Part shown: positions 1 through 64,000 of the stretch, in pieces | Position numbering within the stretch: position 1 is the stretch's first letter | How the letters are laid out: each line of letters begins with the position of its first letter | Source: an uncultured Bacteroidales bacterium | Lineage (GTDB): Bacteria > Bacteroidota > Bacteroidia > Bacteroidales > Muribaculaceae | NCBI GenBank assembly: GCA_902800715.1 | Contig: CADCFN010000001.1 | Span: 164,446 to 228,445, forward strand | Length of the DNA stretch: 64,000 nt | Direction of reading: 5' to 3' | Made by a program: the position numbers and the translations under genes | The notes under the pieces: model-generated | What the model saw: the letters and a program-made list of their open reading frames with translations, nothing else | Told to the model about the DNA's origin: nothing | The model's database searches: none

Positions 1-1784
1 ATGAGGAACTTCTTAAACAAGAGTTTGAGAAGGTGGGTATCGAAGTCAGCAGCGATGAGATCAGCACACTGATGACTAGCGACAAAGCTGCGCCTGCAGT
101 CGTTGAGTTCGCTCAGCAGGTGGGTGCCAAATCTCCCCTCGAGCTCTATGAGTTTATCAGCAACCCTGGCAAACAGGGCGTGCAAGAGTCACAGATTGCT
201 GAACTCAAGAATGAATGGAACAAGCTCACCGATGACATCTACAAACAGTACCGCACCTACAAGCTGCAAAATCTGGTTGCCGGTTGCTTCCAGGCCAACG
301 ACTTGGATCTTGCCCAGATGGCCGAGGAACAGTCCATCACCAATGTAGTGACCTTCGCCAAGAAGGAATACTCCAGCCTGCCTGACGACAAGTATCCCGT
401 TAGCGATGCTGAAATCCAGGCCGAGTGGGAGAAGATGAAACCCATGTTCAAGAAGGACGAGGAATACCGCAACATCCACTACATCGCCGTTAACATCCTG
501 CCGAGCCAGGAAGATATCGTCGCTGCACAGAAGATTGCCGACGCTGCTTACATCGCCCTGCAGAAGGGTCATGGCATCGACTCGGTTCGCCTGTTGGGTA
601 CCGTACAGATTGACACGGCCAAGATGCTCCAGAAGGATCTGCCTGCCAAGGTTCGTGACTTCTTTGCCAACGCCGAGGTGGGCACCACCCGTCGCGACAG
701 CACCGTGGGCAACCACCATGTAATGTACAAGTTGATGAACAAGGAAATGAGTCTTGACTCTGTCCTGATGTCCTACGTTACCATCCAGGGTGACCGCAAG
801 ACCCAGGATGCCGTTCTCCAACAGCTCAACGCTGGCAAGACCCTTGATGAACTCAAAAAGGCTTATCCCCAGAAGGTAGACGGCAAGCTCAACCAGTGGC
901 AGCGCGCTTACAGCGCTCACGATACCTTGAAGGCCAAGATTGCCAATGCCGGCGACGAATACGTCGTGTTCAACCGTGGCGATCAGGGTGCCGTTCTGAT
1001 GAAGGTGAACGAGAAGAAGGCTCCCAAGATGTTCTACACCCTGGCAACTGTATCCTATGATGCTTATGCCAGCACCAAGACGAGCGAAGACCTGCGCGAC
1101 AAGTTCCAGGACTTCCTCAACAAGAACAAGACCATCAAGGACTTTGAGGAGAACGCAGCCAAGGCTGGTTACAGCGCCAACGAGTTGCTCATCAGCCCCA
1201 GCACCGCTCAATTGGGCCAAATCAAGGATACCCGCAAAGTCATCAAGTGGGCGTTCGACAGCAAGAAAGGCAGTGTTTCGCCCATCTTCAGCGACAACAA
1301 CGACGTGCTCGTAGCTGCTGCTGTCGACGACATCTACGACCAGGACTACTTGCCCTACTCCTTCCCCCAGGGCAAGGAAATGCTCACCCAGCGCGTGCGC
1401 AACAGCAAGAAGGGTGACGACCTGATGAAGCAGTATCAGGGCAAGGCTAAAGACCTGCAGGGTTATGCCACAATGATGGGCAACAGCATTGATACCGCTA
1501 ATGTGGTATTCTCCAATGGTGATCCCAAGATTGAGCCCATGATTGTTGGTCGCATCAGCGCTTCCAAGCCTGGTGTTCTGCAAGGCCCCTTCAAGGGTGA
1601 GGACGCCGTCTATGTTTACCAGGTGGTTAAGCAGGAAAAAGCCGAGCGTCAGCCCACTAAGGAAGAGCTCCAGCGCACCTATGCTCAGCGTCGTGGTGGC
1701 CAGTTCTTTGGCAACCCCCGTGTTATGACCAAGATCTTGTCTGGAGCAACCAAGGTGAAGAAGAACATCATCAAGTTCTTCTAA
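1..1784 (+). CDS. Peptidylprolyl isomerase, SurA/PpiD-like (5' end missing)
   Basis: The reading frame is open from the window edge (frame of base 3), so the start lies outside; the GTG at 33 is just the first start-like codon. The visible part, about 590 residues, reads like the large SurA_N/parvulin proteins of Bacteroidetes: a charged N-terminal helical segment, a parvulin-like stretch near 430-750 (EEYRNIHYIAVNI onward) and a second repeat-like segment near 750-1030. Such proteins are periplasmic or inner-membrane-anchored folding factors for outer-membrane proteins. The anchor or signal sequence would be in the missing part. A strong terminator follows. The family call is by overall resemblance and I see no single diagnostic active-site motif. 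Confidence 0.75.
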   Translation, partial: EELLKQEFEKVGIEVSSDEISTLMTSDKAAPAVVEFAQQVGAKSPLELYEFISNPGKQGVQESQIAELKNEWNKLTDDIYKQYRTYKLQNLVAGCFQANDLDLAQMAEEQSITNVVTFAKKEYSSLPDDKYPVSDAEIQAEWEKMKPMFKKDEEYRNIHYIAVNILPSQEDIVAAQKIADAAYIALQKGHGIDSVRLLGTVQIDTAKMLQKDLPAKVRDFFANAEVGTTRRDSTVGNHHVMYKLMNKEMSLDSVLMSYVTIQGDRKTQDAVLQQLNAGKTLDELKKAYPQKVDGKLNQWQRAYSAHDTLKAKIANAGDEYVVFNRGDQGAVLMKVNEKKAPKMFYTLATVSYDAYASTKTSEDLRDKFQDFLNKNKTIKDFEENAAKAGYSANELLISPSTAQLGQIKDTRKVIKWAFDSKKGSVSPIFSDNNDVLVAAAVDDIYDQDYLPYSFPQGKEMLTQRVRNSKKGDDLMKQYQGKAKDLQGYATMMGNSIDTANVVFSNGDPKIEPMIVGRISASKPGVLQGPFKGEDAVYVYQVVKQEKAERQPTKEELQRTYAQRRGGQFFGNPRVMTKILSGATKVKKNIIKFF

Positions 1785-1823
1785 TGACTCCAACCGACAA
1801 GCCTTGTTAAGGCAAATCTCACC

Positions 1824-1859
1824 AAGTCCCGCAGCACGATGCTCGCGGGACTTGTTTTT
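1824..1859 (+). terminator. Rho-independent terminator after the isomerase gene
   Basis: A 9-bp perfect stem (AAGTCCCGC / GCGGGACTT) with a 12-nt loop is followed by GTTTTT, 40 bp after the isomerase stop. Confidence 0.85.
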
Positions 1860-1960
1860 CTCGTTTTTTGGCTGGTTTGAGCATTTTTACCGCCCAAATT
1901 GGGCCTATCTCAAAAAAAAATTCTAATTTTGAAGGTTAAAACCAAAACGTCAACTTTTTA

Positions 1961-2395
1961 ATGTCAACAGTAAACCAACGACAAGACGAAATTATCGAGG
2001 AATTTGAGGGTCTGGACGACTGGATGGACCGCTATAGCGTCATCATCGATATGGGCAACGCCATGCCCGCGCTGGACGAACAGTACAAGACGGCCGACAA
2101 CCTGATTGACGGCTGCCAGAGTCGTGTGTGGCTGCAGGCCGACTGCATCGATGGCAAGATGCGCCTGCAGGCCGACAGCGACGCCATCATCGTCAAGGGC
2201 ATCATCTCGATGCTCGTGCGCGTGCTCGACGGCGCCACGCCCCAGGAGGTACTTGATGCCGACCTGTATTTTATCGAGCGCATCGGGCTGCGCGAGCACC
2301 TCTCCCCCACCCGCAGCAACGGCCTGCTGGCTATGATCAAGCAAATCCGCGCCTATGCCATCGCCTATCAGGCACGCGAGCATTCCGGCTGTTAA
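1961..2395 (+). CDS. sufE: SufE-family cysteine desulfuration protein
   Basis: 144 residues, the normal SufE length. It accepts sulfane sulfur from the cysteine desulfurase SufS and passes it to the SufBCD scaffold for Fe-S cluster assembly in the cytoplasm. The family signature is clear: LIDGCQSRVW around residues 49-57 holds the sulfur-accepting cysteine (Cys52). The central part (IVKGIISMLVRVLDG) and the C-terminal GLREHLSPTRSNG stretch also match the family. It stands alone here, with no suf genes beside it, and the POT transporter follows 50 bp later. The ATG start lies after an AT-rich leader. Confidence 0.93.
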   Translation: MSTVNQRQDEIIEEFEGLDDWMDRYSVIIDMGNAMPALDEQYKTADNLIDGCQSRVWLQADCIDGKMRLQADSDAIIVKGIISMLVRVLDGATPQEVLDADLYFIERIGLREHLSPTRSNGLLAMIKQIRAYAIAYQAREHSGC

Positions 2396-2444
2396 CGACG
2401 ACAATAACATTATTATATATTAACCAATAAACCTAAACAAAGTT

Positions 2445-4031
2445 ATGTTTAAAAATCATCCCAAGGGTCTAATCCCCGCCGCATTGAGCAACATGGGAGA
2501 GCGCTTCGGCTACTACATCATGAATGCAGTGCTGTTGCTGTTCCTGTGCTCCAAGTTCGGCCTTGACGAGGGCACATCGGGCGCCATCTATAGCGTCTTC
2601 TATGCCGGTATTTATGTATTAAGCTTAGTCGGCGGTTTCATTGCCGACCGCACTCAGAACTACAAGGGTACCATCCAGTGGGGTCTTGTTATCATGGCTA
2701 TTGGCTATGTGCTGCTTTCTATCCCTGTTGTCCATTCGGCAGGCAACCACATGTGGCTGCTCGTGTTCACCTGCGTGGCATTGTTCCTGATTGCCTTCGG
2801 TAACGGTCTGTTCAAGGGCAACCTGCAGGCTATCGTAGGTCAGATGTATGACAATATGGAGGCCGATGCCGTCGCTGCCGGCAAGTCTGAGGAAGAAATC
2901 AAGTCAATCAAGGATCGTCGCGACTCTGGTTTCCAGATTTTCTACGTGTTCATCAACATCGGTGGTCTGATTGCCCCGTTCGTTGCCCCGCTGCTGCGCC
3001 AGTGGTGGCTCGGCGTCAAGGGCATGGTGTATGATGCAGGTCTTCCCGCATTGTGCCACCAGTACCTGAAAGAAGGCGCCAGCATGGCTAGCGATCAGAT
3101 GACCAACCTCACCGCATTGATGGAGAAGGTAAACCAGGGTGGTCTCGACATGAGCAACATGGAAGCTGCCTGCAATAGCTACCTTGAGGTGTTCAACACT
3201 GGTGTACACTACAGCTTCATCGCATCGGTAGTCGCCATGTTCATCTCGCTGTTCATCTTCATTGCCTATAAGAGACTGTTCCCGACTCCCGCCAAGAAGG
3301 AGGCTGCTGCAGTCGAGCAGTACTCAGCCGAGGAGAAGAGAGCCATGGCCAAGGAAATCAAGCAGCGCATGGCAGCGTTGTTCGCTGTGCTGGGTGTGTG
3401 CGTATTCTTCTGGCTGTCATTCCACCAGAACGGCCAGTCGCTGTCGGTATTTGCTCGTGACTATGTCATCACCGACAAGATTGCTCCCGAGATCTGGCAG
3501 GCAGTGAATCCTTTCTTTGTTATCTTCTTGACCCCCATCATCATGGCCATCTTTGCTGCATTGGCAAGGAAAGGTAAGGCTATCTCCACTCCCCGTAAGA
3601 TTGTCATCGGTATGGCAATCACCGGTCTGGCTTACCTGTTCCTGGTAGTGCTGAGCATGGCTTATGACTATCCCAATGGTGAGGCATTCCGTGCCATGGG
3701 TATTGACCAGCAGGCAGCCATGAAGTCGCAGTGGTGGGTATTGATTGCCACTTACTTCTTCCTGACGGTTGCCGAGTTGTTCATCTCGCCGCTGGGTCTG
3801 TCATTCGTTTCCAAGATTGCTCCCAAGCACCTGCAGGGTATCTGCCAGGGTCTGTGGCTGGGTGCCACCGCTCTGGGCAACCTCTTCATCTGGATTGGCC
3901 CGGTTATGCTCAACAAGATGCCCAAGCTGTGGATGTGCTGGGCCGTCTTCCTGGTTATCTGCCTCGTCGCCATGGGCGTCATGTGGGGTATGGTCAACTG
4001 GCTGGAGCGTGTTACCGGCGAGAAAGAGTAA
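2445..4031 (+). CDS. POT-family proton-dependent oligopeptide transporter
   Basis: 528 residues, a polytopic inner-membrane protein of the POT/PTR2 (DtpT-like) family, which imports di- and tripeptides with protons. The family signature is near the N-terminus (GERFGYY, residues 18-24). It is followed by the first helix pairs, the GGFIADR loop, and a Gly-Asn-rich FKGNLQ segment typical of these proteins. A charged cytoplasmic loop (about residues 280-310, KKEAAAVEQYSAEEKR) separates the two halves. A second POT gene lies directly downstream on the same strand, so the pair is an old tandem duplication. Substrate is inferred from family only. Confidence 0.93.
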   Translation: MFKNHPKGLIPAALSNMGERFGYYIMNAVLLLFLCSKFGLDEGTSGAIYSVFYAGIYVLSLVGGFIADRTQNYKGTIQWGLVIMAIGYVLLSIPVVHSAGNHMWLLVFTCVALFLIAFGNGLFKGNLQAIVGQMYDNMEADAVAAGKSEEEIKSIKDRRDSGFQIFYVFINIGGLIAPFVAPLLRQWWLGVKGMVYDAGLPALCHQYLKEGASMASDQMTNLTALMEKVNQGGLDMSNMEAACNSYLEVFNTGVHYSFIASVVAMFISLFIFIAYKRLFPTPAKKEAAAVEQYSAEEKRAMAKEIKQRMAALFAVLGVCVFFWLSFHQNGQSLSVFARDYVITDKIAPEIWQAVNPFFVIFLTPIIMAIFAALARKGKAISTPRKIVIGMAITGLAYLFLVVLSMAYDYPNGEAFRAMGIDQQAAMKSQWWVLIATYFFLTVAELFISPLGLSFVSKIAPKHLQGICQGLWLGATALGNLFIWIGPVMLNKMPKLWMCWAVFLVICLVAMGVMWGMVNWLERVTGEKE

Positions 4032-4059
4032 TCCCGATACACATTATTAATAACTAATA

Positions 4060-4104
4060 AGAGAATCTGGAAAATCTGGAGTAACTGGATTTTCCAGATT
4101 CTCT
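4060..4104 (+). terminator. 17-bp perfect stem-loop between the two POT genes
   Basis: Positions 4060-4076 and 4088-4104 are perfectly complementary (17 bp, 11-nt loop). Only AAATAAAAAG follows, with no U tract, so it is a weak classical terminator. It may act as an mRNA stabiliser or partial terminator that uncouples the two transporters. Confidence 0.55.
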
Positions 4105-4124
4105 AAATAAAAAGACTATCAATT

Positions 4125-5657
4125 ATGTTTGAGAACCAACCTAAAGGACTTTTCGCGTTGGCATTGGCCAACACAGGCGAACGCTTCGGCTACTACACGA
4201 TGATTGCCGTGTTCGCCCTGTTCCTGAGGTCAAACTTCGGTTTTGACCCCAAGTGGGCTGGCGAAATCTATGGCGATTTCCTCATGCTCGTGTACTTCCT
4301 GCCCATCGTTGGCGGTTATCTCGCCGACAAGTTCGGTTACGGCAAGATGGTGACCATCGGTATCATCATCATGTTCCTGGGTTACCTGCTGCTGTCGGTA
4401 CCCCTGGGCGGACAAACCGTCGCCATCGTTGCGATGTTGGCAGCTTTGCTGCTCATCAGCCTGGGTACAGGTCTGTTCAAGGGCAACCTGCAGGTAATGG
4501 TGGGCAACCTCTATGACGACCCGCGCTATGCCAACCAGCGTGACGCCGGTTTCTCGCTGTTCTACATGGCCATCAACATCGGTGCCCTGTTCGCTCCGAC
4601 TGCCGCCGTCAAGATTACCGAGTATGCCCAAACGCATCTGGGTTACACCGCTCCCGGCGAGGCCTATCACTTCGCTTTCATGGTGGCTTGTGCGTCACTG
4701 GTGCTCTCGATTGCCATTTACTACCTGACGCGTAGCACCTTCCGTCACACCGAGGAGACCGGCAAGAAGGCCAAGGCCGCTGCTGCTGCCACTGAGCCCG
4801 AATTGAGCAAGGAGGAGACCAAAGCCCGCATCATTGCGCTGCTGCTCGTGTTCGCCGTGGTTATCTTCTTCTGGATGGCGTTCCACCAGAACGGTCTGTC
4901 GCTGACTTATTTTGCCGACGAGTTCACCGCCAAGACCGCATCTGGCGTGCACACCATGCCGTTTGACGTTATCAACCTGGTGATGCTTATCCTCATTGTC
5001 TATGCCGGTTTCTCGCTGTTCCAGAGCAAGACAGCCAAGGGCAAGGGCATCTCAGGAGTCATCATCTTGGCAGCCCTGGCCGTGCTGGGTTACAAGTACA
5101 CCCGCGCCAATGGCACCATCGACATCTCGGCTCCCATTTTCCAGCAGTTCAACCCGTTCTATGTAGTTGCCTTGACACCCGTGTCGATGGCCATCTTCAC
5201 CTATCTGGCCAATAAGGGCAAGGAGCCCTCGGCACCGCGCAAGATTGCCTACGGTATGCTCGTGGCCGGCGCAGCGTTCTTCATCATGCTGTTCGCCTCA
5301 CAAGGGCTGCTCACGCCCAACGAACAGGCCGCACTTGCCGACAATGGCGAGCTTGGACCGCTGGTATCGCCATACTGGCTGATTTCGACCTACCTGGTGC
5401 TGACATTCGGTGAGCTATTGCTCTCGCCGATGGGCATCTCGTTTGTCAGCAAGGTGGCTCCTCCCAAGCTCAAGGGTCTGATGATGGGTGGCTGGTTTGG
5501 TGCCACCGCCATCGGCAACAAGCTGGTGAGCGTTGGTGGTTACCTGTGGGGTGACCTGCCCTTGTGGGTAGTTTGGACCGTGTTCATCGCCGTCTGCCTC
5601 GCCGCCGCCATCTTCATGTTCGCCATGATGAAGCGCCTCGAGAAGGTCGCCAAGTAA
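4125..5657 (+). CDS. POT-family proton-dependent oligopeptide transporter (second copy)
   Basis: 510 residues, paralogous to the gene upstream (MFENQPKGLFALALANTGERFGYY aligns with that protein's N-terminus). It has the GERFGYY signature at residues 18-24, a GGYLADK loop, FKGNLQ and a hydrophilic mid-protein loop rich in Lys and Ala (about residues 215-235). The conserved VIFFWMAFHQNG segment after the loop matches VFFWLSFHQNG in the first copy. The divergence is large enough to suggest different peptide preferences rather than recent duplication. The first of two RAYT-associated repeats starts 14 bp after the stop. Confidence 0.93.
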   Translation: MFENQPKGLFALALANTGERFGYYTMIAVFALFLRSNFGFDPKWAGEIYGDFLMLVYFLPIVGGYLADKFGYGKMVTIGIIIMFLGYLLLSVPLGGQTVAIVAMLAALLLISLGTGLFKGNLQVMVGNLYDDPRYANQRDAGFSLFYMAINIGALFAPTAAVKITEYAQTHLGYTAPGEAYHFAFMVACASLVLSIAIYYLTRSTFRHTEETGKKAKAAAAATEPELSKEETKARIIALLLVFAVVIFFWMAFHQNGLSLTYFADEFTAKTASGVHTMPFDVINLVMLILIVYAGFSLFQSKTAKGKGISGVIILAALAVLGYKYTRANGTIDISAPIFQQFNPFYVVALTPVSMAIFTYLANKGKEPSAPRKIAYGMLVAGAAFFIMLFASQGLLTPNEQAALADNGELGPLVSPYWLISTYLVLTFGELLLSPMGISFVSKVAPPKLKGLMMGGWFGATAIGNKLVSVGGYLWGDLPLWVVWTVFIAVCLAAAIFMFAMMKRLEKVAK

Positions 5658-5670
5658 TCCCCCTTAACAA

Positions 5671-5760
5671 CGAGCCACAGGCTCGCAATACCCCGACGGC
5701 CTAACCGCCCAGCGGTTGCAACGGCCTCCCGTTCGGGTATTGCGAGCCTGCGGCTCGCTT
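5671..5760 (+). repeat. Left 90-bp structured repeat flanking the RAYT gene
   Basis: Identical to 6751-6840 except for one base (A at 5745, G at 6825). It folds as a cloverleaf-like unit: a left hairpin CGAGCC-ACA-GGCTCG, a long outer stem pairing GCAATACCC with GGGTATTGC, an inner hairpin AACCGC-CCA-GCGGTT, and a right hairpin GCGAGCC-TGC-GGCTCGC. The whole unit is nearly its own inverse complement. It ends 15 bp before the transposase ATG. Confidence 0.9.
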
Positions 5761-5775
5761 AAAAATTGACAAGAA

Positions 5776-6738
5776 ATGGATGACAAGCGCAACGAAGGAC
5801 GCAAGCAATGGTCCCAAAGGCATCCTGACGTCCCAGTCACCTCGTCGATGAAACGGCGAATGGTTAGCCATGACTACAAGGAAAGGGCCATCTACATGAT
5901 TACCCTGTGTGTGGAAGGTCGCACGCCACGGCTCGGGACCTTGTGCGGGTCCGACGACAGCCACCCGCTGCCGTGGGTAAGCCTCACGCCGCTGGGCGAG
6001 AGCGTAAAGGACGAATGGCTTGGCATCCCCCGCTACTATCCTCAAATCAGGATGCTGGCCTTGACCGTCATGCCCGACCACTTGCATGGCATCCTGTTTG
6101 TTACCGAGCCACTGCCTGTCCACTTGGGAAAAGTCATCAATGGATTTAAAACCGGTTGCAACAGGGCGGCTCGCGAATTGGGCATATCAGTACCAGTGTG
6201 GGAACAGGGTTATACCGACGGGGTGCTGCAAGGCAAGGGACAACTCGACCGCTGGAAAGCCTACCTTAGTGACAACCCTCGACGGCTATGGCTCAAGCGA
6301 CAGCATCAAGACTTTTTCACAATTTCTCATCATCTAACCATTGCTGGGGCAACAGTGAGCGCCACGGGTAACCATCAGTTCCTGCAACACCCGTCAATCA
6401 TGCAGGTCTACTGTTCGCGACGAATGAGCAAGGAGGAAATAGCACGCGAAGGAGACCGGATTCTCGCCCAAAGAGCCGTACTTGTTTCCCCTGCCATCAG
6501 CCCTGGAGAAAGAACTATCATCAACAGAGCCCTAGAAGCGGGAGTCCCTGTGATTCTCATCTGCAACAACGGCTTCTCCGAGCTTTCCAAACCTGGCGGG
6601 CGGCTCTTCGATGCCTGCGCTGCCGGCAAGGTGCTACTCATCTCCCCATTCATTCACCACAATGATTACCACCCGCTAACCGCCGAATGCTGCCGCCAGA
6701 TGAATGCCCTGGCACGGGCCATCGCCACACAACAGTGA
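5776..6738 (+). CDS. REP-associated tyrosine transposase (Y1/IS200-like) with an extra C-terminal domain
   Basis: 320 residues. Residues about 30-190 form a Y1_Tnp domain: the HUH metal motif is MPDHLHG (His102, His104), VWEQGYTDGV follows, and KAYLSDNPRRL carries the likely catalytic tyrosine (Tyr163). The usual MPNH reads MPDH here. The last 110 residues are not part of a standard Y1 protein. LVSPAISPGERTIINRALEAG, then a hydrophobic VPVILICNNGF strand, then CAAGKVLLISPF resemble a Rossmann-like, DprA/SLOG-type fold. Such enzymes nick REP hairpin DNA through a 5'-phosphotyrosine. The flanking 90-bp repeats are the expected substrates. Confidence 0.85.
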   Translation: MDDKRNEGRKQWSQRHPDVPVTSSMKRRMVSHDYKERAIYMITLCVEGRTPRLGTLCGSDDSHPLPWVSLTPLGESVKDEWLGIPRYYPQIRMLALTVMPDHLHGILFVTEPLPVHLGKVINGFKTGCNRAARELGISVPVWEQGYTDGVLQGKGQLDRWKAYLSDNPRRLWLKRQHQDFFTISHHLTIAGATVSATGNHQFLQHPSIMQVYCSRRMSKEEIAREGDRILAQRAVLVSPAISPGERTIINRALEAGVPVILICNNGFSELSKPGGRLFDACAAGKVLLISPFIHHNDYHPLTAECCRQMNALARAIATQQ

Positions 6739-6750
6739 CACGACACACAG

Positions 6751-6840
6751 CGAGCCACAGGCTCGCAATACCCCGACGGCCTAACCGCCCAGCGGTTGCA
6801 ACGGCCTCCCGTTCGGGTATTGCGGGCCTGCGGCTCGCTT
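6751..6840 (+). repeat. Right 90-bp structured repeat flanking the RAYT gene
   Basis: Second copy of 5671-5760, same orientation, with one base changed. The change (G at 6825) only alters a base at the foot of the right-hand hairpin. The copy lies 12 bp after the transposase stop and ends about 60 bp before the hpt promoter box, so it may also help end transcription. Confidence 0.9.
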
Positions 6841-6900
6841 AATTTTTCCTCTTCCTTGAAAAAACTGAGACCCCAAAACCGATAACTGAAAACTTCTTTG

Positions 6901-6908
6901 TACCTTTG
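6901..6908 (+). promoter_or_regulatory. Promoter -7 box (TACCTTTG) for hpt
   Basis: TACCTTTG fits the Bacteroidetes TAnnTTTG element, 21 bp before the hpt ATG. No clear -33 TTTG at the expected distance. Confidence 0.6.
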
Positions 6909-6928
6909 TGCTTTAATTCTGTAGACAA

Positions 6929-7471
6929 ATGGAAGAAGTTACTTACCAGGGTCTGACGTTTGAGCCCTACATCAGACGTGAAGAGATTGCCAAGCAGGTG
7001 TATCGCCTTGCCCAGGAAATCAAGCGCGACTATGCCAACGAGAATCCCCTGTTCCTGTGTGTCCTTAATGGTTCCTTTATCTTTGCAGCCGACCTGTTCC
7101 GCGCGTGCAACCTGCATGACGCCGAAATCACTTTCATCCGCTTCAAGTCCTATGAGGGGATGTCATCGACGGGCAACGTGAAAGAAATCATGGGTCTCAC
7201 CGAGGACATTACGGGCCGCAATGTGCTCATTGTCGAGGACATCATCGACAGCGGTGTCACTGCTGCCCAACTGCGCAAGGAGCTGGATAAGCACAATCCT
7301 AAGTCTGTGAAAATGGTATCGTTGCTGTTCAAGCCCGATGCGCTCACGGTGGGTAAAGCTCCCGAATATGTGGGCTTTGAGATTCCCAACAAGTTTATCT
7401 TGGGCTACGGACTGGACCTTGACGGGCTCGCCCGCAATCTGCCCGACATTTACGTCCTGAAAGGCCAATAA
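6929..7471 (+). CDS. hpt: Hypoxanthine phosphoribosyltransferase
   Basis: 180 residues, standard length. It salvages hypoxanthine (and guanine) to IMP/GMP with PRPP in the cytoplasm. The PRPP-binding motif is VLIVEDIIDSGVT (about residues 92-104) and a late KFILGYGLDLDG segment matches the purine-binding C-terminal part of the family. The start ATG follows the TACCTTTG promoter box. adk lies 59 bp downstream, a purine-nucleotide pairing seen often in Bacteroidetes, so the two are probably cotranscribed. Confidence 0.93.
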   Translation: MEEVTYQGLTFEPYIRREEIAKQVYRLAQEIKRDYANENPLFLCVLNGSFIFAADLFRACNLHDAEITFIRFKSYEGMSSTGNVKEIMGLTEDITGRNVLIVEDIIDSGVTAAQLRKELDKHNPKSVKMVSLLFKPDALTVGKAPEYVGFEIPNKFILGYGLDLDGLARNLPDIYVLKGQ

Positions 7472-7530
7472 GTTTCAGAGAGAATACACATTTATATATA
7501 ATAGAACAATTAACAAGAGAATTCAAGATT

Positions 7531-8106
7531 ATGTTGAACATTGTCATTTTTGGTGCCCCCGGATCTGGCAAAGGCACCCAGAGCGATAAACTCATCGACC
7601 ACTACAAACTGTTCCACATCTCAACCGGCGATGTACTGCGCGACAACATCAAGCGCGGCACCGACCTGGGCAAGACCGCCAAGGGCTACATCGACCAGGG
7701 CCAACTCGTGCCCGACGAACTCATCATCGACATCCTGGCACAGGTGCTTGACGACAATAAAGACAACGCCAAGGAAGGCGTCATCTTTGACGGATTCCCC
7801 CGCACCATTCCCCAGGCCGAAGCTCTCGAACAACTGCTTGCTGACCGCGGTACCCGAATTGATGCCGTTGTGGGACTTGAAGTTCCCGAGGAAGAACTCA
7901 TCAAGCGCATCCTGCTGCGCGGCCAAATGAGCGGCCGCTCAGACGACAACGAGGAGACTGCCCGCAAACGTCTGGAAACCTATCACAACCAGACTTCACC
8001 CCTCAAGGCCTACTATGAGGAGCAGGGCAAATACCGTGCTATCGACGGCGTTGGCTCCATCGACGATATCTTTGACCAGATCAAGGAAAACCTCGACAAC
8101 CTTTAA
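7531..8106 (+). CDS. adk: Adenylate kinase
   Basis: 191 residues. It interconverts ATP + AMP and 2 ADP in the cytoplasm. The P-loop GAPGSGKGTQ is at residues 7-16, followed by the AMP-binding region (HISTGDVLRDNI) and the FDGFPRT motif near residue 88. The LID (about residues 127-140) is short and has no cysteines, so this is the short, zinc-free form. It probably forms an operon with hpt and is closed by a stem-loop just after the stop. Confidence 0.96.
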   Translation: MLNIVIFGAPGSGKGTQSDKLIDHYKLFHISTGDVLRDNIKRGTDLGKTAKGYIDQGQLVPDELIIDILAQVLDDNKDNAKEGVIFDGFPRTIPQAEALEQLLADRGTRIDAVVGLEVPEEELIKRILLRGQMSGRSDDNEETARKRLETYHNQTSPLKAYYEEQGKYRAIDGVGSIDDIFDQIKENLDNL

Positions 8107-8116
8107 TTGAATGATT

Positions 8117-8159
8117 CACGGGAACGTGCGCCAACGAAGGCACGCTCCCGTGTATTTTC
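8117..8159 (+). terminator. Imperfect stem-loop terminator after adk
   Basis: CACGGGA...TCCCGTG with an inner CGTGC/GCACG pairing (one mismatch, one bulge) at 8117-8152, followed by TATTTTCT. Confidence 0.65.
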
Positions 8160-8171
8160 TCCTAGAGAAAG

Positions 8172-9500
8172 ATGGGCGACAAGAACAAGACTAACCTGTG
8201 GGAACGCGTCATGCAGAACATCACGTACTGCATCAATGGCGTGTGGAACGACAAGAGGGCACTGCTATCGGTCAAGATTGTAAAGATTATCAACTTGAGC
8301 GTGCGCTCGTTCTTGGACCGTGACTTGCAGTTGCGCTCTTGCGCCCTCACCTACAACACGGTGCTGGCAGTCATCCCGGCGCTGGCGATGCTGTTTGCCA
8401 TCGCCCGAGGGTTCGGATTCCAGAACCTGATGCAAAGCGAGCTGCTACGCTATTTCCCCGCTCAGCGCCAAGCGCTGGAGACCGCGCTGACCTATGTGGA
8501 CAATTATCTGGCTCAAGCATCACAGGGCATCTTCATCGGTATCGGCCTCATTTTCCTGTTGTGGACCCTGGTATCACTCATGAGCAACGTGGAAGACACG
8601 TTCAACCACGTTTGGGGCATCTCTGCCAAGCGCTCGCTACAGCGCAAATTCACCGACTATACGGCACTGTTCCTGCTGCTGCCCGTACTGATGGTATGCT
8701 CAGCTGGTATCACTATCTTCTTGAGCGACGCGGTGCAGAGCGTGTTTAAGGGCCATTCCGTCACCCCGATGATGCACCGCCTGCTGACGATGACGCCCAC
8801 GGTTATCTCATGGCTGATATTCACTGCCGCCTACTACCTCATCCCGAACACCAAGGTCAACCTGAAGGGAGCATTGTTTGCCGGCGTCTTGTGCGGCACA
8901 TTATTCCAAGGCGTGCAGTGGCTCTTCGTGACCGGCCAGGTTTACGTATCGAAATACAACGCCATCTACGGCAGTTTTGCCTTCCTGCCCCTTGTGCTGG
9001 TATGGATGCAGTTGTCATGGCTCATCACCCTGGCGGGCGTGTTGCTGACCTATGCTTGGCAAAACTTTGACCTCTTTGCCTACAACGATAAGGTCAAAGG
9101 CATCTCGCAGACCTATGCCGACAATATGGCGATTGCCATTCTGGCACTGGCTGCCAAGAAATTCAAACATCACGAGCCGGCATTGACGCGCTCCACGCTT
9201 ATTAACGAATATGACATCCCGAGCCTGCTCGCCGATACACTGCTGGACCGTCTGTGCCATGCCGGCCTGCTCAGCGCCATCAGCCATAACTCGTCTGATG
9301 ACGACAAGGCATTCCAGCCTGCCTTTGATCCCGATGAGCTCACCGTCTATACCTCCATCAATGCGCTGGCCGACCAGGGCGACAGCAATTTCATCCTCAA
9401 GGCAGACAAGCGCTTTGCCAAACTCCTGGCGCAAATCGAAACAATGAAAAAGAAACAACAAGACGCTGTCGATGACGTACCGCTGCTGGAACTGCTCTAG
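8172..9500 (+). CDS. YihY/BrkB-family inner-membrane protein
   Basis: 442 residues. The first 300 residues form the YihY/BrkB (formerly 'RNase BN') domain with several transmembrane helices: DLQLRSCALTYNTVLAVIPALA, IFIGIGLIFLLWTLVSLMSNVEDTFNHVW and PNTKVNLKGALFAG are characteristic. A soluble tail of about 140 residues follows, with a winged-helix-like pattern as in many Bacteroidetes members, ending in a Lys-rich helix. Molecular function is not established; the RNase BN name is obsolete. It lies between adk and tRNA-Leu, and the adk stem-loop suggests its own transcription. Confidence 0.88.
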   Translation: MGDKNKTNLWERVMQNITYCINGVWNDKRALLSVKIVKIINLSVRSFLDRDLQLRSCALTYNTVLAVIPALAMLFAIARGFGFQNLMQSELLRYFPAQRQALETALTYVDNYLAQASQGIFIGIGLIFLLWTLVSLMSNVEDTFNHVWGISAKRSLQRKFTDYTALFLLLPVLMVCSAGITIFLSDAVQSVFKGHSVTPMMHRLLTMTPTVISWLIFTAAYYLIPNTKVNLKGALFAGVLCGTLFQGVQWLFVTGQVYVSKYNAIYGSFAFLPLVLVWMQLSWLITLAGVLLTYAWQNFDLFAYNDKVKGISQTYADNMAIAILALAAKKFKHHEPALTRSTLINEYDIPSLLADTLLDRLCHAGLLSAISHNSSDDDKAFQPAFDPDELTVYTSINALADQGDSNFILKADKRFAKLLAQIETMKKKQQDAVDDVPLLELL

Positions 9501-9606
9501 CCTGCGGTATGGCATGCCCAGAGGCACTGACAGGCAAAACAGGGCTTCAGTAACCAGAAAAACCAGAAAAAAACAGGGAAAAGGCGTGCATGTCAACAAA
9601 ATGTTG

Positions 9607-9614
9607 TATCTTTG
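9607..9614 (+). promoter_or_regulatory. Promoter -7 box (TATCTTTG) for tRNA-Leu
   Basis: TATCTTTG matches TAnnTTTG and lies 20 bp before the mature tRNA 5' end. Confidence 0.65.
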
Positions 9615-9634
9615 CGCCCGAAAATAGACCGGAT

Positions 9635-9719
9635 GCCTGAATGGTGGAATCGGTAGACACGAGGGACTTAAAATCCCTTGGCCATTGCGGCCGTGTGGGT
9701 TCAAGTCCCACTTCAGGTA
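9635..9719 (+). tRNA. tRNA-Leu (anticodon TAA)
   Basis: Class II tRNA of 85 nt. Acceptor GCCTGAA pairs with TTCAGGT (one G-U). The anticodon arm is AGGGA-CTTAAAA-TCCCT, giving anticodon TAA. The long variable arm (TGGCC...GGCCG) and T-arm GTGGG-TTCAAGT-CCCAC are intact. The 3' CCA is not encoded. Confidence 0.96.
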
Positions 9720-9725
9720 CAAGCA

Positions 9726-9763
9726 CGAGGCGGTTAGTAATCAGTCAATTACTAACCGCCTCG
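9726..9763. terminator. Bidirectional terminator between tRNA-Leu and nnr
   Basis: A perfect 16-bp stem (9726-9741 with 9748-9763) and 6-nt loop, between two convergent transcripts. The + side is followed by CTTATTCTTT. Confidence 0.85.
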
Positions 9764-9789
9764 CTTATTCTTTACTGCAAACGTGCAGC

Positions 9790-11310
9790 CTACTTCATCA
9801 CCTCGATGAAAGCCTTGCCGATGTTATTGACGATGTCGCTGGCCACCATGCCATAGGTACCCTGCTCCTGCTCAGCCAAATCGCCAGCCAAGCCATGCAG
9901 GTACACACCGAGAACAGCCGACCAGTCGGCACTATAATCTTGGGCGATGAGCGCCGAGATGATACCGGTAAGAACATCACCGCTGCCCGGAGTCGCCATG
10001 CCGGCATTGCCGCTGCTATTGACATACACCTTGCTATCGGGACGCACCGTCATGGTATAGTGGCCCTTGAGCACGATGGTAATGTTATAGAGCTTGGAAA
10101 CGTCGATGGCCTTCTTGAGACGTTCCTCGTCGGTGGCATGCTCGCCGAACAAGCGGTCAAACTCGATGGCGTGCGGTGTGATGATAGAACGATGAGGAAT
10201 GCTCTTGAGCAGCATCGGGCGCCGCGAGATACAGTTCAGAGCATCGGCATCCAACAGGCAGGGACGCTTGAAGTTCATGATAAAATGGTGTACCGCATCA
10301 AGCGTCACGTCATCAACGCCCATACCAGGTCCAAGAGCGACAACGCTGTAGGTGTGACGCAGGTCGATTGCACTGGTGACGATATCGTTGCGGTCGGGCT
10401 CGAAAAGCGCCTCGGGGACTGCCGTCTGTAACACCTGATAGCCATAGCGCGGTGCATGAACCGTCACCAGGCCGGCACCAGCGCGCAGTGCACCCCTCGC
10501 AGCCAGAACAGCGGCACCCATCATGCCGTAGCTACCCGCCACGAGCAGTACCGTGCCGTTGTCATACTTGTTGATGAACGGATTGCGGGGCTTGAGCACA
10601 TCATGCACATCATTGCGCTCGATGAGATAGAAATCGGTCGGCGTGCGTGCCAAGCTCTCATGGTCAAGCTCCAAGTCAAGCACCTGGCACTCGCCAACGA
10701 ACTCGGCATTCTCCGAGAAATAGAACGAGAGGCGCTTGCTCTGATAGGTAAGCGTGAGATTGGCACGGATGATATTGCGACGGTCATTACCCATGTTCCA
10801 CTCACCGAACATGCCCGACGGCAGGTCAATCGACACCACGTATGCGCCACTGGAATTGATGTACTGCACCAACGATGTATATCCGCCCTTGAGCGGCGTG
10901 CGCAATCCGCTGCCGAACAGGCCGTCAACCACCACGTCGTTCTCATCCAGTGCCGGCGGGTTAAAGGTCTGAATCACCTCAATAAAGTCAATATTTTCAC
11001 CGACGGTTTCCAGCAAGCGGTCACGGTTGGTGAGACAGCAAGGTGACAATTGTGCCGACTTGATATTAAACAGGTATACTTCAGGCCTATAGCCCTGCTC
11101 ATACATGATGCGAGCTACAGCAAGTGCATCGGCACCGTTATCACCAGGGCCGGCAAAAATGACGAAGCGCTGGGATGTGCGCCAACGCGAAATCAGCTCA
11201 TAGGAGACAGCCGAAGCGGCCCTCTCAATGAGGTCAAGCATCTGTAAATTATTTTTTTCGAGGGTGCGGTCGCCGATACGACGCAGTTCATCGTTGGTGA
11301 ATATCTTCAT
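9790..11310 (-). CDS. nnr: Bifunctional NAD(P)H-hydrate epimerase / ADP-dependent dehydratase
   Basis: 506 residues, full length for the fused enzyme. It repairs the damaged cofactors NADHX and NADPHX. The N-terminal half is the YjeF_N epimerase (FTNDELRRIGDRTLE at the start; FAGPGDNGADALAVARIM is its nucleotide loop, with Asp and Ala where most homologues have GNNGGDG). The C-terminal half is the ribokinase-like dehydratase: LLVAGSYGMMGAAVLAARGALRAGAGLVT, TPHAIEFDRLFG and the invariant GSGDVLTGIISALIAQ. Convergent with tRNA-Leu, sharing a terminator. The variant epimerase loop may still be functional. Confidence 0.93.
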   Translation of the reverse strand: MKIFTNDELRRIGDRTLEKNNLQMLDLIERAASAVSYELISRWRTSQRFVIFAGPGDNGADALAVARIMYEQGYRPEVYLFNIKSAQLSPCCLTNRDRLLETVGENIDFIEVIQTFNPPALDENDVVVDGLFGSGLRTPLKGGYTSLVQYINSSGAYVVSIDLPSGMFGEWNMGNDRRNIIRANLTLTYQSKRLSFYFSENAEFVGECQVLDLELDHESLARTPTDFYLIERNDVHDVLKPRNPFINKYDNGTVLLVAGSYGMMGAAVLAARGALRAGAGLVTVHAPRYGYQVLQTAVPEALFEPDRNDIVTSAIDLRHTYSVVALGPGMGVDDVTLDAVHHFIMNFKRPCLLDADALNCISRRPMLLKSIPHRSIITPHAIEFDRLFGEHATDEERLKKAIDVSKLYNITIVLKGHYTMTVRPDSKVYVNSSGNAGMATPGSGDVLTGIISALIAQDYSADWSAVLGVYLHGLAGDLAEQEQGTYGMVASDIVNNIGKAFIEVMK

Positions 11311-11553
11311 TGTGGTTGAGTGAGTTTCAAGTGTTAAAAATCGAGCAATTATAAATGGCTGACAAAATTACTTCTTTTTTAGCGTATAGAGGAGAAAAAA
11401 AACGAAAATCTATCGAAATAAAATCTTAAAAAATGTGTTGCATGCAATCAGTGCCATTTGGAAAAGTGTCAGCTAAATGCCGAATTCAGCGGTGTACTCA
11501 GCTAAAATATTGACTTTTTTCTTGTTAGTGCCCTTCCTTATCAACATTTTTTG

Positions 11554-11561
11554 TATCTTTG
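11554..11561 (+). promoter_or_regulatory. Promoter -7 box (TATCTTTG) for the CotH-dockerin gene
   Basis: TATCTTTG 39 bp before the ATG, within a strongly AT-rich intergenic stretch (11311-11600) that otherwise shows no gene. Confidence 0.65.
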
Positions 11562-11600
11562 CAGCCCAAATAAACATTTTATATCAACGTTTAACCAGCA

Positions 11601-13334
11601 ATGAGAAAACATCTACTTCTTTTCATTACACTCTTGTTAACGGGGCTGACCTCCTGGGCGCAATCGCTCAACATCGGAGGCCATTACGCTGCTCTTGACA
11701 CGATTAACAACATGTGGTTATGCAGTGTGCCGCAATCATTATTCGGCAACGACTTCACAGCTACCGTAAACTACGGTGACGAAGTGAGCGACTTTGCTAT
11801 CGACAGCGTTGCTGTTGCCAGCGGCGAGGAGTTCACCTTCCTGGGAATGAATGGTGGCACCCGATATGCAGTAACCTGCCAGATGGGTGACAGCCTGTTC
11901 ACCGGATACATCACGTTCACATGGTTGCCCGTGTTGGAGATTTCGTGCGCCTTAGACAACGCTTACCAGTACGGTACAATCTATGTCAGCGAGCCCGACT
12001 CGGCACTTGCCCAACCGCTGCCGGTGAAGATGAAAATGCGCGGTGGTGCAACCAACACTCCCGATAAGAACAAGCGCAACTTCCGCTTGAATTTCATCAA
12101 TGAAGACAGCACGAAGTGCAACCGCCGATTCCTCGGCCTGCGCAAAGACAACAGCTGGATTCTGGATGCCGGTCAGATGGACTTCCTGCGCGTTCGCAAC
12201 CGCGTGAGCACCGACCTGTGGCTCGATATGGCACGTCGCCCCTGGTATGCCGACACCCTGCCCAATGCCCACAACGGCTCACGAGGCAAAATGGTCGAGG
12301 TCATCCTCAATGGTGGCTATAACGGTATCTACAACATGTGTGAGCCCATTGACCGCAAGCAGATGAAAGCCAAGAAGTATGATGAGGTGAACAGGGAATA
12401 CCACGGACAATTATGGACCGGATACAAGTGGACACGCACCGTGTGCATGAGTGACCCCAGTCCTGTACCCGTTCACAACTACATCTGGGACGGTTTTGAA
12501 GTTACCTATCCCGACTGGAAAGACATTCATCGCGCCAACTGGACCACGCTGTCCGACGCCGTATTCTTTGCAGGCCGTGCCGACTGGGACAAGCGCTTGC
12601 TCAGCGACAGCATACAGGATTATTTTGACATCCCTGTGATGCAGGATTACTTCATCTTCATCGTTGCCCTTCAGGCCTTGGACAACGAGAGCAAGAATAT
12701 TTACTATGTGTGCCACGATAGAACTGAAAACCGCCGACTGACCATGGTACCTTGGGACTTGGACGTTTGTCTGGGCGCCAACTTCAAACCGTCGTCAAAT
12801 TATCCTAACATGGTGAAGCCCGACCGTCCCCTTGACTGGATTACCCATCTTCCCATGTATGACTTGTTCTTCAGCGTCAAGACCTATCATAATGAAGTTC
12901 TTGAGCGTTATCACGAGTTGCGTAAGACCTGGCTTGACACCGAGAACCTGGTAAAGCGCTATCGTGATGCCATCACCGAGTTGCAGGAGTGTGGCGCCGC
13001 CTCACGCGAGGAGGCCCGCTGGAGTGGCGACACCGACCTGGCACGCAAGGAGCTCAACCTGGGCAACGAGATGGACTACGTTGAGAACTGGATTCGCCAG
13101 CGCATGGAATATCTCGATGAGTTTGTATTCATCCCGTTAGAAGAATTCCCCAAGGGTGACGTTAACGGTGACGGCGAGGTTACCATTGCCGACGTCAACG
13201 CCGATATCACCATCATCCTGGGCGCCAAGTACGATGATGCTATGATGGAACGTGCAGATGTGAACGAGGATGGTGAGATTACCGTTAGCGACATCAACGA
13301 AATCATCAAGATCATCATGAATAACCCATCTTGA
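11601..13334 (+). CDS. Secreted CotH-kinase-family protein with C-terminal dockerin
   Basis: 577 residues. Signal peptide at 1-21 (MRKHLLLFITLLLTG..SWA-Q). A small beta-rich segment follows. Residues about 130-430 resemble CotH: VKMKMRGGATNTPDKNKRNF, LRVRNRVSTDLWLDMARRP, VILNGGYNGIYNMCEPIDR and the MVPWDLDVCLG motif. The C-terminus (about 515-577) is a dockerin-like pair of calcium loops, DVNGDGEVTIAD and DVNEDGEITVSD. CotH proteins are atypical protein kinases in spore coats; Bacteroidales homologues are surface proteins of unknown substrate. The dockerin suggests docking to a partner at the cell surface, but no cohesin is present here. Confidence 0.85.
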   Translation: MRKHLLLFITLLLTGLTSWAQSLNIGGHYAALDTINNMWLCSVPQSLFGNDFTATVNYGDEVSDFAIDSVAVASGEEFTFLGMNGGTRYAVTCQMGDSLFTGYITFTWLPVLEISCALDNAYQYGTIYVSEPDSALAQPLPVKMKMRGGATNTPDKNKRNFRLNFINEDSTKCNRRFLGLRKDNSWILDAGQMDFLRVRNRVSTDLWLDMARRPWYADTLPNAHNGSRGKMVEVILNGGYNGIYNMCEPIDRKQMKAKKYDEVNREYHGQLWTGYKWTRTVCMSDPSPVPVHNYIWDGFEVTYPDWKDIHRANWTTLSDAVFFAGRADWDKRLLSDSIQDYFDIPVMQDYFIFIVALQALDNESKNIYYVCHDRTENRRLTMVPWDLDVCLGANFKPSSNYPNMVKPDRPLDWITHLPMYDLFFSVKTYHNEVLERYHELRKTWLDTENLVKRYRDAITELQECGAASREEARWSGDTDLARKELNLGNEMDYVENWIRQRMEYLDEFVFIPLEEFPKGDVNGDGEVTIADVNADITIILGAKYDDAMMERADVNEDGEITVSDINEIIKIIMNNPS

Positions 13335-13347
13335 CAACCTGATTTAC

Positions 13348-13387
13348 AAAGTGACCTTGCCGCTTCTGCAGCAAGGTCACTTTTTTT
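13348..13387 (+). terminator. Strong terminator after the CotH-dockerin gene
   Basis: A 13-bp stem (13348-13360 with 13371-13383), 10-nt loop, and a run of seven T that overlaps the end of the stem. Confidence 0.88.
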
Positions 13388-13447
13388 ATCCACATTTCCA
13401 TTAACACAAAGTAAAAACGCAGCCATAATGTGACTGCGTTTCACTGA

Positions 13448-13473
13448 GTGATTCGCGTGGGGCTCGAACCCAC
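13448..13473 (-). repeat. Duplicated 3' end of tRNA-Lys (probable attachment site)
   Basis: These 26 bases are identical to 21176-21201, the 3' end of the intact tRNA-Lys (acceptor 3' strand plus T-arm), in the same orientation. The match stops abruptly inside the T-arm/variable junction. This is the classic footprint of site-specific integration at a tRNA 3' end. Confidence 0.85.
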
Positions 13474-13499
13474 ATCTAATTATCAAGTAGTTAGTCAGT

Positions 13500-14045
13500 C
13501 CACAAAAAGTTCCTTCACTTAACGCTTGTAGCTCTTACGCTCGTCCGTATCTTCTAGACGGGCTGGCAGTATTCGCTAATTTTGTTAAGCATTTTGGAAT
13601 CTGTCGGGAAGGTCACGTTCTTCTCCTAGATGGTGTGATCGATGAAAGCCGTCTGTTCCTAGTCGGACTTCCGCCCACCCTATCCTTGTCCCTATCCTCC
13701 TCAGATTTCTTCTGACCGTCTATTAGGAGATTCACACGGATACTCTCATTCTGTATCATCTCAATGTCAGCCTCACAGATGCGGCGGCGGAAATGGATAA
13801 GCTCCGAAAAAGACACAAAAAGAAGCTTTCGTGAAGGACTCCATAGCACAGAAATACAGGTAATAGGCATTCTCGAAAAACTGGGCCACGACCTGCTCAT
13901 CGGAAACACTACGCACATGCTTCAGTATTAAAAACCATGCTATCAGGCGGATTGGTTTCGGAGGACGACCGTTTTCTCCGCTGATATTTGGAGAAAAGGC
14001 AGCCTCAAAGGCAGACCAGTCATCAAGTTAGCGACTTGAACAGGG
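13500..14045 (-). pseudogene. Decayed IS5/IS1182-type transposase
   Basis: Reading the minus strand across several frames gives recognisable transposase fragments in the right order: DDWSAFEAAFSPNISGENGRP, then VSDEQVVAQFFENAYYLYFC, then ELIHFRRRICEADIEMI, then KNVTFPTDSKMLNKI. At least one frameshift (near 13815) and several stops break it. Ends and terminal repeats cannot be defined. The DDE catalytic residues cannot be traced. It lies against the duplicated tRNA-Lys end. Confidence 0.75.
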
Positions 14046-14336
14046 GATTATGAATATCCAACTAGTCTCGAGATTCCAAAACAGGGCGCTCTGCCGTTGT
14101 TGTCAAGGAGATTTGTACATATTCAATCTGCAAGCCCTAATAAAGCAAATTCATGAAATATTGAGGACATATACAAATCCAAACACAAACAACCATCAGA
14201 CTCATAGACATTTAAGTGATCTTTAGGGAACAACTATTTAAGTTAAGCTGCTCACTTGCTAAGTCGAAGGATTTTTCTGTTACTATGCAAAGACACACAA
14301 AAAGGTTTATTAATCAGTTATTGTGTCAGCATTTTT

Positions 14337-14367
14337 GTTGAAAATGTGAAATAATTATCTATCTTTG
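14337..14367 (+). promoter_or_regulatory. Promoter of the island polysaccharide genes
   Basis: GTTG at 14337-14340, 19 bp, then TATCTTTG at 14360-14367: a full Bacteroidetes promoter. It gives a leader of about 300 nt before the first glycosyltransferase gene, which contains the group II intron relic. Confidence 0.75.
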
Positions 14368-14511
14368 CAGCAGAATTGTGTGTTACGAGCATAAATCGAC
14401 TGCTGTCGGGTCGTGGTTCGCAACTTCGGAATGGATAATGGAGGTAGGGGCATCGCATTCAGTGAATAAGCACTGATTGCAAACAACAATTAAACATTGA
14501 GTAAGCATGGA

Positions 14512-14583
14512 GAATCGTGTGATGGGAGACTGTCAAGCATGGTTCTGTGAGAGTGGAGAGTGAAATTCCTTCCAGCTATTCGA
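14512..14583 (+). ncRNA. Group II intron relic: domain V and VI
   Basis: Positions 14512-14545 are exactly 34 nt and fold as domain V (GAATCGTG pairing with CATGGTTC, with internal GATGGGAGACTGTC). Domain VI-like sequence follows (GAGAGTGGAGAGTGAAATTCC...TATTCGA). The catalytic triad AGC reads AAT here, while base pairing is kept, so it should not splice. No reverse transcriptase is present. The GTGTG at about 14376-14380 might be the old intron 5' end, but that is a guess. Confidence 0.7.
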
Positions 14584-14680
14584 AGAAAGACTTTGGAGGG
14601 CGCATAAATAGGTTCTGCCCTCTTCACGGCAAGAAAATGAATTTATAGAATCCTTCTTTAGGATTGTTTAAAAGAACATA

Positions 14681-15760
14681 ATGAAGAAAGTCTTAATAGT
14701 CATTGACACCATGTATGGAGGTGGTGCAGAGCGAGTTGCCAGCAGGATTGCCAATGCTTTGTCGGTCGATAATGAAGTGGTCATTTTTACTCGTTCTACG
14801 CCTGACATGTATCAGTTAGCAGAAAACATCAAGGTATTGCATTTTACATTTCCTCCACTTCTTTTTACCTTTCGCAGAAGGTGGGCGAGATTCTTAGCAC
14901 GACCAATAAACCACTACTATGGGTATTGGTATCTTATCAATTTGCTTGAAGACTTAAAACGAAAGGAAAAACCTGATGTGACTTTAAGTATGATGAAAGT
15001 AGCAAGTATTATGAATGCTTTTGCAAAAGGATCAGGGCTTAAAGTATTATCAGAAAGGAACAATCCCTCCAAAAAAAGTTTTAGGTACAGACTATGGAGC
15101 AATTTATGTTTTAGAAGAGCCGACCGCGTGATATTTCAGACTGAGACCATCCGTAACCACTACTCTTCTTCCATCAGGAAGAAGGGGGTTGTGGTGTCTA
15201 ATCCTGTTCTTGTCGACTGTCAGGCAACTGGCGGCAGTAAGCGCATAGTCACAATGGGAAGATTGAATCCGCAAAAGAATCATACCATGCTGATCAAGGC
15301 TTTTGCATTGTTCTCAAAAGAACATCCTGAACATACGCTGCACATATATGGCAAAGATAGTGGAGAAGAGAATCTAAACCCTCTGATTGAGAGTCTATCA
15401 CTCACTGACAAGGTGTTCATTGAAGGCTTCAAGAATCCTGTTCATCCATTTATCGTTGATGCTGAGCAGTTTGTCCTCTCATCAGATTATGAAGGAACTC
15501 CCAATGCTCTGCTGGAGGCTCTGATGATGGGGTTTCCTTGTATTACCACGGCCTTTGAAGGCACCCGTGAACTGCTCGGTGAGGATGCACCCTGCTTGGT
15601 GACTCCTGTAGGTAATGAGGTGGCTCTTGCAGGAGCCATGGCTCGCCTGGCTGACGACTCCGCCTTGCGGGAAACTCTTTCAACACGTGCAGTACAGTTT
15701 GCTCATGCCTTCTCAATGGAAAAGATTGTGCCGAAATGGCGTAATGTGTTATTTTCGTGA
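14681..15760 (+). CDS. Glycosyltransferase, GT4-like
   Basis: 359 residues, GT-B fold. The N-terminal DTMYGGGAERVASRIANALS is the acceptor-side loop seen in GT4 enzymes. The C-terminal half has the family pattern RIVTMGRLNPQKNHTMLIKAF, then LHIYGKDSGEENL, and the donor-binding SSDYEGTPNALLEALMMGFP with the EX7E-type arrangement. It transfers a sugar from a nucleotide-sugar donor in the cytoplasm, probably onto a lipid-linked glycan. First gene of the island operon, preceded by the long leader. Donor and acceptor cannot be told. Confidence 0.9.
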   Translation: MKKVLIVIDTMYGGGAERVASRIANALSVDNEVVIFTRSTPDMYQLAENIKVLHFTFPPLLFTFRRRWARFLARPINHYYGYWYLINLLEDLKRKEKPDVTLSMMKVASIMNAFAKGSGLKVLSERNNPSKKSFRYRLWSNLCFRRADRVIFQTETIRNHYSSSIRKKGVVVSNPVLVDCQATGGSKRIVTMGRLNPQKNHTMLIKAFALFSKEHPEHTLHIYGKDSGEENLNPLIESLSLTDKVFIEGFKNPVHPFIVDAEQFVLSSDYEGTPNALLEALMMGFPCITTAFEGTRELLGEDAPCLVTPVGNEVALAGAMARLADDSALRETLSTRAVQFAHAFSMEKIVPKWRNVLFS

Positions 15761-15800
15761 TGTGTTATAATTAATGAACATCATTATAAAATCTACGAAA

Positions 15801-15935
15801 ATGAAAATCATAGATATACATAAGATTGAAAAACCGCATTGGAAAAAGATGGGTGTGTTGTTCACCATACTCTGGATGGTTACGTCCTTATGTAAATGTA
15901 ATTATTTTAAACAAATTGTACGTTTTAGAACATGA
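15801..15935 (+). CDS. Small hydrophobic peptide ORF (44 aa), coupled to the beta-helix gene
   Basis: ATG at 15801, stop TGA at 15933-15935 overlapping the ATG (15932) of the next gene in an ATGA arrangement, which suggests translational coupling. It reads MKIIDIHKIEKPHWKK, then a hydrophobic segment MGVLFTILWMVTSLC, then a short basic tail. It could be a small membrane protein, a leader peptide, or the remnant of a larger gene. I recognise no family. Coding is inferred from position and the overlap only. Confidence 0.4.
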   Translation: MKIIDIHKIEKPHWKKMGVLFTILWMVTSLCKCNYFKQIVRFRT

Positions 15936-17569
15936 GTTCTATAAACTTTGACATATCAGGGTGGGAGCATGTCTTACTCGGCAAGCCAGATATGCTCAAA
16001 TTGGCTGATGGGCTGGATAGTTTTTTGTTTTATTATCGTAGAATCGATCCTAAGATAGAGAATTTTGTACTGAGCGCCACCTTAGAAGTTGTGGATGCAT
16101 CTGGTGCCGATTTCCAGACTGGATACGGACTCATGGTTGTTGATACTATAGCATGTCCCTCGCCTGATAACCGCTCCCGCAACCATGCCCTTTTAGGGCG
16201 ATTCCGTACCATTGAAGGACTTAACTATGGAATTGGTCTTCGCGTTGTGGGTGGATATACAAATTCTGAAGCTGCTTGGCAGCGAGGTAGACGGCATTTG
16301 GATCCTTCACGTTTGTTCAACACTCAGTGCCTTGTGGATGAGATTCGTAATGGTGATTGTCACCAATTCAGACTGGCTAAGACAGATGATGGATTGGAGG
16401 CATCGCTTATCACAGATGCCGAGACGGAAAGCATTCGCTTCCCTGGATGCGATTTCTTGTTGAAACAGGATCAAAAGTCCATCTATGTGGGATTTGCTTT
16501 AGCAGGAGATATCGAATTAAACATTACAGACATTCACTTTGAGACGTTGCCTGGAAAGCTGAGCCATACACCAGAAGAGGCGATTGGGCACTTCTTTCCT
16601 GACTATCCCTTCAGCAGAAATAGTTTCAATGGAATAGAACGATTTGAGAGTAAATCATCCCAAAGCGTACGGATTACACCTGATGACGGCCCTGGAAAAC
16701 TGGCTTCGGCAATACTCAGCGCTGATGCTGGCTGCGAAATCATTTTGGCAGACGGGGTTTATGGCAGAGGACCATACTACATACCGAAGACTTGTTCTGG
16801 CACTCACCAACATCCAGTCGTACTAAGGGCAGAGCATCCAGGGAAGGCAGTCTTTGACGGCTCAGATATTGACACCCACTTGCCGCTCATGGTTCTAAGA
16901 GCGGATTATTGGATACTGGATGGTCTTGTGTTCCGTGAAGCTCCGTCTTCTGGACTGATAGTCTGCGGCTCACATAACATAGTGCGTCAATGTGAGGCAT
17001 ACGGAAATGGGGACACAGGAATCCTGATAATCGCTTTCCCCAATAGTGCTAGGGGGGATTGGCCTTCTTGCAATACCGTCGATAGGAGTGTATCCCACGA
17101 CAATTGCGATAGTGCTCGGAAAAATGCAGACGGTTTTGGGGCTAAACTCTCAGTAGGGGAAGGTAACGTGTTTTGCTCATGTAAAGCCTATCACAATATT
17201 GATGATGGCTTTGATCTCTATACTAAGGATATTATCGGTCCCATCAGCCCTGTCTCTTTTATCAACTGCGAGGCTTGGAACAACGGATGGCTATCTGGAG
17301 AGGCTATACCCAAAAGCGGTAAACGTTCAGGTAGCGGATTTAAATTAGGAGGAGAGAATCTGGAGGTTGCTCATGTTCTTAAGAACTGTATTGCTCACCA
17401 TAATGCCCGCAAGGGATTTAATAAAAACTCCAATCCAGCTCCCGTTTTGAAAGGATGTCGCGAATGGGATAATCTTTTCGATGGCAATCGTAAGCACGGC
17501 ATTTTGCTCAGTTCTTTATTCAGACCATTTGTCTGGGTTTCGTCTTTGATGAGGAAATTCTTTAGATAA
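15932..17569 (+). CDS. Right-handed beta-helix protein, PL9 (pectate lyase)-like
   Basis: 545 residues. Residues 1-230 form a beta-rich domain I cannot name. The rest is a parallel beta-helix like polysaccharide lyase family 9. Residues about 398-406 (NADGFGAKL) match the PL9 segment with the candidate catalytic lysine (Lys406). HNIDDGFDLYTK shortly after carries the Asp cluster that binds calcium in Pel9A-type enzymes. There is no signal peptide, unlike secreted lyases. In a biosynthetic locus it may be a lyase or an epimerase-like enzyme acting on the polymer or on intermediates. Export would need another route. Confidence 0.75.
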   Translation: MSSINFDISGWEHVLLGKPDMLKLADGLDSFLFYYRRIDPKIENFVLSATLEVVDASGADFQTGYGLMVVDTIACPSPDNRSRNHALLGRFRTIEGLNYGIGLRVVGGYTNSEAAWQRGRRHLDPSRLFNTQCLVDEIRNGDCHQFRLAKTDDGLEASLITDAETESIRFPGCDFLLKQDQKSIYVGFALAGDIELNITDIHFETLPGKLSHTPEEAIGHFFPDYPFSRNSFNGIERFESKSSQSVRITPDDGPGKLASAILSADAGCEIILADGVYGRGPYYIPKTCSGTHQHPVVLRAEHPGKAVFDGSDIDTHLPLMVLRADYWILDGLVFREAPSSGLIVCGSHNIVRQCEAYGNGDTGILIIAFPNSARGDWPSCNTVDRSVSHDNCDSARKNADGFGAKLSVGEGNVFCSCKAYHNIDDGFDLYTKDIIGPISPVSFINCEAWNNGWLSGEAIPKSGKRSGSGFKLGGENLEVAHVLKNCIAHHNARKGFNKNSNPAPVLKGCREWDNLFDGNRKHGILLSSLFRPFVWVSSLMRKFFR

Positions 17570-17640
17570 TCTATAGAGCACAATATGGAAATAATATTAA
17601 ATTACTAATACTATCAAGAATTAATATATAATGATGGACT

Positions 17641-18249
17641 ATGATTCGAACGAAAGATGATCTTATTTTTTATCTCGAAAAAGACAGAGAGGCATTAAAA
17701 AGACCTGCAAGAAAAAGATTCGCAGGGTCTTTCAAAGATATTGTAAAACGAGCACTAGATCCCGACGAGATATGGCGTTTTGAACGTGTCTTGAGATATA
17801 CAGAATATTACTCCAGAAATTTTGGGGGAATTAACAGATTTCTGTACTGGTGGTATTATTTTAAATATAAACGTCTTTCTCTAAAACTAGGATTCTCGAT
17901 ACCACTCGATGTGTTTGGACCGGGGTTGTCTATTGCTCATTATGGAACAATTCTGGTAAATCCCAAAGCACGTGTTGGTAAGAATTGTAGATTACATGCT
18001 TGTGTTAATATTGGTGAAAGTAAGGGCAAAGTTCCACAAATAGGGGATAACTGCTATATAGGTCCTGGGGGGATTATGTATGGAGACGCAAGAATAGCTA
18101 ATAATATTACAATTGGAGCAAATTCTGTAGTTAACCGTAGTTTTGAGAAGGAAGGAGTCGTTATCGCAGGTAGCCCTGCTAAAATAATTAGAGAAGATAG
18201 CTCGCCTTGGGTAACGTGGCTTTTACCCAAAATAGGCGAGAACCAGTGA
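17641..18249 (+). CDS. Serine acetyltransferase-like hexapeptide-repeat enzyme
   Basis: 202 residues. An N-terminal helical part (about 1-75) is followed by a left-handed beta-helix of hexapeptide repeats, with GPGLSIAHYGTILVNPKARVGKNCRLHACVNIGES and the closing NSVVNRSFEKEGVVIAGSPAKII. This is the CysE-like layout, with the catalytic HYG histidine. In polysaccharide loci such proteins O-acetylate sugars rather than make O-acetylserine, and the neighbours here favour that role. The ATG at 17641 lies directly after a very AT-rich spacer. Confidence 0.85.
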   Translation: MIRTKDDLIFYLEKDREALKRPARKRFAGSFKDIVKRALDPDEIWRFERVLRYTEYYSRNFGGINRFLYWWYYFKYKRLSLKLGFSIPLDVFGPGLSIAHYGTILVNPKARVGKNCRLHACVNIGESKGKVPQIGDNCYIGPGGIMYGDARIANNITIGANSVVNRSFEKEGVVIAGSPAKIIREDSSPWVTWLLPKIGENQ

Positions 18250-18317
18250 GGCGAGTCCTAATGAGAAAATACAGATTTCAAACCAAAACTAAAAAGTATA
18301 TATAAAACTTGCCTGTT

Positions 18318-19376
18318 ATGAAGTGTTTAGTTACAGGAGCAGCTGGCTTTATAGGCTTTCATCTTGTTAAGCGGCTATTAGAAGATGGTAATGCTGTTGT
18401 AGGTATAGATAACCTAAACAATTTCTATGATGTAAACCTGAAATTGGGAAGACTCTCTGAATTGGGGATTACCTATTCTGAGGGCATAAAAGGTGCTATG
18501 TGTAGCATCAAGTACCCTCTATTTACATTTAGGAAAATCGACCTGCAAGATCGTGATTCCTTGAATGAACTATTTGCTCAAGAGAAGTTTGAAATAGTTG
18601 TTAATTTGGCGGCACAAGCGGGTGTGCGATATTCTATCGATCACCCCTATGAATACGTGAATAACAATATCACAGGTTTCCTGAATGTGTTGGAGTGTTG
18701 TCGGCATTATCCTGTGAAACACTTGGTATATGCGTCTTCAAGCAGTGTGTATGGTGGCAATACAAAGGTTCCATTCTCTGAGGATGACAGGGTGGATAAT
18801 CCAGTGAGTCTATATGCTGTTTCCAAGAAGTCTAACGAGCTGATGGCTCAAGTTTACAGTCATCTCTTTGACATACCCACAACAGGTTTGCGATTCTTTA
18901 CGGTATATGGTCCTTGGGGCCGGCCAGATATGGCTTATTTCTCTTTTGCCGAAAACATGACGAGGGGGGAGAAAATAAGGCTTTATAATGAAGGGAAACA
19001 CCTAAGAGACTTTACTTATATAGATGATGTGATAGAGGGTATCTGCAAGGTGCTGAAGAGAGTGCCTGATCATCCGATAGTGTATAACATTGGGAACAAT
19101 CATCCTGAAGAGTTGCTTGATTTCGTAAAAACCCTTCAGGAAGAGTTGGTGAATGCCAAACTTCTCCCCGAAGACTATGATTTTGCGGCTCATTGCGAAC
19201 TTCTTCCAATGCAACCGGGTGATGTGCCAATGACGTATGCCGACACATCCAAGTTGGAGACCGATGTGGGCTATAAGCCTTCTACATCATTGAGGGATGG
19301 TTTGCGTTATTTCGTGGAATGGTACGCTGCCGAGATATCTCATAATTGCCCGATATCTAGCAACATTAAATTTTAA
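18318..19376 (+). CDS. NAD-dependent epimerase, UDP-glucuronate 4-epimerase (CapI)-like
   Basis: 352 residues from the ATG at 18318 (an in-frame TTG at 18309 is less likely). Short-chain extended fold: TGAAGFIGFHL NAD loop at the N-terminus, SSSSVYGG active-site strand, YAVSKKSNE with the catalytic Tyr-x3-Lys, and RFFTVYGPWGRPDMA, which is characteristic of the UDP-uronate 4-epimerase subgroup. It would supply UDP-galacturonate. That fits the PL9-like beta-helix gene nearby, as PL9 enzymes act on galacturonate chains. The substrate is inferred from subgroup motifs. Confidence 0.87.
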   Translation: MKCLVTGAAGFIGFHLVKRLLEDGNAVVGIDNLNNFYDVNLKLGRLSELGITYSEGIKGAMCSIKYPLFTFRKIDLQDRDSLNELFAQEKFEIVVNLAAQAGVRYSIDHPYEYVNNNITGFLNVLECCRHYPVKHLVYASSSSVYGGNTKVPFSEDDRVDNPVSLYAVSKKSNELMAQVYSHLFDIPTTGLRFFTVYGPWGRPDMAYFSFAENMTRGEKIRLYNEGKHLRDFTYIDDVIEGICKVLKRVPDHPIVYNIGNNHPEELLDFVKTLQEELVNAKLLPEDYDFAAHCELLPMQPGDVPMTYADTSKLETDVGYKPSTSLRDGLRYFVEWYAAEISHNCPISSNIKF

Positions 19377-19396
19377 CTAACATTGTTTTATACAAA

Positions 19397-20506
19397 ATGA
19401 GATTTGTCTTTCATTTATTAAGCCCAAATACTTTAGGTGGTGTTGAACGCTCTATTATCACTCGTTGCAATTTTTTAGTGAATCATGGCCATGAGGTGTA
19501 TATCCTGTGTAAGGAGTATTCCGATCCAAAGGGTTTCAGTGTAGCTCCAATTGATTCACGGGTGAATGTAGTGGACTACATCGATTTGATGCATCATGAG
19601 AAGCCTGGCTTTAGTTATACACTCAAATGGCTTCTGGACAAGTTGAAGTATTTATATGTGATAGACCGGTTTATTAATCGCATAAAGCCAGACTTTATTA
19701 TAACACGCCATGTTCTTAGCTTATATGAATTTTTCTATCTGCCTCACCATGGGGCGAAGTTTATCGCAGAATGGTCAACTACTATTGATACAAAAGAAGT
19801 ACCATATGAGTTCAACCATAATTTGTGGTTCAAGTGGCTATCATGGAATGTAGATAGATACTTGTTTTTGACAAAATATGACCAACAAACATTTCCCGGT
19901 CCCAAGAATAAGGCAGTGCTTATCCCTACGGCAGTTGCTCTCTCAGAAGACTGTTCTCCTTTAACCAGCAAGGTTGTTATATCGACAGGTCGTTTACATC
20001 CTATTAAGAACTATCATGCATTGATTGCAGCTTGGAGCCAAGTTGCTTCACGGCATCCTGACTGGCAATTACATATATATGGAGAGGGGGAACTACAAGA
20101 TGAATTATTGAAACAAATAAAGGAGCTTAGACTAGAAGGTAAAGTCATTCTCAAAGGAAGAACTGATGACGTACATTCTGTATTGCTTGATGCGAGTATC
20201 TTTGCACTAGCATCTAAGGGAGAAGGCTTTTCAAATAGTATTTTGGAAGCTATTGCACATGGATTACCGATTGTGGTCACCGAGATGCATTGTACGCATG
20301 ACCTTATGGAGGGATTCGAAATAGGGTATAAAGTACCTCAAGATGACATTTCACAACTGGCTGCTGGTATTAATTCTCTCATAGAGGACGAATCATTACG
20401 ACGACAAATGGGAGCAAATGCTCGCCGCAGAAGTCTCGATTATTCTTGTGAGAATGTTTTTTCTCAGCATTTGGCACTTTATCGCCAGCTGTTGTCAAAG
20501 AAATAG
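19397..20506 (+). CDS. Glycosyltransferase, GT4-like
   Basis: 369 residues, GT-B fold. The N-terminal SPNTLGGVERSIITRCNFL loop and C-terminal VVISTGRLHPIKNYHALIAAW, WQLHIYGEGELQDEL and ALASKGEGFSNSILEAIAHGLPIV segments show the GT4 pattern. It follows the epimerase by 20 bp and is the last gene of the island operon. It is related to but clearly distinct from the first glycosyltransferase of the locus. Donor unknown. Confidence 0.9.
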   Translation: MRFVFHLLSPNTLGGVERSIITRCNFLVNHGHEVYILCKEYSDPKGFSVAPIDSRVNVVDYIDLMHHEKPGFSYTLKWLLDKLKYLYVIDRFINRIKPDFIITRHVLSLYEFFYLPHHGAKFIAEWSTTIDTKEVPYEFNHNLWFKWLSWNVDRYLFLTKYDQQTFPGPKNKAVLIPTAVALSEDCSPLTSKVVISTGRLHPIKNYHALIAAWSQVASRHPDWQLHIYGEGELQDELLKQIKELRLEGKVILKGRTDDVHSVLLDASIFALASKGEGFSNSILEAIAHGLPIVVTEMHCTHDLMEGFEIGYKVPQDDISQLAAGINSLIEDESLRRQMGANARRRSLDYSCENVFSQHLALYRQLLSKK

Positions 20507-21175
20507 TTGCGAATTGGTGACTTGCTCCAAATCAAGGTCTGATGGAGCCTATAAACGTATTGAATAGAGTCATTAAGTATGAAGAATGGAGCCTATAATT
20601 CAGCCATTTGTAACTTAACAGCACTGTTGGATACTATAGGATTCCCACCTGCAGTACAACCGTATTCTTAAGTGACATAAAAGAATGATGATGTCTTAAT
20701 GAATTGCATGTGGGTGTGATACATGTCAGTCATTTTTCAGTCATACCATCCTATACCTCTGTTTCTTAAAACCGTACACTTTAGATACTATTCATCGTAT
20801 TCTTTTGCAAGCTAATTGAGCCACACCATAATGGAATCATTAGATGTTGTCTTAATATCGACTGCCTACATTTGGGGTTTAAGCAAATAGACAAATAATA
20901 CCTGCCTGTTTTCACTATTAACAGAAACTACTAATCGACAATGGCGATTTTCAAGGGTTGGCTAACTTGGGGATCTTGTGATTCTAGGTATCGTTGCTCC
21001 AATACTCACTGAATCCATACAACTACGTCCTGCTTCTGATTATGCGTTGATTGTTACCGAATCTCAACACAGCTGGAACTCTAGTCAATCGCTAGAATTC
21101 TTTTAATAAACATAAAACCACTTGAAAAACATTTGATTTTAGGGATAAAAAAATGACGGGCAATTACCCGTCATC
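20507..21175. other. Gene-poor right end of the island
   Basis: AT-rich sequence with no open frame I can support on either strand and no recognisable transposase or integrase fragment. It probably contains decayed mobile-element sequence, but nothing in it can be named. Confidence 0.5.
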
Positions 21176-21176
21176 G

Positions 21177-21249
21177 TGATTCGCGTGGGGCTCGAACCCA
21201 CGACCCCATCCTTAAAAGGGATGTGCTCTACCTGCTGAGCTAGCGAATC
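21177..21249 (-). tRNA. tRNA-Lys (anticodon TTT)
   Basis: 73 nt on the minus strand. Acceptor GATTCGC pairs with GCGAATC. D-arm is GCTCAGCAGGTAGAGC. Anticodon arm CATCC-CTTTTAA-GGATG gives TTT. T-arm GTGGG-TTCGAGC-CCCAC. Discriminator A, no encoded CCA. Its 3' end faces the island and is duplicated at 13448-13473. Confidence 0.96.
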
Positions 21250-21264
21250 TCCCAAAAAGCGGTG

Positions 21265-21296
21265 CAAAGGTACTGCCTTTTTCTTTACCCGCCAAA
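21265..21296 (-). promoter_or_regulatory. Promoter of tRNA-Lys
   Basis: On the minus strand TTTG (21293-21296), 20 bp, TACCTTTG (21265-21272): a full Bacteroidetes promoter, 15 bp before the mature tRNA. Confidence 0.8.
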
Positions 21297-21393
21297 TATT
21301 TTGGCTGTTTTTTACTTTTCCGCTTTGAATTAGGACCTTAAGGCCCCTTAAGGACCATAGGGGGATTTAGGGGCCTTGAAGTCGTTTTGGTCT

Positions 21394-22611
21394 TTACTGG
21401 GCGACAATCTTGCAGATTTCGATGATGGTCATCATAGCCTTCTCCATCGAGGGGATGGGCACATACTCGAAGCGTCCGTGCATGTTCATGCCGCCGGCGA
21501 AGATGTTGGGGCAAGGCAGGTTCTTGAACGAGAGCTGGGCGCCGTCCGTACCGCCGCGGATGGGCTGCACCTTGGGCGTAACACCGGCGTTCTCCATGGC
21601 CTGCTTAGCGATGTCGATGATGTTCATCACGGGTTCAATCTTCTCGCGCATGTTGTAGTACTGGTCCTTAATCTCGCAGGTCGCGCAATCGGGGAACTCG
21701 GCATTGATTTTGTTGCACAGGTGCTCAATCTCGCGCTTGCGGCTCTCAAAGCGGGCGCGGTCGTGGTCACGGATGATATAGTTCAATGTGGTCTGCTCGA
21801 CACCGCCTTCCATGCGGATGAGGTGATAGAAACCCTCATAGCCCTCGGTGTGCTCGGGAGTCTCCCAACGCGGCAGCATCATGGCAAACTGCATAGCGAC
21901 ACGCATTGAGTTAATCATTTTGTGCTTTGCGGCTCCAGGGTGTACGTTCAGGCCCTTGAAGGTAATCTTGGCGCTAGCGGCATTGAAGTTTTCAAACTCC
22001 AGCTCACCTACGGCACCACCGTCCATCGTATACGCCCAGTCGCAGCCGAATTTCTCCACATCGAAGTGGTGGGCGCCTAAGCCGATTTCCTCGTCGGGGT
22101 TGAAGCCCACGCGGATGTTGCCGTGCTTCACCTCGGGGTGTTCCTGCAGCCACTCGACAGCGCTCAGGATTTCGGCGATACCGGCTTTGTCGTCGGCACC
22201 GAGCAGGGTGTCACCGCTGGTAACGATGAATTCCTGGCCCTTGTAGTCGTTCATCTCGGGGAACTGAACGGGGTCGAGCACGATGCGGGGCTCCTCGCTC
22301 AGGACGATGGGCTCGCCCTCATACTTAACGATGCGGGGCTTCACGTCGTGGCCGCTCATGTCGGGGGCGGTGTCCATGTGGGCAATAAAGCCGACGGTGG
22401 GCACGGGCTTGTCGGTGTTGGCGGGCAAGGTGGCAAACAGGTAGCCGTTGTCATCGAGCGAGATGTCGCTCAAACCCATGGCATGCAATTCACGCTCCAG
22501 TTCCTTGGCAAACACCATCTGGCCCGGTGTGGAGGGAGTCAAGTTGGTGAGTTCGTCACTCTGGGTGTCGAACTTCACATACTTCAAAAATCTGTCAACT
22601 AATTTTGTCAT
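21394..22611 (-). CDS. pepT: Peptidase T (tripeptidase)
   Basis: 405 residues, standard length for PepT, an M20-family zinc enzyme that removes N-terminal residues from tripeptides in the cytoplasm. Motifs in order: [14 protein letters not shown] (first metal His and Asp), [14 protein letters not shown] (bridging Asp), and [17 protein letters not shown] (catalytic and metal glutamates). A minus-strand promoter box lies upstream at 22649. It pairs functionally with the two peptide transporters of the window, though it is not linked to them. Confidence 0.95.
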
Positions 22612-22648
22612 AGTGATATTGTCTTGTTAATGGTTATTATCCAATCGG

Positions 22649-22656
22649 CAAAGATA
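22649..22656 (-). promoter_or_regulatory. Promoter -7 box for pepT
   Basis: TATCTTTG on the minus strand, 37 bp before the pepT ATG; no clear -33 element. Confidence 0.6.
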
Positions 22657-22783
22657 CAAAAAAGACTTTAGACTAAGGAACATAGACCTTAGTTTTTCTT
22701 TTATGACTGCTTGTTCACTATACGGACCTTACAATAAACGAGGGGCGGAAGTGTTAAAAAAGCGTTAAATTCGAGAGAAAATA

Positions 22784-22832
22784 TTGACAAATCAAAAACA
22801 CAAATATATCTTTGCGATATCAAAATGATATC
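22784..22832 (+). promoter_or_regulatory. Promoter of the SPFH locus, with adjacent GATATC direct/inverted pair
   Basis: TTG (22784-22786), 20 bp, TATCTTTG (22807-22814). Two GATATC copies (22816-22821 and 22827-22832) separated by 5 bp lie at the predicted start of transcription and could be an operator, possibly for the ribbon-helix-helix protein of the same locus; that link is a guess. Confidence 0.65.
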
Positions 22833-22874
22833 ACTTTAAAACAACGAATACTAACTTTTAAATATTTATCTATT

Positions 22875-23838
22875 ATGGAAACGAACGAATTCAACTTCAA
22901 AGGCGTAACAGTAAACGGATTCTTGATGCTGTTTGTAGTCATTCTGTTACCGATACTCGCCATCTGGGGGATTTACCAGAGCATTCTCCTGTTTGATATG
23001 CCTAATGCTGGCGCTTTGCCCACTGTACTGCTCATCGTGAGCATCCTGCTCCTCATCGGCACCTTAATTATATTAGGCGGTTTCCTGATGCTTGAGCCCA
23101 ACACCGCCAGGGTGACTACCTGGTTCGGCAAATACAGCGGCACATTCACCCGCACGGGCTTCTACTGGATCAACCCCTTCTACGGCACCAAGAAAGTCTC
23201 GCTGCGTGCCCGCAACCTGGACGCCTATCAAGGTCAACGACAAGGTGGGCAACCCCGTGATGATTGGTCTGGTACTAGTGTGGAGACTGAAAGACACCTA
23301 CAAGGCCCTGTTTGAGGTAGACTCACAGACGATGGCTTCGACCGACGGCACCTTGAGCGGCAACGCCAAGGGCCTGATGCGCGCCCTTGAGGACTTCGTG
23401 AGCGTGCAGAGCTACGCTGCCTTGAGACAGGTAGCCGGACTGTATGCCTACGACGACAATGACGAGAACACAAAAGAACTGACACTGCGCTCGGGTGGCG
23501 AAGAAATCAACGAGCAGCTCGAGGAGAGACTCAACGAGCGCCTGTCTCTGGCAGGCATCGAGGTGGTAGAGGCACGCATCAACTATCTGGCCTACGCTCC
23601 CGAAATTGCTGCTGTAATGCTTCGCCGCCAGCAGGCCAGCGCCATCATCACCGCCCGCGAGAAAATCGTCGAGGGTGCCGTGAGCATGGTGAAGATGGCC
23701 CTTGACAAGCTCTCGAGCGAGGAAATCGTGGAGCTTGACGATGACAAGAAGGCTTCGATGGTGAGCAACCTGTTGGTTGTCCTTTGTGCCGACGAACAGG
23801 CCCAGCCTGTCGTTAATACCGGCACATTGAATATGTAA
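22875..23838 (+). pseudogene. SPFH/Band 7 protein gene, frameshifted
   Basis: The gene starts at ATG 22875 with two hydrophobic helices (about residues 15-75), then TARVTTWFGKYSGTFTRTGFYWINPF. This N-terminal half of a SPFH (stomatin/prohibitin) protein runs in one frame up to KKVSLRARNLD at about 23222. The next codons continue in another frame as PIKVNDKVGNPVMIGLVLVWRL through to TGTLNM at 23838. A deletion of 2 or 5 bases after CTGGAC (23217-23222) explains it. It may be a real knock-out or a sequence error. SPFH proteins form oligomeric scaffolds on membranes. The next genes look like its usual partners. Confidence 0.88.
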
Positions 23839-23845
23839 CTAATCC

Positions 23846-23924
23846 TTGTCAGTTCTCAGTCGTCAGTTTTCAGTTTTCAGCGGCATCCGCATTCAACTGA
23901 AAACTGACGACTGAGAACTGACAA
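23846..23924. repeat. 30-bp perfect inverted repeat built of CAGTT/CAGTC units
   Basis: 23846-23875 and 23895-23924 are exact inverse complements (30 bp). The 19-nt loop holds its own small hairpin GCGG-CAT-CCGC. The arms are internally repetitive (TCAGTTCTCAG, GTCAGTTTTCAG). No T-run follows. It lies between the SPFH gene and the ribbon-helix-helix gene. Confidence 0.9.
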
Positions 23925-23940
23925 CTAAATCCAGCAGACT

Positions 23941-24153
23941 ATGGCAAAAAAAGCCACAAAAAGTTTTATCCTGCGTGTCGACAGCGACACGATGGATGCC
24001 ATTGAGAAGTGGGCAGCCGACGAGTTCCGCTCGACCAACGGTCAGTTGCAGTGGATCATCACCGAGGCGCTGCGCAAGACCCGCCGTCTGCCCAAGAAGA
24101 AGAAAAGCGAAACCGATAATCAGGAGGACAGTAGCGATGAGACCCAAGTTTAA
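23941..24153 (+). CDS. Small ribbon-helix-helix (Arc-type) DNA-binding protein
   Basis: 70 residues. KSFILRVDSDTMDAIEKWAADEFRSTNGQLQWIITEALRK fits the Arc/MetJ ribbon-helix-helix fold: a beta strand (SFILRVD), helix A (DTMDAIEKWAADEF), turn, and helix B (GQLQWIITEALRK). The Lys-rich tail ends in an acidic stretch. Proteins like this commonly follow SPFH genes in Bacteroidetes. Its last 17 bases overlap the first membrane-protein gene, so the two are probably coupled in translation. It may regulate this locus. Confidence 0.82.
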   Translation: MAKKATKSFILRVDSDTMDAIEKWAADEFRSTNGQLQWIITEALRKTRRLPKKKKSETDNQEDSSDETQV

Positions 24154-25249
24154 CAATAAGAAGCAGACATTATTGTGGAATGTCCTGACTTACGGCACGG
24201 CTATCGTTGCCGGCACGGCTTTGGGTGTATTCTCTAAGCAGCTCGGCACGGCAGGCATGGCAGCTGTTATCGTGACGGCAGCGGTTATCCTGGCAGCATT
24301 ATACTGGTGGGCCTACCGCACTCGCCGAATGGAAGTCGAAGATGCCATCTTGCAAGAGCGCAAGAACAGGACCACGACAGGAGCCATGGACGATACGGCT
24401 CAACAGGTGAATATCTACAGTGTCCAGGTCCACAGTTCTCCCACCAAGGTTATCATGGAAGCGCTCACCGCAGTCCTGCTCATTGCCACATGGGGCATCC
24501 TGTGGAGCCAGCACAAGATGGAATGGAATCACATCACGGTGCCCCTAGTGATGACAATTGCATCGGTTGCAGCGCTTGTCGCAGCACGCTTCCCGTTTAT
24601 GATGAGCGATGCCGAGGAGCACAAGGACATGAGCCAAATCAGTGTTTCGGTCAAGAAGGAACAGATTTACGCACTGATTTTTGCCATCATGGCCATTTTA
24701 GCACCCATCATCGATTTCAAGTGGGGTTTGATTGAAATCATCTTTGTTGTTATTCTTGTCGAGGCATTCTTTGACCGCAAGAAGAAATCGGCGCAAAGTT
24801 CGGAGCAAAGGACCGACAAAGCATTTGACTCCAGCAATATTCAAGTCACCCATGACAAGGAGGAGATGGCCTTTTACATCGTGACAGGCTTCATCATCCT
24901 GACGGCAATGTGTTTCGTGTTGCTATCCTTAGATGCCATCAAGGCTGACTTCATGCGCAGCTCCACGAGGCTGCTATTCATCCTCCTGACCGCTTACACC
25001 GCCTTCACACAGCTTGTCAAGGCCGTTAAGTTTACCAAAGCCGACAAAAGCATCGAGAACATCAGGCAATTCCGCTTGAACGTCCTGGAGGAACGTGTCT
25101 TTGGCGTTGAGTTCGCCATCATCAGCCTGATTCTGGCTATTGGCATTAAGCATCATATCATTGATGCCGCCACTTTGTTAGTGGCCATAATTGCCACACT
25201 TCTTGGCACCTATTTTATCTTCAACTCCCTCATCAAAAAAGCCCGTTAG
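24137..25249 (+). CDS. Array protein 1: multi-pass membrane protein
   Basis: 370 residues from ATG 24137, which overlaps the preceding gene; longer frames upstream are antisense-style extensions. Several transmembrane segments. One copy of the array module is recognisable from about residue 95 (VHSSPTKVIMEALTAVLLIATWGILW), and a module C-terminus ends the protein (VLEERVFGVEFAIISLILAIG ... FNSLIKKAR). A charged loop (DRKKKSAQSSEQRTDKAFDSS) separates the halves. No known domain can be named; the module has a distant resemblance in layout to DUF1648/SdpI-type membrane proteins. Most divergent member. Confidence 0.75.
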   Translation: MRPKFNNKKQTLLWNVLTYGTAIVAGTALGVFSKQLGTAGMAAVIVTAAVILAALYWWAYRTRRMEVEDAILQERKNRTTTGAMDDTAQQVNIYSVQVHSSPTKVIMEALTAVLLIATWGILWSQHKMEWNHITVPLVMTIASVAALVAARFPFMMSDAEEHKDMSQISVSVKKEQIYALIFAIMAILAPIIDFKWGLIEIIFVVILVEAFFDRKKKSAQSSEQRTDKAFDSSNIQVTHDKEEMAFYIVTGFIILTAMCFVLLSLDAIKADFMRSSTRLLFILLTAYTAFTQLVKAVKFTKADKSIENIRQFRLNVLEERVFGVEFAIISLILAIGIKHHIIDAATLLVAIIATLLGTYFIFNSLIKKAR

Positions 25250-25251
25250 TT

Positions 25252-26370
25252 ATGAAACCTATTACTGAACCAAAAATGAAGATGTTGCGATATGCCTATG
25301 CTATACTACTGTGCTTGGTTATCGCAGTGCTGTTTAGTCTAAATCTCTTCAGCCATAAATGGATAATGTACGTTGTCATCGCCGTTGGTTTTGTCCTTGG
25401 GTTTGTAATCGAAGATTACCTCAAGAAGAAATTCCCTGAGACTTTTCCAAAATCCGAGAATGAAAAAAAAGCCGAGCAGCTTGTCAAAGATATCGAAGAA
25501 GGCAAACTTGACGACAATACAATCAAGTTGCCGCGCACCCTTTTCGGTACCCTGTGCGAGATTATCGCTGTCGGTATCATCGGCTATGCCCTTTACCGAG
25601 CATGGACACTGGACCAGCGCATCTGGTCAATCATTGGCCTTTCGGCGATTAGCATCTTCGGCCTGTTCGGATCCTATATTACTGACATTAAGAAGAAAGA
25701 TTACGATCCGAGGTATATTGGAGCCTATGAGGCTATGGGCAATCGTGGCCATGTAACCGCAATAATTGCTGCATTGTTAGCGCTTCTGTTGACCTACTTC
25801 ACCGATCCAGAAGCCTATTACAGATGGAGGCCCCTCTTTTTCTTGTGCGGATTGTTTTTTGCGTTCAGGATACCCGTCCAACACATCCTCTACAAGCGAA
25901 GCGCTGCCCTGATGGCAAAAGTCAACAATTACAATCCTGGAAACGTCCGTGTGGCACGCACTCTTGAGGGCACAGCCTTTGAAACGGCAACTGTGCTTAT
26001 GCTCATCGGCGGGTGGTGTGCTGCAGCCATCAAGCACCTGTTGGCGGGCAAGGGAATCCTGGATATTCCCGTCGCCGACCTCATCGTGTGCTCGGTATTC
26101 TCCATCGGTTTCCTCATCCTTGCCTATTTCCCGACGTGGATGAGTGGCGCTGCCACCTTCAAGAGTGACGAGCAAGTCTTGTCCAGCATTAGGCGTTGCC
26201 GCATTTCCGCTATTGTGCTCGCTCTGTTTGCGCTCATCCTTCCTTTCATCGTACCCGACCTGGACGAGAAAATGCTGGGATACCTTTATATCGCAGTGCT
26301 CCTCATCATCTCGATTAGCAGCTACTTTATTAAATCCGGCAGAGAAAACAACCCTACAAACAACGAATAA
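25252..26370 (+). CDS. Array protein 2: two-module membrane protein
   Basis: 372 residues starting 2 bp after the previous stop. Two module copies are visible, each opening with the array signature: KLPRTLFGTLCEIIAVGIIGYALYRAW and RVARTLEGTAFETATVLMLIGGWC. Each is followed by hydrophobic helices and the second by RRCRISAIVLALFALILPFI. The N-terminus has two further helices. Inner-membrane location is predicted; function unknown. The tail (KSGRENNPTNNE) is hydrophilic. Confidence 0.78.
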   Translation: MKPITEPKMKMLRYAYAILLCLVIAVLFSLNLFSHKWIMYVVIAVGFVLGFVIEDYLKKKFPETFPKSENEKKAEQLVKDIEEGKLDDNTIKLPRTLFGTLCEIIAVGIIGYALYRAWTLDQRIWSIIGLSAISIFGLFGSYITDIKKKDYDPRYIGAYEAMGNRGHVTAIIAALLALLLTYFTDPEAYYRWRPLFFLCGLFFAFRIPVQHILYKRSAALMAKVNNYNPGNVRVARTLEGTAFETATVLMLIGGWCAAAIKHLLAGKGILDIPVADLIVCSVFSIGFLILAYFPTWMSGAATFKSDEQVLSSIRRCRISAIVLALFALILPFIVPDLDEKMLGYLYIAVLLIISISSYFIKSGRENNPTNNE

Positions 26371-26374
26371 GACT

Positions 26375-27007
26375 ATGAAACTGAGTAGTAATAGCGCATT
26401 CAATCTACTGGGCGTCGTATGCATGGTTGTCCTCATCGGGGCTCTCATGCTGGCAGGATGGGCAGGATTGTCAACGACGGGAATCATCGTCACGGGAGTT
26501 GTTGTCGCAGCAATCGGCAATTTCGTGGCCATCATATTGTTGGCCAAGTACAGCAGCGAGCAAAACGAACCCGCCGATGGTTTCCATCTTGATGAGGTGA
26601 GAGTGCCCCGCACCGCTTTGAGTACCGGGATTGAAATCATCACAGGTGTCCTCGTGGCCATCGCATGGGCAGTATCTGCCAAAAACGGCATCTTCACCGA
26701 GGACGATGGCAGTTTCAGTTTCAGAACGCTGTTCGGCATGCTACTTTTCACCTGCACCATCATTTTCATGCTCTGTGACACCTATAGCCCTGGTGGCATC
26801 AATAACGCGGGCATCCTGACCAATATCAAACAGGTCAAATTGGCTGTTTACATGAATCGCTTGTTTGCCGTTCTGTTTGCAGCAGGAATGCTGGTATTCT
26901 CTTTTCCCGCGCTCCGGCAGCAGAACTGGATTGTTATCGGGGTGGCTGCGGTATTGCTTCTAGCCTATATTGCTTTTCGCATCCTCATCCGCAAGGCAAG
27001 GGATTAA
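26375..27007 (+). CDS. Array protein 3: single-module membrane protein
   Basis: 210 residues from ATG 26375, 4 bp after the previous stop. The layout is two N-terminal helices, the signature VPRTALSTGIEIITGVLVAIAWAVSAKNG, then FTEDDGSFSFRTLFGMLLFTCTIIF, then LTNIKQVKLAVYMNRLFAVLFAAGMLVFSFP and a basic tail RILIRKARD. It gives the cleanest view of one module. FTEDDGSF recurs almost unchanged in array protein 6, so these two are close relatives. Confidence 0.8.
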   Translation: MKLSSNSAFNLLGVVCMVVLIGALMLAGWAGLSTTGIIVTGVVVAAIGNFVAIILLAKYSSEQNEPADGFHLDEVRVPRTALSTGIEIITGVLVAIAWAVSAKNGIFTEDDGSFSFRTLFGMLLFTCTIIFMLCDTYSPGGINNAGILTNIKQVKLAVYMNRLFAVLFAAGMLVFSFPALRQQNWIVIGVAAVLLLAYIAFRILIRKARD

Positions 27008-27058
27008 GCTGGTTCAGTGAAACCACATCAGTTCTCAATTTCTAAAACCGAAGAGATT

Positions 27059-27676
27059 ATGGACAGAACAAAAGCTAACAATCTGATTGCAGCCGTCTTG
27101 TTTGGAGTATTGTTTCTGATCATCGTGCTCTATATACATGGCAGAATCAGCCATCTTGTTGCCATCATTTCGGGAATCGGCATTATTTGTGGATACACTA
27201 TAACGCGCCATTTCCTCTCTGCTGCAACGTCCGAAGAAGATAAAGAGAAAGAAAAAGTACAACGTGCATTAAGAAAGACTAAGGTGACTCGCACTCGCGA
27301 GGGGACTATATTTGAAGTGGCAACAGCCCTGATTCTTGTCTGCTCGCTGGTCATCGGTATTGCCAATCACACGTTCGAACAAGGTGACTCTACCCTAAGG
27401 GATTATGCGTTTTGCTGCATCTCAGCCATCGCGCTCCTCATTCTGGCCTATCATCCGTTTTGGGGGTCTTCACTCGGCAACTTCACCAATGCCGAGCAGT
27501 ATAAGCTCCTGATCAGAAAAAACCGAGTGGGTGCGGTTGCAACAGCCTTGCTAGCGCTAATCGTCAGCATCCGTCCATTATGGAACACTCTGGTTATTGC
27601 CATCTTGATAGGCCTTGTCGTTGTTTGGTGGGGCATTGACTTCCTCTTTTTACTCTTGTATAAAAGGAACAAATGA
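27059..27676 (+). CDS. Array protein 4: single-module membrane protein
   Basis: 205 residues from ATG 27059. The upstream GTG at 27017 is in frame but less likely. Two N-terminal helices, signature KVTRTREGTIFEVATALILVCSLVIGIANH, then YHPFWGSSLGNFTNAEQYKLLIRKNRVGAVATALLALIV. The TNAEQYKL segment is reminiscent of the NAxxQY region of DUF1648-type proteins. Its start region (TAAAACCGAAGAGAT before ATGGACAGA) is repeated almost exactly before array protein 7. Confidence 0.78.
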   Translation: MDRTKANNLIAAVLFGVLFLIIVLYIHGRISHLVAIISGIGIICGYTITRHFLSAATSEEDKEKEKVQRALRKTKVTRTREGTIFEVATALILVCSLVIGIANHTFEQGDSTLRDYAFCCISAIALLILAYHPFWGSSLGNFTNAEQYKLLIRKNRVGAVATALLALIVSIRPLWNTLVIAILIGLVVVWWGIDFLFLLLYKRNK

Positions 27677-27722
27677 GGCTGACCTCATATTTCATTAACC
27701 ACATTAAAAAAGAGAATTGGTT

Positions 27723-28856
27723 ATGAAACACCTGAACAGAAATATCTATCTCCTCCTTATCGGTATTATTGAAGCGGTCTTCATCATCTACACGGTCGTC
27801 ATGTCTAGAAGGGAAAACATTGAGACCGGGGAACTTGTGTTCGGTTGCTGCGCCATGGCAATCATGGCAGCGATATGCATTGTTGTGGCCTTTATTAATA
27901 AGATTGGTAACAAGAAAGAGGAGAGTCCTAAACTGGACTTTACCGAAGTGCCGCGCTCACGTGAGGGAGCCATCTTTGAAGTGCTCACACTACTGATTAT
28001 CGCTGTCGCCTGGACAGTGGCGATTGTCACCAATCGGTTTTGGATGATGGAAGGCTCCTTCTTTTTCCTCGAGCCCGTAACCATGTTTACACTGACAATC
28101 CTTGCCATTACCGTCCTGTGGATTGTGTACATGCCAAGATTTCTTTCAATGGTAAGAAGGCATACTCATGTGAAGCAGGTGACCCTTGAAGTGCTCATGT
28201 GCCGCGTGCTGGCCGTTGAACTTGCGATGTTCGTCCTTGGGTATGCCCTACCTTTGGGAGATTTATCAACAGGGTTCTTCTACCAAACAATCATTTTCTA
28301 CATTGCCGGAGCAGTTCTTCTTGTCACCGTCGCCGTCTTTCGCTACCTCATCTACAAAGCTCAGAGCAATCCCGAGGACATCGAGCACGACGCTGTTGTT
28401 GACGGTTCCAACATCAATCAGGTAAGAACGCGGAACACCGTCGTGGGCACCATGATTGAAGTACTCGTCGCCGTCCTTGTAGTCCTGGCATGGGTACTGG
28501 GAGCGAAAAATGGCGTCTTCACCCAGGACTACTATCACAATAACCTCGACTACGATAGGCGGCTCTCGTGCTTGGTCTTTTTCACCATCCTCATCATCTG
28601 GACGCTCTGGCGTGCCCATCGCCCCGACGAAATCATAAAAAAGGGAAAGTGGCCCAAGGTGACCAATCTCAAACAGGCCAGATTGGCTACTTGGGTGTTT
28701 CGCGTGTATGCCATAATTATTGCCATATTCATGTTGTTAATTCCCTTCCAGCGTTTTAACGCAATTTGGCTTACGTTAGGAATGGCGGTCGTGACGTTCA
28801 TCACGGGGCTCATTTTTATCATCCTCATCTACGGGGCTAGAGACGAAAAGAGTTGA
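27723..28856 (+). CDS. Array protein 5: two-module membrane protein
   Basis: 377 residues from ATG 27723. N-terminus MKHLNRNIYLLLIGIIEAVF matches that of array protein 6. Two modules: EVPRSREGAIFEVLTLLIIAVAW and RTRNTVVGTMIEVLVAVLVVLAWVLGAKNG. Both end with the module tail: VLMCRVLAVELAMFVLGYALPLG...YLIYKAQS and VTNLKQARLATWVFRVYAI...LIYGARD. Many transmembrane segments. Function unknown. Confidence 0.8.
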   Translation: MKHLNRNIYLLLIGIIEAVFIIYTVVMSRRENIETGELVFGCCAMAIMAAICIVVAFINKIGNKKEESPKLDFTEVPRSREGAIFEVLTLLIIAVAWTVAIVTNRFWMMEGSFFFLEPVTMFTLTILAITVLWIVYMPRFLSMVRRHTHVKQVTLEVLMCRVLAVELAMFVLGYALPLGDLSTGFFYQTIIFYIAGAVLLVTVAVFRYLIYKAQSNPEDIEHDAVVDGSNINQVRTRNTVVGTMIEVLVAVLVVLAWVLGAKNGVFTQDYYHNNLDYDRRLSCLVFFTILIIWTLWRAHRPDEIIKKGKWPKVTNLKQARLATWVFRVYAIIIAIFMLLIPFQRFNAIWLTLGMAVVTFITGLIFIILIYGARDEKS

Positions 28857-28894
28857 TGATAATATTAATTTGCATTACTTAAACACGCAATATT

Positions 28895-30019
28895 ATGAAA
28901 CATTTAAACAGAAATCTTTACCTAATCATTGTGGGTATTGCCGAAGTACTCTTCTTTACCTACGCGATGGTGCTGTATAGAAGGGGAACCATTGATTCCT
29001 CGGACCTGCAGATGGGCGGCATCTTAGCGGGAGGTGTAGGAGTGCTGGCAGTTATTCTGGCATTCAGCAAATCCTCGTGGTCTGGGGAAAATAAAGAAGG
29101 TAATTTTAACCCGGCCTTGAGCGAAGTGTCGCACACCCGCGAGGGAATCATCTTTGAAGCACTCACAGGGTTGATTATTGTTGGCGCATGGATATTGGCA
29201 TTCGCCTCCGATAGGTTTTGGATTATTGATAACTTCTTCTCTTTCCTCCACCCCGCACTCATGTTTGTGCTATCAATCCTGACCATTACCTTCTTGTGGA
29301 TTGTGTATCTGCCAAGTTTTAAGTCAAAGACAAGAAAGCACAATGTGGAGCAGGTTGTCCTTGAAGTCCGCATGTGCCGTGTGCTTGCTGTAGAATTTGC
29401 ATTATTCGTTCTGGCAAGCGCCCTACCTCTGGGTGATTACTCAATGGTCTGCATCTTCATTATTGGAGCAGCTCTTCTCCTCGCCATCGCTATCTTCCGC
29501 TATCTCATCTACCAAGCTCGACACAACTTTGCAGACGATTATAGCAGCGAAAAGAACGAACACGCTAGCGATTTCGACATCGATAAGGTAAAAATGCCAC
29601 GCACCGCCTTGGGCACTTTGACCGTAATCCTCATTGGCGCTCTCGTAATCATCGCATGGGTGATGTCAGCTATAAACGGCCGCTTCACCGAGGATGATGG
29701 CAGTTTCAATATCGGGGCGCTGTTCGTCCTGCTCTCTTGCACCATTGGAACCCTCAAACTCATCTGGGACACATACAAACTTGGCAACATGAGAGACGTG
29801 GGCCAGTTGACCAATCTTAAACAGGCAAAACTGGCTGTTTTGCTGTACCGCATGTTCGCCTTAATGCTCGGCATAATAATGCTGCTATATGCCTTCCCGA
29901 GTATTAGCAAGAGTATTGATCCACTATGGGTGTTGGCTGGATATCTTGCGATACTGGCAATCCTGTTTTTCACCTTCCGCACCCTCATCCGCAGGGCAGG
30001 AGATCAGCAAGGTCATTGA
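28895..30019 (+). CDS. Array protein 6: two-module membrane protein
   Basis: 374 residues. The N-terminus MKHLNRNLYLIIVGIAEVLFF and the first module (EVSHTREGIIFEALTGLIIVGAW...VRMCRVLAVEFALFVLASALPLG) match array protein 5. The second module (KMPRTALGTLTVILIGALVIIAWVMSAINGRFTEDDGSF) matches array protein 3 more closely. So it looks like a recombinant or duplicated product of the neighbours, which shows the array evolves by local duplication. Function unknown. Confidence 0.8.
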   Translation: MKHLNRNLYLIIVGIAEVLFFTYAMVLYRRGTIDSSDLQMGGILAGGVGVLAVILAFSKSSWSGENKEGNFNPALSEVSHTREGIIFEALTGLIIVGAWILAFASDRFWIIDNFFSFLHPALMFVLSILTITFLWIVYLPSFKSKTRKHNVEQVVLEVRMCRVLAVEFALFVLASALPLGDYSMVCIFIIGAALLLAIAIFRYLIYQARHNFADDYSSEKNEHASDFDIDKVKMPRTALGTLTVILIGALVIIAWVMSAINGRFTEDDGSFNIGALFVLLSCTIGTLKLIWDTYKLGNMRDVGQLTNLKQAKLAVLLYRMFALMLGIIMLLYAFPSISKSIDPLWVLAGYLAILAILFFTFRTLIRRAGDQQGH

Positions 30020-30053
30020 AACTGCATTATATTAAATTAAAACCGAAGAAATC

Positions 30054-30230
30054 ATGGACAGAAAGAAAACGCTTTGTATGTTCGCCATCATCGAGACGCT
30101 GGTTAACTTTATCATCATTACCCTGTTCTTGATGGGCAGGTTGAGCCTCACAGGTTTCAGCATCGCACTTGCTGTCATCTTGCTCATCTCGGCGGGTATA
30201 GTCTTACTCATCATCCGCAAGACCGAGTGA
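30054..30230 (+). CDS. Array protein 7: 58-aa two-helix membrane protein
   Basis: ATG 30054, 34 bp after array protein 6. It starts MDRKKTLCMFAII, has two hydrophobic segments around a short GRLSLTG turn, and ends LLIIRKTE. The bases before its start and its first codons copy those of array protein 4, so it is the N-terminal two helices of that paralogue without the module. It may be a functional small membrane protein or a truncated duplicate. Confidence 0.6.
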   Translation: MDRKKTLCMFAIIETLVNFIIITLFLMGRLSLTGFSIALAVILLISAGIVLLIIRKTE

Positions 30231-30255
30231 CACTAAGAAATCCTTTCAACAATAG

Positions 30256-30286
30256 CAAGGGCGGCCCAAAAATGGAGCCGCTCTTG
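30256..30286 (+). terminator. Possible terminator closing the membrane-protein array
   Basis: A 10-bp stem (CAAGGGCGGC / GCCGCTCTTG, one G-U) with an 11-nt loop, but without a clear U tract. Confidence 0.4.
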
Positions 30287-30382
30287 TCATATCCATAAGA
30301 GTTTGATACGTTGAATTAATTTATTTGCCCTGGATTTAAGCAATTTTCACCTGGTTTTGCCTTTGATTTTGGCAAATTTAGG

Positions 30383-30390
30383 TATTTTTG
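30383..30390 (+). promoter_or_regulatory. Promoter -7 box very close to the nuclease start
   Basis: TATTTTTG ends 5 bp before the ATG at 30396, so a transcript would start at or next to the start codon. -33-like TTTG candidates upstream have non-ideal spacing. Confidence 0.45.
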
Positions 30391-30395
30391 TGACT

Positions 30396-31232
30396 ATGAA
30401 CAAGCGTGTGGACCGGTTTTGGCAACGCTGGGGCAATACCGTGAGGTTTCTCTTGTGGGGCTTGACTGTGGTGCTGGTATGCTTTTTGCTGTATCGCGTC
30501 ATGGTGAACAACAGTGCCACACATCTCGAACCCCTGAGCGAGGGCATGCGCGACAGCTTGATGACCGTCGGCATGCCACGTTCTGTGCCCGACACGCTGG
30601 TGAGGTATCACGCCTTTGACGTGCACTTCAACAGTCAGCAGGGCATTGCCAACTGTGCGGCCTATGAGCTCACAACCAACGAGCTTAACGGGACTGTCGA
30701 ACGTGCGGGTGATTTCTTGCAGGACACGAGCGTTAATGGCTGTCCGTCGCCTGCCGATTATGCCGGCAGCGGAATGGACCGAGGTCACCTGGTGCCTGCC
30801 GCCGACCTCAAGTGGGACGAGGCTGCCATGCAAGAGTCGTTCAAGCTGACCAACGTCGCACCCATGCACAAGGCACTCAACGAGGGCGGTTGGGCACGGT
30901 TGGAAGAGAAAGTGCGCGAGTGGACCGTGCGTGACAGCGCGCTGCTGGTGTTCACGGGACCCGTCGTGAGCAACGGCGACACGACGCTGGCGAGTGGTCG
31001 GGTAAAGGTGCCGAGTGCTTATTTCAAGGTCATCTTGGCACCGTGCGTGAGGCCGATGCGCGCCATTGCATTCATCTACCCAAACGGTAAGAGCGGGGGA
31101 CGGCTGAGCCAATATGCCGTTAACGTTGACGAGGTGGAGCGCCGCACAGGGCTGGATTTCTTCCCCACCCTGCCCGCCACCGAGCAGCAACGGCTTGAGA
31201 GCACCGTCAATCTCAACGCTTTCACAAATTAG
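30396..31232 (+). CDS. DNA/RNA non-specific endonuclease (NUC1), membrane-anchored
   Basis: 278 residues from ATG 30396. One N-terminal transmembrane segment (about 17-35) puts the enzyme outside the inner membrane. The NUC1 (beta-beta-alpha-metal) domain follows: DRGHLVPAADLKW at residues 128-140 holds the catalytic His131; FKLTNVAPMHKALNEGGWARLEEKVREW supplies the metal-binding Asn region. LVFTGPVV and SAYFKVILAP are also typical. It degrades DNA and RNA without sequence preference, probably for nucleotide uptake. A second NUC1 gene follows 23 bp downstream. Confidence 0.9.
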   Translation: MNKRVDRFWQRWGNTVRFLLWGLTVVLVCFLLYRVMVNNSATHLEPLSEGMRDSLMTVGMPRSVPDTLVRYHAFDVHFNSQQGIANCAAYELTTNELNGTVERAGDFLQDTSVNGCPSPADYAGSGMDRGHLVPAADLKWDEAAMQESFKLTNVAPMHKALNEGGWARLEEKVREWTVRDSALLVFTGPVVSNGDTTLASGRVKVPSAYFKVILAPCVRPMRAIAFIYPNGKSGGRLSQYAVNVDEVERRTGLDFFPTLPATEQQRLESTVNLNAFTN

Positions 31233-31255
31233 GAATCAAAAACAAAATATAAAAA

Positions 31256-32194
31256 ATGAAGAATATGAAACAATTAGCAAAGATTTGGATTCTGGTAGCT
31301 GCGATGGTCATGGGCGGTGCCCTGCCACCGCAAGTGATGGGCGACAGCAGCATTACCCTGCAATGGAGTGCCCAGGCCAAGAGCAAAAAGAAATCCAAGA
31401 AAAAAGCCAAAAAGTCCAAAAAGTCCAAATCCAATCCTGCTGTAGCTTCACCGCTGGCGAGCGTTCCCACCATCGGCAAAACGGCAACGAACACGAAAGT
31501 GCCGATGCAGCAGACCAACGCACTGCTGGCGGTAAAAGTGCCCAAATCAATAGACAACGAGGTACTGAACTATAAGGCCATCAGAGTAAACTTCAACCCG
31601 TCGTTGAGGATTCCCAACTGCGTTGCCTATGAATTGACGGCGACGATGGTCGATATGAGTGATGCACCAGGACACGAGGTGCGCAAAAACTTCAAGTATG
31701 CCAAGGACCCCAACGTCGCCTCATGCCCCGAAAGCTGGGAATACCGCAGCAGCGGTTATAGCCGTGGCCACATGGCACCAGCGATGGACATGCGGTGGGG
31801 CAAGACAGAAATGGCGCAGTGCTTCTACATGACCAACATGTGCCCGCAGGACACCAAACTCAACAACGACAACTGGCGTTTGCTGGAGGAGAAGATTCAC
31901 CGTTGGGCAAAGCGCGACAAGCGCATCCTGGTCTTCACAGGTCCCATCGTGGGCAAGAACCCCAAGATGATTGGCAATGACAAGCAGAACATCGCCGTGC
32001 CCGAGGCCTTCTTTAAAGTGCTGTACGCCCCCGAGCAGCGCCGCGCCATCGCCTTTATCTACAACAATGAGCCGTGCCCGGGAAACATCAGCAAATATGC
32101 GGTCACTGTTCAAGAGGTGGAGCGCCGCACAGGGCTCACCTTCTCCAGCGCCATCCCCAAGCGCCAATGCAAAGTTGAAGACTGGGACTTCTAA
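31256..32194 (+). CDS. DNA/RNA non-specific endonuclease (NUC1), secreted
   Basis: 312 residues. Signal peptide near 1-29, then a Lys/Ser-rich linker (42-59, AKSKKKSKKKAKKSKKSKS) that could bind DNA or the cell wall. The NUC1 domain has SRGHMAPAMDMRW at 169-181, with Ser in place of the usual Asp of DRGH but the catalytic His172 kept, and FYMTNMCPQDTKLNNDNWRLLEEKI. It is a paralogue of the gene before it. The Asp-to-Ser variant is known to be tolerated in family members, so activity is likely. Confidence 0.9.
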   Translation: MKNMKQLAKIWILVAAMVMGGALPPQVMGDSSITLQWSAQAKSKKKSKKKAKKSKKSKSNPAVASPLASVPTIGKTATNTKVPMQQTNALLAVKVPKSIDNEVLNYKAIRVNFNPSLRIPNCVAYELTATMVDMSDAPGHEVRKNFKYAKDPNVASCPESWEYRSSGYSRGHMAPAMDMRWGKTEMAQCFYMTNMCPQDTKLNNDNWRLLEEKIHRWAKRDKRILVFTGPIVGKNPKMIGNDKQNIAVPEAFFKVLYAPEQRRAIAFIYNNEPCPGNISKYAVTVQEVERRTGLTFSSAIPKRQCKVEDWDF

Positions 32195-32230
32195 CCATCT
32201 TTGCCATTAGGGAAGGATTACAAAACCATA

Positions 32231-33208
32231 ATGATGATGAGACGTTTTTTGCCTTTAGTGATTATGCTTGCCCTAGCTGTTGACGCTTGGGCATGGAAAC
32301 CGCTGTTTGTGGGCCATCGCGGCTGCAACATCGGTGTCGAGAACACCGCCGAGGCCTTCCGTAACGGCGTCAACGTATACGGTTACGACGGACTGGAGTG
32401 TGACGTGCGCGTGACCAAGGACGGCTTCTATGTCATCAGCCACGACGAGACCACCAACCGCCTGGGCGGCAACCTCACCGTTGCCGACGCTACACTGGCC
32501 GAACTGCGCGCCGAGCAGTACACCCAGACGCGTGGCGGCGTGACCTACACGGGCCACATCTGCACCGTGGCCGAATACCTTGCCATCTGCCTCGAGAAGG
32601 GCGTGTTCCCCGTCATCGAACTCAAGTGGACCACCGGTATCAATAACAACGACATGAGCAACTTCGACGGGCTGGCCCATCTGGTCATCGACCAAGGGTT
32701 GACCGACAAGGTCATCTTCCTCACCTCGATGAAGAAGTCGCAGGAGTATATCGCCACTCACTATCCCCAGTTCACACGCCAATGGCTGTGCAACGACAAC
32801 TGGCAGGGCAACGAGACCTGGTGCCAGGAATACTGTCTCAATCCCAGCATCTCCATCGGCAACTTCGACGCCAATACCGTGAAGACGTTCCACGACATGG
32901 GCCTGCACGTGGCCATGTGGACTGTCGACACCAAGGCCAACTACCTGAAATACGGCAACATGGGCGTCCACATGATGACCTGCAACTCGCTTAATCCCAG
33001 CGAGATGCCCGAACTCGATGACATCGATTGGGGCAGCGACGCCCTGGATGAGCGCTCCAACGATGCCGTTACCGTCAATGCGACCGATTACTACACGATG
33101 ACCGGTATGAGCATGGACCACGACAACCCCTCGGGCGGCATCTACATCAGCGTCAAGCACCTGAGCGACGGCACAACCCGGGCAGACAAGGTGATGACAC
33201 CTAGATGA
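32231..33208 (+). CDS. Secreted glycerophosphodiester phosphodiesterase
   Basis: 325 residues from ATG 32231 (two more ATGs follow at 32234 and 32237). Signal peptide MMMRRFLPLVIMLALAVDAWA. The GDPD TIM-barrel signature: GHRGCNIGVENTAEAF with His29-Arg30, LECDVRVTKDGFYVISHDETTNR with the metal-binding Glu-x-Asp and the second catalytic His. It hydrolyses glycerophosphodiesters to glycerol-3-phosphate and an alcohol in the periplasm. The C-terminus after WTVDTKANYLKYGNMGVHMMTCN is extended by about 60 residues of low-complexity acidic sequence. Confidence 0.92.
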   Translation: MMMRRFLPLVIMLALAVDAWAWKPLFVGHRGCNIGVENTAEAFRNGVNVYGYDGLECDVRVTKDGFYVISHDETTNRLGGNLTVADATLAELRAEQYTQTRGGVTYTGHICTVAEYLAICLEKGVFPVIELKWTTGINNNDMSNFDGLAHLVIDQGLTDKVIFLTSMKKSQEYIATHYPQFTRQWLCNDNWQGNETWCQEYCLNPSISIGNFDANTVKTFHDMGLHVAMWTVDTKANYLKYGNMGVHMMTCNSLNPSEMPELDDIDWGSDALDERSNDAVTVNATDYYTMTGMSMDHDNPSGGIYISVKHLSDGTTRADKVMTPR

Positions 33209-33257
33209 ATGCGACGAGTATCGAGAAAAATGTTTTACTTTTGGTTACAATAATTCA

Positions 33258-34286
33258 ATGTGTGAAGATATGCTGAAGAAGATTTTGGTTTTAGCGTGCA
33301 TGCTGGCGCTGATGATGCCGGTATGGGCAGGCGGGCACAAGGACGACGGGCCCGTCGTGGCGGCTTATGTGACAGGATGGAACGAGACCATGGAACTGCC
33401 TGACTGCTCGGTGCTGACGCACATCAACTACGCCTTTGGCAACGTGAACAAGACCTACGACGGGGTGACCATCCAGCGTCCCGAGCGGCTACGGCAATTG
33501 GTCGAATTGAAGAAGGACCACAAAATCTATATCGTGCTGAGCATTGGCGGTTGGACGGCAGGCGGCTTCAGCGAGATGGCATCGACCGAGAGGCGGCGCA
33601 AGGCGTTTGCCCGCGACTGCAAGCGCATCGTCAAGGAGTATCACCTCGATGGCATCGACATGGACTGGGAGTACCCCAGCAGCAACGAGGCCGGCATCTC
33701 GGCATCGCCAGCCGACATCGACAACTTCACGCTGCTGATGCGCGAACTGCGCAAAGCTCTGGGCAAAGATTACCTGCTGTCGTGCGCCACGATTGCCGAT
33801 GCCCGATATGTCGATTTCAAGGCCATTGAGCCCTACGTTGACCTGGTGAACATCATGATGTATGACGTGGGCAACCCACCCTATCACCATGCAGCACTAT
33901 ACCGCAGCGAGATGTCAGGCCGAGTGACAGCACAGGAAGCCTTCCAGGCACATCTCAATGCTGGAATTCCAGCCAACAAACTGGTGCTGGGGGTGCCTTT
34001 CTATGGCCGCTCAGTCAAGGGGTTCGGCGACGCTTCCTACGGGGCTCTCGTCAAGCGCACCGATGTCACCCGCATGTGGGATGACGTGGCCAAGGTGCCC
34101 TATCTCGTCAACGACGACGGCGAATTTGTCTGCACCTATGAGGACGCCGAGTCGCTGGCCTGGAAATGCAGGTTCGTCAAGCAGACAGGCATGCGCGGCG
34201 CCATGTATTGGGAATACCGGTGCGACGACGAGGCCGGCACACTGCGTAATGCCGTCTGGAACGGCATCATGACCAACCCCAAGTGA
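33258..34286 (+). CDS. Glycoside hydrolase family 18 (chitinase/endo-glycosidase-like)
   Basis: 342 residues from ATG 33258; ATG 33270 gives a neater signal peptide (MLKKILVLACMLALMMPVWA). The GH18 active-site motif is complete: DGIDMDWEYP at 131-140 with catalytic Glu138; SIGGW at 95-99 is the upstream conserved strand. NIMMYDVGNPPYHHAALY and the closing MRGAMYWEYRCDD match the barrel. It cleaves beta-1,4-GlcNAc linkages; chitin, peptidoglycan-derived or N-glycan substrates are possible. The GDPD gene precedes it by 49 bp. Confidence 0.92.
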   Translation: MCEDMLKKILVLACMLALMMPVWAGGHKDDGPVVAAYVTGWNETMELPDCSVLTHINYAFGNVNKTYDGVTIQRPERLRQLVELKKDHKIYIVLSIGGWTAGGFSEMASTERRRKAFARDCKRIVKEYHLDGIDMDWEYPSSNEAGISASPADIDNFTLLMRELRKALGKDYLLSCATIADARYVDFKAIEPYVDLVNIMMYDVGNPPYHHAALYRSEMSGRVTAQEAFQAHLNAGIPANKLVLGVPFYGRSVKGFGDASYGALVKRTDVTRMWDDVAKVPYLVNDDGEFVCTYEDAESLAWKCRFVKQTGMRGAMYWEYRCDDEAGTLRNAVWNGIMTNPK

Positions 34287-34300
34287 TATTATTTTGATGC

Positions 34301-34969
34301 TTACAACTCGCGGGCTCCGAGTTTCTCGAGAGTTTTGCGCGAGATTTTAGTCCACTTTTCGGTAGGAGCTGAATCGTCAAAGGCGTTGGACATCTTCGTC
34401 TGGCGCTTCCACGTCAGGTAGTTCTCGCTGACTAGGGTGATTGTCCCCGTATTGCGCTGCATCTCTTCCTTATCCATGCCAATGAGGAAAAAGTCGCCGT
34501 TCTGGTAGCGATAGGAATAAGTGTCTGTTGAAACGCCATAACTGCCCGCACTGCAAAACAGCTGAATTGAAATGCGTATTACACCGCGGTCGGTAATCTC
34601 CAGACTCACGTCATTGTGGCAATTCTCACTATCATCGCCAGGGATGACGTTGTCATAGGCTTTCCATTGATGGAACTGGCCTTGTGCCGTGCCAAAGTAG
34701 ATGGCGAGGATGGGCTGGTTGAAGTTATAGACGTATCCATCGCTGCGCGTGATAGTGTTCTCTACATCATCGGGGGTTGCCACAACGACAAGATCAGGGA
34801 TGCCGTCCTTGTTCAGGTCACCTTGCGCTTCCTGATGCGACCAACCTGCAGGCACGATGCCCTCGACCGAAACGCCCTGCGGTTTCAGTTCCACAGCCTG
34901 AGCGCCCAGACAGGTGCAAAGCGACAGCATCAGGCTGACAAGACCATATTGGATATTGTATGATTTCAT
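34301..34969 (-). CDS. Secreted protein with an FG-GAP-like repeat
   Basis: 222 residues from ATG 34969 (longer upstream frames overlap the next gene and lack support). Signal peptide MKSYNIQYGLVSLMLSLCTCLGAQA. GDLNKDGIPDLVVVATPDD (near residue 50) is an FG-GAP/VCBS-type calcium loop, followed by beta-rich sequence. No enzymatic motif seen. The start sits one base after the stop of the frameshifted gene upstream, so the two form a pair. Function unknown. Confidence 0.75.
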   Translation of the reverse strand: MKSYNIQYGLVSLMLSLCTCLGAQAVELKPQGVSVEGIVPAGWSHQEAQGDLNKDGIPDLVVVATPDDVENTITRSDGYVYNFNQPILAIYFGTAQGQFHQWKAYDNVIPGDDSENCHNDVSLEITDRGVIRISIQLFCSAGSYGVSTDTYSYRYQNGDFFLIGMDKEEMQRNTGTITLVSENYLTWKRQTKMSNAFDDSAPTEKWTKISRKTLEKLGAREL

Positions 34970-34970
34970 C

Positions 34971-35689
34971 TTATTGCTGCTTGAAACGCATACCGTCCCA
35001 CACGAGACGGGCTTCGGTCTTCTTGTTGCCCTGATAGACAACAACATTGATGTCCTTGCCCTGCTGCGGCAAGCTATAGACGGCGATGGTCTCGTCAAGT
35101 ACCGTCATCTCCTTTACCGTCATCTGGCAGTTCGCCTCATCGATGACTGGCTTGACGTATGCCCCGAGCCACTCATCATCAACGGACCATATCTGTCGAG
35201 TGGCGTTGTCATAGAGGTAGAACATGGTGCCGCTGTACTGGCCAATCATGTACTTGCCGTCCATCATCGAAATGACGTTCTCGGCAATGAGTTTGTGCTT
35301 GCCGTCGGCACAGTTCCAGTAACACATCTCGACGATGGTCTGTGCATCCATGTCCTCAAAGTCATCGCACAGTTTAGCGTCGAATGTGTAGCGCAGATAG
35401 CCGTTCTTGTCATCCACGATGAACTGGCAACACTGCTCCTGGGGTTCGTTGCGCAGATAATGATTCCAGGCGACACTGAGGCTTCCCATAATTTCACTCG
35501 TCTCATCCTGGGTGATGTACGCTGTGAGAAAGTCCCCGATTTTTGGGCTTTTCCCTGGTACTTCACCTTGTTTTCCAACTGGTAGACAAGGATATCTTTG
35601 GGATAGCTCTTCTGGGCCTGAGCGCGAAAACCATGCAGTGCAACCATGGTCACACACATCATCACGATAGTAATTATTCTCTTGTTCAT
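34971..35689 (-). pseudogene. Secreted protein gene with a frameshift
   Basis: The start ATG 35689 gives a signal peptide (MNKRIITIVMMCVTMVALHGFRAQA) and KSYPKDILVYQLENKVKYQGKAQK. The frame is then lost, and the rest (KIGDFLTAYITQDETSEIMGSL ... YQGNKKTEARLVWDGMRFKQQ) continues in another frame. The switch lies in the homopolymer-rich stretch 35531-35558. Either a real frameshift or a sequencing error. The restored product would be about 240 residues, secreted. No known domain. Confidence 0.8.
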
Positions 35690-35759
35690 AGCTTTCAATA
35701 TTTAAAATATTAGTGCGTAAAGGGTATACTGCAATTATTGCGCCATTTGCAACAGAGGA

Positions 35760-38700
35760 TTATTTCATCATTTCCTGAACGGCACGCTCGAGTTGGCGGT
35801 CGTGGCCGTTGAGGTAGTCCTCAGGGGTGTTATAGACCTCGATGTCAGGCATGAGCTGGGTGTTCTCGCAGAAGCTGCCGCGCATGTCACGGCAGCCCAC
35901 CTGCGGAATGCCGAAAATGAGAGAACGGTCAATCAGCGTTTCCCACCACACCGCGGTCATCGTGCCGGGCACAGGGGTGCCGATGAGTTTACCGATGCCC
36001 AGTTCCTTGTACACGAAGGGGAAGCCATGGCCGTTGCTGTAGTCATCCTCACACATCAGTACACACGAGGGTTTGGTCCACTTGTTGTAGGGGTCGGAAC
36101 CTACTACTTTACCGTGGGGGACGAAGGTCTGGTACTGCTTGCCGCTGAGCAGGGTACACAGGTCGTCGTGCAGCCAGCCACCGCCATTGTGGCGTTCATC
36201 AACGATGACGGCCTTGCGGTTGCGGTTCTTGTCACTGAGCAGTTCACGATAAACGGTGCGGAACGATTCGCTGTTCATCTCCTTGACGTGTACATACGCC
36301 AACTGGCCGCCCGACAGGCTGTCCACCAGGGCGCGGTTACGGTCCACCCAGCGCTTGTAGAGCAGCTCGTTCTGCTCGCCTTTGCTAATGGCCTTGACAG
36401 TGACATCAAAACGCTTTTTGGTGGTCGGGTTATAGACGGTGACATGGATGGGTTTGCCGGCCTTACCGTCGAGCATCCAGTTGTAGTCCTTGCCAGCGGA
36501 GATGCCGTTTCCATCGATTGCCTCGATGATGCAACCGGGGGTTACACCCGTCTTCTTCACGTCAAACGGACCACGCTTGATGACCTCCTCGACACGCAGG
36601 CCGTCGCCCTGATAGGTGTCGTCCAGGAAGAGGCCCAGGGCTGCCGTCTTGAGGGCGGCTCCCTCAGGATTGTAGCGGGCGCCCGTGTGGGAGCCGTTCA
36701 GTTCGCCGAGCATCTCGCTCAACATGTCGCGGAAGTCGTAATTGTTGTTGATATAGGGCAGGAAACGCTTGTAGTTGTCGCGATAGCCTTCCCAGTCCAC
36801 ACCATGGATATCCTCGACATAGAATTTGTCCTTGACCTGCTGCCAGATGTGGTTAAAGATGTATTCCCGCTCCTGATAGGGACGGTAGTTGAAGTTGGCC
36901 TCAAAGTCGACGGCCTCGGGTTTACCCTTTGCCAAGTCAATCTTCTTGATGCCGCTACCCGTGCAGACGAACAGGTTCTTGCCGTCCTTGGAGGCCATCA
37001 TGGGGCCACTGCCCACGCCCTTGAGCACGATTTCGGTCTTGTTCTCGCGCAGGTCGTGTTTCCACAAGTCCATGCCGCCCTCGAAGGCCGCCTGGTAGTA
37101 CAATGTGTCACCGCCATTGGAAAGGACGGCACCACCCAGGTGTGACGAATTCACCGTCAGTCGTGCGATGCGGTCGCGGCAGTTGTCCAGGTCAAACTGC
37201 AAGGCGGGCACAGCGGGTTTCTCCTCGGCAGCGGCACCTTTTTTCTTCTTGTTGTCTTTCTTTTTGGCGGGTTTGTCGTTCTTGCCCTTGTTGTCCGCCT
37301 CTTTTTTCTTTTCTTTTTCGGCTTCCTCAAGCAGGACCTTCTCCTCCTTGGTCATCCTGAAACGGTCATAGGCGTCCAGGTCAAAGAACATGATGTACAC
37401 ATCGTCCTCGGTGCCCCAGCTGCCATGACTGCGATAGCCGGCACGGTCGCTAGTAAATATCATCGCCTTGCCACCGAGCACCCACTTGGCATTGCCCTCG
37501 TTGTAGCCGCTCTCGGTCAGGTTGTGTACCTCGCCGTTGCCACTGGCATTGACCAATGCCACGTCCTGGCTGTTCCAGCCGCCCTCACCGATGTAGGACG
37601 ACAGCAGCCAACGGCTGTCGGGACTCCACTCATACCACACGTCACCGTCGCTATAGGAGTAGATGTATTTGCCGTCCATCAGGGTGCGCACAGCCTTGCT
37701 CTTCACATCGACAGCCCGCAGTGTGGCGCGGTCTTCGAGGAAAGCGACGCTCTTGCCGTCGGGACTGTAGGAGGGCTGGATGCTGGTCTTGCCCGTGTTG
37801 GTCAGTTGTTCTTCCACCAGGTCGGTGGCATAGGTGAACTGCTTCTCGTCCTTGTTCTTGATGCTGGTTTGGTAAATCTGCCACATACCGCCACGCTCGC
37901 TGTCATAGACGATGCTGCGGCCATCGGGCGAGAAATCGATGGTGCGTTCCTGCTCGGGAGTGTTGGTGACCTGCTTGGTGGTCTTGTAATCGACCGAGGT
38001 GACATACACATCGCCGTGCATGACAAAAGCCACTTCCTTGCCACTGGGCGACACGCTGATGGCTGTTGCTCCGCTGGTCTCGATTTGGCGCACAAGGTCC
38101 TTATCATCGACATCGGCAGCGATGGTGATATCAACCTTACGGGGTTGCCCACCCTCTTGCAGGGTGTAGATTTCACCGTTATAGCCGTAACACAGCGTGC
38201 CGTTATTGGCTACCGTGAGGAAACGCACAGGATTCTTCTCATGGCGGGTGAGTTGCTTGGGCTGGCTACCGCCAACGGTGTTCTTATACACGTTGAAGGT
38301 GCCGTCCTGTTCGCTCAGGTAATAATAGGCGTTGCCGTCGGGTGCCCAACGGGGCGTACGGTCCTCGCCGTTAAAGGAGGTCAATTTGGTGAATTTGCCG
38401 TTCTGGTTCAGCCACACGTCACGTGTGATGGATGAGGTGTGGTGCTTGCGGAAGGGGTCCTCATAACCCTTGATGTCGTGGTAGAGGATATCTCCGCGGG
38501 CGTTGATGCTCAGGTCCTGCATGGGCAGTGCCGAGAACAGACGCGCACGACCGCCGTCGGTACTCACCTGATAGACCTGTGGGAACGAGCGGCCGGCAAA
38601 GAGGATAGACTTGGCAGTGGGCATAATTGTGGCCTCGAACAGCACGGTGCCATCGTCCAGGAAACACAACGGGGTCTCGTTACCGCTGTCGGTGGTCAGA

Positions 38701-39011
38701 CGCTTGGGCGTGCCACCGTCCTTATCCACGATAAACACGTCGAGGCTGCCCTCGCGGGCCGAGGCAAAGGCAATGCGCTGGCCATTGGGACTCCACACGG
38801 GATAGGCGTCATAGGCCGCATTCGACGTCAGCTGGTGGGCAGTGCCGCCCTGTGAGGCCACGGTAAAGAGGTCTCCTTTATAGGAGAAAGCGATGGTATT
38901 TCCATCGGGCGAAATGGCACTGAAACGCATCCACAATGGGTTAGTCTGGGCCGTTGAAGCGAGGGCTAGCAAGGCTGCTGCAACCACGGCAAGTCTTCTC
39001 TTGATTCTCAT
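35760..39011 (-). CDS. Tricorn-protease-like S41 peptidase
   Basis: 1083 residues. Signal peptide MRIKRRLAVVAAALLALASTAQT. Residues about 25-560 are WD40-like PD40 beta-propeller repeats (SPDGNTIAFSYKGDLFTV, WSPNGQRIAFAS, SPDGKSVAFLED). A Lys/Glu-rich linker (about 560-600, VLLEEAEKEKKKEADNKGKNDK) follows, then a PDZ region and the S41 catalytic domain, with VIVDERHNGGGW and YSNGHGFPFVYKE holding the likely nucleophile Ser. Tricorn trims peptides from larger proteases; this secreted form may degrade external peptides, which would suit the peptide transporters and pepT. Confidence 0.92.
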   Translation of the reverse strand: MRIKRRLAVVAAALLALASTAQTNPLWMRFSAISPDGNTIAFSYKGDLFTVASQGGTAHQLTSNAAYDAYPVWSPNGQRIAFASAREGSLDVFIVDKDGGTPKRLTTDSGNETPLCFLDDGTVLFEATIMPTAKSILFAGRSFPQVYQVSTDGGRARLFSALPMQDLSINARGDILYHDIKGYEDPFRKHHTSSITRDVWLNQNGKFTKLTSFNGEDRTPRWAPDGNAYYYLSEQDGTFNVYKNTVGGSQPKQLTRHEKNPVRFLTVANNGTLCYGYNGEIYTLQEGGQPRKVDITIAADVDDKDLVRQIETSGATAISVSPSGKEVAFVMHGDVYVTSVDYKTTKQVTNTPEQERTIDFSPDGRSIVYDSERGGMWQIYQTSIKNKDEKQFTYATDLVEEQLTNTGKTSIQPSYSPDGKSVAFLEDRATLRAVDVKSKAVRTLMDGKYIYSYSDGDVWYEWSPDSRWLLSSYIGEGGWNSQDVALVNASGNGEVHNLTESGYNEGNAKWVLGGKAMIFTSDRAGYRSHGSWGTEDDVYIMFFDLDAYDRFRMTKEEKVLLEEAEKEKKKEADNKGKNDKPAKKKDNKKKKGAAAEEKPAVPALQFDLDNCRDRIARLTVNSSHLGGAVLSNGGDTLYYQAAFEGGMDLWKHDLRENKTEIVLKGVGSGPMMASKDGKNLFVCTGSGIKKIDLAKGKPEAVDFEANFNYRPYQEREYIFNHIWQQVKDKFYVEDIHGVDWEGYRDNYKRFLPYINNNYDFRDMLSEMLGELNGSHTGARYNPEGAALKTAALGLFLDDTYQGDGLRVEEVIKRGPFDVKKTGVTPGCIIEAIDGNGISAGKDYNWMLDGKAGKPIHVTVYNPTTKKRFDVTVKAISKGEQNELLYKRWVDRNRALVDSLSGGQLAYVHVKEMNSESFRTVYRELLSDKNRNRKAVIVDERHNGGGWLHDDLCTLLSGKQYQTFVPHGKVVGSDPYNKWTKPSCVLMCEDDYSNGHGFPFVYKELGIGKLIGTPVPGTMTAVWWETLIDRSLIFGIPQVGCRDMRGSFCENTQLMPDIEVYNTPEDYLNGHDRQLERAVQEMMK

Positions 39012-39071
39012 ATTTAAAATCCGTTTGGGTTATTTTTTGCAAATATACATCAAAATCTTCGGAAATCAGCG

Positions 39072-39079
39072 TATATTTG
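39072..39079 (+). promoter_or_regulatory. Promoter -7 box (TATATTTG) for the DUF4298 gene
   Basis: TATATTTG 32 bp before the ATG. A matching minus-strand box (CAAATATA at 39040-39047) can serve the tricorn-like gene, so this is a divergent promoter region. Confidence 0.6.
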
Positions 39080-39111
39080 TCTCCTAATTGTAATCATCAG
39101 ATAAGACCGCT

Positions 39112-39393
39112 ATGGATGAGAGAAAAAAACAGTTGGCACGCATCCGCCAGATGGAGCGCCGATACCGTGCAGTCACGGCTGCCATGAAGCGCCTTAACGC
39201 CGCCCTCGACAAGTGGGAGGCAGTGCAGGACGATATCGCCGCGCTCAGTGAATACTACAGCAGCCAGGAGTGGCGCAAGGACTTTGAAGACGACGAGGCA
39301 GGACTGCTGCCCGAGGACCTGAAACGCGGAGTCCTCTCGGAAGACGGCCTTTGGAACCTACTCGACAGCTGCAAGGAACTTAGGATAGAATAA
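39112..39393 (+). CDS. DUF4298 domain protein
   Basis: 93 residues, all one domain: MDERKKQLARIRQMERRYRAVTAAMKRLNAALDKWEAVQDDIAALSEYYSSQEWRKDFE is a long helical, charged stretch followed by GLLPEDLKRGVLSEDGLWNLLD. This matches the small DUF4298 family found in gut bacteria. Cytoplasmic by composition. Function unknown. It lies 27 bp before the AlkZ-like gene and could be cotranscribed with it. Confidence 0.85.
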   Translation: MDERKKQLARIRQMERRYRAVTAAMKRLNAALDKWEAVQDDIAALSEYYSSQEWRKDFEDDEAGLLPEDLKRGVLSEDGLWNLLDSCKELRIE

Positions 39394-39420
39394 GGACGGT
39401 TATTTTGATGTATTTTTGAT

Positions 39421-40461
39421 ATGAATCCTGTTGCCATCCGCCTTCTCAACCAGCAACTAGCCACTCCGCAGTTCGGTAGTCCTGCCGAGGTGGTCAGCCA
39501 CATGGGCGCCGTTCAGGCCCAGGAATACCGCATGATGCGCTGGGCGGTAGCTATGCGCACCCGCAAGCCATCGTCAGGGGCGTTCAAGGCAGCCTTCGAC
39601 AGCGGACGCATCATCCGTCTGCACCTGATGCGTGGCACGTGGCAACTGGTCACAGCCGAGGATTACTGGCCTTTGATTGACCTGTGCGCCCCCAAGGCCA
39701 TCGCTGTTATCCGCGGGTGGATGAGTAGCAACCGAATCACCATTCCTGAAGAGGAAATCACCGCCATCAGGGACATCCTTGCCCGCACGGCAGCCGACAA
39801 GGGGAGCGTGACTAAAGAGGATTTCGTCCAGGCACTAGCTGAGCGTGACATCCACATGGACGCCCACCGTCTGTCTTATCACATCCGCATGGCAGAATTG
39901 TCAGGAACACTCTGTAGCGGCGACCTGTTGCCCATGAAAGCCACCTATGCGCTCACTGCCAACAAGGTGGAACCGAGAAACGCCATCGACCGCGACGAGG
40001 CGCTGATGCGCTTTGCCAGCAAGTATTTCCAGAGCCGACAGCCTGCCACGCTCGAGGATTTCGTGTGGTGGTCGGGACTGAACATCGGCGATTGCCGCAA
40101 AGCAATAGCACTGCTGGGTAACAGGATTCACACCGTGAAATGGCGAGGCCGTGAGTTTTATCTCACCGATGATTGCCGCACGCGCGGATTCCGCAAGGGC
40201 AAATACCTCTTGATTCCGCCCTACGACGAATACCTCATCGGCTACAAGAGCCGCGACATCGTCCTGCCAGCCGAGCACACCCACCGCGCCCACAACAACA
40301 GCGGCATCTTCCAACCCATCATCGCCCATGACGGCATCATCTGCGGCAACTGGACGCCCTTTAAGGCCGACTGCCAAGTTCAATTCTTTGACGGAGACCA
40401 TTCTGCCGAACTGCAAACCGAATGGGAAATCTATAAAAAGTTTCTAGTTTCTAGTTCTTAG
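39421..40461 (+). CDS. AlkZ-like winged-helix DNA-binding protein (HTH_42 family)
   Basis: 346 residues. The family pattern is clear: RLLNQQLATPQFGSPAEVVSHMGAVQAQEYRMMRWAVAMR, IRLHLMRGTWQLVTAEDYW and the C-terminal GTPF-like NWTPFKADCQVQFF. VQAQEY (Gln32, Gln34) is the QxQ motif that is catalytic in the AlkZ/YcaQ DNA glycosylases, which excise alkylated bases and unhook interstrand crosslinks. Whether this subfamily has the same activity is uncertain. The TATTTTTG at 39411-39418 ends only 2 bp before the ATG. Confidence 0.85.
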   Translation: MNPVAIRLLNQQLATPQFGSPAEVVSHMGAVQAQEYRMMRWAVAMRTRKPSSGAFKAAFDSGRIIRLHLMRGTWQLVTAEDYWPLIDLCAPKAIAVIRGWMSSNRITIPEEEITAIRDILARTAADKGSVTKEDFVQALAERDIHMDAHRLSYHIRMAELSGTLCSGDLLPMKATYALTANKVEPRNAIDRDEALMRFASKYFQSRQPATLEDFVWWSGLNIGDCRKAIALLGNRIHTVKWRGREFYLTDDCRTRGFRKGKYLLIPPYDEYLIGYKSRDIVLPAEHTHRAHNNSGIFQPIIAHDGIICGNWTPFKADCQVQFFDGDHSAELQTEWEIYKKFLVSSS

Positions 40462-40487
40462 TTTTTTAGAAATAAAGTACACGATAT

Positions 40488-41177
40488 ATGACATTACAAG
40501 AAGCCATTAGTGCCCGCCACAGCGTGAGGGCCTATAAAGAGCAGCCGCTGACCGATGCCGATGCTCAGGCGCTGCAAGACAAGATTGAGCAACTGAATCG
40601 CGAGGGACAGCTGCACATCCAGCTCATCCGCAACGAGCCGAAAGCGTTCCTGGGACCTTTTGCCCGCTACGGCAAGTTCCGCAACGTGACCGACTACCTC
40701 GTCATGGCAGGTGTGAAAGCCGACGACCTGGACGAGCGCATCGGCTACTACGGCGAGCAACTGGTACTGCTGGCACAGACGCTCGGGATGAATACCTGCT
40801 GGGTGGGCTTGAGTTACACCAAGATACCCGACACCTACGTCCTCGACGAGGGTGAAGTCATCAAAGCCTATATCGCCATAGGCTATGGCGAGACGCAGGG
40901 CGTGTCACACAAAATCAAGCGCGTCGACCAGGTGAGCAACGTGAGCGACGAGACACCCGACTGGTTCCGCCGCGGCGTCGAGGCTGCCCTACTCGCCCCC
41001 ACCGCAGTGAACCAGCAGAAGTTCTCGTTTGAACTCCTGCCCGCTAAGGACGGCCAACTGCCACGCGTACGCGCCAAGAAAGGTTTCTCGCTGATTGGCT
41101 ACACCCAGATGGACCTGGGCATCGCCAAATACCACTTCGAAATTGCCGCCGGAGAAGGTAATTTCCAATGGGCATAG
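40488..41177 (+). CDS. Nitroreductase-family protein (TM1586-like)
   Basis: 229 residues. ISARHSVRAYKEQPLT at the start is the nitroreductase FMN-binding signature, and the second half (LLAPTAVNQQKFSFELL) repeats the FMN-site pattern, as in the TM1586 type in which two copies of the fold are joined. GYYGEQLVLLAQTLGMNTCWVGLSY is typical of the family. It is an FMN enzyme using NAD(P)H to reduce nitro compounds or quinones. It lies between the AlkZ-like and acetyltransferase genes, loosely linked by spacing. Confidence 0.88.
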   Translation: MTLQEAISARHSVRAYKEQPLTDADAQALQDKIEQLNREGQLHIQLIRNEPKAFLGPFARYGKFRNVTDYLVMAGVKADDLDERIGYYGEQLVLLAQTLGMNTCWVGLSYTKIPDTYVLDEGEVIKAYIAIGYGETQGVSHKIKRVDQVSNVSDETPDWFRRGVEAALLAPTAVNQQKFSFELLPAKDGQLPRVRAKKGFSLIGYTQMDLGIAKYHFEIAAGEGNFQWA

Positions 41178-41184
41178 TAAATGA

Positions 41185-41838
41185 ATGATTATGAGAAGAC
41201 CTGACCCGAACGAGGCGTTTCCGAATCCAAACATTCCAAGCCTTTGCTACATCAAGAATGTGGTGAAAAATCCGAATATCATCGTGGGTGACTATACCTA
41301 CTATGATGACGTGGAAGGTGCGGACCAGTTTGAGAAACATGTCACCCACTTTTACCCCTTCATTGGCGACAAACTGATTATCGGCAAGTTTTGTGCGATA
41401 GCGCGTGGCGTAGAGTTCGTCATGAACGGCGCAAATCACAGGATGGACTGCGCGACCACCTATCCGTTCTATATCATGGGGGGCGACTGGGGCAGCGCGA
41501 TGGCGCCTGTAAAAGATGAATTGCCGCTGAAGGGTGATACCGTTGTTGGCAATGACGTGTGGATAGGGCAGAACGTGACCGTGATGCCTGGCGTCCACAT
41601 CGGTGACGGCGCCATCATCGGGACCAACTCAGTTGTGGCGAGAAATATTCCTCCATATGCTATCGCTGTGGGCAATCCGTGTTTGGTGGTTAAAAAGCGC
41701 TTCGATGACGAACTCATTGACCTGCTGCTCCAATTCAAATGGTGGAACAAAAACATCAAGGAAATAGAGTCTTTAATGCCCCTCCTCTCTTGCAATGACA
41801 TGGAGAAAGTAAAAAAAGAAATCAAGGCAAGGCTATGA
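41185..41838 (+). CDS. Vat/CatB-family hexapeptide acetyltransferase
   Basis: 217 residues. The order PNIIVGDYTYYDDVEGADQFEKHVTHFYPF, then GDKLIIGKFCAIARGVEFVMNGANHRMD, then KGDTVVGNDVWIGQNVTVMPGVHIGDGAIIGTNSVVA is that of the xenobiotic acetyltransferases (Vat streptogramin, CatB chloramphenicol). NHRMD holds the catalytic His region. Many genomic members are not resistance genes, so resistance should not be assumed. ATG 41191 is an alternative start 6 bp in. A terminator-like stem lies about 140 bp downstream. Confidence 0.87.
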   Translation: MIMRRPDPNEAFPNPNIPSLCYIKNVVKNPNIIVGDYTYYDDVEGADQFEKHVTHFYPFIGDKLIIGKFCAIARGVEFVMNGANHRMDCATTYPFYIMGGDWGSAMAPVKDELPLKGDTVVGNDVWIGQNVTVMPGVHIGDGAIIGTNSVVARNIPPYAIAVGNPCLVVKKRFDDELIDLLLQFKWWNKNIKEIESLMPLLSCNDMEKVKKEIKARL

Positions 41839-41979
41839 TTATACTGATTACCGGGGAAATGGCAGAATTGTTACTTTTACCGGAGAGTAAAGACTTTGTT
41901 TTCGAATGATGATCAATCAACATACTAAAATGTAAAAATGTGATTTTTACTGAACACCGATGAATCATAATAGAAACTT

Positions 41980-42009
41980 AGGACCGGCAGTCATGGGGCA
42001 ACCGGTCCT
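41980..42009. terminator. Terminator between the acetyltransferase and xylE
   Basis: An 8-bp stem (AGGACCGG / CCGGTCCT) with a 14-nt loop between convergent genes; on the minus strand it is followed by AAGTTTCT. Confidence 0.55.
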
Positions 42010-42049
42010 TCATTTACACATGCCGTCAATCGACGTGTTTACCTACAAG

Positions 42050-43522
42050 TCATTTTTTGCGCCACAGGCGGGTCATGTCTTCGAGTGTCTTGCCCTTGGT
42101 TTCGGGAACAAGTTTCCAGACAAAGATGGCTGCCACGACACACAAGATGCCATACAAGCCATAGGTGAGCAAGTGGCCCATCTGGTCGCCCTCATGGAAC
42201 TCAAAGTTGAACATGGGCACAAACGACGTGCTGACAATCCAGTTGAAAATCCACTGGAAGGCAACGGCAATGGCAACGGCCTTGCCACGTATGGTATTGG
42301 GGAAGATCTCGGCGATGAGTACCCAGCAGATGGGTCCCCAGCTGAACATGAAGCATGCGCTGTAGAGCATGAGCGAAATCATGCACAACATGCCCAAGTT
42401 GGGATTGTCAAACGCCAAGGCCACACCAAAGGCGCCCAAAGCCATACCCAGCGAACCGGTAACGAGCAGCGGCTTGCGGCCCAACTTCTCGACCGTGAAC
42501 ACGGCCAGCAGCGTGAACAGGATGTTGATCACACCCATCACCACAGTGTTGACCATGGGATTGGTCATGCCCATCTCGTCAAAGATGCGCGGGGCGTAAT
42601 AGAGTACGGCATTGATGCCCACAATCTGCTGGAAGACGCTGAGCATGATGCCAATAAAGATACACACGTAGCCATAGGAGAAGAGTTTCTCGGTCTTCTG
42701 GGTAATGGTGCTCTTGATGTCGGCAAGGATAATCTCGGCACGGGTCTTGCCATTGATGCGGGACAGCACATGAAATGCCATATCATCCCGACCAGCCATG
42801 ACAAGGTATCGCGGCGTCTCGGGGACGAGACAGATGAGCAGAGTGAACAATCCGGCAGGAATGGCCTCGCTGCCAAACATGTAACGCCAGCCCTCCTGGG
42901 TAGCCCACATGGCACCCTCGGGGTTCATCACCTTGTTGATGCCTCCCACGATATCGATGTCGGGATTCTCGTGATTGCCCAAAATCATGAAGTTAACGAA
43001 ATAGACCACCAGCTGGCCAAAGATGATGGCAAACTGGTTCCATGACACGAGCATGCCGCGAATCTTGGTGGGAGCGACCTCGCCGATGTACATGGGGCAG
43101 ATGGCCGAAGCCAGACCCACACCCACACCGCCGACAATGCGGTAGAAGTTGAAGGCCATAAGCAGTTCCTTGGACGCGCCCTGCCCTTCAAAGAACAGGA
43201 ACTCGGGATGCATGCTGCCCAGCGCAGACAGGAAGAACAAAATGCCGGCAAGCATCAGCGAGCGCTTACGACCGAGGTTGGTAGCCAGCAAGCCTGAAAG
43301 GGCGCTGCCGATGATGCATCCGATCAGGGCACTGGAACAGGTCAGGCCATGCCAAGCATCAGTATGGTTGTAATCGGTAGCCTGCATGAAGAATGCCTGC
43401 AAGCCCTTCTCGGCGCCCGAGATGACCGCCGTGTCATATCCGAAGAGCAGACCACCAAGCACCGCCACCAGGACGATGCTCACCAGATAGAGCCTGCTTC
43501 CGCCTTTATCAAAGTAGCCCAT
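42050..43522 (-). CDS. xylE: Sugar-porter MFS transporter, xylose:proton symporter (XylE-like)
   Basis: 490 residues with 12 expected helices. Sugar-porter signatures are present: VAVLGGLLFGYDTAVISGAEKGL at the N-terminus, RIVGGVGVGLASAICPMYIGEVAPTKIRG, then PETPRYLV, GINAVLYYAPRIFDEMG and PETKGKTLEDM at the C-terminus. Last gene of the xyl cluster, 26 bp after xylA, so D-xylose is the likely substrate. Located in the inner membrane and proton-coupled by family. Confidence 0.9.
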   Translation of the reverse strand: MGYFDKGGSRLYLVSIVLVAVLGGLLFGYDTAVISGAEKGLQAFFMQATDYNHTDAWHGLTCSSALIGCIIGSALSGLLATNLGRKRSLMLAGILFFLSALGSMHPEFLFFEGQGASKELLMAFNFYRIVGGVGVGLASAICPMYIGEVAPTKIRGMLVSWNQFAIIFGQLVVYFVNFMILGNHENPDIDIVGGINKVMNPEGAMWATQEGWRYMFGSEAIPAGLFTLLICLVPETPRYLVMAGRDDMAFHVLSRINGKTRAEIILADIKSTITQKTEKLFSYGYVCIFIGIMLSVFQQIVGINAVLYYAPRIFDEMGMTNPMVNTVVMGVINILFTLLAVFTVEKLGRKPLLVTGSLGMALGAFGVALAFDNPNLGMLCMISLMLYSACFMFSWGPICWVLIAEIFPNTIRGKAVAIAVAFQWIFNWIVSTSFVPMFNFEFHEGDQMGHLLTYGLYGILCVVAAIFVWKLVPETKGKTLEDMTRLWRKK

Positions 43523-43548
43523 AAACTCTTGATTGCTTAATGACCAAA

Positions 43549-44865
43549 TTACTTGACATGCAAAGCCACGATGGCTTCATATTTCTCCTGCTTGCCGCTG
43601 ATGGTAGCGGGCTCGCCATGGGACTTGGCATAGGCAACCAGTTCCTCGAGGGACATCTGGCCGTCCTCAAAGCGCTTGCCTTCGCCCGAGTCAAAGCTGG
43701 CATAGCGTTCCTTGAGCATATTAGGCAACTCGCTCTTCTCAAGGATATCGGCAGCACTCAACAGGGCACGGGCCAGAGCATCCATACCACTGATGTGAGC
43801 GATAAAGATGTCCTCGGGGTCGGTGCTGTTGCGGCGCAGCTTGGCGTCAAAGTTGGTACCGCCGTCCTTGAAGCCGCCACCGCGCATAATCTGCAGCATA
43901 GCATTGGTGAGTTCATAACTGTTGATGGGGAACTGGTCAGTATCCCAACCGTTCTGGTGGTCACCGCGATTAGCATCAATGCTGCCCAGCATGCCGTTAT
44001 CCACAGCCACTGCCAGCTCGTGGGCAAAGGTGTGGCCCGCCAGCGTGGCATGGTTGACCTCGATGTTGACCTTAAAGTCCTTATCAAGGCCATTGGCACG
44101 CAAGAAGCCGATAACGGTCTCGGTATCCTGGTCATACTGGTGCTTGGTGGGTTCCATGGGCTTGGGCTCAATCAGGAAGGTGCCCTTGAAGCCCTTAGCA
44201 CGGGCATAATCACGGGCAGCCGTGAGCATCTTGGCCAGATGGTTCTTCTCGCGCTGCATCTGGGTGTTGAGCAGGGTCTGATAGCCCTCACGACCACCCC
44301 AGAAGACGTAGGCGTTACCGCCCAACTTGATGGTGGCATCGAGAGCGTTCTTGATCTGTACGGCTGCACGTGCCACGACATTAAAGTCGGGATTGGTTGC
44401 GGCACCGTTCATGTAACGCTTATGGCCGAACACGTTGGCAGTACCCCACAACAGCTTGATACCCGTTGCCTGCATCTTCGCCAGGGCATAGTCGGTAATA
44501 GCCTTCATGCGTGCTTCATATTCCTCGATGCTATCGGCCTCCTCAATGAGGTCCACATCATGGAAACAGAAATACTCGATGCCTAGCTTCTGCATGATTT
44601 CAAAACCGGCATCCATCTTGTCCTTGGCACGCTGCAAGGGGTCCTCGGCTTTGTCCCATTCATAGAAACGGGTCTGTCCGCCAAACTGGTCAGCGCTGGC
44701 CTGCCCCAGGGTATGCCACCAGGCTATAGCGAATTTGAACCAGTCTTTCATCTTCTTGCCCATAACCACGCGTTCGGGATCATAGTAATGGAACGCCATC
44801 ACATTCTTGCTCTCGGCTCCCTCATACGGGATTTTGCCAATCTCGGGAAAATACTCTTTACTCAT
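43549..44865 (-). CDS. xylA: Xylose isomerase
   Basis: 438 residues, the usual length of the class II enzymes. It converts D-xylose to D-xylulose with two metal ions in the cytoplasm. Motifs: FHDVDLIEE (catalytic His and metal Asp region), VFWGGREGYQTLLNTQM, LIEPKPMEPTKHQYDQD (metal Glu) and NRGDHQNGWDTDQFP (metal His and Asp). Located between xylB and xylE on the same strand with short gaps, so an operon. Confidence 0.97.
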   Translation of the reverse strand: MSKEYFPEIGKIPYEGAESKNVMAFHYYDPERVVMGKKMKDWFKFAIAWWHTLGQASADQFGGQTRFYEWDKAEDPLQRAKDKMDAGFEIMQKLGIEYFCFHDVDLIEEADSIEEYEARMKAITDYALAKMQATGIKLLWGTANVFGHKRYMNGAATNPDFNVVARAAVQIKNALDATIKLGGNAYVFWGGREGYQTLLNTQMQREKNHLAKMLTAARDYARAKGFKGTFLIEPKPMEPTKHQYDQDTETVIGFLRANGLDKDFKVNIEVNHATLAGHTFAHELAVAVDNGMLGSIDANRGDHQNGWDTDQFPINSYELTNAMLQIMRGGGFKDGGTNFDAKLRRNSTDPEDIFIAHISGMDALARALLSAADILEKSELPNMLKERYASFDSGEGKRFEDGQMSLEELVAYAKSHGEPATISGKQEKYEAIVALHVK

Positions 44866-44909
44866 TGTCTTTTAGTGTTATGTTGATTATTGATGGTAAT
44901 AATTCTATT

Positions 44910-46403
44910 TTATGATAAAGCCTTCTTCAACAAGGCTTTCCAGCGTTCATAAGCGCACTTGCAAGCCTCGCGGTCCTGTTCAATCGGCTCAATGACCGAC
45001 AGACATTGCAGCGTGGCAAAAGCCTCCTGGGCATTCTTGTAGATTCCAGCTCCGATTCCAGCTCCACGTGCGGCACCCACGCTGCCGTCGGTATCATGCA
45101 GCTCGATGGTCGCACCGCTCACGGTAGCCAAGGTCTGGCGGAAGACGGGACTCAACATCATGTTGGCCTTTCCCGCATGGATGGTGCTGATGTCCATGCC
45201 CATCTCTCGCATGACTTCCATGCCATAGGCAAAACTGAACACGATACCCTCCTGTGACGCGCGCAACAGGTGGGTGCGGTTGTGGCGATTGAAGTCCAGC
45301 CCGTGTACCGAGCATCCCGTCTCACGATTCTCGAGCACACGTTCAGCACCGTTGCCAAAGGGGATGACCGTCACGCCCTCACTGCCGATGGGCACCGAGG
45401 CGCAGAGGTCATTGATTTCTTGATAGGAAAGACCTGAAGTCACATTGCGACGCATCCAGGCATTGAGGATGCCAGTGCCGTTAATGCACAACAGCACGCC
45501 CAGGCGATCAAGGTCGGCCGAATAGTTCACATGAGCAAAGGTGTTGACACGGCTCAATGGGTCACGATTGACCTCGCCCAGAACACCATACACGACGCCC
45601 GAGGTACCGGCCGTAGCAGCGACCTCGCCAGGATTGAGCACGCCCAACGACAGGGCATTATTGGGTTGGTCCCCAGCACGGTAGCCTATCGGAGTTCCAG
45701 CCTTGAGGCCCAACTCGTTGGCCACTTGAGGCGACACCGTGGCTTGAATGCCGAAGGTAGGCACCGTTTCGCTCAAGAGCGAGTGGTCAAAGCCGTAGTA
45801 GTCCAGCAGCTCAACGGCAGGCCGCTCAGCCTTGAAGTCCCACATGATGCCTTCGCTCAGGCCGCTGATGGTCGTTGCAGGCTTACCGCTCAGTCGCATG
45901 GCTATGTAGTCGCCCGGGAGCATCACCTTGTAGATGCGCCTGTACACATCGGGTTCATTTTCCTTAACCCACGCCAACTTGGCTGCAGTGAAATTGCCCG
46001 GCGAATTGAGCAGATGCTCCAGGCACCAGTCTTTGCCCAATGCCTGCATCGCCCGCTCACCATAAGGTACCGCCCTGGAATCGCACCAGATGATGCTGTC
46101 GCGCACGGGCTGCAGGTCACGGTCCACACACACCAGCCCATGCATCTGATAACTGATGCCGATGGCCTTGATATCCTCACCTCTGGCATCCGCCTGTTTT
46201 AAGCACTGAACAAGCGATTGTTTGGCATAATCCCACCATGAACGAGGGTCTTGCTCGGCCCAACCGGGTTTCACAGCCTTGATGGGAGCCTCCTGCTTCG
46301 GAGAAAAAGCCGATGCTACACAACAGCCCGTCTCCACATCGACCAACGACGCTTTTACCGAACTGCTGCCCACATCCAGACCTAACAAATATGCATGACT
46401 CAT
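44910..46403 (-). CDS. xylB: Xylulokinase (FGGY family)
   Basis: 497 residues. The ATPase fold opens with LLGLDVGSSSVKASLVD, and the FGGY sugar-kinase signatures are seen as YQMHGLVCVDRDLQPVRDSIIWCDSRA, and ATAGTSGVVYGVLGE toward the second domain. It phosphorylates D-xylulose to xylulose-5-phosphate for the pentose phosphate pathway. First gene of the operon; a promoter box lies 75 bp upstream. The neighbours xylA and xylE settle the substrate. Confidence 0.95.
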   Translation of the reverse strand: MSHAYLLGLDVGSSSVKASLVDVETGCCVASAFSPKQEAPIKAVKPGWAEQDPRSWWDYAKQSLVQCLKQADARGEDIKAIGISYQMHGLVCVDRDLQPVRDSIIWCDSRAVPYGERAMQALGKDWCLEHLLNSPGNFTAAKLAWVKENEPDVYRRIYKVMLPGDYIAMRLSGKPATTISGLSEGIMWDFKAERPAVELLDYYGFDHSLLSETVPTFGIQATVSPQVANELGLKAGTPIGYRAGDQPNNALSLGVLNPGEVAATAGTSGVVYGVLGEVNRDPLSRVNTFAHVNYSADLDRLGVLLCINGTGILNAWMRRNVTSGLSYQEINDLCASVPIGSEGVTVIPFGNGAERVLENRETGCSVHGLDFNRHNRTHLLRASQEGIVFSFAYGMEVMREMGMDISTIHAGKANMMLSPVFRQTLATVSGATIELHDTDGSVGAARGAGIGAGIYKNAQEAFATLQCLSVIEPIEQDREACKCAYERWKALLKKALS

Positions 46404-46477
46404 TTCTTTTTCTTCTGGTTTTCTTTCGGATTAATCTGATTAAATGATTCTTCACTTAGGCGTGATTCATCATGTCG

Positions 46478-46485
46478 CAAAGATA
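46478..46485 (-). promoter_or_regulatory. Promoter -7 box of the xyl operon
   Basis: TATCTTTG on the minus strand, 75 bp before xylB. No divergent regulator gene lies upstream; the gap 46404-46667 holds only this box and AT-rich sequence. Confidence 0.6.
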
Positions 46486-46667
46486 CGAAAAAATTATGCA
46501 AGTTAAACGAAATGACAAATTAATTAACGTCCAGTTAAGAACGCATTGGTGTAGAATCCGCAGGATGAAGTGCGGAACCTATATCATTACTCGTCTAAGT
46601 TGTCATTCATGCTGTGCAAATTGTCTGAAAATTTAGCGTCTTAGCGAGGGGCATTCCACATCGCAGA

Positions 46668-47756
46668 TTACAGCAGGGTGTGGATGAAGTCGGTCATCAT
46701 CTGGTCGTGGCGGCGCACGTCGCGGTAGAGGGCCAGTTGGTTGCGGGTGCGGTCAAGGTTGTGGGTGGGATACTTGATTTTGTAGTAGGTGTCACCATTG
46801 ATGTAGTCGGCGAGGAAACGCACGCACTGCATGAAGGGGAACAGCGCCACAGCATAGGGTAGCATCTCCATCTCGATAGGCGTGAGGAAGTCGCGAGCCG
46901 ACTCCAGATAACCTGTTGTAAAGGCCTTGAAAATTTCCTCGTTGAAACCCACACGTGACAGGTCGGGGTCGTCCTCGGCGGTGAAATTGGCACCAGTGCG
47001 CAGGAAGTCGCCGTAGTCCGAAAAAATGAACGACGGCATCACCGTGTCGAGGTCGATAACGCACAGCACCCTGCCTTGCTGGTCAAACAGCATGTTATTG
47101 ACCTTGGTGTCGCAGTGGCAGATGCGTTTGAGCAACCGGCCCTCGCGGTAGAGCCGTTCGGCCTGGCACATCTCGTCGGCATCGCGCTCAAGTTCGTCGA
47201 CGATGTCGCGCACCTCGTCCAAGCGGCCAGCAGCATCGTTAGCGACAGCCTCACGCAGCTGACGCATGCGCAGTTCCATGTTGTGGAAATCGGGGATAGT
47301 CTCGCCCAACGCTTCTGGCACATCGACCAGCATTTTTTCGAAGTTGCCGAAAGCCTTGCCGCAGTCATAGGCGCTCTCGGGCGTGACAGCCTCGTTGGTG
47401 ACAGTATCGGGGATATATACCATCACACGCCAGTAGCGGTCGGCCTCGTCGCGGTAGTAGGTCTTGCCGTCCCTGGCTTTGACGAATTGCAATACCTTGC
47501 GGTCAATGTCGTCGGTATTGCAGGCTTCTAGCCTGCAGCGGATGTGTGCCGTCACCACCTCGATGTTGTGCTGCAGCAGGTCCACGTCCTGGAAGATGGC
47601 GTTGTTGATGCGCTGGAGCACATAGTCGGGCGCAGCGCCCTCGGTAATCACATGGTAGGTGTCGTTAATGAGTCCGTTGCCCAAAGGCTTGACGTCCTTG
47701 ACCATACCCTTTATTTCAAATTGTGCCAGAATGCCGGCAGTGTCGATAGCTTCCAT
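46668..47756 (-). CDS. Sugar kinase of the aminoglycoside-phosphotransferase fold (N-acetylhexosamine 1-kinase-like)
   Basis: 362 residues. MVKDVKPLGNGLINDTYHVIT is the nucleotide loop, YVLQRINNAIFQDVDLL the lysine strand, and HCDTKVNNMLFD with VLCVIDLDTVMPSFIFSDYGDFLR are the catalytic loop and metal-binding motif of the choline kinase/APH fold. Similar to NahK, which phosphorylates GlcNAc or GalNAc at C1 in host-glycan salvage. The GH109 and SDR genes upstream on the same strand support a GalNAc role. The substrate is inferred from context. Confidence 0.8.
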   Translation of the reverse strand: MEAIDTAGILAQFEIKGMVKDVKPLGNGLINDTYHVITEGAAPDYVLQRINNAIFQDVDLLQHNIEVVTAHIRCRLEACNTDDIDRKVLQFVKARDGKTYYRDEADRYWRVMVYIPDTVTNEAVTPESAYDCGKAFGNFEKMLVDVPEALGETIPDFHNMELRMRQLREAVANDAAGRLDEVRDIVDELERDADEMCQAERLYREGRLLKRICHCDTKVNNMLFDQQGRVLCVIDLDTVMPSFIFSDYGDFLRTGANFTAEDDPDLSRVGFNEEIFKAFTTGYLESARDFLTPIEMEMLPYAVALFPFMQCVRFLADYINGDTYYKIKYPTHNLDRTRNQLALYRDVRRHDQMMTDFIHTLL

Positions 47757-47857
47757 ATTGATTTTTGGTTTTTAGTTTTAGATATTCTAGATTATCTAGA
47801 TTGTCTAGAAACTCTAGAGAAGATAACTTCTAATTCCTAACTCCTAACTCCTAATTT

Positions 47858-49381
47858 CTAATGCTTTTCCCAATACTTGGCGCCCTTGGCTTTCAGTTGC
47901 TTGGTGAATTCCATAGCCGCGGCACGTGTCGCAGCCTCATCCTCGGGCTTGGCCCAGGCATGGCGGTAGCCACGGAACCTGCTCCACTCGCCTCGGGTGA
48001 AATCGGGCACTTGTACAGGCTTGTTGCCGTTGTCCATCGAGAGGCTACCCAGTTCGGCCAGGCAGCACCATTCGGCCAGGTCATACACGTCAATGTCGAG
48101 TGGTAGCCCGTTCTGCAGGCAATAGACCAGGCGCGAGTCCATGATGAAGTCCATGCCACCATGCCCGCCCACTTCCTTGGCCTCCTCGCCATAGCGTTTC
48201 ACGAGCGGTGAGGTGAACCGCTGCAGGAGCGCCTCGGTATCCTCTTTGCTCAGGTAGGAATGGCCCGTATAGTCCTTGCTGACGTTGACACCGGCCTTTT
48301 TCATTACCTCGGCGGCCAGTGCGAATCCCTCGACAGGATATTTGTTGACAAAGCCCTTGGTGCCCGTGAGCTGGTACATGCGGTTATAGGGCTGCGGCGT
48401 CATCACATTGTGATGAATCTCGATGACCTTGCCTTTCTCGGTTGAGATAAGAGTAGTGGTGTGGTCACCGTTCTTGAATTCCGGGCAATATTCGCCTGTG
48501 CGAGCTTTGAACAGTTCCTGGCCATTAAAGGAGCGGGTATCCATCGCCACTAGCGTTCTCATGCGGTCGCCGCGGTGAAGGTTAAGCACTTGGGCGATGG
48601 GGCCCAGGCCATGGGTGGGATAAACGTCACCGCGGAACTTGCTGTTATAGTCGAGTCGCCACCCGAGTTTGTCGTCGGCGCCACGTTTCCAGTACTCGTC
48701 CCAATAGGGCGACAACTCGTGGCGGTAGGCTCCCTGCACATAAATCACTTCGCCCAGCAGACCCCTCTGAGCCATGTAGAGCGAATTGAGCTCAAAGAAG
48801 TCATAGCAGCAGTTCTCGAGCATCATCACGTGCAGGCGCTTGTTCTCGCTCAGGTTAATCAGCGACCAAATCTCGGTCATGTTCATTGCCGAGGGGACCT
48901 CGATGGCGACGTGATGGCCATGTTCCAGTGCCTCACGCGCCACCAGGTAGTGGTGAAGCCAGTCGGTGGCGATATACACCAGGTCGATGTCGGTGCGTTT
49001 ACATAAATCCTTATAGCCATCTTCGCCGTAATAGATGTCGGCGGCGGGCATGGAGGCTTTGCGCAGGATGTCTTGGCAGGCTTCGGCACGGTCGCGCTCA
49101 TGGTCACACAGGGCCTTTACCTCGATGCCCGGGATATGCGTCCAGCGCTCCACTGCGTCGGGTCCGCGCATGCCCAGCCCCACGAAGGCCACCCTCACGA
49201 CAGGTATCTTCTCAACTGTAAGTCCCAGCGCCGACCTCTGGCCCGCAGGTCGCTCTGGCACCTCGGTCACAATCGTCCCGTCCTTGATAGTATAAGGCCA
49301 ATTAAACTGCGCTAATGCGGTAAACGACATCAGCGAAAATAACCCCAAAACAAGTGCTATGATATATTTCTGTCTCATCAT
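47858..49381 (-). CDS. GH109-like NAD-dependent alpha-N-acetylgalactosaminidase (Gfo/Idh/MocA fold)
   Basis: 507 residues. Signal peptide MMRQKYIIALVLGLFSLMSFTALA. The Rossmann domain starts at VRVAFVGLGMRGPDAVERW, followed by EVPSAMNMTEIWSLI and the GDVYPTHGLGPIAQVLNLHRGDR segment, which holds the catalytic His region of GH109. Secreted enzymes of this family remove terminal alpha-GalNAc by an NAD-dependent mechanism, as in mucin degradation. The SDR stop is immediately before its ATG. The gap to the kinase gene downstream is 101 bp of TCTAGA-rich and CCTAACT-repeat sequence. Confidence 0.88.
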   Translation of the reverse strand: MMRQKYIIALVLGLFSLMSFTALAQFNWPYTIKDGTIVTEVPERPAGQRSALGLTVEKIPVVRVAFVGLGMRGPDAVERWTHIPGIEVKALCDHERDRAEACQDILRKASMPAADIYYGEDGYKDLCKRTDIDLVYIATDWLHHYLVAREALEHGHHVAIEVPSAMNMTEIWSLINLSENKRLHVMMLENCCYDFFELNSLYMAQRGLLGEVIYVQGAYRHELSPYWDEYWKRGADDKLGWRLDYNSKFRGDVYPTHGLGPIAQVLNLHRGDRMRTLVAMDTRSFNGQELFKARTGEYCPEFKNGDHTTTLISTEKGKVIEIHHNVMTPQPYNRMYQLTGTKGFVNKYPVEGFALAAEVMKKAGVNVSKDYTGHSYLSKEDTEALLQRFTSPLVKRYGEEAKEVGGHGGMDFIMDSRLVYCLQNGLPLDIDVYDLAEWCCLAELGSLSMDNGNKPVQVPDFTRGEWSRFRGYRHAWAKPEDEAATRAAAMEFTKQLKAKGAKYWEKH

Positions 49382-50095
49382 TCAATTTTTTAATGTCCAA
49401 CCATGATCGCCATGATAAATCATTTGGTGGGTCATGCCACCGTCAATGCAGATGTTTTCGCCCGTGATGAAGGTCGCCTTGTCTGAACAGAGGTACAGGA
49501 CCATGTTGGCGATATCCATAGGATTACCTACCCTGCCAACGGGCTGTTGAGTGGCGTCGGGTCCTTCATAAACGGTATAAGCAGTGTCTATCCAGCCTGG
49601 AGAAATGGAGTTGACCCGGACACGGCCAGCAAGACTGACCGCCAGCGCATGAGTCAGCGCAGCGATTCCGCCTTTGGCAGCGGTGTAGCTCTCGGTCTGA
49701 GGTTGGCTCATGCGGTCACGTGAAGAGGAGATGTTCACAATTGCAGCCCCCTCGGCAAAGTAAGGAGAGAAGAGTTTGGAGAGGTAGAACGGAGCAGTGA
49801 CGCCAACGCTCATCGCATACTGGAAGTCCTCGTAGCTGCATTCGTCAATCCCCTTCATCAGCGGCAGGGCATTGTTGATGAGATAGTCCACCCGACCATG
49901 TTTCTCGATGACCTCGCGGGCAAAACGCTCCAGCACTTGTTTGTCAGCGATATCACCCACGAAGTGATTTCCAGGCTGCTTGTCAATCACGCAGACGTGC
50001 GCACCAGCCTTCTGGAATTCCTCGGCGATGCAGCGCCCTATGCCCTGTGCGCCGCCTGTTACAACCGCTATTTTATCTTTAAAATTCATTCCCAT
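49382..50095 (-). CDS. Short-chain dehydrogenase/reductase
   Basis: 237 residues from ATG 50095. The NAD(P) loop is VVTGGAQGIGRCIAEEF (11-27), and the active site is NISSSRDRMSQPQTESYTAAKGG with catalytic Ser, Tyr and Lys in the usual spacing; it ends with FITGENICIDGGMTHQ. The first gene of the GH109-kinase cluster; its stop adjoins the GH109 start. The substrate may be a sugar acid or released sugar; not determined. Confidence 0.88.
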   Translation of the reverse strand: MGMNFKDKIAVVTGGAQGIGRCIAEEFQKAGAHVCVIDKQPGNHFVGDIADKQVLERFAREVIEKHGRVDYLINNALPLMKGIDECSYEDFQYAMSVGVTAPFYLSKLFSPYFAEGAAIVNISSSRDRMSQPQTESYTAAKGGIAALTHALAVSLAGRVRVNSISPGWIDTAYTVYEGPDATQQPVGRVGNPMDIANMVLYLCSDKATFITGENICIDGGMTHQMIYHGDHGWTLKN

Positions 50096-50230
50096 TATGG
50101 CATTTGATAATCAATTTACGGGAACAAATATAGCAACAATTCAGCAGTTTAGCCCACTGAACTGAAAATTTTTAGAAGAAAAAACTGCTGAGATGATAAA
50201 CACCAACTAAACGCAGCACAGATGAATGAA

Positions 50231-50734
50231 CTATTCCTCCTTATTTTCGTTAAGGCCTGTCCCTGTGATGTCGTTTTGTTCTATATACTGGTTTTCCTGA
50301 CGCTCGGTTGATGACAAGCGTGATAGCCAATGAGAGAGAAAACCGAAGGGAATCATCAGGACAATAGCCAACACGCACACTACTGCAAACCAAAGGATGT
50401 GCATCATCACCAAAGGATATGTCTCAGTGTGTCGGTAAAGGTAAGAAATCAACATCATTATCAAAAAGAGTGCAGTTAACATCCCACAAAAATAGAGCAC
50501 CATCTTCATCGCCAATAACATCCAGTGGCTATCTTTCCACTGGGCAAAAGCCAAACGGATACTCAACCATGAGATTATCGCTGGGGGCAACGAAAAGATG
50601 ATCATCCCGATCGCATTATCGAACCCAACAATATTAACGAACGACATCAGTAGTGTGACTCCCACCCCCAACAGTAGCGAGAAAAGTAACGTAACTATCT
50701 GATATTTCTTTTTCTTATCTTGAGATAATTTCAT
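50231..50734 (-). CDS. Four-helix membrane protein of unknown function
   Basis: 167 residues with four hydrophobic stretches (about 12-35, 40-60, 75-98 and 108-130) and a hydrophilic tail rich in Asn and Glu (STERQENQYIEQNDITGTGLNENKEE). I recognise no family. It lies alone between the SDR gene and the stress cluster, read away from the cluster, and its upstream region is separate from the OhrR-type operators by about 150 bp. Confidence 0.65.
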   Translation of the reverse strand: MKLSQDKKKKYQIVTLLFSLLLGVGVTLLMSFVNIVGFDNAIGMIIFSLPPAIISWLSIRLAFAQWKDSHWMLLAMKMVLYFCGMLTALFLIMMLISYLYRHTETYPLVMMHILWFAVVCVLAIVLMIPFGFLSHWLSRLSSTERQENQYIEQNDITGTGLNENKEE

Positions 50735-50880
50735 TGAACAAAAATTGAGACGTTTGTATCGGTATTATTGGTTCTGAGTTGATATTGCAGCAAAGATACA
50801 ACTTAATCTCAATAATCGCATTAAAAATGCGAAAAAATAGGAAAAAGCACCGAAAATCCATTCAACTAGATGAAAAGATA

Positions 50881-50976
50881 ATATCGTGTGCGATATATTG
50901 TTAAACATTCTTAAAGTTGGGGATAAATCGCTTGCGATATAAATTATTTGGTGTAACTTTGCATCGTAAACGATAT
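50881..50976 (+). promoter_or_regulatory. Three repeated palindromes over the stress-cluster promoter (probable OhrR operators)
   Basis: NNATCG-N4-CGATAT occurs three times: 50881-50896 (perfect ATATCG-TGTG-CGATAT), 50925-50940 (AAATCG-CTTG-CGATAT) and 50961-50976 (GCATCG-TAAA-CGATAT). The second covers the -33 element; the third starts at the last base of the -7 box and covers the transcription start. This is where a repressor would block RNA polymerase. Confidence 0.8.
50932..50961 (+). promoter_or_regulatory. Promoter of the peroxide-stress cluster
   Basis: TTG (50932-50934), 19 bp, TAACTTTG (50954-50961), 40 bp before the peroxidase ATG. Both boxes touch or lie within palindromes. Confidence 0.8.
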
Positions 50977-51001
50977 AAATTGCAATTAAAAAGAGACAGA
51001 A

Positions 51002-51547
51002 ATGGCAAAGATTTATGATTTTAAGGCTCTGACGAGCAAAGGTAAAGAGATTGACTTCAAGGATTTTGAGGGCAAGGTATTGTTGATTGTGAACACCGCC
51101 AGCAAGTGTGGTTTCACGCCCCAATTTGCAGGGCTGGAGGAACTCAACCAGAAGTACAAAGATAAGGGACTGGTCATCATCGGTTTCCCCTGCAACCAGT
51201 TTAAGGAGCAAGATCCCGGCACCGACGGACAGATTGAGGAATTCTGCCAGTTGAATTACGGTGTGACCTTCCAGATCATGAAGAAAATTGATGTGAACGG
51301 TCCTGCCGCAGAACCCATCTTCGAGTATCTGAAGGCTCAGGCTCCCACCGAGGAGTACCACGGCATTAAGGCCAAGGGTGCCGCACTGCTCTTCAAGACC
51401 CTCAGCAACAGTGTGGAGAAGGACAGCGACATCAAGTGGAATTTCACCAAATTCCTGATTTCGAAAGACGGCGAGACCATCAAGCGTTACGCGCCCACCA
51501 CCGAGCCCAAGGATTTTGAGAAAGACGTTGAAGCCACGTTGGCTTAA
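51002..51547 (+). CDS. Glutathione peroxidase-family peroxidase
   Basis: 181 residues, cytoplasmic (no signal peptide). NTASKCGFTPQF holds the peroxidatic Cys36, FPCNQFKEQDPGT the conserved second motif and IKWNFTKFLI the Trp-Asn-Phe motif of the GPx active site. Bacterial members usually draw electrons from thioredoxin, so glutathione use is not implied. First gene of the cluster. It is 9 bp ahead of the OhrR-like gene. Confidence 0.93.
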   Translation: MAKIYDFKALTSKGKEIDFKDFEGKVLLIVNTASKCGFTPQFAGLEELNQKYKDKGLVIIGFPCNQFKEQDPGTDGQIEEFCQLNYGVTFQIMKKIDVNGPAAEPIFEYLKAQAPTEEYHGIKAKGAALLFKTLSNSVEKDSDIKWNFTKFLISKDGETIKRYAPTTEPKDFEKDVEATLA

Positions 51548-51556
51548 AACATTGTC

Positions 51557-51997
51557 ATGCACGCAGAGTTACAATTAGATAATCAAGTCTGCTTCCGCCT
51601 CTATACCGCAGCAAGGTTGGTCACGCAGGCCTATACGCCAATGCTGACGGAACTGGGTATCACCTATCCGCAGTATCTGGTGTTGATGGTGCTTTGGGAA
51701 AAGGATTGCCAGCCCGTGAACGACATCGCACACAGGCTGATGCTGGAAACCAACACCGTCACGCCACTGCTCCAACGCATGGAGAAACTGGGAATCATCA
51801 GCCGCAAAAGAGGGGAACAAGACAAACGTCAACACATTGTCAGTCTGACCGCAAAAGGTCGTGAGATGGAACAGAGAGCCTATGACCTCATCCCTACCGG
51901 CATGAGTGAACAACTCGCTTCATGCCCGCTGAAACTTGAGGATTACCAGCGCCTTGTTCAAGAACTTGACTCAATTATTAACACGTTTAAAAAATAA
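51557..51997 (+). CDS. ohrR: OhrR-like MarR-family regulator
   Basis: 146 residues. LDNQVCFRLYTAARLVTQAYTPMLTELGITYPQYLVLMVLWE is the OhrR N-terminus with the peroxide-sensing Cys12 in NQVC. LMLETNTVTPLLQRMEKLGIISRKRGEQDKRQHIVSLTAKG is the winged helix. Such repressors leave DNA when the Cys is oxidised by organic hydroperoxides. It is in the operon it would control, and three matching palindromes lie over the promoter, so autoregulation is likely. A second cysteine near 127 may matter. Confidence 0.88.
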   Translation: MHAELQLDNQVCFRLYTAARLVTQAYTPMLTELGITYPQYLVLMVLWEKDCQPVNDIAHRLMLETNTVTPLLQRMEKLGIISRKRGEQDKRQHIVSLTAKGREMEQRAYDLIPTGMSEQLASCPLKLEDYQRLVQELDSIINTFKK

Positions 51998-52004
51998 AGG
52001 AATT

Positions 52005-52190
52005 ATGGCACATCAATGCGAAAACTGCAAATTCCGTGCACACTACGACCAGAAACCCAACTCCCTGTTGGGCCGCTTCTGGCGGTGGCACATCAACTTC
52101 TGCCCAGGCTGGAAAGGCTATTTTACCAGCCTGAGCGACGAGCAAAAGGATGAACTCCGCAAGAAATATCAATTCACCAAATATCAGTAA
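52005..52190 (+). CDS. Small conserved Cys-rich protein (61 aa)
   Basis: ATG 52005, 7 bp after the regulator, ending 5 bp before the next gene. It reads MAHQCENCKFRAHYDQ, then LLGRFWRWHINFCPGWKGYF and a basic C-terminus. The CENC pair plus HINFC could bind a metal or be redox active. Similar small proteins recur in Bacteroidetes, without known function. Its tight position in the peroxide operon argues for a redox role. Confidence 0.75.
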   Translation: MAHQCENCKFRAHYDQKPNSLLGRFWRWHINFCPGWKGYFTSLSDEQKDELRKKYQFTKYQ

Positions 52191-52195
52191 CGAAT

Positions 52196-53332
52196 ATGAA
52201 AAAAGTGATTTTAGGCGTTATGGCTATCATGAGCGTACTGGGTGTATCGGCCCAAAGTATCTATGACTTCAAAGTGAAGGATGACATGGGCAATGACGTG
52301 TCACTTGCCGACTACAAGGGCAAGGTGCTGCTGATTGTGAACACCGCCACCCGTTGCGGCTTCACACCCCAATATGATGAGATGGAGGCACTCTACGAGA
52401 AATACCATGCCGATGGCTTTGAAATTCTCGATTTCCCCTGTAACCAGTTTGGCGAGCAGGCTCCTGGCACGATTGAGGAGATTCACCAGTTCTGTACCGC
52501 CAATTTCAACATCAAGTTCCCGCAGTATGACAAAATCGACGTGAACGGTGCTAATGAGTCGCCCCTTTTCACCTATCTGAAAGCACAGAAGGGCTTCGGC
52601 GGCTTTGACCTCAACGACCAGAGGGGCAAATTCATGGATGAGATGCTGCGCAAGCAGGATGCCGACTATGACAAGAAGAGTGACATCAAGTGGAACTTCA
52701 CCAAGTTCCTGGTATCGCGTGACGGACGTGTCATGAAACGCTATGAACCCACGGACAAGATGACTGACATCGATGCCGCTATTGAAATTGAAATGAACCC
52801 AGTCTTGAGCAGCATCATGGCCCGTCGCTCTATCCGCAAGTATTTGGACAAGCCTGTGGAGCACGAGAAACTGGAAATGGTGGTATGTGCCGGCATCAAT
52901 GCTCCGAGCGGCATGAACCGCCAGCCGTGGATTGTCCGCGTGGTGGAAGACCAGCAGCTGATTGCCGATGTGACTGAGGTCTATAAACGTCATAACCCCG
53001 AGCAGGTGAAGCGTGACAAGGACTTCAAGAACATGTTCCGCAACGCCCCTAACCTCATCTGCGTCTGCACACCCGCCGAAGGTGGCGGTGAACTCGATGC
53101 CGGCTTGCTGGGCGAGAACATGATGCTGGCGGCTCAGTCGATGGGACTCGGCACTTGCTGCCTGGGCGGTCCCGTGCGTTTCCTTAACGCGAATGCCGAC
53201 ACGAAGTTCTTCCTTGACCGTCTCGACATTCCCGAGGGCTACAAACTGAACTACATCCTCGCCATCGGCTATCCTGACGAGCAGCCTGATGCGAAGCCCC
53301 GAGATGCGTCTAAAGTAAAGTATATCAAGTAA
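52196..53332 (+). CDS. Glutathione peroxidase-nitroreductase fusion, exported
   Basis: 378 residues. Signal peptide at 1-20 (MKKVILGVMAIMSVLGVSAQ). Residues about 21-190 are a GPx domain with peroxidatic Cys54 (NTATRCGFTPQY), FPCNQFGEQAPGT and IKWNFTKFLV. Residues 201-378 are a nitroreductase domain: SIMARRSIRKYLDKPV (FMN phosphate site), APSGMNRQPW and GLGTCCLGGPV. An internal ATG at 52793 begins the second domain, so a shorter cytoplasmic product is possible. If exported, the FMN domain would lie outside the cytoplasm, which is unusual. Confidence 0.9.
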   Translation: MKKVILGVMAIMSVLGVSAQSIYDFKVKDDMGNDVSLADYKGKVLLIVNTATRCGFTPQYDEMEALYEKYHADGFEILDFPCNQFGEQAPGTIEEIHQFCTANFNIKFPQYDKIDVNGANESPLFTYLKAQKGFGGFDLNDQRGKFMDEMLRKQDADYDKKSDIKWNFTKFLVSRDGRVMKRYEPTDKMTDIDAAIEIEMNPVLSSIMARRSIRKYLDKPVEHEKLEMVVCAGINAPSGMNRQPWIVRVVEDQQLIADVTEVYKRHNPEQVKRDKDFKNMFRNAPNLICVCTPAEGGGELDAGLLGENMMLAAQSMGLGTCCLGGPVRFLNANADTKFFLDRLDIPEGYKLNYILAIGYPDEQPDAKPRDASKVKYIK

Positions 53333-53345
53333 TATAAGTATTGCA

Positions 53346-53909
53346 ATGAAAAGTTTCAATTCTAATGCGTGGATGCTTCCACAACCCGTACTGATTATCG
53401 GCACTTATGACAAGGACGGCAAGCCCAACGCCATGAATGCGGCATGGGGCGGCCAGTGGGACATGAAAGAAATCATGATTTCGCTCGGTTCGCATGCCAC
53501 GACTGATAACCTCAAGGACAATGCCGACTTCACTGTTACCTTTGCCACTGTCGGCACAATGGTAGCCGCTGACTTTGTGGGCATCGTGAGCGGTCGCAAC
53601 ACGCCCGACAAGATGGAGAAGACGGGCTGGACTGCCGAGAAAGCGCCCAATGTGAATGCTCCTGTATTTAAAGAGTTCCCGATGACCCTGGAATGCCGCG
53701 TGAAGGAAAAGCTCGATGAGTCGGAAGCGGGATACAATCTCGTGGCCGAAATCGTCAACATCCTCTGCGATGAGAAATTCCTGGCTGCCGACGGCAAACC
53801 CGATGTGGAGAAGATGGAACTCATCACTTTTGACCCCGTTCACCACACTTACATCCAGTTGGGCAAGACGGTAGGCAAAGCGTTCGCCGATGGCGCTCAA
53901 TTAAAGTGA
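53346..53909 (+). CDS. Flavin reductase-like FMN-binding split-barrel protein
   Basis: 187 residues, cytoplasmic. The split-barrel pattern MLPQPVLIIGTYDKDGKPNAMNAAWGGQWD, ISLGSHATTDNLKDNADFTVTFAT and the EFPMTLECRVKEKLDE segment are those of the flavin reductase-like family, which binds FMN and often passes electrons with NAD(P)H. It follows the fusion gene by 13 bp in the peroxide cluster. Partner unknown; it could reduce flavin for the neighbouring nitroreductase domain. Confidence 0.88.
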   Translation: MKSFNSNAWMLPQPVLIIGTYDKDGKPNAMNAAWGGQWDMKEIMISLGSHATTDNLKDNADFTVTFATVGTMVAADFVGIVSGRNTPDKMEKTGWTAEKAPNVNAPVFKEFPMTLECRVKEKLDESEAGYNLVAEIVNILCDEKFLAADGKPDVEKMELITFDPVHHTYIQLGKTVGKAFADGAQLK

Positions 53910-53943
53910 GAACCACAAACTGGGACAACTGTTTTTTACTGGG

Positions 53944-54765
53944 ATGAACAAAATTGTCAGCCTTCTCAAGCCCCTGATGCCGATACTCGCGGCGGCATAC
54001 GGCACTGCACTCATCTTTGTCACTGCAATGCCGATAGACGGTAATTCGCCAGGTTTTGGCGGCGAGTTACTGTCGTGGTTGCTCACATTGGCGGGAATTG
54101 GGTTGACACTATTTCTCGTTCAACGGGTAGAGCCGAAGTTGTTCCCTGATGCCAAACAATTTCAGCTCAAACGACCAATGGCACTTGTCATTGTCGGGTT
54201 GTTGCTCATCGCTCCACTCTGGTTTGTCACGAAGGAATATATCATATACGGTCTCATGCAGCTCGTACATTCAGTGCAGATGGAGCCAATCACCTACACG
54301 ACTCCAGAACTGCGTGAGGACCTGCTGGCCAGTGTTCATGCCGTGCTGCTTGCCCCAATACTCGAAGAACTGTGTTTCAGGCAAATGGCCATATCCCCCT
54401 TCCGCAGCCGTCGCGCACAGGTGGTAGTCTGTGTGGTGATGGCCATATTGTTTGGCATGCTCCACGTGAGGAATTTCCTTGGTGCATTCATTGATGCTAT
54501 GTTCTACGGGATGATATTTATCTGGTCGCGAAACATCTGGAATAGCGTGGCACTCCATGCTGGCAGTAACCTGACGGCAACATTGCTTGCTGTTTATTGC
54601 TGGCTAGGAATCGGTGACTTGCAGATGTCGAAAACACCACTTATCATTCTGACCGACGCCAAAGTTGTTGTCGGCAGCATTATCTTGTTTATAGTGGGAA
54701 TTCTGCTGATTAATACAAAGAGAAAGAAAACAGCAGCAGCATTAAGTGGGAATCGAGAGAGATGA
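53944..54765 (+). CDS. CPBP-family intramembrane metalloprotease (CAAX-like)
   Basis: 273 residues with about eight hydrophobic stretches. The three family motifs are complete: EELCFRQMAI (EExxxR), FGMLHV (FxxxH) and HAGSN (HxxxN). These enzymes cut membrane proteins or bacteriocin-type substrates inside the membrane. A small membrane gene follows 4 bp later, and both probably belong to the stress operon, though there is a 34-bp gap before this gene. Confidence 0.9.
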   Translation: MNKIVSLLKPLMPILAAAYGTALIFVTAMPIDGNSPGFGGELLSWLLTLAGIGLTLFLVQRVEPKLFPDAKQFQLKRPMALVIVGLLLIAPLWFVTKEYIIYGLMQLVHSVQMEPITYTTPELREDLLASVHAVLLAPILEELCFRQMAISPFRSRRAQVVVCVVMAILFGMLHVRNFLGAFIDAMFYGMIFIWSRNIWNSVALHAGSNLTATLLAVYCWLGIGDLQMSKTPLIILTDAKVVVGSIILFIVGILLINTKRKKTAAALSGNRER

Positions 54766-54769
54766 TAGA

Positions 54770-55060
54770 ATGAAGTCCAATTATTCACCCAAAGAATCCG
54801 TCTCACGCCTATGGCGGAGGTTGAAACACTGGCTGCAGTCACTATCTTTCAGGACCGGTGTCATCGTGTTGCTGTGCTGCATACCGTTCTATATACTGTC
54901 CTTTGCCCAAATGCTGCTGCCCATCAGCGTTTCGGCAAAGGGCATATTATGGACCATCCTCTTCGGACTGGCAAAAACCTGCCAATACGGAGGCCTGACC
55001 ATCCTCGGCGTTGAGGGCTACAAACGCCTAAAAAACAAGCTCAAACGCAAAACTTCCTAA
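54770..55060 (+). CDS. Small two-helix membrane protein (96 aa)
   Basis: ATG 54770 (longer frame from GTG 54746 overlaps the protease). Basic N-terminus MKSNYSPKESVSRLWRRLKHWLQ, then hydrophobic TGVIVLLCCIPFYILSFAQMLLPI and a second helix ILWTILFGLAKTCQYGGLTILG, ending in a Lys/Arg tail. It resembles a conserved Bacteroidetes protein of unknown function. Last gene of the cluster. Confidence 0.68.
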   Translation: MKSNYSPKESVSRLWRRLKHWLQSLSFRTGVIVLLCCIPFYILSFAQMLLPISVSAKGILWTILFGLAKTCQYGGLTILGVEGYKRLKNKLKRKTS

Positions 55061-55082
55061 CCTCCGATTTAGTTATTAGGCT

Positions 55083-55187
55083 TCTTTGTGCTGTAGAATC
55101 ATAACCAACCTTTGGCAATAACAAGGCCTTCTCGGGCGAAATCAAACCAAAAACCGATAGATTTCGCCCGAATAGAAATAATCATCC
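55083..55187 (+). repeat. Dispersed intergenic repeat, copy 1
   Basis: Similar over about 105 bp to 61850-61957. The core is CGGGCGAAAT-N18-ATTTCGCCCG (55133-55170), with identical spacing in both copies; the flanks align with point changes. Confidence 0.7.
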
Positions 55188-55281
55188 TAGATGATTTTTT
55201 TTAATATGAGTTAATTCTCTTTTTGGGTAGTTCTCCATTACAGATGATGCGGCAAGAGTCACTTATCATTTGCTCCACATA

Positions 55282-55353
55282 TTATGCCTCTTTCTGGGAT
55301 TGCAACTTGTCAGCAAACTCCAGCTGGAGGTCAGAGGCATACTGTATCTTCAT
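55282..55353 (-). pseudogene. 5' fragment of a metallophosphoesterase gene
   Basis: On the minus strand MKIQYASDLQLEFAD is the start of a calcineurin-like phosphoesterase, followed by a stop 23 residues in. The metal-binding DLH reads DLQ here. Only the first few codons remain; the rest is lost. Confidence 0.6.
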
Positions 55354-55384
55354 GGCTGTCACAGGGCAAATAACCATACAATAA

Positions 55385-55416
55385 TTTGGTAGTTTCATCA
55401 AAAAAGCATACCTTTG
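55385..55416 (+). promoter_or_regulatory. Promoter of the 283-residue gene at 55452
   Basis: TTTG (55385-55388), 20 bp, TACCTTTG (55409-55416): a full promoter 35 bp before the TTG start. Confidence 0.75.
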
Positions 55417-55451
55417 TAAACAGATTACGCCATAGAAAAGATTGACTCACC

Positions 55452-56303
55452 TTGGATGGTATATATTTGATTATTGATGACAATAATTCCCAATGCGGCA
55501 TTACCGACAGGCTGAAAACAGCCGTTGGGTTATGTTATGTTGCCCAACAAAACGGTATAAACTTCAAGTTCATACATCATGCCGGATTTGACATGAGGGA
55601 TTTCCTGTTGCCCAATAAAATTAACTGGGCAGCTGATTTTTCAGATATCACCCGCCTCCCTTGGAAAAAAAGGCACATCACCTACTTCCCGCCATTTACT
55701 GACTTTCCTAAGTTCAAGAAAGGTATTCAATATATATGCAAAAAGTATATAGGGAAAAACCTTATAGAAATGACAGGAGTTCAGGATTGGCAAAGGGTGT
55801 GGAGAGAATTGTTTTGGGATATGTTCAAGCCAAGCCCCAGAGTATTGGATGCACTGTCGCAGACTGTCATGCCTGAACATTATGCTGTCGTGAATGTCCG
55901 TTTTATCAATGCATTGGGCCATATGGAAGATGCTGATTATAACGCGCCATTCCCGGAAGAGGTCCAAGAACGCATTATTCAGTCTGTTCTCGATAAGATT
56001 GCTGAATGTGAAAGAGATTCGGATGTGCCAATCATCGTGTATTCGGATAGCGTCAGGTTCCTCAGAATCGCCGAAGAAAAAGGGTATCGGATATGTGACC
56101 CTGACGGTGTTGGACATATTATGAATGCAGAGATAGGAGACAAGGTAAATCTGATGACATTCGTCTACATGCTGCAGATGTCGAAGGCAGAGAAGATTTA
56201 TTCGATTCTGAATCTTGAAGGACTGCCATCAAACAGTTTGTATAAATCCCAGTATCCCCGATATGCTGCAATAATAGGTGACAAACCCTTTATTAGGCTG
56301 TAA
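55452..56303 (+). CDS. Protein resembling fucosyltransferase-like (GT-B) enzymes
   Basis: 283 residues from a TTG start; no in-frame ATG lies near it, and the promoter confirms this region. The N-terminus GIYLIIDDNNSQCGITDRLKTAVGLCYVAQQNGINFKFIHH resembles the opening GxSxxGxxDRL pattern of fucosyltransferase-like proteins. Later HYAVVNVRFINALGHMEDADY and VPIIVYSDSVRFLRIAEEKGYRI fit the same fold. Sequence is AT-rich relative to its neighbours. No other polysaccharide genes lie beside it, so substrate is open. Moderate certainty about family. Confidence 0.6.
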   Translation: MDGIYLIIDDNNSQCGITDRLKTAVGLCYVAQQNGINFKFIHHAGFDMRDFLLPNKINWAADFSDITRLPWKKRHITYFPPFTDFPKFKKGIQYICKKYIGKNLIEMTGVQDWQRVWRELFWDMFKPSPRVLDALSQTVMPEHYAVVNVRFINALGHMEDADYNAPFPEEVQERIIQSVLDKIAECERDSDVPIIVYSDSVRFLRIAEEKGYRICDPDGVGHIMNAEIGDKVNLMTFVYMLQMSKAEKIYSILNLEGLPSNSLYKSQYPRYAAIIGDKPFIRL

Positions 56304-56346
56304 TTGTTTTGGAAACAACAGAGAGCAAAAAACAATAATAACCGAG

Positions 56347-56371
56347 TCCACTTTAGAAAGTGGATTTTTTT
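56347..56371 (+). terminator. Terminator after the fucosyltransferase-like gene
   Basis: An 8-bp stem (TCCACTTT / AAAGTGGA), 2-nt loop and seven T. Confidence 0.8.
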
Positions 56372-56481
56372 GTCTGTCTTATTCCTAAGACCTCACTTGC
56401 CGAGGCAGAAGATTTTGGAACATTGATTATGGTATTAAGTACCTATTTTTAAAAAGTCCTCAAAATAAAGAATGAATTCTT

Positions 56482-56512
56482 TTTGTTCTGTCTTAGACTA
56501 ACACTATCTTTG
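56482..56512 (+). promoter_or_regulatory. Promoter of the GH97 gene
   Basis: TTTG (56482-56485), 19 bp, TATCTTTG (56505-56512). It puts the transcription start near 56516, so the in-frame start codon at 56483 cannot be used. Confidence 0.8.
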
Positions 56513-56536
56513 CAAAAAACTCTATTATACTGCAAC

Positions 56537-58483
56537 ATGGAAAAGAAATTATTGTCATTAATGCTGCTGGCAGTATTCAGCTTGATTGCCGCTGCTGCGC
56601 CGAGAGAGGAAACAGTCATCTCCCCTAACGGAAACATCAGAATTGAAGTCACCATCGGCGACCGATTACAGTATAGCGTCTATTATGGAGAGGAGCAGGT
56701 GTTGAAGGACAATGTCCTGACCTTGCAGGTGGGTAAGGAGCGATTTGGCCAAAGCCCTGTTCTCAAGGGCCTCAAGCACTCTAAGGTTGATGAGGTCATC
56801 AAACCTGTGGTGCCCATGAAGTATGCCACGGTGCCCAACAGGGCTAATCAATTGTCATTGACCTTCAAGAATGGTATCGGCGTGGATTTCCGTGCTTACG
56901 ACAACGGCATCGCTTACCGTTTCAATATCAACAAGGGTAAGGGAAAGGTGGATGTGGTGGACGAAGGCGTGGAGCTGAATTTTCCAGAGCCCTTCATCGC
57001 CCATATCTCGAAGACAGACTCCTATGCCATGTCGTGTGAGAAGCCTTACACTCACATCTCCACGTCCGAACTGGAGGTGGGGGACAAAATGACCTATCTG
57101 CCTATCCTGCTTGAAAGTCCACGGGGAACCAAGATACTCTTTTCTGAGAGTGATGTACGCGATTATCCCCATATCTTTCTGACACCTAACGGCAAGAATG
57201 GTTTTTCGTCTATTTTCCCCAAATCACCCGAAGCATGGGAGCCCAGTGGTGACCGCAGCTGGAAGATTACCAAGGAACGCGACTGCATCGCAGCCAGCGT
57301 TGACGGACGACGCACGTTACCTTGGCGCTTTGCTGTCATCGGTGACGATGCTACGATAGCAGGGAACCAGATGGAAGTCGTGCTGGGTGGCAAATGCGAA
57401 CTCGATGGCGTGTCATGGATTAAGCCCGGTCAAGTGAACTGGGACTGGTGGAACCACTGGACCGTGTGGGGCGTAGACTTTGAAACGGGCATCAATAATG
57501 ACACCTACAAATACATCATCGATGTAGCATCGGATTTAGGTGTGGAGTATATTTTGCTCGATGAGGGATGGAACAAGAGCGTGAAAGACCCCTTTACCAC
57601 TCGTGATGAGATTGACGTGAAGGAACTGGTAGACTATGGACGTGAAAAGAATGTGGGCGTCTGGCTATGGCTGTCGTGGCTCACGGTAGAGCATCACATG
57701 GACTTGATTCCTTATTATGCACAAATGGGTGTTAAGGGTCTGAAGATTGACTTCATGGACCACAGCAACCAGTGGATGGTCAATTATTATGAGCGCATAG
57801 TCCGCGAGTGCGCCAAGTACAAACTGATGGTGGATTTCCATGGCGCATTCAAACCCTCGGGACTGGAGCAGCGATTGCCCAACCTGCTGTCCTATGAAGG
57901 CGTGCTTGGGCTGGAGCAATGTGCCGGCTGTGAACCCAAGAACAGCATTTGGTTACCGTTTATGCGTAACGCCGTGGGGGCTATGGACTTTACACCGGGC
58001 GCAATGCAGAATGCCCAGCCCGAGGACAACAAGGGCAGTGGCTCCCTGCCTATGGGTGGCGGCACGCGCGCCTATCAGATGGCGCTCTACGTCTGCTTCG
58101 AAAGCGGCTTGCAGATGCTCGCCGACAGTCCTACTCGGTATCTGCGTGAAGAGGAGTGTGCTCGTTTTATTTCTTCGGTGCCCACGACCTGGGACGACAC
58201 CCGCATTCTTGCTGCAAAGGCTGGCGACTACTATGTTGTTGCCAAACGAAAGGGTGACCAGTGGTTCATCGGTGCCATCACAGGAGAGCGAAAGCAGCCC
58301 CTTGACTTGACCATCTCACTTGACTTCTTGACTAAACCTGGTCACCTAACCTATTTCCAGGACGGTCGAAATGCCCATCGCATCGCTGTGGACTATAAGA
58401 AGGGTGAGCAGACAGTAACCCCGCAGACCCAGTTACATCTTCATCTCGTCCGTAATGGCGGCTGGTGTGGCGTAATCAAATAG
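56537..58483 (+). CDS. Glycoside hydrolase family 97, retaining (alpha-galactosidase-like) type
   Basis: 648 residues from ATG 56537. Signal peptide MEKKLLSLMLLAVFSLIAAAA. N-terminal beta-sandwich (about 25-280), TIM barrel with WDWWNHWTVWGVDFETGINNDTYKYIIDVASDLGVEYILLDEGW, then GVKGLKIDFMDHSNQWMV and a C-terminal beta domain. The Asp in KIDFMD is the nucleophile of the retaining GH97b type (alpha-galactosidase); inverting SusB-like enzymes have Gly there. It probably acts on alpha-galactosides in the periplasm. Two small genes follow. Confidence 0.93.
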   Translation: MEKKLLSLMLLAVFSLIAAAAPREETVISPNGNIRIEVTIGDRLQYSVYYGEEQVLKDNVLTLQVGKERFGQSPVLKGLKHSKVDEVIKPVVPMKYATVPNRANQLSLTFKNGIGVDFRAYDNGIAYRFNINKGKGKVDVVDEGVELNFPEPFIAHISKTDSYAMSCEKPYTHISTSELEVGDKMTYLPILLESPRGTKILFSESDVRDYPHIFLTPNGKNGFSSIFPKSPEAWEPSGDRSWKITKERDCIAASVDGRRTLPWRFAVIGDDATIAGNQMEVVLGGKCELDGVSWIKPGQVNWDWWNHWTVWGVDFETGINNDTYKYIIDVASDLGVEYILLDEGWNKSVKDPFTTRDEIDVKELVDYGREKNVGVWLWLSWLTVEHHMDLIPYYAQMGVKGLKIDFMDHSNQWMVNYYERIVRECAKYKLMVDFHGAFKPSGLEQRLPNLLSYEGVLGLEQCAGCEPKNSIWLPFMRNAVGAMDFTPGAMQNAQPEDNKGSGSLPMGGGTRAYQMALYVCFESGLQMLADSPTRYLREEECARFISSVPTTWDDTRILAAKAGDYYVVAKRKGDQWFIGAITGERKQPLDLTISLDFLTKPGHLTYFQDGRNAHRIAVDYKKGEQTVTPQTQLHLHLVRNGGWCGVIK

Positions 58484-58519
58484 CATTTTGTTTGCAACGA
58501 TACAAGAAACTGAAGAATT

Positions 58520-58942
58520 ATGAAAACATACATCATGAGATGGAACCCGGAAATCAGCAGTAGCAAGATTGAGGATTTCCGTATGGCCTTAAAGAAATGG
58601 CCAATGGGGTTTCGTGGCAATTGGAGCATATATGAATGGGAACACGCCAAGAGTGGAGACGAATACTATATGATTCGCGTGGGTAATGGCCCTAACGGTG
58701 TGGTGTTCCTTGGGCATTTCCTAAGCGATCCATACGAGGATGACGATTGGGCTGGAACAGACAAGAAACGCCACTATGTGGATATCAGCATTGAGCATCC
58801 CTGCGACCCTGACTACCCCTATATCACTATCGAGCAACTGAGTTCCGTTCTTCCTGAAATAGAATGGGGAAAAGGTCATTCAGGTCAGTTGCTAACAGAC
58901 GAACAGGCGAAGAAACTGCATGAAGCATTCATGTTTGAGTGA
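58520..58942 (+). CDS. Conserved hypothetical protein (140 aa)
   Basis: Starts MKTYIMRWNPEISSSKIEDFRMALKKWPMGFRGNWSIYEWEHAKSGDEYYMIRVGNGPNGVVFLGHFLSDPYEDDDW. Cytoplasmic, Trp-rich, beta-alpha by pattern. The WNP...GD.YYMIRVG...GVVFLGHF arrangement resembles EVE/ASCH (PUA-like) small domains that bind modified nucleic acid, but this is only a resemblance. It lies 36 bp after the GH97 gene and 35 bp before the flavoprotein gene. Confidence 0.65.
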   Translation: MKTYIMRWNPEISSSKIEDFRMALKKWPMGFRGNWSIYEWEHAKSGDEYYMIRVGNGPNGVVFLGHFLSDPYEDDDWAGTDKKRHYVDISIEHPCDPDYPYITIEQLSSVLPEIEWGKGHSGQLLTDEQAKKLHEAFMFE

Positions 58943-58977
58943 TTTTTTAGAAAAGAACAATCAGTACAGTTCCAACG

Positions 58978-60324
58978 ATGGCTATCGGTAGAAGAATTGT
59001 TATAACGCTTTCACTCATGCTGCTTGCCCTTGTCTCTTGGGGGCAGCCGTTGCCGCTGGCAACCAGTGACGTGAAGGAGGATACACCAGTCTATGAGGTC
59101 GTCGTTGTTGGCGGTGGCCCTGCCGGCATCGGAGCGGCGCTAGCAGCGGCCAAAGTCGGAGCACGAACAGCGCTCGTAGAGCGCGATTCCAGAATAGGCG
59201 GAACGACAGTTCAGGCCGAGGTGTGCGATATAGGGCTTTTCTATGCGTGGCGGCGACAAATCATCTCGGGCCCGGTATGGGACTTGGTAACCGAGGCGGT
59301 TGCCGCAGCCCATGGTAGCCTGCCCGATTTTTCCAAGCAGGAACCGGACAAATGGATGGAGAGTTGTGTCCATGTTGACCCCGTTATTTATTCCCGCATA
59401 GCCGAGGAAACTTTACGCAAAGCGGGTGTGGACCTCATTTTGAATGTTGAGGTGACCACTGTCGAACGTGTTGACTGTGGATGGCGGGTCGGGCCAGTCA
59501 TGGGACGGCAGGTAGTGGACGCGACGGGCAATGCGACGGTGGCTGCATTGGCAGGTGCTGAGCGCGTTAAGCCCTCTGACGACATCCGTCAACCTGGCTC
59601 CTATTTCTTTTGGATTTCCTCACAGGGCTTGGAATTTGACGCCGAGGCTGTGAATAAGGCACACAAACAGGCGATTGCCGATGGCGAACTGTTGCCGACG
59701 GACGTCTATGTTGGTATGCCGTTTTTCATTCGCAAGGGAGGAGGCTCCGGGTGCTACATTCCGTTGGCTGATAATTCCACACCAGAGGCACGCGCTGAAA
59801 CGAACCGCAGGGGTATAGAGGCGCGGGACCGTGTCTTGACATTTATCCGACGTCAGAAAGGATTGGAAAATGTCGAACTTGTGGCCTGTGCGAGCGAAGT
59901 CGGCGTGCGCGAAACCTATCGTGTCGTCGGCGAGAAGACAATAACCGAGAGCGAATATCTTGAAGGCTACGTGCCCGACGATGCACTCTCATGGTCATAC
60001 TGGATGGTGGACGAGCACAACGCAGGGAGCAGTGGCGCCCGTCTTGTCATCCATGAGAAAGACCGCGTAGGTGCGGTGCCACTTGGTGCCATGCTGCCTA
60101 AGGGTGTTCCTGACATGCTTGTTGCTGGGCGCGCAGTCTCGAGCGACCACGGCGCTAATTCTGCCTTGCGTGTCCAGGCGTCATGCATGGCGATGGGGCA
60201 GGCTGCTGGGGTTGTCGCCGCCCTCGCTGCTGCTAACAAGGTCGATCCCCGTGAGGTTCCTCTTGACCTCGTGCGCCAGCGCCTGACTGATATCGGGCAT
60301 ATTGTCCCAGATAAAGGCCATTAA
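58978..60324 (+). CDS. Secreted FAD-dependent oxidoreductase
   Basis: 448 residues. Signal peptide MAIGRRIVITLSLMLLALVSWG. The dinucleotide loop is VVVVGGGPAGIGAALAAAKVGARTALVERDSRIGGTT (about 36-73). The C-terminal DMLVAGRAVSSDHGANSALRVQASCMAMGQAAGVVAALAA is the second FAD contact typical of this FAD_oxidored family. Exported members are common in Bacteroidetes glycan loci, where they may act on sugars or sugar acids. It is placed after GH97, on the same strand. Confidence 0.88.
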   Translation: MAIGRRIVITLSLMLLALVSWGQPLPLATSDVKEDTPVYEVVVVGGGPAGIGAALAAAKVGARTALVERDSRIGGTTVQAEVCDIGLFYAWRRQIISGPVWDLVTEAVAAAHGSLPDFSKQEPDKWMESCVHVDPVIYSRIAEETLRKAGVDLILNVEVTTVERVDCGWRVGPVMGRQVVDATGNATVAALAGAERVKPSDDIRQPGSYFFWISSQGLEFDAEAVNKAHKQAIADGELLPTDVYVGMPFFIRKGGGSGCYIPLADNSTPEARAETNRRGIEARDRVLTFIRRQKGLENVELVACASEVGVRETYRVVGEKTITESEYLEGYVPDDALSWSYWMVDEHNAGSSGARLVIHEKDRVGAVPLGAMLPKGVPDMLVAGRAVSSDHGANSALRVQASCMAMGQAAGVVAALAAANKVDPREVPLDLVRQRLTDIGHIVPDKGH

Positions 60325-60417
60325 CCGACGTTCATGTTTCACCACACGAAAATAAATCCCAAAACTAAAATACAGTTAGATGCTATTTTTCCAGCGAAAT
60401 AGCAATTGACACAACAC

Positions 60418-61428
60418 CTATGTTCCTGTAGTCCATGTTAGGCAATTGAGGGCTCCACCAGAATTCTGTTCGACTCCAATGTCTTCTACAATAGAAGTCA
60501 TATCAACATCTATCAGTTGTATGTCTGCTATCTGCTTCCTAACATTGAACGCTTGGTTTATCTGTCGCAAAGCCTCTCTGTCCAATGGCTCATAACCGAG
60601 ACTAGGCACAAGTATTTGATTGCCCAACTGCAAGAAATTGATATAACACCATGAATGCTTGAATAAAAGACGGAACATTTTGTCATTTTCATAGTTGAAC
60701 CTGTCAAGAAAACTTAAAGATTCAACCTTAAAGCCAGCCTCTTCAAGTTGTTTTTTGCATGAAGCGCCGTAATCTTCTTTATATCTCTTATCAAAATCGG
60801 CATAATTCGTCATTAAGACTCGTCCATCTTCAATATACCTTACAATTCCGTCGGCATGACCAATGGGATTGACATCACTACCTTCCCATGGCAAAAGAAC
60901 CAATCCCATTTCTGTTCCACTGAAGTTGTTGTTCCACCAATGTTCCCACCATATTCTGAATTCCTTTTCAAGCACATTATTCTCCTGTAGGATTTTATCA
61001 CACATGATGATACATGGCTGATTGTTCACAATCGCCTTCACTATATTTCCACCATCAAGAATAATGGGCATTTGTATTACACTAAAGTCAAAATGCTCGT
61101 TTCTGACAAGCTGTCTTTGGGTGTGAACATTATGCAACTGCCAGTTTGTAACGCATTTAGAATCGTCTATTAAGTAATCAGGGTTGTAGGTATAGCCAAG
61201 GAAAACGTCTTTTGTCAGTTGAATGGGCATGTAGTCTCGTGCCCATACATCCCTTGTGTTCACTAGCAATTCGCAATTCGGGCTAAATTCTAATATACTT
61301 AATCTCAATTTAGAGCGTACTCTAGCATCAAGAGCACCATTTTCTCTGTCTATAAGACTCGAAACATACAACTTGTTTGTCCTGTTATCTGTGACGAAAT
61401 TTTTAGCGGTTATTTTTTCCATAATCAT
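60418..61428 (-). CDS. Agmatine deiminase / Porphyromonas-type peptidylarginine deiminase family
   Basis: 336 residues, cytoplasmic. VNTRDVWARDYMPIQL supplies the substrate Asp, PIILDGGNIV the second conserved region, GHADGIVRYI the catalytic His, and NSGGALNCLTW the nucleophilic Cys near the C-terminus. All key positions of the guanidine-modifying enzyme superfamily are present. Agmatine is the usual substrate; the sequence is divergent and AT-rich, so another guanidine substrate is possible. No N-carbamoylputrescine amidase gene lies alongside. Confidence 0.85.
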   Translation of the reverse strand: MIMEKITAKNFVTDNRTNKLYVSSLIDRENGALDARVRSKLRLSILEFSPNCELLVNTRDVWARDYMPIQLTKDVFLGYTYNPDYLIDDSKCVTNWQLHNVHTQRQLVRNEHFDFSVIQMPIILDGGNIVKAIVNNQPCIIMCDKILQENNVLEKEFRIWWEHWWNNNFSGTEMGLVLLPWEGSDVNPIGHADGIVRYIEDGRVLMTNYADFDKRYKEDYGASCKKQLEEAGFKVESLSFLDRFNYENDKMFRLLFKHSWCYINFLQLGNQILVPSLGYEPLDREALRQINQAFNVRKQIADIQLIDVDMTSIVEDIGVEQNSGGALNCLTWTTGT

Positions 61429-61579
61429 AGACTGTTTCGATTAATGAAATATTAGCAACTCTTTTCAGCATTTGCTCATATATTTTGCGTCTGAAAATTC
61501 TTTATGCCATTTTCCTCTTTGAATTATCAGGTGCAAATGTAATCATAAAATCCTAATTATCAAAGGAAAAGTGCAATAA

Positions 61580-61666
61580 ATGCCGAAATTCTCAATGGCT
61601 AAACACTGAAATATGCCGAAATTCTCAATGGTTAAATACTGAAAAATGCCGAAATTCTCAAAAAAC
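61580..61666 (+). repeat. 33-bp tandem repeat, type A (three copies, last partial)
   Basis: Units beginning ATGCCGAAATTCTCAA at 61580, 61613 and 61646, exactly 33 bp apart; copies 1 and 2 differ at a few bases. Confidence 0.88.
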
Positions 61667-61730
61667 AAATTGTACATTGTACCAGCCTCAAAGAGTGGAC
61701 TTCTCTCCTTATATTATTTTGGATTACTCC

Positions 61731-61796
61731 AATGTTTTTACAGAAAACCTACGAAAATACCGAAATGTTTTTACAGAAAATCTACGAAAATACGCA
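61731..61796 (+). repeat. 33-bp tandem repeat, type B (two copies, plus one at 62139)
   Basis: Units beginning AATGTTTTTACAGAAAA at 61731 and 61764; a further, slightly changed copy is at 62139-62171. Confidence 0.88.
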
Positions 61797-61849
61797 AATG
61801 TTTCAATTTCGTTTGGTGATTCGGCTTAATTTCGTTTGGTTATTTGGCA

Positions 61850-61957
61850 TTATGTGTTTGTAGCCATAGACTCCAACAATCCTTTGAGAAAAGCAAGGCT
61901 TTTCGGGCGAAATCCACCAATAAACCGTTACATTTCGCCCGAATTGAGAGATTCATC
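61850..61957 (+). repeat. Dispersed intergenic repeat, copy 2
   Basis: Partner of 55083-55187; CGGGCGAAAT at 61904-61913 and ATTTCGCCCG at 61932-61941, again with an 18-nt loop. Confidence 0.7.
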
Positions 61958-62324
61958 ATTGAAGATTCTTTTGAGGTCATACATTACTTATTTCCACTGG
62001 AAATAGGGCAAAAAGGCCTCGACAACCAGCGAAATGTTGAGTTTTTCTTTATGTTTCTGCCGAGAATAAAGGTAATTCTTAGCATTTATAGATCATCAGA
62101 GACTTTTGCTTTGATGTCTTTTCAAATACTCTTACGCAAATGTTTTTACCGAAAACCTACGAAAACACCGAAATTATTTACTGGATCACATTTCATCAAA
62201 TTCAATGCTTCATATATTTATTGTGATGCTCTTTCATGAACTCGTACATTTTCAAGTATGCAGCACAATGAATTATCACTCCACAGTCTGGAACTTGCGA
62301 GACCATTACACCTGTTTCTATATA

Positions 62325-63824
62325 TCATCGATATAATGCATACAGGTACTTGAAATCGGAATAAGATATGCTTTTCGTATCCTCCGATGCACAGAAGGCA
62401 TTGTCATTATCACTTGCGGGATATATTTTAAGATTTGGGTCAATACCTGCTTTTATCCTGTTTAGCACGCTTTTGAAATCGAGTTTTACGGCAGCCATAT
62501 ACAAAAGCAAATCTGCGTTGCCAAAACCGGCTTCTCTAAAATCTTTTGGCTCAAACCCCATTACTTCTGCAATGGTATCATGTTCGTCTGGCATATAAAA
62601 CATATCTGAGAACTCTATGAAAGGTATAGATTTCCATTCCGGGATACCCATTTCTTTTTCCCAAAAATCCACCATTGCCTTGGCACGCTTTCTCATTTCC
62701 ATAACCACGGGCATATATTCTTCGGCATAATCGTCAAAACCAAAAATGATTTCCTGACACTTTGCTATTGCATAAAAGATAGGTGGAGCGCCATCCTTTG
62801 ATGGCTCCATCTTGGCACATGGTGGCAAATTTTGGACACTTACGTGGTTTCTCACATAATCCAAGTCGGCAAAGATCAAGGCTTCTGTCATTCTCCTGCC
62901 CTTTTGACTATCAGATCTTTCATCATATTCAAGTTCTGAGGCCGGCTTATCTATGCTATATTCTCGTGCTCTGTCCCAAAACTCTTTAAACTGCTTGTCA
63001 GAAAGTGGAGTGGTGAAATATTGGCAGTTGTCAAAACGCTCCCATTGTTCAGGTGCCACTTTCATGAAATCATCATATTCGAGCAACAGAGACTGTTCAT
63101 CATGTGTCACCAGCATGAAATAATCTGTTCTCGAAATCATATCGTATGCATTTTGCTTGTAAAACGTAAGCTTGTCTGGGATGCTACCTTCTTTCTTGGT
63201 TTTGTCACCAACATTGATAGTCATTGACGTAGTTGTCCGCCTGATGTCTTGTGGACGAGAATATTGACTATACCGGAAGCGCTCGATGATTTTGTCGCTT
63301 GCTTCCTTTCTGTCTGTATGGAAATCAACGTTTAAATCCTTAAGAAGATTTTCGCCAAGATAGAATTGGCAAACTGGACCGAAAAGACCAACTTCATGAC
63401 TATCATTGGGCGAAGTGGTATTGACATATTCTCCCAGTATCATTATCAACAGCATATTCACATCAATCTCCATCTGCTTTTCAATCCACTCCGAGCCAAA
63501 GAACGCTTTCACATTTTCTATTCTTTCATCATCATTGTCCTCATTGTAGACACCGCCATCAACCATCTTTTGAACCAAATCTATCGTCTTTGCAAATAAC
63601 TCATAGTCTTCACGGCATGCCAAGGTCGTTATACGTATTTCATAACCATTATCATCTAACGTAATGTCTATTGGACGTGTAGAAATACGATATTGATAAA
63701 ATTCACATATTTCTGGCTGCATAAATTTCACTACCAATGGATAAACTCCATCAGCAAGTGAATTTAAGATATGATTATAGTCAAGGTCTTTTTTCTTAGT
63801 TCTGACTTTAACACTAATGCTCAT
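62325..63824 (-). CDS. Unrecognised protein with a C-terminal ankyrin-like stretch (499 aa)
   Basis: 499 residues, cytoplasmic, AT-rich. It begins MSISVKVRTKKKDLDYNHILNSLADGVYPLVVKFMQPEICEFYQYRIS. GNADLLLYMAAVKLDFKSVLNRIKAGIDPNLKIY near the C-terminus resembles a single ankyrin repeat. The acidic, mixed alpha-beta character and lone position are like immunity or contact-system accessory proteins, but there is no toxin gene in view. I recognise no family. A possible minus-strand promoter box is at 63919-63926. Confidence 0.65.
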   Translation of the reverse strand: MSISVKVRTKKKDLDYNHILNSLADGVYPLVVKFMQPEICEFYQYRISTRPIDITLDDNGYEIRITTLACREDYELFAKTIDLVQKMVDGGVYNEDNDDERIENVKAFFGSEWIEKQMEIDVNMLLIMILGEYVNTTSPNDSHEVGLFGPVCQFYLGENLLKDLNVDFHTDRKEASDKIIERFRYSQYSRPQDIRRTTTSMTINVGDKTKKEGSIPDKLTFYKQNAYDMISRTDYFMLVTHDEQSLLLEYDDFMKVAPEQWERFDNCQYFTTPLSDKQFKEFWDRAREYSIDKPASELEYDERSDSQKGRRMTEALIFADLDYVRNHVSVQNLPPCAKMEPSKDGAPPIFYAIAKCQEIIFGFDDYAEEYMPVVMEMRKRAKAMVDFWEKEMGIPEWKSIPFIEFSDMFYMPDEHDTIAEVMGFEPKDFREAGFGNADLLLYMAAVKLDFKSVLNRIKAGIDPNLKIYPASDNDNAFCASEDTKSISYSDFKYLYALYR

Positions 63825-63918
63825 AATAGTCGTTATATATTTGTCTGTTATAAGCTTTTCTTAGCAAAAATTATTTTCCCACGCAGAATCTACTTTCCGA
63901 CGCAGAAGTTACTATCTG

Positions 63919-63926
63919 CAAATATA
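63919..63926 (-). promoter_or_regulatory. Possible -7 box (TATATTTG) for the 499-aa gene
   Basis: TATATTTG on the minus strand, 95 bp before the start; no clear -33 element. Between it and the gene, CGCAGAA followed by TACT occurs twice in 37 bp. Confidence 0.4.
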
Positions 63927-64000
63927 AGTGGCTGATAATCAATGTAAATGCCTTTGTTTTAGGGTAGCTAAAGTGACTCCGAGGGACAGTGGAGGGACGC

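Follow-up and report, generated by a model that had tools for sequence, protein, structure and literature searches.

A tandem array of membrane protein genes behind SPFH and ribbon-helix-helix genes in ruminant-gut Bacteroidales, and its relationship to DUF1648 proteins

In the SdpRI pair of Bacillus subtilis, SdpI carries a DUF1648 domain and SdpR belongs to a DNA-binding family other than the ribbon-helix-helix (RHH) proteins. As PMC1626106 describes it, SdpI is both an immunity protein and a receptor that sequesters the SdpR autorepressor, and the toxin is reported there to trigger this capture of the repressor at the membrane. A second B. subtilis system, pspA-ydjGHI, places an SPFH gene and genes for two kinds of membrane protein in one operon, according to PMC8581546. 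Multi-gene arrays are described in gut Bacteroidales as rAIDs, recombinase-associated orphan T6SS immunity gene arrays, some with SUKH domains (PMC12247911).

The locus described here lies in 64,000 nt of DNA (the window, whose coordinates are used throughout) from an uncultured Bacteroidales bacterium of the Muribaculaceae (GCA_902800715.1, contig CADCFN010000001.1, 164,446-228,445, forward strand). The host is a gut bacterium of ruminants. Like SdpRI, the locus sets the gene of a small, likely autoregulating DNA-binding protein beside that of a DUF1648-related membrane protein: the RHH gene overlaps the first array gene by 17 nt, and a candidate operator lies at the operon's own promoter. 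It differs from SdpRI in its RHH regulator, an added SPFH gene and many membrane proteins per repressor. With pspA-ydjGHI it is comparable in layout; its row has no recognised PspA gene, and an RHH gene and operator instead. In contrast to the rAIDs, the array consists of a single integral-membrane family and sits at a single chromosomal site. No earlier description of it appears among the matches listed from titles and abstracts of the open-access literature.

Organization of the operon

The features of the locus, all on the forward strand, are as follows.

22784..22814, +, predicted operon promoter (TTGACA 22784-22789; TATCTTTG 22807-22814)
22806..22833, +, putative tandem operator (ATATC three times, at 22806, 22817 and 22828; 11-bp spacing)
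22875..23838, +, SPFH/Band 7 gene, two N-terminal transmembrane (TM) helices, frame interrupted near 23222
23846..23924, +, perfect 30-nt inverted repeat between the SPFH and RHH genes
23941..24153, +, Arc-like RHH gene, 70 aa
24137..25249, +, A1, hairpin and two modules, 370 aa
25252..26370, +, A2, hairpin and two modules, 372 aa
26375..27007, +, A3, hairpin and one module, 210 aa
27059..27676, +, A4, hairpin and one module, 205 aa
27723..28856, +, A5, hairpin and two modules, 377 aa
28895..30019, +, A6, hairpin and two modules, 374 aa
30054..30230, +, A7, lone hairpin, 58 aa
30396-31232 and 31256-32194, +, two DNA/RNA non-specific endonuclease genes (Pfam Endonuclease_NS, 1.3e-49 and 5.4e-48)

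A1 to A6 each begin with an N-terminal hairpin of two helices, to which one or two homologous four-helix modules are joined, giving six or about ten predicted helices per array protein; an AlphaFold2 model of A3 has six long helices (pLDDT 81.9). In A1 the first hairpin helix falls below the hydropathy threshold, but a separate hairpin protein matches its residues 7-61 (6e-4). A7 is a free-standing copy of the hairpin, homologous to the 60-aa hairpin that Prevotella-type operons encode in a gene of its own. All pairs within A1-A6 are connected in an all-against-all BLASTP comparison, from A5 with A6 (39% identity, 1e-87) and A3 with the C-terminal half of A6 (46% identity, E 2e-42) to the weak pairs A1-A5 (best 0.03) and A2-A3 (best 0.09); the A4-A7 match is limited to the hairpin (E 0.004).

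The earlier note on this DNA proposed seven proteins built from about nine modules. The modular build of A1-A6, its single- and double-module paralogues, the homology of the segments and the leading SPFH and RHH genes are all borne out, as are the span 24137..30230, the close spacing (2, 4, 51, 46, 38 and 34 nt from A1-A2 to A6-A7) and the overlap with the RHH gene. The count rises to ten because A1 has a second, motif-less module, and A7 is no module. That note did not mention the division into hairpin and modules, the operator, the break in the SPFH frame or the differences in copy number between species.

The C-terminal part of the SPFH protein matches Band_7 (PF01145; 1.9e-10, 41.5 bits, cut-off 23.6), for which the SPFH protein of locus G552, from another family, scores 78.4 bits. 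Alignment with three relatives identifies the break near 23222 as a small out-of-frame deletion. The frame is open over at least 322 residues in 40 of the 42 genus genomes with the gene, the exceptions being the window assembly and G021, where the frame changes elsewhere in the gene. The window RHH protein falls below the family cut-offs (RHH_5 16.0 bits; Arc, PF03869, 15.1 against 20.4 bits), and four homologues score 20.6 (L082, which passes), 20.3 (L105), 18.9 (L081) and 17.3 bits (L164) against Arc.

The inverted repeat belongs to a dispersed family of palindromic repeats. A strong hairpin-forming sequence lies between the SPFH and RHH genes in 33/33 array loci and 2/10 others, although one of these ten (G028) ends at the RHH gene and therefore cannot show an array; since the tree permits only three to four independent comparisons, the association does not count as evidence for a function. 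The endonuclease pair, which starts about 160 nt past A7, is probably a separate unit; 28 of the 43 genus loci have such nuclease genes on the downstream side.

Relationship to DUF1648 proteins

None of A1-A7 has a Pfam match to DUF1648 (PF07853). In other Bacteroidales, genes for an SPFH protein, an Arc-like RHH protein and a four-helix protein lie in a row, sometimes with a separate 60-aa hairpin gene. Some of these loci encode, in the four-helix position, a genuine DUF1648 (SdpI-type) protein bearing the array's RTxEGTxFE motif; in others the four-helix protein, like the array modules, has lost the DUF1648 signature. The third gene of the operon passes the PF07853 cut-off in L203, L193 and L164. 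The gene after the RHH gene matches DUF1648 at 5.4e-11 in Xylanibacter ruminicola D31d (L203) and 1.2e-11 in Prevotella L193, and the same two proteins match a module profile whose training set was restricted to loci from the window's own genus and family, at 2.4e-18 and 2.7e-19 (database size set to 1000). In G552 the SPFH, RHH and DUF1648 genes are consecutive, and the DUF1648 protein contains RTTEGTVFE. A profile built from the window's ten segments only matches this protein at 1e-13 and six DUF1648 proteins of other contexts at 0.016 or above or not at all; in the reverse direction, a DUF1648 profile made without G552 matches the single four-TM (4TM) protein of L104 (2.5e-15).

The survey set comprised 80 named loci with 2622 ORFs, 184 of which encode at least four predicted TM helices. 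The window-only profile has 92 matches in it at E < 1e-3, all of them ending 0.6-5.7 kb past an SPFH gene and on its strand. The tree groups all included genus modules with four loop-less Prevotella-type proteins (98% SH-aLRT), and the separate 60-aa hairpins of eight Prevotella-type loci match A7 or an array N-terminus.

Together the profiles and the tree indicate that the array modules descend from DUF1648 4TM proteins, with which they share the four-helix plan and to which they are joined by intermediates at the same gene position bearing both signatures. A Bacteroidales row of SPFH, RHH, (2TM) and 4TM genes has been remodelled in one ruminant-gut genus, that of the window: the related loop-less proteins already lack the DUF1648 signature, the hairpin and the 4TM module were fused within the genus, and the fusion was then multiplied into paralogue classes. 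Compared with DUF1648 proteins, those of the array have the hairpin fused in front and modules doubled and multiplied, and they have a shortened form of the stretch that, in the L203 protein, is predicted to make a beta-hairpin between helices 1 and 2. A distant tie to DUF1648/SdpI proteins, earlier suggested by layout only, thus gains sequence evidence, and the family is no orphan, because it has a clear ancestor in Prevotella-type operons.

Regulatory sequences and copy number

The promoter scan matched 10 of 12 consensus positions, and TATCTTTG fits the Bacteroidota -7 consensus TAnnTTTG. This block is visible upstream across the genus and in several other genera. The putative operator overlaps the -7 box of the SPFH promoter, and its second and third ATATC lie inside CGATATCAAAATGATATCA (22815-22833). 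All 12 genomes searched have a site with at most two mismatches at the SPFH promoter; among 15 loci of other genera, sites with at most three mismatches occur in 10 of the 11 that have an RHH match and in none of the 4 that lack one. Position, repeat form and this co-occurrence suggest that the RHH protein binds the operator, and it is probably the repressor of its own operon. It probably controls only this operon, since sites with at most one mismatch occur in the 12 genomes only at the SPFH promoter. As a regulon search, GATATCN5GATATC with one mismatch was too loose a pattern.

The survey of SPFH-RHH neighbourhoods that the earlier note proposed gives 0-6 array genes and 0-10 modules between the RHH gene and the downstream nuclease in 28 complete genus intervals, the window having the maximum of ten modules. 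These form ten distinct classes in the tree, and the same paralogue classes are retained across species. Seven genus loci retain the SPFH and RHH genes but have no array gene within the 1.5-12 kb of sequence read past RHH, so the array is dispensable; G280 has a degenerate remnant and G311 a lone hairpin. The sister genome G036, ~95% identical to the window, lacks A6; its fifth gene, considered as an A5/A6 hybrid, is an A5 orthologue (94%).

Array dS is less than half that of NUC1 and, where available, of SPFH in 20 gene pairs (17 locus pairs), with the opposite pattern in two. Array dN/dS is 0.11-0.65 and gives no sign of positive selection on the array, and the SPFH domain varies least (0-0.05); two misaligned RHH rows were left out, as were two rows above 1, which are unassigned downstream ORFs and not array genes. 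Under purifying selection, species gain, lose and fuse array genes, and apparently exchange them.

Possible functions

We tentatively interpret the array operon as an SdpI/SdpR-like sensor or immunity operon, a reading we hold to be quite possible, if short of probable. The RHH repressor, seated on the tandem operator over the promoter, would keep expression low. Contact of the 4TM modules with a membrane-active agent would cause their conserved cytoplasmic faces (RTxEGTxFE and the loop joining module helices 2 and 3) to draw the repressor to the membrane, perhaps together with the SPFH assembly; the operon would then be induced, and the additional membrane proteins and SPFH would protect the membrane. 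Should each module type recognise a different agent, the turnover of the array would thereby be explained. Descent, operator distribution, turnover and the SdpI analogy count in favour of this model. Against it count the lack of a Pfam DUF1648 match in the array, a regulator unlike SdpR, the dispensability of the array and the absence of any sign of positive selection in dN/dS; moreover, if the outer face were the site of an arms race, outward positions should change faster, yet their dN/dS is not higher (0.24, with 0.27 in the helices). An extended form, an innate defence with many receptors and one repressor, is unlikely: DUF1648-derived receptors on one SPFH ring would each answer a different membrane-active attack through one RHH protein and operator, and species would trade and fuse receptors.

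The constancy of the SPFH domain, its first place in the row and the two TM helices with which the protein itself opens would also suit the main rival, a membrane-stress scaffold, in which the array proteins are anchors and clients of an SPFH oligomer, like YdjG and YdjH for the Bacillus SPFH protein YdjI, their number tunes membrane domains, fluidity or stress repair, and no specific toxin is recognised; PMC8581546 describes B. subtilis YdjI and PspA as needing two membrane proteins of the same operon to reach the membrane. However, the ORFs of the row include none recognised as PspA-like, and such a role alone leaves the apparent exchange between species and the ten module classes of one array unexplained, and we regard it as somewhat unlikely. 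Presence/absence variation, exchange and fusions would be expected if each array protein neutralised one membrane-targeting effector or bacteriocin of neighbouring cells, with RHH and SPFH serving as a convenient expression site, and PMC12247911 describes arrays of orphan immunity genes in gut Bacteroidales; but A5/A6 matches cluster at one place per genome among the genomes searched and dN/dS lacks positive selection, which makes a store of this kind rather improbable.

Near-neutral birth and death, with recombination making and losing tandem duplicates at a tolerant site and gene number barely affecting fitness, would fit the range of 0-10 modules, the remnant in G280 and the lone hairpin in G311, yet it is very unlikely in view of the array dN/dS and the paralogue classes kept across species. 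That the proteins are transporter or channel subunits, as their helix numbers and sub-threshold transporter matches such as NF049893 to A1 (E 7e-4; 19.9 bits, cut-off 120) might suggest, is scarcely credible: no family, transporters included, reaches its cut-off for A1-A7 in Pfam, NCBIfam or PADLOC; Foldseek gave no PDB match at E <= 0.001; and the row has no recognised gene for an ATPase or a substrate-binding protein.

The bacterial partners of SPFH proteins are poorly characterised, and this Bacteroidales operon ties such a protein to membrane proteins of the SdpI type and to a regulator dedicated to the locus. If the sensor or immunity reading is right, it is a case of a small operon growing into an array shared and reshuffled among gut species, and the array genes may help cells sense or withstand membrane attack. 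Since the simple Prevotella form has three or four genes, its function could be tested in a rumen bacterium that is in culture.

Organization of the SPFH-linked array

The row of genes is headed by an SPFH gene and a gene for an Arc-like ribbon-helix-helix (RHH) protein of 70 aa, and is followed by a pair of nuclease genes that we take as the array boundary:

22875-23838, SPFH gene, with its frame broken near 23222 in the window assembly
23846-23924, perfect 30-nt inverted repeat between the SPFH and RHH genes
24137-30019, array genes A1-A6, each encoding an N-terminal hairpin (a two-helix unit) and then one or two four-helix modules
30054-30230, A7, encoding a hairpin without a module
30396-32194, two tandem Endonuclease_NS genes, ~160 nt downstream of the array, each product with one hydrophobic N-terminal segment

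The start of A1 overlaps the end of the RHH gene by 17 nt and only 2-51 nt separate the genes after it, so a single transcript starting at the SPFH promoter is likely. The SPFH gene is present (E ≤ 1e-50) in 42 of 101 genomes of the window organism's ruminant-gut genus, and its frame is open for at least 322 residues in 40 of these 42; G021 has a frame change at a different site from the window's, and each break may be an assembly error or real. The 30-nt repeat element gives 103 BLAST pieces in its own genome (both palindrome strands counted). A strong intergenic hairpin, of several unlike sequences, lies between SPFH and RHH in 33/33 array loci versus 2/10 others, a distribution not independent of phylogeny.

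A3 and A4 have one module each and A1, A2, A5 and A6 two each. The earlier note's reading of about nine modules in seven proteins stands as to homology, with the count corrected to ten and A7 a lone hairpin. BLASTP among the window proteins joins all pairs within A1-A6, some weakly. An HMM built from the ten window segments alone gave 92 matches (E < 1e-3) in 80 named GTDB loci, the 80 best of 572 from an SPFH-alignment scan (2622 ORFs, 184 with at least four predicted TM helices), and all 92 end 0.6-5.7 kb past the SPFH gene on the same strand. Helix 1 of A1 falls below the hydropathy threshold, yet the stretch 7-61 of A1 is matched by a free-standing hairpin protein (6e-4). Positive-charge counts in 50 aligned proteins place both termini on the cytoplasmic side, together with the linker that carries RTxEGTxxE and the module helix 2-3 loop; positive charges are few in the remaining loops. 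The AlphaFold2 model of A3 has six long helices (pLDDT 81.9, pTM 0.74). At five loci (L091, L092, L093, L094 and L108) some array genes lack the N-terminal hairpin part and encode just a module (150-162 aa), as in the Prevotella form.

Relationship to DUF1648 proteins

Among the best 80 loci 22 belong to the window genus (ruminant-gut MAGs where the source is named), and the other 58 are mostly Prevotella or Prevotellaceae, with Xylanibacter, Bacteroidaceae, Bacteroides and Phocaeicola also represented. A module-profile match lies near the RHH gene in 35 of these 58; none was found there in 23, some of which are cut by contig ends. Eight non-genus loci have a 60-aa two-helix gene between the RHH gene and a four-helix (4TM) gene, and all eight products match A7 or an array N-terminus (BLASTP; best 5e-7, weakest 0.001).

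True DUF1648 (PF07853) domains occur in SPFH-linked 4TM proteins of Xylanibacter ruminicola D31d (L203; 5.4e-11), Prevotella (L193; 1.2e-11) and G552, a genome of another family (1.5e-14). These proteins carry the array motif (RTLEGN, RSTEGT, RTTEGT) and match the module profiles, bearing out a distant DUF1648/SdpI tie previously suggested from layout. The window-only profile hits DUF1648 proteins from other gene contexts at 0.016 at best, or not at all, and the link therefore runs through the SPFH-linked proteins. The L203 model (AlphaFold2, pLDDT 90.1) has a beta-hairpin between helices 1 and 2, the site of the DUF1648 signature, and this stretch is shortened in the array proteins. The 4TM proteins of L226, L246, L201 and L219 have the motif and lack the DUF1648 loop.

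A tree was built from 113 sequences: 68 modules, drawn from 16 of 43 genus loci, 35 Prevotella-type rows, 7 DUF1648 rows and 3 single proteins from genus g55. It has few columns and many unresolved forks. The genus modules cluster in it with the four loop-less proteins just named and no others (98% SH-aLRT). The ten window modules fall at ten separate places, each beside relatives from other species. A5 and A6 look like fusions of different module classes, because their first modules group with a G033 protein that has one module (99%) and their second modules with A3-type singles (80%, weak).

Gene turnover, exchange and selection

Array content was read in 43 genus loci, the 42 with the SPFH match and G035, where only the SPFH end remains on the contig. 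A copy-number survey of SPFH-RHH neighbourhoods, as the earlier note proposed, found variation: in the 28 loci with both RHH and the first endonuclease gene on the stretch, the interval between these two contains 0-6 module genes with a total of 0-10 modules, and the window has the most modules, ten. The interval of G311 has a lone hairpin gene only, and that of G280 a degenerate remnant. Endonuclease_NS genes lie downstream of the array site at 28 of the 43 loci and were not found on the available stretches, some short, of the other 15; seven of these 15 have 2-4 array genes and none was seen in eight, of which G028 ends at the RHH gene and seven were read 1.5-12 kb past it. A search with A6 found matches at E ≤ 0.001 in 18 of 81 genomes. 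All 18 are from the 49 genus genomes in that set, and the 32 genomes from other families gave no match.

The window and its sister G036 share 95.0% DNA identity over A1-A5; A6 is absent from G036, and A7 is only 64% identical. G036 has a 448-aa ORF between A7 and the endonuclease gene with no counterpart in the window, and ORFs of 401, 332 and 288 aa lie at or within the arrays of G347, G009 and G267. The genus member G022 has a diverged SPFH gene (71%) and no array; in the SPFH tree it falls beside another genus, with long branches, and replacement of the gene is possible.

The 26 of 43 loci with both array and endonuclease genes form 325 locus pairs, yielding 116 array gene pairs above 60% identity. 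In 20 of these, which come from 17 locus pairs and are not mutually independent, array dS is below half of endonuclease dS (itself > 0.3) and, where computable, of SPFH dS; the reverse, array dS more than twice both, occurs in 2. In one example, A3 compared between the window and G353, dS is 0.28, with 1.39 and 1.09 in the flanks. We read this low dS relative to the flanks as pointing to exchange of individual array genes between species. Judged by substitution ratios, the array is under purifying selection: across eight close pairs, array genes have dN/dS of 0.11-0.65 and the SPFH domain 0-0.05. When 35 disjoint module pairs are pooled, the ratio is 0.19 at cytoplasmic, 0.27 at helix and 0.24 at outward positions, with no arms-race signature.

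Regulation and function

A block like TATCTTTGnGATATCAAAAtGATATCA lies 5' of the SPFH gene; it is conserved within the genus, and other genera have a recognisable form of it despite differing flanks. The candidate operator TGATATCANNNTGATATCA is present with ≤ 2 mismatches in 41/41 genus loci examined (in the other two no SPFH start was found, the frame being broken or cut), and shuffles reached a minimum of 3. All 12 genomes searched whole have an SPFH-promoter site with ≤ 2 mismatches; sites with ≤ 1 occur solely there, and 2-mismatch sites also elsewhere (up to eight in G552). At 15 loci of other genera (L101, with no start found, left out), a site with ≤ 3 mismatches accompanies 10/11 with an RHH match versus 0/4 without. 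Of the best 80 of 572 loci, 75 have RHH and site, 2 RHH without site, and 3 a site without RHH match, two of which end ≤ 400 nt past SPFH. Arc-like proteins are suited by tandem half-sites at 11 bp spacing. We infer that the RHH protein would repress its own SPFH-array operon, and it probably controls nothing beyond it.

SdpI itself carries DUF1648, and the array locus resembles SdpI/SdpR in placing a DUF1648-descended membrane protein beside a probable autorepressor; it differs in having an SPFH gene in addition. In Bacillus subtilis SdpI serves as immunity protein and also as the receptor by which the autorepressor SdpR is sequestered (PMC1626106). A Bacillus SPFH protein functions with two membrane partners in membrane stress (PMC8581546). 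On these grounds we tentatively favour a sensor or immunity operon of the SdpI/SdpR-like kind, with a pure SPFH stress scaffold only somewhat less likely. For the SdpI/SdpR-like operon, the sequence comparisons support descent, operon form, candidate operator and turnover; a ligand, signalling and protection are what we infer. Among the open-access papers listed by literature searches, none describes this operon or array, as judged by titles and abstracts. The array locus is a strongly remodelled SdpI-type operon.
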